Source: Candidatus Heimdallarchaeota archaeon
GTDB lineage: Archaea > Asgardarchaeota > Heimdallarchaeia > Heimdallarchaeales > Kariarchaeaceae
Direction of reading: 5' to 3'
Assembly: GCA_015522385.1 (NCBI GenBank)
Contig: WAMJ01000290.1
Location: 1-6,722 of the forward strand
Length of the DNA: 6,722 nt
Under the pieces are notes generated by a model. The model worked only from the letters and a program-made list of their open reading frames with translations, made no database searches and was not told the DNA's origin. The position numbers were made by a program, and so were the translations under genes. Shown here one piece after another: positions 1 to 6,722 of the stretch; positions within the stretch are counted from its first letter, which is position 1, and every line of letters starts with the position of its first letter.

Positions 1-559
1 TGACCATGATGACGAAGTCGGTGAGCGCCGGGCTGTAGACCGCGCCTCCGGCGCACGGTCCCATGATCACACTGATCTGGGGGATGACTCCCGAGGCCTT
101 GACATTTGCCCTGAAGATGTCACCGTATCCTGCAAGGGATGACACTCCCTCCTGGATGCGGGCGCCAGCGGAGTCATTCAGGCCGATGATAGGTGACCCG
201 GTCTTCATGGCCAAATCCATAACCTTCAGGATCTTCCGAGCGTGCATCTCTCCCAATGCTCCTCCGAATACCGTGAAGTCCTGTGCGAAGACACAGACAT
301 TCCTACCGTTGATTGTTCCATAACCGGTGACCACACCATCTCCCATGTACTTCTGCTTGTCTAGACCGAAGCTGTCCGTCCTATGGACGACAAACTTGTC
401 AATCTCTTGGAAGGAGTTGGGATCCAGTAGTTTCTCGATTCTCTCCCTCGCGGTCATCTTGCCCTTGGCTCTCTGGGCCTCTATACGCTTCTCACCGCCC
501 CCGAGCTCTGCGACTCTGTTCTTTTCAGCGAGGAGTTCAAACCGGTCTTCCTTGTTCAT
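1..559 (-). CDS. Acyl-CoA carboxylase carboxyltransferase subunit (PccB/MmdA type), N-terminal part
   Basis: This gene starts at an ATG at 559-557 and runs off the left edge with no stop, giving 186 codons of a family usually about 510-520 residues long. The protein transfers a carboxyl group between carboxybiotin and an acyl-CoA, typically propanoyl-CoA/methylmalonyl-CoA, in a cytosolic carboxylase or a membrane-coupled decarboxylase. Visible family features are the N-terminal basic helix with [17 protein letters not shown] (residues 34-50), [16 protein letters not shown] (71-86), [15 protein letters not shown] (93-107), [12 protein letters not shown] (128-139) and the oxyanion-hole stretch [16 protein letters not shown] (167-182). 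The match is colinear and unbroken. The sequence cannot separate propionyl-CoA carboxylase, a broad acyl-CoA carboxylase and methylmalonyl-CoA decarboxylase alpha, because the partner subunits lie outside the window. A small gene lies 40 nt upstream on the same strand, so co-transcription is plausible. An in-frame GTG directly precedes the ATG. Confidence 0.95.
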
Positions 560-599
560 CACATTGAGCTCTCATGGTGATTTGAAAAACAATTGTGTA

Positions 600-1073
600 C
601 TAACGTATTTCTTGGGAAAGGTGCATCTGGATCTCGCTGATCTCTAGGCTTTGATACTCTAAGTAGAGTTGCTTCTCCAAAGTCCAAGTGATTTGTTTGC
701 CTTTCTTCTTGTTCTTGCTGAGCAGTCCCCTCTCCGACATGCGGGTGAGGTACTGTGCAAGGTTGGACTTGCCGATCATCAGGTCGTAGTTGTCCTTGGC
801 GATGAACTGTGTCCAGTCTTTGTGGATATCTTGGGTGGTAAGTGTCATTCCCTGCGAGTACTGTGAGACGAGGAAGAAGGCGAACTTGTCGATCTTGCTC
901 CCGTTGATGAAGTCGTCCATGGTCTTCATCTCCACCTCGGGTTCATTGTCGTCTGCAGTGGTCGGTGTACCTGTCAACAGGCTCAGGAGGACGTCCTTGG
1001 GGATGGCAGCGATGGCTGACTTGTCGACTTCGACGATTGTGCCATCGGGTTTGGTTATCTTCAGACCTGCCAC
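600..1073 (-). CDS. Hypothetical protein with winged-helix-like domain
   Basis: A 157-residue soluble protein that I do not recognise as a named family. The GTG start at 1073-1071 is chosen because an AGGTGA ribosome binding site lies at 1083-1078 and a TATA box lies further upstream. Residues 1-20 form a short beta-rich opening (LKITKPDGTIVEVD). Residues 35-55 are acidic and probably disordered. Residues 58-140 look like a winged helix: a helix at KIDKFAFFLVSQY, a second at TTQDIHKDWTQF, a recognition-helix-like stretch at GKSNLAQYLTRMSERGLL and a basic wing (KNKKKGKQITWTL). That suggests a DNA-binding or protein-binding role, as inference only. It lies upstream of, and on the same strand as, the carboxyltransferase gene, with 40 nt between them and no convincing TATA box in the gap, so the two may form an operon. 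It could be a regulator of that operon or an unrelated protein. Confidence 0.75.
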   Translation of the reverse strand: MAGLKITKPDGTIVEVDKSAIAAIPKDVLLSLLTGTPTTADDNEPEVEMKTMDDFINGSKIDKFAFFLVSQYSQGMTLTTQDIHKDWTQFIAKDNYDLMIGKSNLAQYLTRMSERGLLSKNKKKGKQITWTLEKQLYLEYQSLEISEIQMHLSQEIR

Positions 1074-1077
1074 TGTT

Positions 1078-1083
1078 TCACCT
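1078..1083 (-). promoter_or_regulatory. Ribosome binding site of the winged-helix gene
   Basis: AGGTGA on the minus strand, with four bases between it and the GTG start at 1073. It is a strong Shine-Dalgarno match and is the reason for choosing the GTG over a later ATG. Confidence 0.7.
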
Positions 1084-1110
1084 GTTGAGTATGATGAATC
1101 CCTTATTCTT

Positions 1111-1119
1111 CTATTTAAA
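1111..1119 (-). promoter_or_regulatory. TATA box of the winged-helix gene (possible operon promoter)
   Basis: TTTAAATAG on the minus strand. Counting about 26 bases from its centre gives a start near 1089, which leaves a leader of about 15 nt that just holds the AGGTGA site. It lies between the TauE-like stop and the winged-helix start, so the winged-helix gene (and perhaps the carboxyltransferase gene) is probably transcribed separately from the transporter. Inferred from sequence only. Confidence 0.55.
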
Positions 1120-1167
1120 CTTGTATGTCACGTCCCTTAATCTGAAAATTTCAGCCAAGAGATACCC

Positions 1168-2019
1168 TTATCCGATAATTCCTAGTGAGCTCAGCCCTAT
1201 GTATCCCATGACCAATCCTAGAGAGATGAAGAGGAGGATGAGGAATCTCTCAGCGGTATGTTCGCTCACTCTTGAGGAGAGTCTTGCGCCGATCTGTCCA
1301 CCGATGAGCACACCAGGGACGGTGAACATGACGAGATTCCATGGTATTGCATCTATTCCTACGAGTGCGACGTCCACCACTGCAGAGGTCAGGACGACGA
1401 CGATGACCACGAAAACCGAGGTTCCAGCAGCGACCCCCATTGGTAGATTGCATCTTCCCCTTAGGGTGGAGACGACGGTCTCACCCACCCCCACGCTGAT
1501 GAGTCCTGTGACGAACGAGCCGATACCTGCTAGGATCCCCCCCTCGTACTGGTTGCAGACGAGGTACTCATGGATATTTCCTTCACCGTCTGTGATTGAT
1601 CTCATCACACCGTTGGAAGTATCGATCTCCTTGTTCCTGCTCATGACGAAGACGTACAGCGAGAGGAGAATCATACCGACCGCAAAACCAGTCGTGAGGA
1701 CTGCAGAGTTGACTGAGCGCTTGAGAACTGTACCTATAATCACGGAGGGAACGCCGATCATCAGGAAGTACATGGCGGTTTTAAAGTCGATGAGTTTCTT
1801 CCTGTAATATCCCACAAACCCAGAGGAGAATCCTGCAACCTCGGTGAGGAGGGCAGCACCGAAAGCGTTAGCTGCGTCTATTGGTGTCACATTGACTAGT
1901 GGGAAGAGGATGATGAAGACAGGTGAGAAGAGAACAGCACCTCCTATTCCCACAGTCATGGCAATAGTGGCGACGGCGATTGAGACGAAGAACATGAACC
2001 AATATTCAAATATCATCAT
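1168..2019 (-). CDS. TauE/SafE (TSUP) family membrane transporter
   Basis: A 283-residue polytopic membrane protein of the TSUP family (TauE/SafE, formerly DUF81), whose characterised members export or import sulfite, sulfoacetate and other organosulfur or small anions. About eight hydrophobic segments fall in two halves of four. The first half opens with the glycine motif GIGGAVLFSPVFI (residues 24-36). The second half repeats it as GLISVGVGETVVSTL (172-186) and ends with the family signature GGQIGARLSSRVSEHTAERF (240-259) followed by a last helix. A hydrophilic loop at about 127-159 (RNKEIDTSNG to NQYEGG) joins the halves. Length is within the family's range. Two adjacent ATG codons lie at 2019 and 2016, with AGGTC (2029-2025) upstream. 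The substrate cannot be read from sequence. The gene is divergent from the membrane/zinc-ribbon gene at 2152, with 132 nt between them. Confidence 0.92.
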   Translation of the reverse strand: MMIFEYWFMFFVSIAVATIAMTVGIGGAVLFSPVFIILFPLVNVTPIDAANAFGAALLTEVAGFSSGFVGYYRKKLIDFKTAMYFLMIGVPSVIIGTVLKRSVNSAVLTTGFAVGMILLSLYVFVMSRNKEIDTSNGVMRSITDGEGNIHEYLVCNQYEGGILAGIGSFVTGLISVGVGETVVSTLRGRCNLPMGVAAGTSVFVVIVVVLTSAVVDVALVGIDAIPWNLVMFTVPGVLIGGQIGARLSSRVSEHTAERFLILLFISLGLVMGYIGLSSLGIIG

Positions 2020-2053
2020 TCCTAGACCTGATTCGAGGTATTAATCACATTCA

Positions 2054-2063
2054 TTCTATAATT
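2054..2063 (-). promoter_or_regulatory. Probable TATA box of the TauE-like gene
   Basis: AATTATAGAA on the minus strand, centred about 40 nt before the ATG at 2019. The expected transcription start near 2032 leaves a leader of about 13 nt that contains the AGGTC ribosome binding site. The match to the archaeal consensus is fair, not perfect. Confidence 0.45.
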
Positions 2064-2120
2064 CGAAGTGGACAGTCCTTAGCGTGACTGTTACCCTCTG
2101 TGTGGGAACAATGAACTAGG

Positions 2121-2128
2121 TTTATATA
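2121..2128 (+). promoter_or_regulatory. Strong archaeal TATA box, predicted leaderless promoter
   Basis: TTTATATA, a perfect archaeal TATA consensus. Its centre is about 27 nt before the ATG at 2152, so transcription should begin at or next to the start codon. No Shine-Dalgarno sequence precedes that ATG, as expected for a leaderless message. It drives the pair of genes at 2152-3958. Confidence 0.8.
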
Positions 2129-2151
2129 TCCATTTACTGATTCTATAGTGT

Positions 2152-2937
2152 ATGGCAGAAAGAAAGGTACATCCGTACTTCATAGGTATGTTACTCTTCG
2201 CTCTCATCTCGGGGATCATCGACTTTGTATCAAACTCAATCAGTCTCAGCTTGATTGATACAAGCTCTCCCCAAGTTATCATCTTGTTAGTTAACGTTAC
2301 TGTACAGTTTACATTGCTTATTTTCGTCATTGTGGGTTTGGTCTACCTCAACAACCCAGAGAAGAGACGGATTATTGCGGAGAGTAGGTACAACCTCTTC
2401 CTCTATGAATTCTTCGAAAATGCCTACAACTGGCAGATTGGGCTTTTCCTCATTGGTTCAGTAATAATAGTAGCCGACTTTGACGGGTTCTTCACGGGAT
2501 CCATTGGTGGTTTTGTACTTATCGTCATTGTAGTCATGATCTACAATGAAAACAGGAAGATCAAGGAGTCACTGAGTATCATCATCCCGCAGTATCCGGT
2601 CATATCTTTGACCAAGCTGAAGGAGCTTATCCCACATCAATCAGATACTAGGAAGCTCAAGAGGCTCCTGTTGCAGATGATCATCGTCGAGGGCTTTCCC
2701 GCTCACTTCGATCCCAGCAGTGGTGTGGTCAGCTACGGAGATCATCCCAGTGTAAAGGTAGAACCGGTCATAATCACAAAATCTGATGTAGAACCTGTAC
2801 AAAAACAGGAGAAGCAAGCGATAAGCGCGTCCGGGGATATTCCGAAACTCATCTGCCCCTATTGCGGGGAGGAGGCAGAATTCAGTGATGCGAAGTTCTG
2901 CCAAGGCTGTGGCGCTTCACTTGGCCCCGCGAAGTAG
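2152..2937 (+). CDS. Membrane protein with winged-helix-like segment and C-terminal zinc ribbon
   Basis: A 261-residue protein of no named family that I recognise. Four hydrophobic segments lie at about residues 8-35, 41-66, 95-110 and 117-132. The rest should be cytoplasmic by the positive-inside rule (YNENRKIKES follows the last helix). Residues 150-196 (from SLTKLKELIP through LLQMIIVEGFPAHFDPSSGV) read like a small winged helix of the kind seen in PCI-like domains: helix, helix, a Met-Ile-x-x-Gly turn, then a beta wing. A linker of about 30 residues (200-230, Val/Glu/Lys/Gln-rich) leads to a rubredoxin-like zinc ribbon with C235-x2-C238-x11-C250-x2-C253. The ATG at 2152 is fixed by the TATA box 27 nt upstream. 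The stop is 10 nt before the next gene, so the two are surely co-transcribed. A role in membrane-linked sensing or protein interaction is inference. Confidence 0.85.
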   Translation: MAERKVHPYFIGMLLFALISGIIDFVSNSISLSLIDTSSPQVIILLVNVTVQFTLLIFVIVGLVYLNNPEKRRIIAESRYNLFLYEFFENAYNWQIGLFLIGSVIIVADFDGFFTGSIGGFVLIVIVVMIYNENRKIKESLSIIIPQYPVISLTKLKELIPHQSDTRKLKRLLLQMIIVEGFPAHFDPSSGVVSYGDHPSVKVEPVIITKSDVEPVQKQEKQAISASGDIPKLICPYCGEEAEFSDAKFCQGCGASLGPAK

Positions 2938-2943
2938 GTGAGG
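2936..2943 (+). promoter_or_regulatory. Ribosome binding site that fixes a TTG start
   Basis: AGGTGAGG overlaps the stop codon of the upstream gene and lies a few bases before the TTG at 2948. An in-frame TGA at 2939-2941 rules out any earlier start, so the downstream gene begins with TTG. The need for a ribosome binding site here, but not at 2152, fits an internal gene in a leaderless operon. Confidence 0.75.
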
Positions 2944-2947
2944 TACT

Positions 2948-3958
2948 TTGAGTTTCTCAGAGAACCACCCGGAGCTTGTGGAGCTCTTGACATCGATCAG
3001 CCAGTTCGGCTTCACCAACCTGCAGGCCAGGGCTTACATCAGTCTGGTCTCACTGGGTGAGTCCACGGGATCGTCCATAGCCGAGAATTCGGGGATTAAC
3101 AGGTCGAAGATCTACGATACGCTCAAGGATCTTGAGAGAATGGGTGCCGTTCGACGGGTATCGAGGGAAAAGAAGACCAAGTACATTGCAGTACCTCCCG
3201 AGAAGGTGTTTAATTCAATCCTCCAGAATTTCAGTTCCAAGATAGCCGAAGGACAGGAAAAGCTGAAGGAGCTCAGTGAGTTCATGCAGTCAGTCGACGA
3301 GACCCGGGTGACGTACTCCTCCATTGAGGTACGTGAACTTGACGTCAATGACTTCGAGTACCTGATCACGGGAAACAAGCAGACCCTCGGCAAGCTGATC
3401 AACTCTCTCTCTCCACGTAACCGTCCGAACAATGAGGTGGTGATACTTCAGTTGTCGATCGAAGATGACATTGTTGTCCTCTTCTCGAGGGAGAGAATAC
3501 TGATCTTCCAACCACCAATAGGGAAAATCATCGAGAATCTCCTGTCCATTGAGAGTCCGGAGATTTCAAGGGTATTCTACAATATTCTACTGTCTAGCTG
3601 GAAGATGCCGGATTCACAGATTATCGAGATGGTGGAGACCACGGGGATCCGTCTCCTCTACTCGGGAGTCGCTGTCTATGTCGATCAACCCATGGAGACC
3701 TCGGGGCACTACGAGTACCAAAGACCAGTGTTCTTCATCGTGACGGATGCGCACATCGTCTTCTACTACGAGGGTGAGGAGGATCACAAAGTTCCAGTTC
3801 TCTCCATCTCACGGGTAGATCTTCTGTCCAGCAACACCTTGGAGTGTACTCTATCCGCAAAGACTGGTGCCTACCTCGGTAAGCTCCGGATGAAAATTAT
3901 TGGTCCTGCTCTCATGCTCAAAGGTATACTTGAAGTGGTCTCTCCCCAGATTAGATAA
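2948..3958 (+). CDS. TrmB-type HTH regulator with PH-like C-terminal domain
   Basis: A 336-residue protein. Residues 12-82 are a typical TrmB winged helix: FGFTNLQARAYISLVSLGES, then the recognition helix region NRSKIYDTLKDLERMGAVRR and a basic wing (KKTKYIAVPPEKV). TrmB proteins are archaeal repressors or activators, often of sugar and other metabolic genes. Residues 85-117 form an amphipathic, coiled-coil-like helix that probably dimerises. Residues 125-220 look like a diverged effector domain with alternating beta strands (EVVILQLS, DDIVVLFSRERILIFQPP). There is no sign of the usual sugar-binding domain. Residues 235-332 resemble a PH/GRAM-like fold: several strands, YQRPVFFIVTDAHIVFYY, then VPVLSISRVDLL and a final helix (ALMLKGILEVV). 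It starts with TTG, supported by the AGGTGAGG site and an upstream in-frame stop. It follows the membrane/zinc-ribbon gene by 10 nt and may act with it. Its stop abuts the stop of the convergent ubiquitin-like gene. Confidence 0.85.
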   Translation: MSFSENHPELVELLTSISQFGFTNLQARAYISLVSLGESTGSSIAENSGINRSKIYDTLKDLERMGAVRRVSREKKTKYIAVPPEKVFNSILQNFSSKIAEGQEKLKELSEFMQSVDETRVTYSSIEVRELDVNDFEYLITGNKQTLGKLINSLSPRNRPNNEVVILQLSIEDDIVVLFSRERILIFQPPIGKIIENLLSIESPEISRVFYNILLSSWKMPDSQIIEMVETTGIRLLYSGVAVYVDQPMETSGHYEYQRPVFFIVTDAHIVFYYEGEEDHKVPVLSISRVDLLSSNTLECTLSAKTGAYLGKLRMKIIGPALMLKGILEVVSPQIR

Positions 3959-3963
3959 TTATC
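3954..3963. repeat. Palindrome across two abutting convergent stop codons
   Basis: GATAATTATC is a perfect 10-base palindrome. It contains the TAA of the TrmB-like gene (3956-3958) and, directly adjacent, the TAA of the minus-strand ubiquitin-like gene (3961-3959). The genes have no bases between them, so both transcripts must end inside the other gene. Confidence 0.6.
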
Positions 3964-4231
3964 CCCCGTGGAGGATCGGAACGATCTTGATGATCATATC
4001 CTCCTCAATCTGCTCCTCCAGTAGTCCCATGGAAGAGAGTTCTGTCCCATTGTAGATGTAGAGTATTCCGGGTTTAAGCCTTTCACCTTCAAAAAGCACA
4101 TCCCTAATGAAGACATGATTTGAAACCGCCTGAAGTATGAGTGCCCTAAGTATTCCTTCTCCTTGGTGCTCGATTACTTCTGGATCTTCTGGATTGCGCA
4201 GAGATCTGTGGATCTTTAGGACCAGTTTCAC
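3959..4231 (-). CDS. Urm1/MoaD-like ubiquitin-fold protein ending in Gly-Gly
   Basis: A 90-residue protein (95 if the TTG at 4246 is used) with the beta-grasp pattern of the MoaD/ThiS/Urm1 sulfur carriers and archaeal SAMP modifiers. The second half is strikingly Urm1-like: KPGILYIYNGTELSSMG (residues 53-69), a Leu-x-x-Gln-Ile turn, then strand IKIVPILHGG (81-90) ending in Leu-His-Gly-Gly, the ending of eukaryotic Urm1. Such proteins are adenylated at the terminal Gly by an E1-like enzyme (UbaA/MoeB type), then carry sulfur for tRNA or molybdopterin thiolation or become conjugated to lysines. No E1 or cysteine desulfurase lies in the window. The GTG at 4231 is preferred because a TATA-like box is 25 nt upstream and no ribosome binding site is well placed for the TTG. 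The HxlR gene ends 32 nt upstream on the same strand, so it could also be read through from there. Ordinary MoaD is the main alternative. Confidence 0.8.
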   Translation of the reverse strand: MKLVLKIHRSLRNPEDPEVIEHQGEGILRALILQAVSNHVFIRDVLFEGERLKPGILYIYNGTELSSMGLLEEQIEEDMIIKIVPILHGG

Positions 4232-4250
4232 ATTTTGAACTCTCAACGTG

Positions 4251-4260
4251 TGTATAATTA
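4251..4260 (-). promoter_or_regulatory. Possible TATA box of the ubiquitin-like gene
   Basis: TAATTATACA on the minus strand, centred about 25 nt before the GTG at 4231, just after the stop codon of the HxlR gene. This would give a leaderless message. The match is moderate and the gene might instead be read through from the HxlR promoter. Confidence 0.4.
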
Positions 4261-4263
4261 CCT

Positions 4264-4656
4264 TTACTTCAGGACAGTCTGGATGGTGACAGCATGTCTG
4301 CAGACTCCCATCAAACAGGTCTGGTTATCACAGTCTCCGTACTGTATGCTCCACTTCCTCAGGTCATCAAGAATAGGAATGAGGGCCCGTCCACTCTCTG
4401 AGAGCTTGTACCGCACCTTCTTTGGTGTCACCTCGTTGGGTATCTTGGTCACCACCCCCTCCTCCACAAGGAATTTCAATCGCATCGCCAGAACCTTGGT
4501 ACTGATGTCAGGGATGAGATTACGGAGATCGGTATAGTTAAGGGACTTACTCTTCGAGTTCATTGCATTAATTAGTTCAAGTAAGATAGGAATATTCCAT
4601 TTCTGACCTAAAATATCCATCACAAACCACATAGAACAGTCTTTTCGACGGGACAC
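4264..4656 (-). CDS. HxlR-family transcriptional regulator with C-terminal cysteine cluster
   Basis: A 130-residue winged-helix protein. It shows the HxlR pattern in order: an N-terminal cysteine (C7), DILGQKWNIPILLEL (residues 14-28), a helix with LNYTDLRNLIPDISTKVLAM (39-58), LKFLVEEGVVTKIPNEVTPKKVRYKLSESGRAL (60-92, the wing) and a final dimer helix ILDDLRKW. HxlR proteins bind DNA as dimers, and several sense thiol or electrophile stress through the N-terminal cysteine. Unusually, the tail holds C109-x4-C114-x4-C119 followed by His121, which could bind metal or an iron-sulfur cluster or form disulfides. The start is GTG at 4656, with a TATA-like box 26 nt upstream, so it is predicted leaderless. 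It is divergent from the DUF123 gene and 32 nt upstream of the Urm1-like gene on its own strand. Its targets are unknown; self and neighbour control are likely candidates. Confidence 0.88.
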   Translation of the reverse strand: MSRRKDCSMWFVMDILGQKWNIPILLELINAMNSKSKSLNYTDLRNLIPDISTKVLAMRLKFLVEEGVVTKIPNEVTPKKVRYKLSESGRALIPILDDLRKWSIQYGDCDNQTCLMGVCRHAVTIQTVLK

Positions 4657-4677
4657 AACAAATAACCGAATTCCAAT

Positions 4678-4686
4678 CTTTATGTA
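4678..4686 (-). promoter_or_regulatory. TATA box of the HxlR gene, predicted leaderless
   Basis: TACATAAAG on the minus strand, centred 26 nt before the GTG at 4656. No ribosome binding site lies between them. It sits in the 136-nt spacer shared with the divergent DUF123 gene. Confidence 0.5.
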
Positions 4687-4748
4687 TCGATTTTAACTGT
4701 TGTGACTACGGATATCGCAAAACAGAAATTATACTCTCATTAATACAG

Positions 4749-4756
4749 TATTATTT
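4749..4756 (+). promoter_or_regulatory. Possible TATA box of the DUF123 gene
   Basis: TATTATTT, centred about 40 nt before the ATG at 4793. A start near 4779 would leave a leader of about 14 nt containing the GAGG site at 4782. Another candidate, TTAATACAT (4766-4774), would give a leaderless message, so the assignment is uncertain. Confidence 0.35.
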
Positions 4757-4781
4757 CACAGCTTCTTAATACATTGAAATT

Positions 4782-4785
4782 GAGG
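4782..4785 (+). promoter_or_regulatory. Ribosome binding site of the DUF123 gene
   Basis: GAGG, seven bases before the ATG at 4793. It supports this start and a leadered message. Confidence 0.5.
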
Positions 4786-4792
4786 AAGAGAT

Positions 4793-5347
4793 ATGGAAAT
4801 ATATGATATCGGAGAATCCCATCAGAATGGAACTTACCTGTTGAGGATTAAATTAGAGACCCCTCATGACGTCGTATTTGGTAGGTTTGATGGTGGGCGG
4901 GTGATCCATGTAGCTTCAGGTGAGTACTTTTACATCGGATCTGCCTTGGCAAGACGTGGATCGACCACCTTGGGGAATCGACTACAACGTCATTGCTCTA
5001 AGACGCCGGATAGAGCTGCTCATAAGATACGGGAAACATTACTCGAGAGATTCGATAAGATTGGAATTAAGTACACCAAGAAACCTTCTCCTAAGAAATT
5101 ATTTTGGAATATTGACCATCTGCTTAATCTCCATGATGCTGAGATCATCGGGATCATATTTGCACGGAACCCTATTCCATTGGAGAACCCGTGGAGTGAG
5201 TTCCTCGAAAAGTCTGGGAGGACGAGTATCTTCGCCAAGGGTTTGGGGGCTAATGATTCCAAAGGGCACACCCATGTACAGAGTTTTGACAACCCCGATG
5301 ACGAGTGGTGGAGAGAACTCCCTGAGATACTTCCATGGATTGAGTGA
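4793..5347 (+). CDS. DUF123 family GIY-YIG-like protein
   Basis: A 184-residue protein of the archaeal DUF123 family, which is related to GIY-YIG nucleases. Family features in order are GTYLLRI (residues 13-19), the GRF turn (30-32), SGEYFYIGSALARRG (42-56), RLQRHCSK (63-70), FWNIDHLL (104-111) and a terminal KGLGANDSKGHTHV (149-162). The first two supply the paired tyrosine motifs, and Arg63/Arg66 or His67 are candidate active-site residues. Two features are unusual. About 35 residues (69-103, rich in Lys and Arg) are inserted between the RH motif and the WNIDHLL motif. The tail matches the family's Gly-Phe-Gly-x-Ser-Asp-Cys-x-Cys-x-Ser-His element but lacks both cysteines, which suggests loss of metal binding. 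A tail of about 20 residues with Trp-Trp and Trp-Ile-Glu follows. Nuclease or DNA-repair activity is family-level inference. The gene is divergent from the HxlR gene. Confidence 0.85.
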   Translation: MEIYDIGESHQNGTYLLRIKLETPHDVVFGRFDGGRVIHVASGEYFYIGSALARRGSTTLGNRLQRHCSKTPDRAAHKIRETLLERFDKIGIKYTKKPSPKKLFWNIDHLLNLHDAEIIGIIFARNPIPLENPWSEFLEKSGRTSIFAKGLGANDSKGHTHVQSFDNPDDEWWRELPEILPWIE

Positions 5348-5417
5348 GAGCTTTGCTGGAACAGTGAGTTGATCTCTTATCGGTCAATAGGTGATGCATT
5401 CCCTTGATCAAATACTT

Positions 5418-5426
5418 CTTATAATT
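5418..5426 (+). promoter_or_regulatory. TATA box of the parvulin gene, predicted leaderless
   Basis: CTTATAATT, centred 26 nt before the ATG at 5448. It lies inside the longer reading frame that begins at GTG 5391, which is an argument against that earlier start. Confidence 0.6.
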
Positions 5427-5447
5427 CCGAGACAAGCAGATGAGTAT

Positions 5448-5720
5448 ATGAGTAACAAGATCAAGGCATCACACATTCTCGTGAAGAAGTACACCGAGGC
5501 ACAGGAAATCAGGGACATGGTCACCAAGAAAAACTTTGCACAGCTCGCAAAGGAGCACTCAACCTGTCCAAGCAGGAAGAAGGGTGGGAATCTGGGGGAG
5601 TTCGGAAGGGGCCAGATGGTCAAGGAATTTGAAGAGGTGGCATTCAAGATGAATGTCGGTGAGATCTCCCAACCTGTCAAGACCAAATTCGGATACCACA
5701 TCATCATGAGGACAAAATAG
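5448..5720 (+). CDS. Parvulin-type peptidyl-prolyl cis-trans isomerase
   Basis: A 90-residue single-domain parvulin (rotamase/PpiC family, EC 5.2.1.8), the length of E. coli PpiC and of the thaumarchaeal parvulins. It catalyses cis-trans isomerisation of Xaa-Pro bonds in the cytosol; no signal peptide is present. Family landmarks are KASHILVKK (residues 6-14, active-site His9), LAKEHSTCPS (33-42, Cys40), GGNLGEFGRGQMVKEFEEVAF (46-66, Met57 and Phe61 of the hydrophobic pocket), VGEISQPVKTKFGYHII (70-86, Phe81 and active-site His84). No basic Arg pocket for phosphoserine is obvious, so it is not Pin1-like in specificity. The frame stays open back to a GTG at 5391, but the ATG at 5448 is preferred because it gives the family length and lies 26 nt after a TATA box. 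The upstream neighbour ends 100 nt away and the next gene has its own TATA box, so this is probably a single-gene unit. Confidence 0.95.
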   Translation: MSNKIKASHILVKKYTEAQEIRDMVTKKNFAQLAKEHSTCPSRKKGGNLGEFGRGQMVKEFEEVAFKMNVGEISQPVKTKFGYHIIMRTK

Positions 5721-5794
5721 TATATCCCGGGTAATATTGATTAGATGTGTTATCCCCCTAATTTCCATAATTTTATGAGTAAGAATAACTAGGA

Positions 5795-5803
5795 TTTTAA
5801 TAG
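5795..5803 (+). promoter_or_regulatory. TATA box of the nuoH-like gene
   Basis: TTTTAATAG, centred 30 nt before the ATG at 5829, giving a predicted leader of about 4 nt. An ATG at 5816 is out of frame and leads to a stop after six codons, so it is not the start. Confidence 0.5.
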
Positions 5804-5828
5804 ATATTGTCGAGCATGGCCTTGTTAC

Positions 5829-6722
5829 ATGACTGATTCGCCAGTATATGAACCGCTAATTCAACCTCTGCTTAGCTTTCTACCGGATAATATGATCGTT
5901 CCGGTTGTTGTGTCTATCACCACTTTGCTTCTGGCATCGTGGATAATGATCCAACAGCTCTTCGGTCCGTGGGTAGAGAGAAAGATCATGGCAAGGATGC
6001 AGGGTAGGAGAGGCCCCAGCTACGTTGGCTGGAAGGGTATACTCCAAATCCCCGCTGACCTCCTGAAGCTCATCTTCAAGGAGGATGTCATGCCTAGGAG
6101 GGCTGATAGCCTAGGGTTTTTTGTCTCAATCGCTATAATCTCGATAACTTCAATAATTAGCTTCGGACCTCTCCCTTGGGGAACGAACCTAATCGGCGCT
6201 AACTTCGGTGTAGGAATCCTATACGTCTTCGCTATTTTCAGCCTCTTCCCCCCTGCAATGTTTATCGGTGGATGGAGCAGCAACTCGAAGTACGCACTTA
6301 TCGGTGGATTCAGATCTGCTGGTCAGCTACTGGCCTATGAGATCCCGATGTTCCTCTCCGGTATCGCGATCATCGCCGTCAACGGTTCCTTCTCCCTGAT
6401 GACTATCACGGAGAACCAGATGAAAGCTGGAGCAGGTTGGAACCTCTTCACACCTCAGCTCGGTTTCCTCGGTATTTTCACCGGGTTCGTCTTCTTCATC
6501 GCAGGAGTGGCAGAGTCCGAGAGGATACCATTCGATATCCCCGAGGCAGAAGCAGAGCTGGTCATGGGACCCAGAACGGAGTTCTCAGGCTGGAGATACG
6601 CACTGATCATGATGGTGGAGTACATTCACCTCACGGTGAACTCCCTGCTCTTCATCTACCTCTTCTTCGGCGGATACGACGCAATCCCATTCGTAGAGCT
6701 GGAGTTCGAGAGATGGTGGCCA
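5829..6722 (+). CDS. nuoH: NADH-quinone oxidoreductase subunit H-like (NuoH/FpoH), N-terminal 298 codons
   Basis: The gene is open to the right edge, so the last few dozen of about 330-350 residues are missing. NuoH (FpoH in archaeal F420H2 dehydrogenases) is the membrane subunit that contacts the quinone-reducing site and starts the proton path of complex I. Conserved landmarks are ERKIMARMQGRRGPSYVGW (residues 50-68), QIPADLLKLIFKED (73-86), SKYALIGGFRSAGQLLAYEI (153-172), AESERIPFDIPEAEAELV (228-245) and TEFSG (250-254). Several membrane helices lie between them, at about 23-45, 95-112, 125-146, 172-190, 208-228 and 258-283. The Glu-rich loop 228-245 is the quinone-binding/E-channel loop. 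It reads MGPRTEF where most family members have a Gly-Tyr-x-x-Glu arrangement. Its own TATA box means it heads an operon here. The Fpo or Nuo identity and electron donor cannot be told, because the partner genes lie beyond the edge. Confidence 0.95.
   Translation, partial: MTDSPVYEPLIQPLLSFLPDNMIVPVVVSITTLLLASWIMIQQLFGPWVERKIMARMQGRRGPSYVGWKGILQIPADLLKLIFKEDVMPRRADSLGFFVSIAIISITSIISFGPLPWGTNLIGANFGVGILYVFAIFSLFPPAMFIGGWSSNSKYALIGGFRSAGQLLAYEIPMFLSGIAIIAVNGSFSLMTITENQMKAGAGWNLFTPQLGFLGIFTGFVFFIAGVAESERIPFDIPEAEAELVMGPRTEFSGWRYALIMMVEYIHLTVNSLLFIYLFFGGYDAIPFVELEFERWWP

Follow-up and report, generated by a model that had tools for sequence, protein, structure and literature searches.

The 6,722-nucleotide stretch of DNA analysed here as a whole (hereafter the window), assigned to a Candidatus Heimdallarchaeota archaeon, encodes a small protein with a Leu-His-Gly-Gly terminus that recalls eukaryotic Urm1. 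The first-pass annotation took it for a possible dual sulfur carrier and protein modifier close to the ancestor of eukaryotic Urm1. This poses the questions to which family of ubiquitin-like proteins it belongs, what it may do in the cell, and how near it really stands to the eukaryotes.

The gene and its protein family

The Urm1-like open reading frame occupies positions 3959-4246 on the minus strand, the plus-strand translation being interrupted by stops. The frame is open from a TTG codon at 4246, and the best start is the GTG codon at 4231 (90 aa), which we prefer because it agrees with the N-termini of relatives in the alignment. The C-terminal half reads KPGILYIYNGTELSSMGLLEEQIEEDMIIKIVPILHGG and contains all of the elements that had been likened to human Urm1, i.e., PGIL, an Asn turn, Leu-x-x-Gln (here LEEQ) and LHGG. 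The protein finishes with IKIVPILHGG, and the codons for Leu-His-Gly-Gly and the TAA stop (3959-3973, minus strand) leave no residue beyond the di-glycine.

Pfam assigns this archaeal ubiquitin-fold protein to Urm1 and not to MoaD/ThiS: PF09138 scores 24.7 bits for the 95 aa form and 24.9 bits for the 90 aa form against a gathering score of 21.8, and PF02597 gave no match at E up to 1 (95 aa form) or up to 0.1 (90 aa form). The scores with two NCBIfam models were 30.2 bits for NF053661 (Urm1_like), far below its 70-bit cut-off, and 15.5 bits for NF041918 (SAMP1), far under its 60-bit cut-off. The orthologues in G003 and G002 (L009 and L007) reach 15.9 and 15.1 bits with PF09138, under the Pfam cut-off, and the precomputed Pfam column of the protein database has no entry for 59 of the 62 family matches described below, the window protein among them. 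Its best sequence matches in the PDB are mouse Urm1 (phmmer E 0.0017), yeast Urm1 (0.012) and Sulfolobus Urm1 (0.016). The expected ubiquitin fold was confidently predicted by AlphaFold2 (32 sequences, pLDDT 95), so that the window protein combines a predicted beta-grasp fold with a free C-terminal Gly-Gly. The fold alone is, however, undiscriminating, and a structural search with the predicted model did not separate Urm1 from SAMP/MoaD: the top Foldseek matches were CysO, SAMP1 and Urm1 (E 1e-4 to 6e-4), with structural Z values of 11.1 for SAMP1, 10.9 for a MoaD-related protein, 9.7 for Chaetomium Urm1 and 9.0 for Sulfolobus Urm1. The window protein is a true archaeal member of the ubiquitin-like proteins, of the known Urm1/SAMP kind.

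A search of 5.8 billion proteins returned nine matches, including the window's own, every one ending in K(I/V)VPILHGG and the closest being 77% identical. A profile built from 11 core members, across which a His-x-Ser motif following the first strand is invariant, extended this to 62 database matches, the last three of which (P0180-P0182) differ in being MoaD-like in sequence; they carry the MoaD/ThiS as well as the Urm1 Pfam domain, yet terminate in VPILHGG. A scan of genome contigs with the window protein itself as query yielded no confirmed relative. Eight of the 62 state their host in the name, in each case Heimdallarchaeota, Kariarchaeaceae or Kariarchaeum, and "hypothetical" is the label of 10 of the 12 named matches. 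Among 227 genomes of the phylum, the family profile A1 finds matches in 57 at E up to 0.001 and matches of at least 63 bits in eight (G001, G002, G003 and G036-G040, three of them named Heimdallarchaeota). Matches in G009-G035 are weaker, and most of these terminate in SHGG. Because of the 77%-identical relative, the eight genomes with strong matches and a partly conserved gene order, we regard 3959-4246 as a genuine gene and not a chance open reading frame. Outside the Asgard archaea, as a check of specificity, family profile A6 gives no more than weak matches, in 51 of 398 Thermoproteota genomes at E up to 0.001, with a best score of 38.8 bits; the core Asgard matches (63.7-150.7 bits) were obtained with A1, so the two ranges are not strictly comparable. 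Genome G229 is of the Thermoproteota. Pfam PF09138 itself is found above its cut-off in 104 of the 227 Asgard genomes, in 255 of the 398 Thermoproteota genomes and, among 14 named control genomes, only in Sulfolobus acidocaldarius.

The window subfamily is so far known from Heimdallarchaeia, distinct and little studied. In those parts of the literature on ubiquitin-like proteins of Asgard archaea, Heimdallarchaeia and Kariarchaeaceae that were covered, we found no described Heimdall Urm1-like family. The cited part of a 2024 review confines archaeal URM1 to the Crenarchaeota (PMC11354881), with which the occurrence of PF09138 in 104 Asgard genomes contrasts, insofar as a Pfam match is equated with Urm1. 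A second Urm1/SAMP-type subfamily is hereby delimited in the archaeal class that is often placed closest to the eukaryotes.

Gene neighbourhood, partner proteins and possible function

Just upstream of the Urm1-like gene and on the same strand lies an HxlR-type regulator (4264-4656, minus strand), an identification that PF01638 upholds (E 5e-21). The HxlR stop at 4264 lies 32 nt from the GTG at 4231, in agreement with the earlier figure, and the spacing would be 17 nt if the TTG at 4246 were the start. BLAST (E up to 1e-4) detected no relative of this regulator in the 13 other loci compared; its C-terminus is cysteine-rich (C-x4-C-x4-C) and it weakly resembles the redox regulators RrpA/RrpB (46 and 38 bits, far under the cut-offs). 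Back to back with it is a DUF123 domain protein (4793-5347, plus strand; PF01986, E 1e-13), and the window closes with NuoH (5829-6722), whose identity with NuoH from three assemblies of Heimdallarchaeota is 64-66%, against 37-39% for the next best matches; this marks the window as heimdallarchaeal. On the other side, a TrmB-like regulator (2948-3958, plus strand; PF01978, E 1e-19; family F5) is convergent with the Urm1-like gene, the stops at 3956-3958 and 3959-3961 abutting; its family adjoins the Urm1-like gene in G003 and lies near it in G001 and G002. Further away are a protein in which hydrophobic segments are combined with a zinc-ribbon-like C-terminus (2152-2937, plus strand; sub-cut-off matches; family F4, common to G001, G002 and G003), a small uncharacterised protein whose C-terminal part appears winged-helix-like by eye (600-1073, minus strand; families F0/F1, alignment A4), and a partial acyl-CoA carboxyltransferase that extends beyond the window (2-562, minus strand; PF01039, E 9e-66; family F8 in G002 and G003). 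The window, G002 and G003 thus have the carboxyltransferase, the F1 protein, the zinc-ribbon protein and the TrmB-like gene in common, the last two also being present in G001. The small F1 protein lies near the Urm1-like gene in seven of the eight core genomes (absent there in G001); its profile matches 72 of the 227 phylum genomes, most strongly in core-family genomes, and does not provide a clean co-occurrence test. A QueC-like gene (Pfam-tested in G003) was also observed: in G002 (L007/L089) it is the next gene and lies downstream of the Urm1-like gene at a distance of 46 nt, in G001 (L008/L091) it is next but one, and in G003 about 2 kb separate the two.

We consider it most probable that the window protein is a beta-grasp protein of the archaeal Urm1/SAMP kind that would serve, once activated by an E1, as a sulfur carrier and/or protein modifier. 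A ThiF-type E1 would adenylate its terminal glycine, which could then be converted into a C-terminal thiocarboxylate; the thiocarboxylated protein would donate its sulfur, for example to a tRNA wobble uridine via an NcsA-type enzyme, and/or the activated protein may be attached to lysines of its targets in an E2-independent manner.

Candidate partners, which the first-pass annotation proposed to look for elsewhere in the genome, were encountered in 11 related genomes (the eight core genomes and three of the SHGG set). All 11 contain ThiF-type E1 genes above cut-off, genes of the NcsA/TtuA type (TIGR00269) and separate MoaD/ThiS carriers (PF02597). TIGR00269 was used as NcsA marker because PF16503 gave no match over cut-off; it also matches 7 of the 14 control genomes, bacteria included, and is therefore not NcsA-specific. 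Neither an E1 nor a TIGR00269 match occurs on the contig of the Urm1-like gene in the 11 genomes, and no E1 or NcsA-type protein was found among the 10 window proteins scanned. The related genomes hold several E1 types (L132, L133 and L134 belong to one, L114, L116, L117, L120-L125 and L130 to another); one type has an ACTLVGxPR..HC motif resembling canonical eukaryotic E1s, and MoeB-like ones occur beside it. Inspection by eye identified one type, E1-B, in 9 of the 11 genomes. Its profile, however, matches 209 of the 227 genomes of the phylum and also picks up other E1 types, and the search for an exclusive partner by co-occurrence yielded none.

Single open reading frames in G034 (L108, 1093-2598; 501 aa) and G036 (L110, 1096-2517; 473 aa) combine ThiS-type, ThiF E1 and rhodanese domains; a similar ubiquitin-like protein ending in IAGGL is a separate gene just ahead of an E1-rhodanese gene in G001 and G037. 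A different small ubiquitin-like protein ending in ISGGRRP (L186, 2408-2632, G034) directly adjoins an NcsA/TtuA-type gene, and for this reason tRNA thiolation in G034 may use that carrier instead. Since MoaD/ThiS-type carriers are encoded in these genomes as well, the latter probably serve cofactor synthesis, which would leave tRNA thiolation and/or protein modification to the Urm1-like protein.

The dual role suggested by the first-pass annotation is plausible. The proposed mechanism has its analogy in Sulfolobus Urm1: according to the cited account, the Sulfolobus protein, when expressed in yeast, becomes attached to Ahp1 once Uba4 has passed on its sulfur, but does not support tRNA thiolation there (PMC12645042). 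By this analogy the sulfur-carrier half of the proposed function is doubtful.

The window protein could instead modify proteins in connection with the proteasome and not act as a sulfur carrier, a reading that we regard as unlikely. The PAC2 family includes proteasome-assembly chaperones, and a PAC2-family gene (Pfam-tested in G039 and G036) adjoins the Urm1-like gene in four related genomes (G036, G037, G039 and G040; loci L088, L090, L093 and L095), with GatE and F1 genes near. Fusions of Sulfolobus Urm1 also entered the 20S proteasome, as reported in the cited part of PMC4569737. However, no PAC2 relative stands beside the gene in the window, G001, G002 or G003, the contig of G038 ends at the gene, the four PAC2-bearing genomes may merely share an ancestral gene order, and there is no sign of conjugation in Heimdallarchaeia. 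It would be bolder still, and in our estimate improbable, to suppose that in Heimdallarchaeia a lineage-specific modifier replaces the usual archaeal Urm1, has its own E1 and feeds the proteasome, as the PAC2 linkage might suggest, separately from the MoaD/ThiS carriers and the eukaryote-like E1 system of the same cells.

That the window protein is an ordinary MoaD for molybdenum or tungsten cofactor synthesis is very unlikely, as it does not match PF02597, each of the 11 related genomes has distinct PF02597 proteins, it falls outside the MoaD/SAMP cluster in both trees discussed below, and no Moco gene was found among its annotated neighbours, many neighbours being without annotation.

Relationship to eukaryotic Urm1

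The case for a eukaryotic affinity of this Urm1/SAMP-type protein began with its C-terminal half and terminus, and with the notion that most archaeal relatives end in a Pro-x-x-x-Gly-Gly form. The latter did not hold for archaeal proteins found by Urm1-type profiles, among which His-Gly-Gly prevails. It occurs in 77 of 81 distinct small Asgard open reading frames that match two profiles (63 exactly terminal, 14 with a short tail), the four without it grouping with MoaD/SAMP in the first tree, and in 30 of 31 Thermoproteota loci, the remaining one (L199) being a failed pick. The cited parts of two studies describe the C-terminus of Sulfolobus acidocaldarius Urm1 as H82-G83-G84 (PMC4569737) and place H81 before the two glycines of Saccharolobus islandicus Urm1 (PMC12625751). 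The ThiS-type paralogues inspected have a GG ending without His. Since Urm1-type profile score, which favours both His-Gly-Gly and nearness to Urm1, was the criterion for choosing alignment A8 and the comparison sets from Asgard archaea and Thermoproteota, these figures show the ending to be usual in archaeal proteins of the Urm1 type and do not extend to MoaD/SAMP proteins as a whole. The eukaryote-looking LHGG ending is real, yet common in archaeal relatives, and a His-Gly-Gly terminus should not be taken as evidence of eukaryote affinity.

With a profile built from three eukaryotic Urm1 chains only, the window protein scores 22.1 bits and its core relatives 6 to 21 bits. It is outscored by 37 Asgard rows (33 distinct sequences; maximum 42.7 bits), one of which, L025, is a member of the wider clade of the window protein, and by 30 Thermoproteota proteins (26.9-40.7 bits). 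Alignment of profiles with hhalign against eukaryotic Urm1 gave 41.2 for the window family, which is somewhat better than the 31.9 for the MoaD/SAMP1 set, and 84.8 for other Asgard HGG proteins, a set that was itself picked by Urm1 score; the window family scored higher against those Asgard proteins (61.2) and against MoaD/SAMP (57.6) than against eukaryotic Urm1. The Asgard proteins with the highest scores for eukaryotic Urm1 are L038 (G077) and L039 (G078), with 42.7 and 42.2 bits; the residues after their HGG would have to be trimmed. Where the eukaryote question is concerned, these two are more promising than the window protein.

Two trees were constructed, one with 87 rows and 100 columns and another with 82 rows and about 100 columns, for which 22 near-duplicate or long rows were removed by hand, 17 of the 31 Thermoproteota loci added and long N-termini trimmed. 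In the first, the window protein falls in a 27-row clade (support 100/98) of 10 core rows and 17 rows ending in SHGG, YHGG or THGG, with eukaryotic Urm1, Sulfolobus Urm1 and the MoaD/SAMP rows outside. In the second, of which the bootstrap has not settled, the window clade (100/99) forms with nine other Asgard rows a set with 99/94 support, separate from the eukaryotes. In the first tree, AU tests did not reject a union of the clade with Sulfolobus Urm1 (p 0.525, with a likelihood slightly above that of the free tree), nor one of the eukaryotes with Sulfolobus (p 0.378). Both trees place the window protein in a clade separate from eukaryotic Urm1; the constrained unions with the eukaryotes gave a mixed outcome.

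A very unlikely reading is that the window protein is an archaeal sister of eukaryotic Urm1, a relic near the ancestor: its Pfam Urm1 match, the mouse and yeast proteins as best PDB sequence matches and the AU tests of its union with the seven eukaryotic rows in the first tree (p 0.37 for the 27-row clade, 0.087 for the 10 core rows), as well as that of the wider set including the nine other Asgard rows in the second (p 0.12, not rejected), are consistent with it, but the direct union is rejected once Thermoproteota are included (p 0.008), other archaeal proteins are much nearer to the eukaryotic profile, and the VEFxGG N-terminus and D-W-E-L turn of the eukaryotes are absent in alignments inspected by eye. 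The deep branching order is poorly resolved and nothing favours the window protein as eukaryotic ancestor. With a general His-Gly-Gly ending, many higher-scoring archaeal proteins, a separate clade and discordant AU tests, the proposed closeness to that ancestor is unsupported.

Comparison with known systems

Among characterised proteins, Urm1 of Sulfolobus/Saccharolobus (PDB 4wwm; arCOG00540, as given in the cited part of PMC2948915) shares with the window protein the beta-grasp fold, a similar length, the His-Gly-Gly ending, the Pfam Urm1 family and an archaeal host. However, the sequence match is weak (phmmer E 0.016), the Sulfolobus protein has a Trp in an N-G-K-D-W turn where the window family has E-L, and it lies outside the window clade in both trees, although their union was unrejected in the first (AU p 0.525). 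Eukaryotic Urm1 has the fold, the PGIL segment and the Leu-His-Gly-Gly end in common with the window protein but differs in its VEFxGG and DWEL signatures, stands apart in the trees and is matched better by many archaeal proteins. SAMP1 of Haloferax and Methanosarcina (3po0, 2l52) is represented by an NCBIfam model on which the window protein attains 15.5 of the 60 bits of the cut-off, and the SAMP/MoaD chains compared mostly end in PPV(S/A)GG. The other HGG proteins of Asgard archaea and Thermoproteota that match PF09138 have the same family, ending and size; unlike these, the window subfamily possesses the His-x-Ser motif and groups apart, in a clade that comprises 10 core and 17 further rows.
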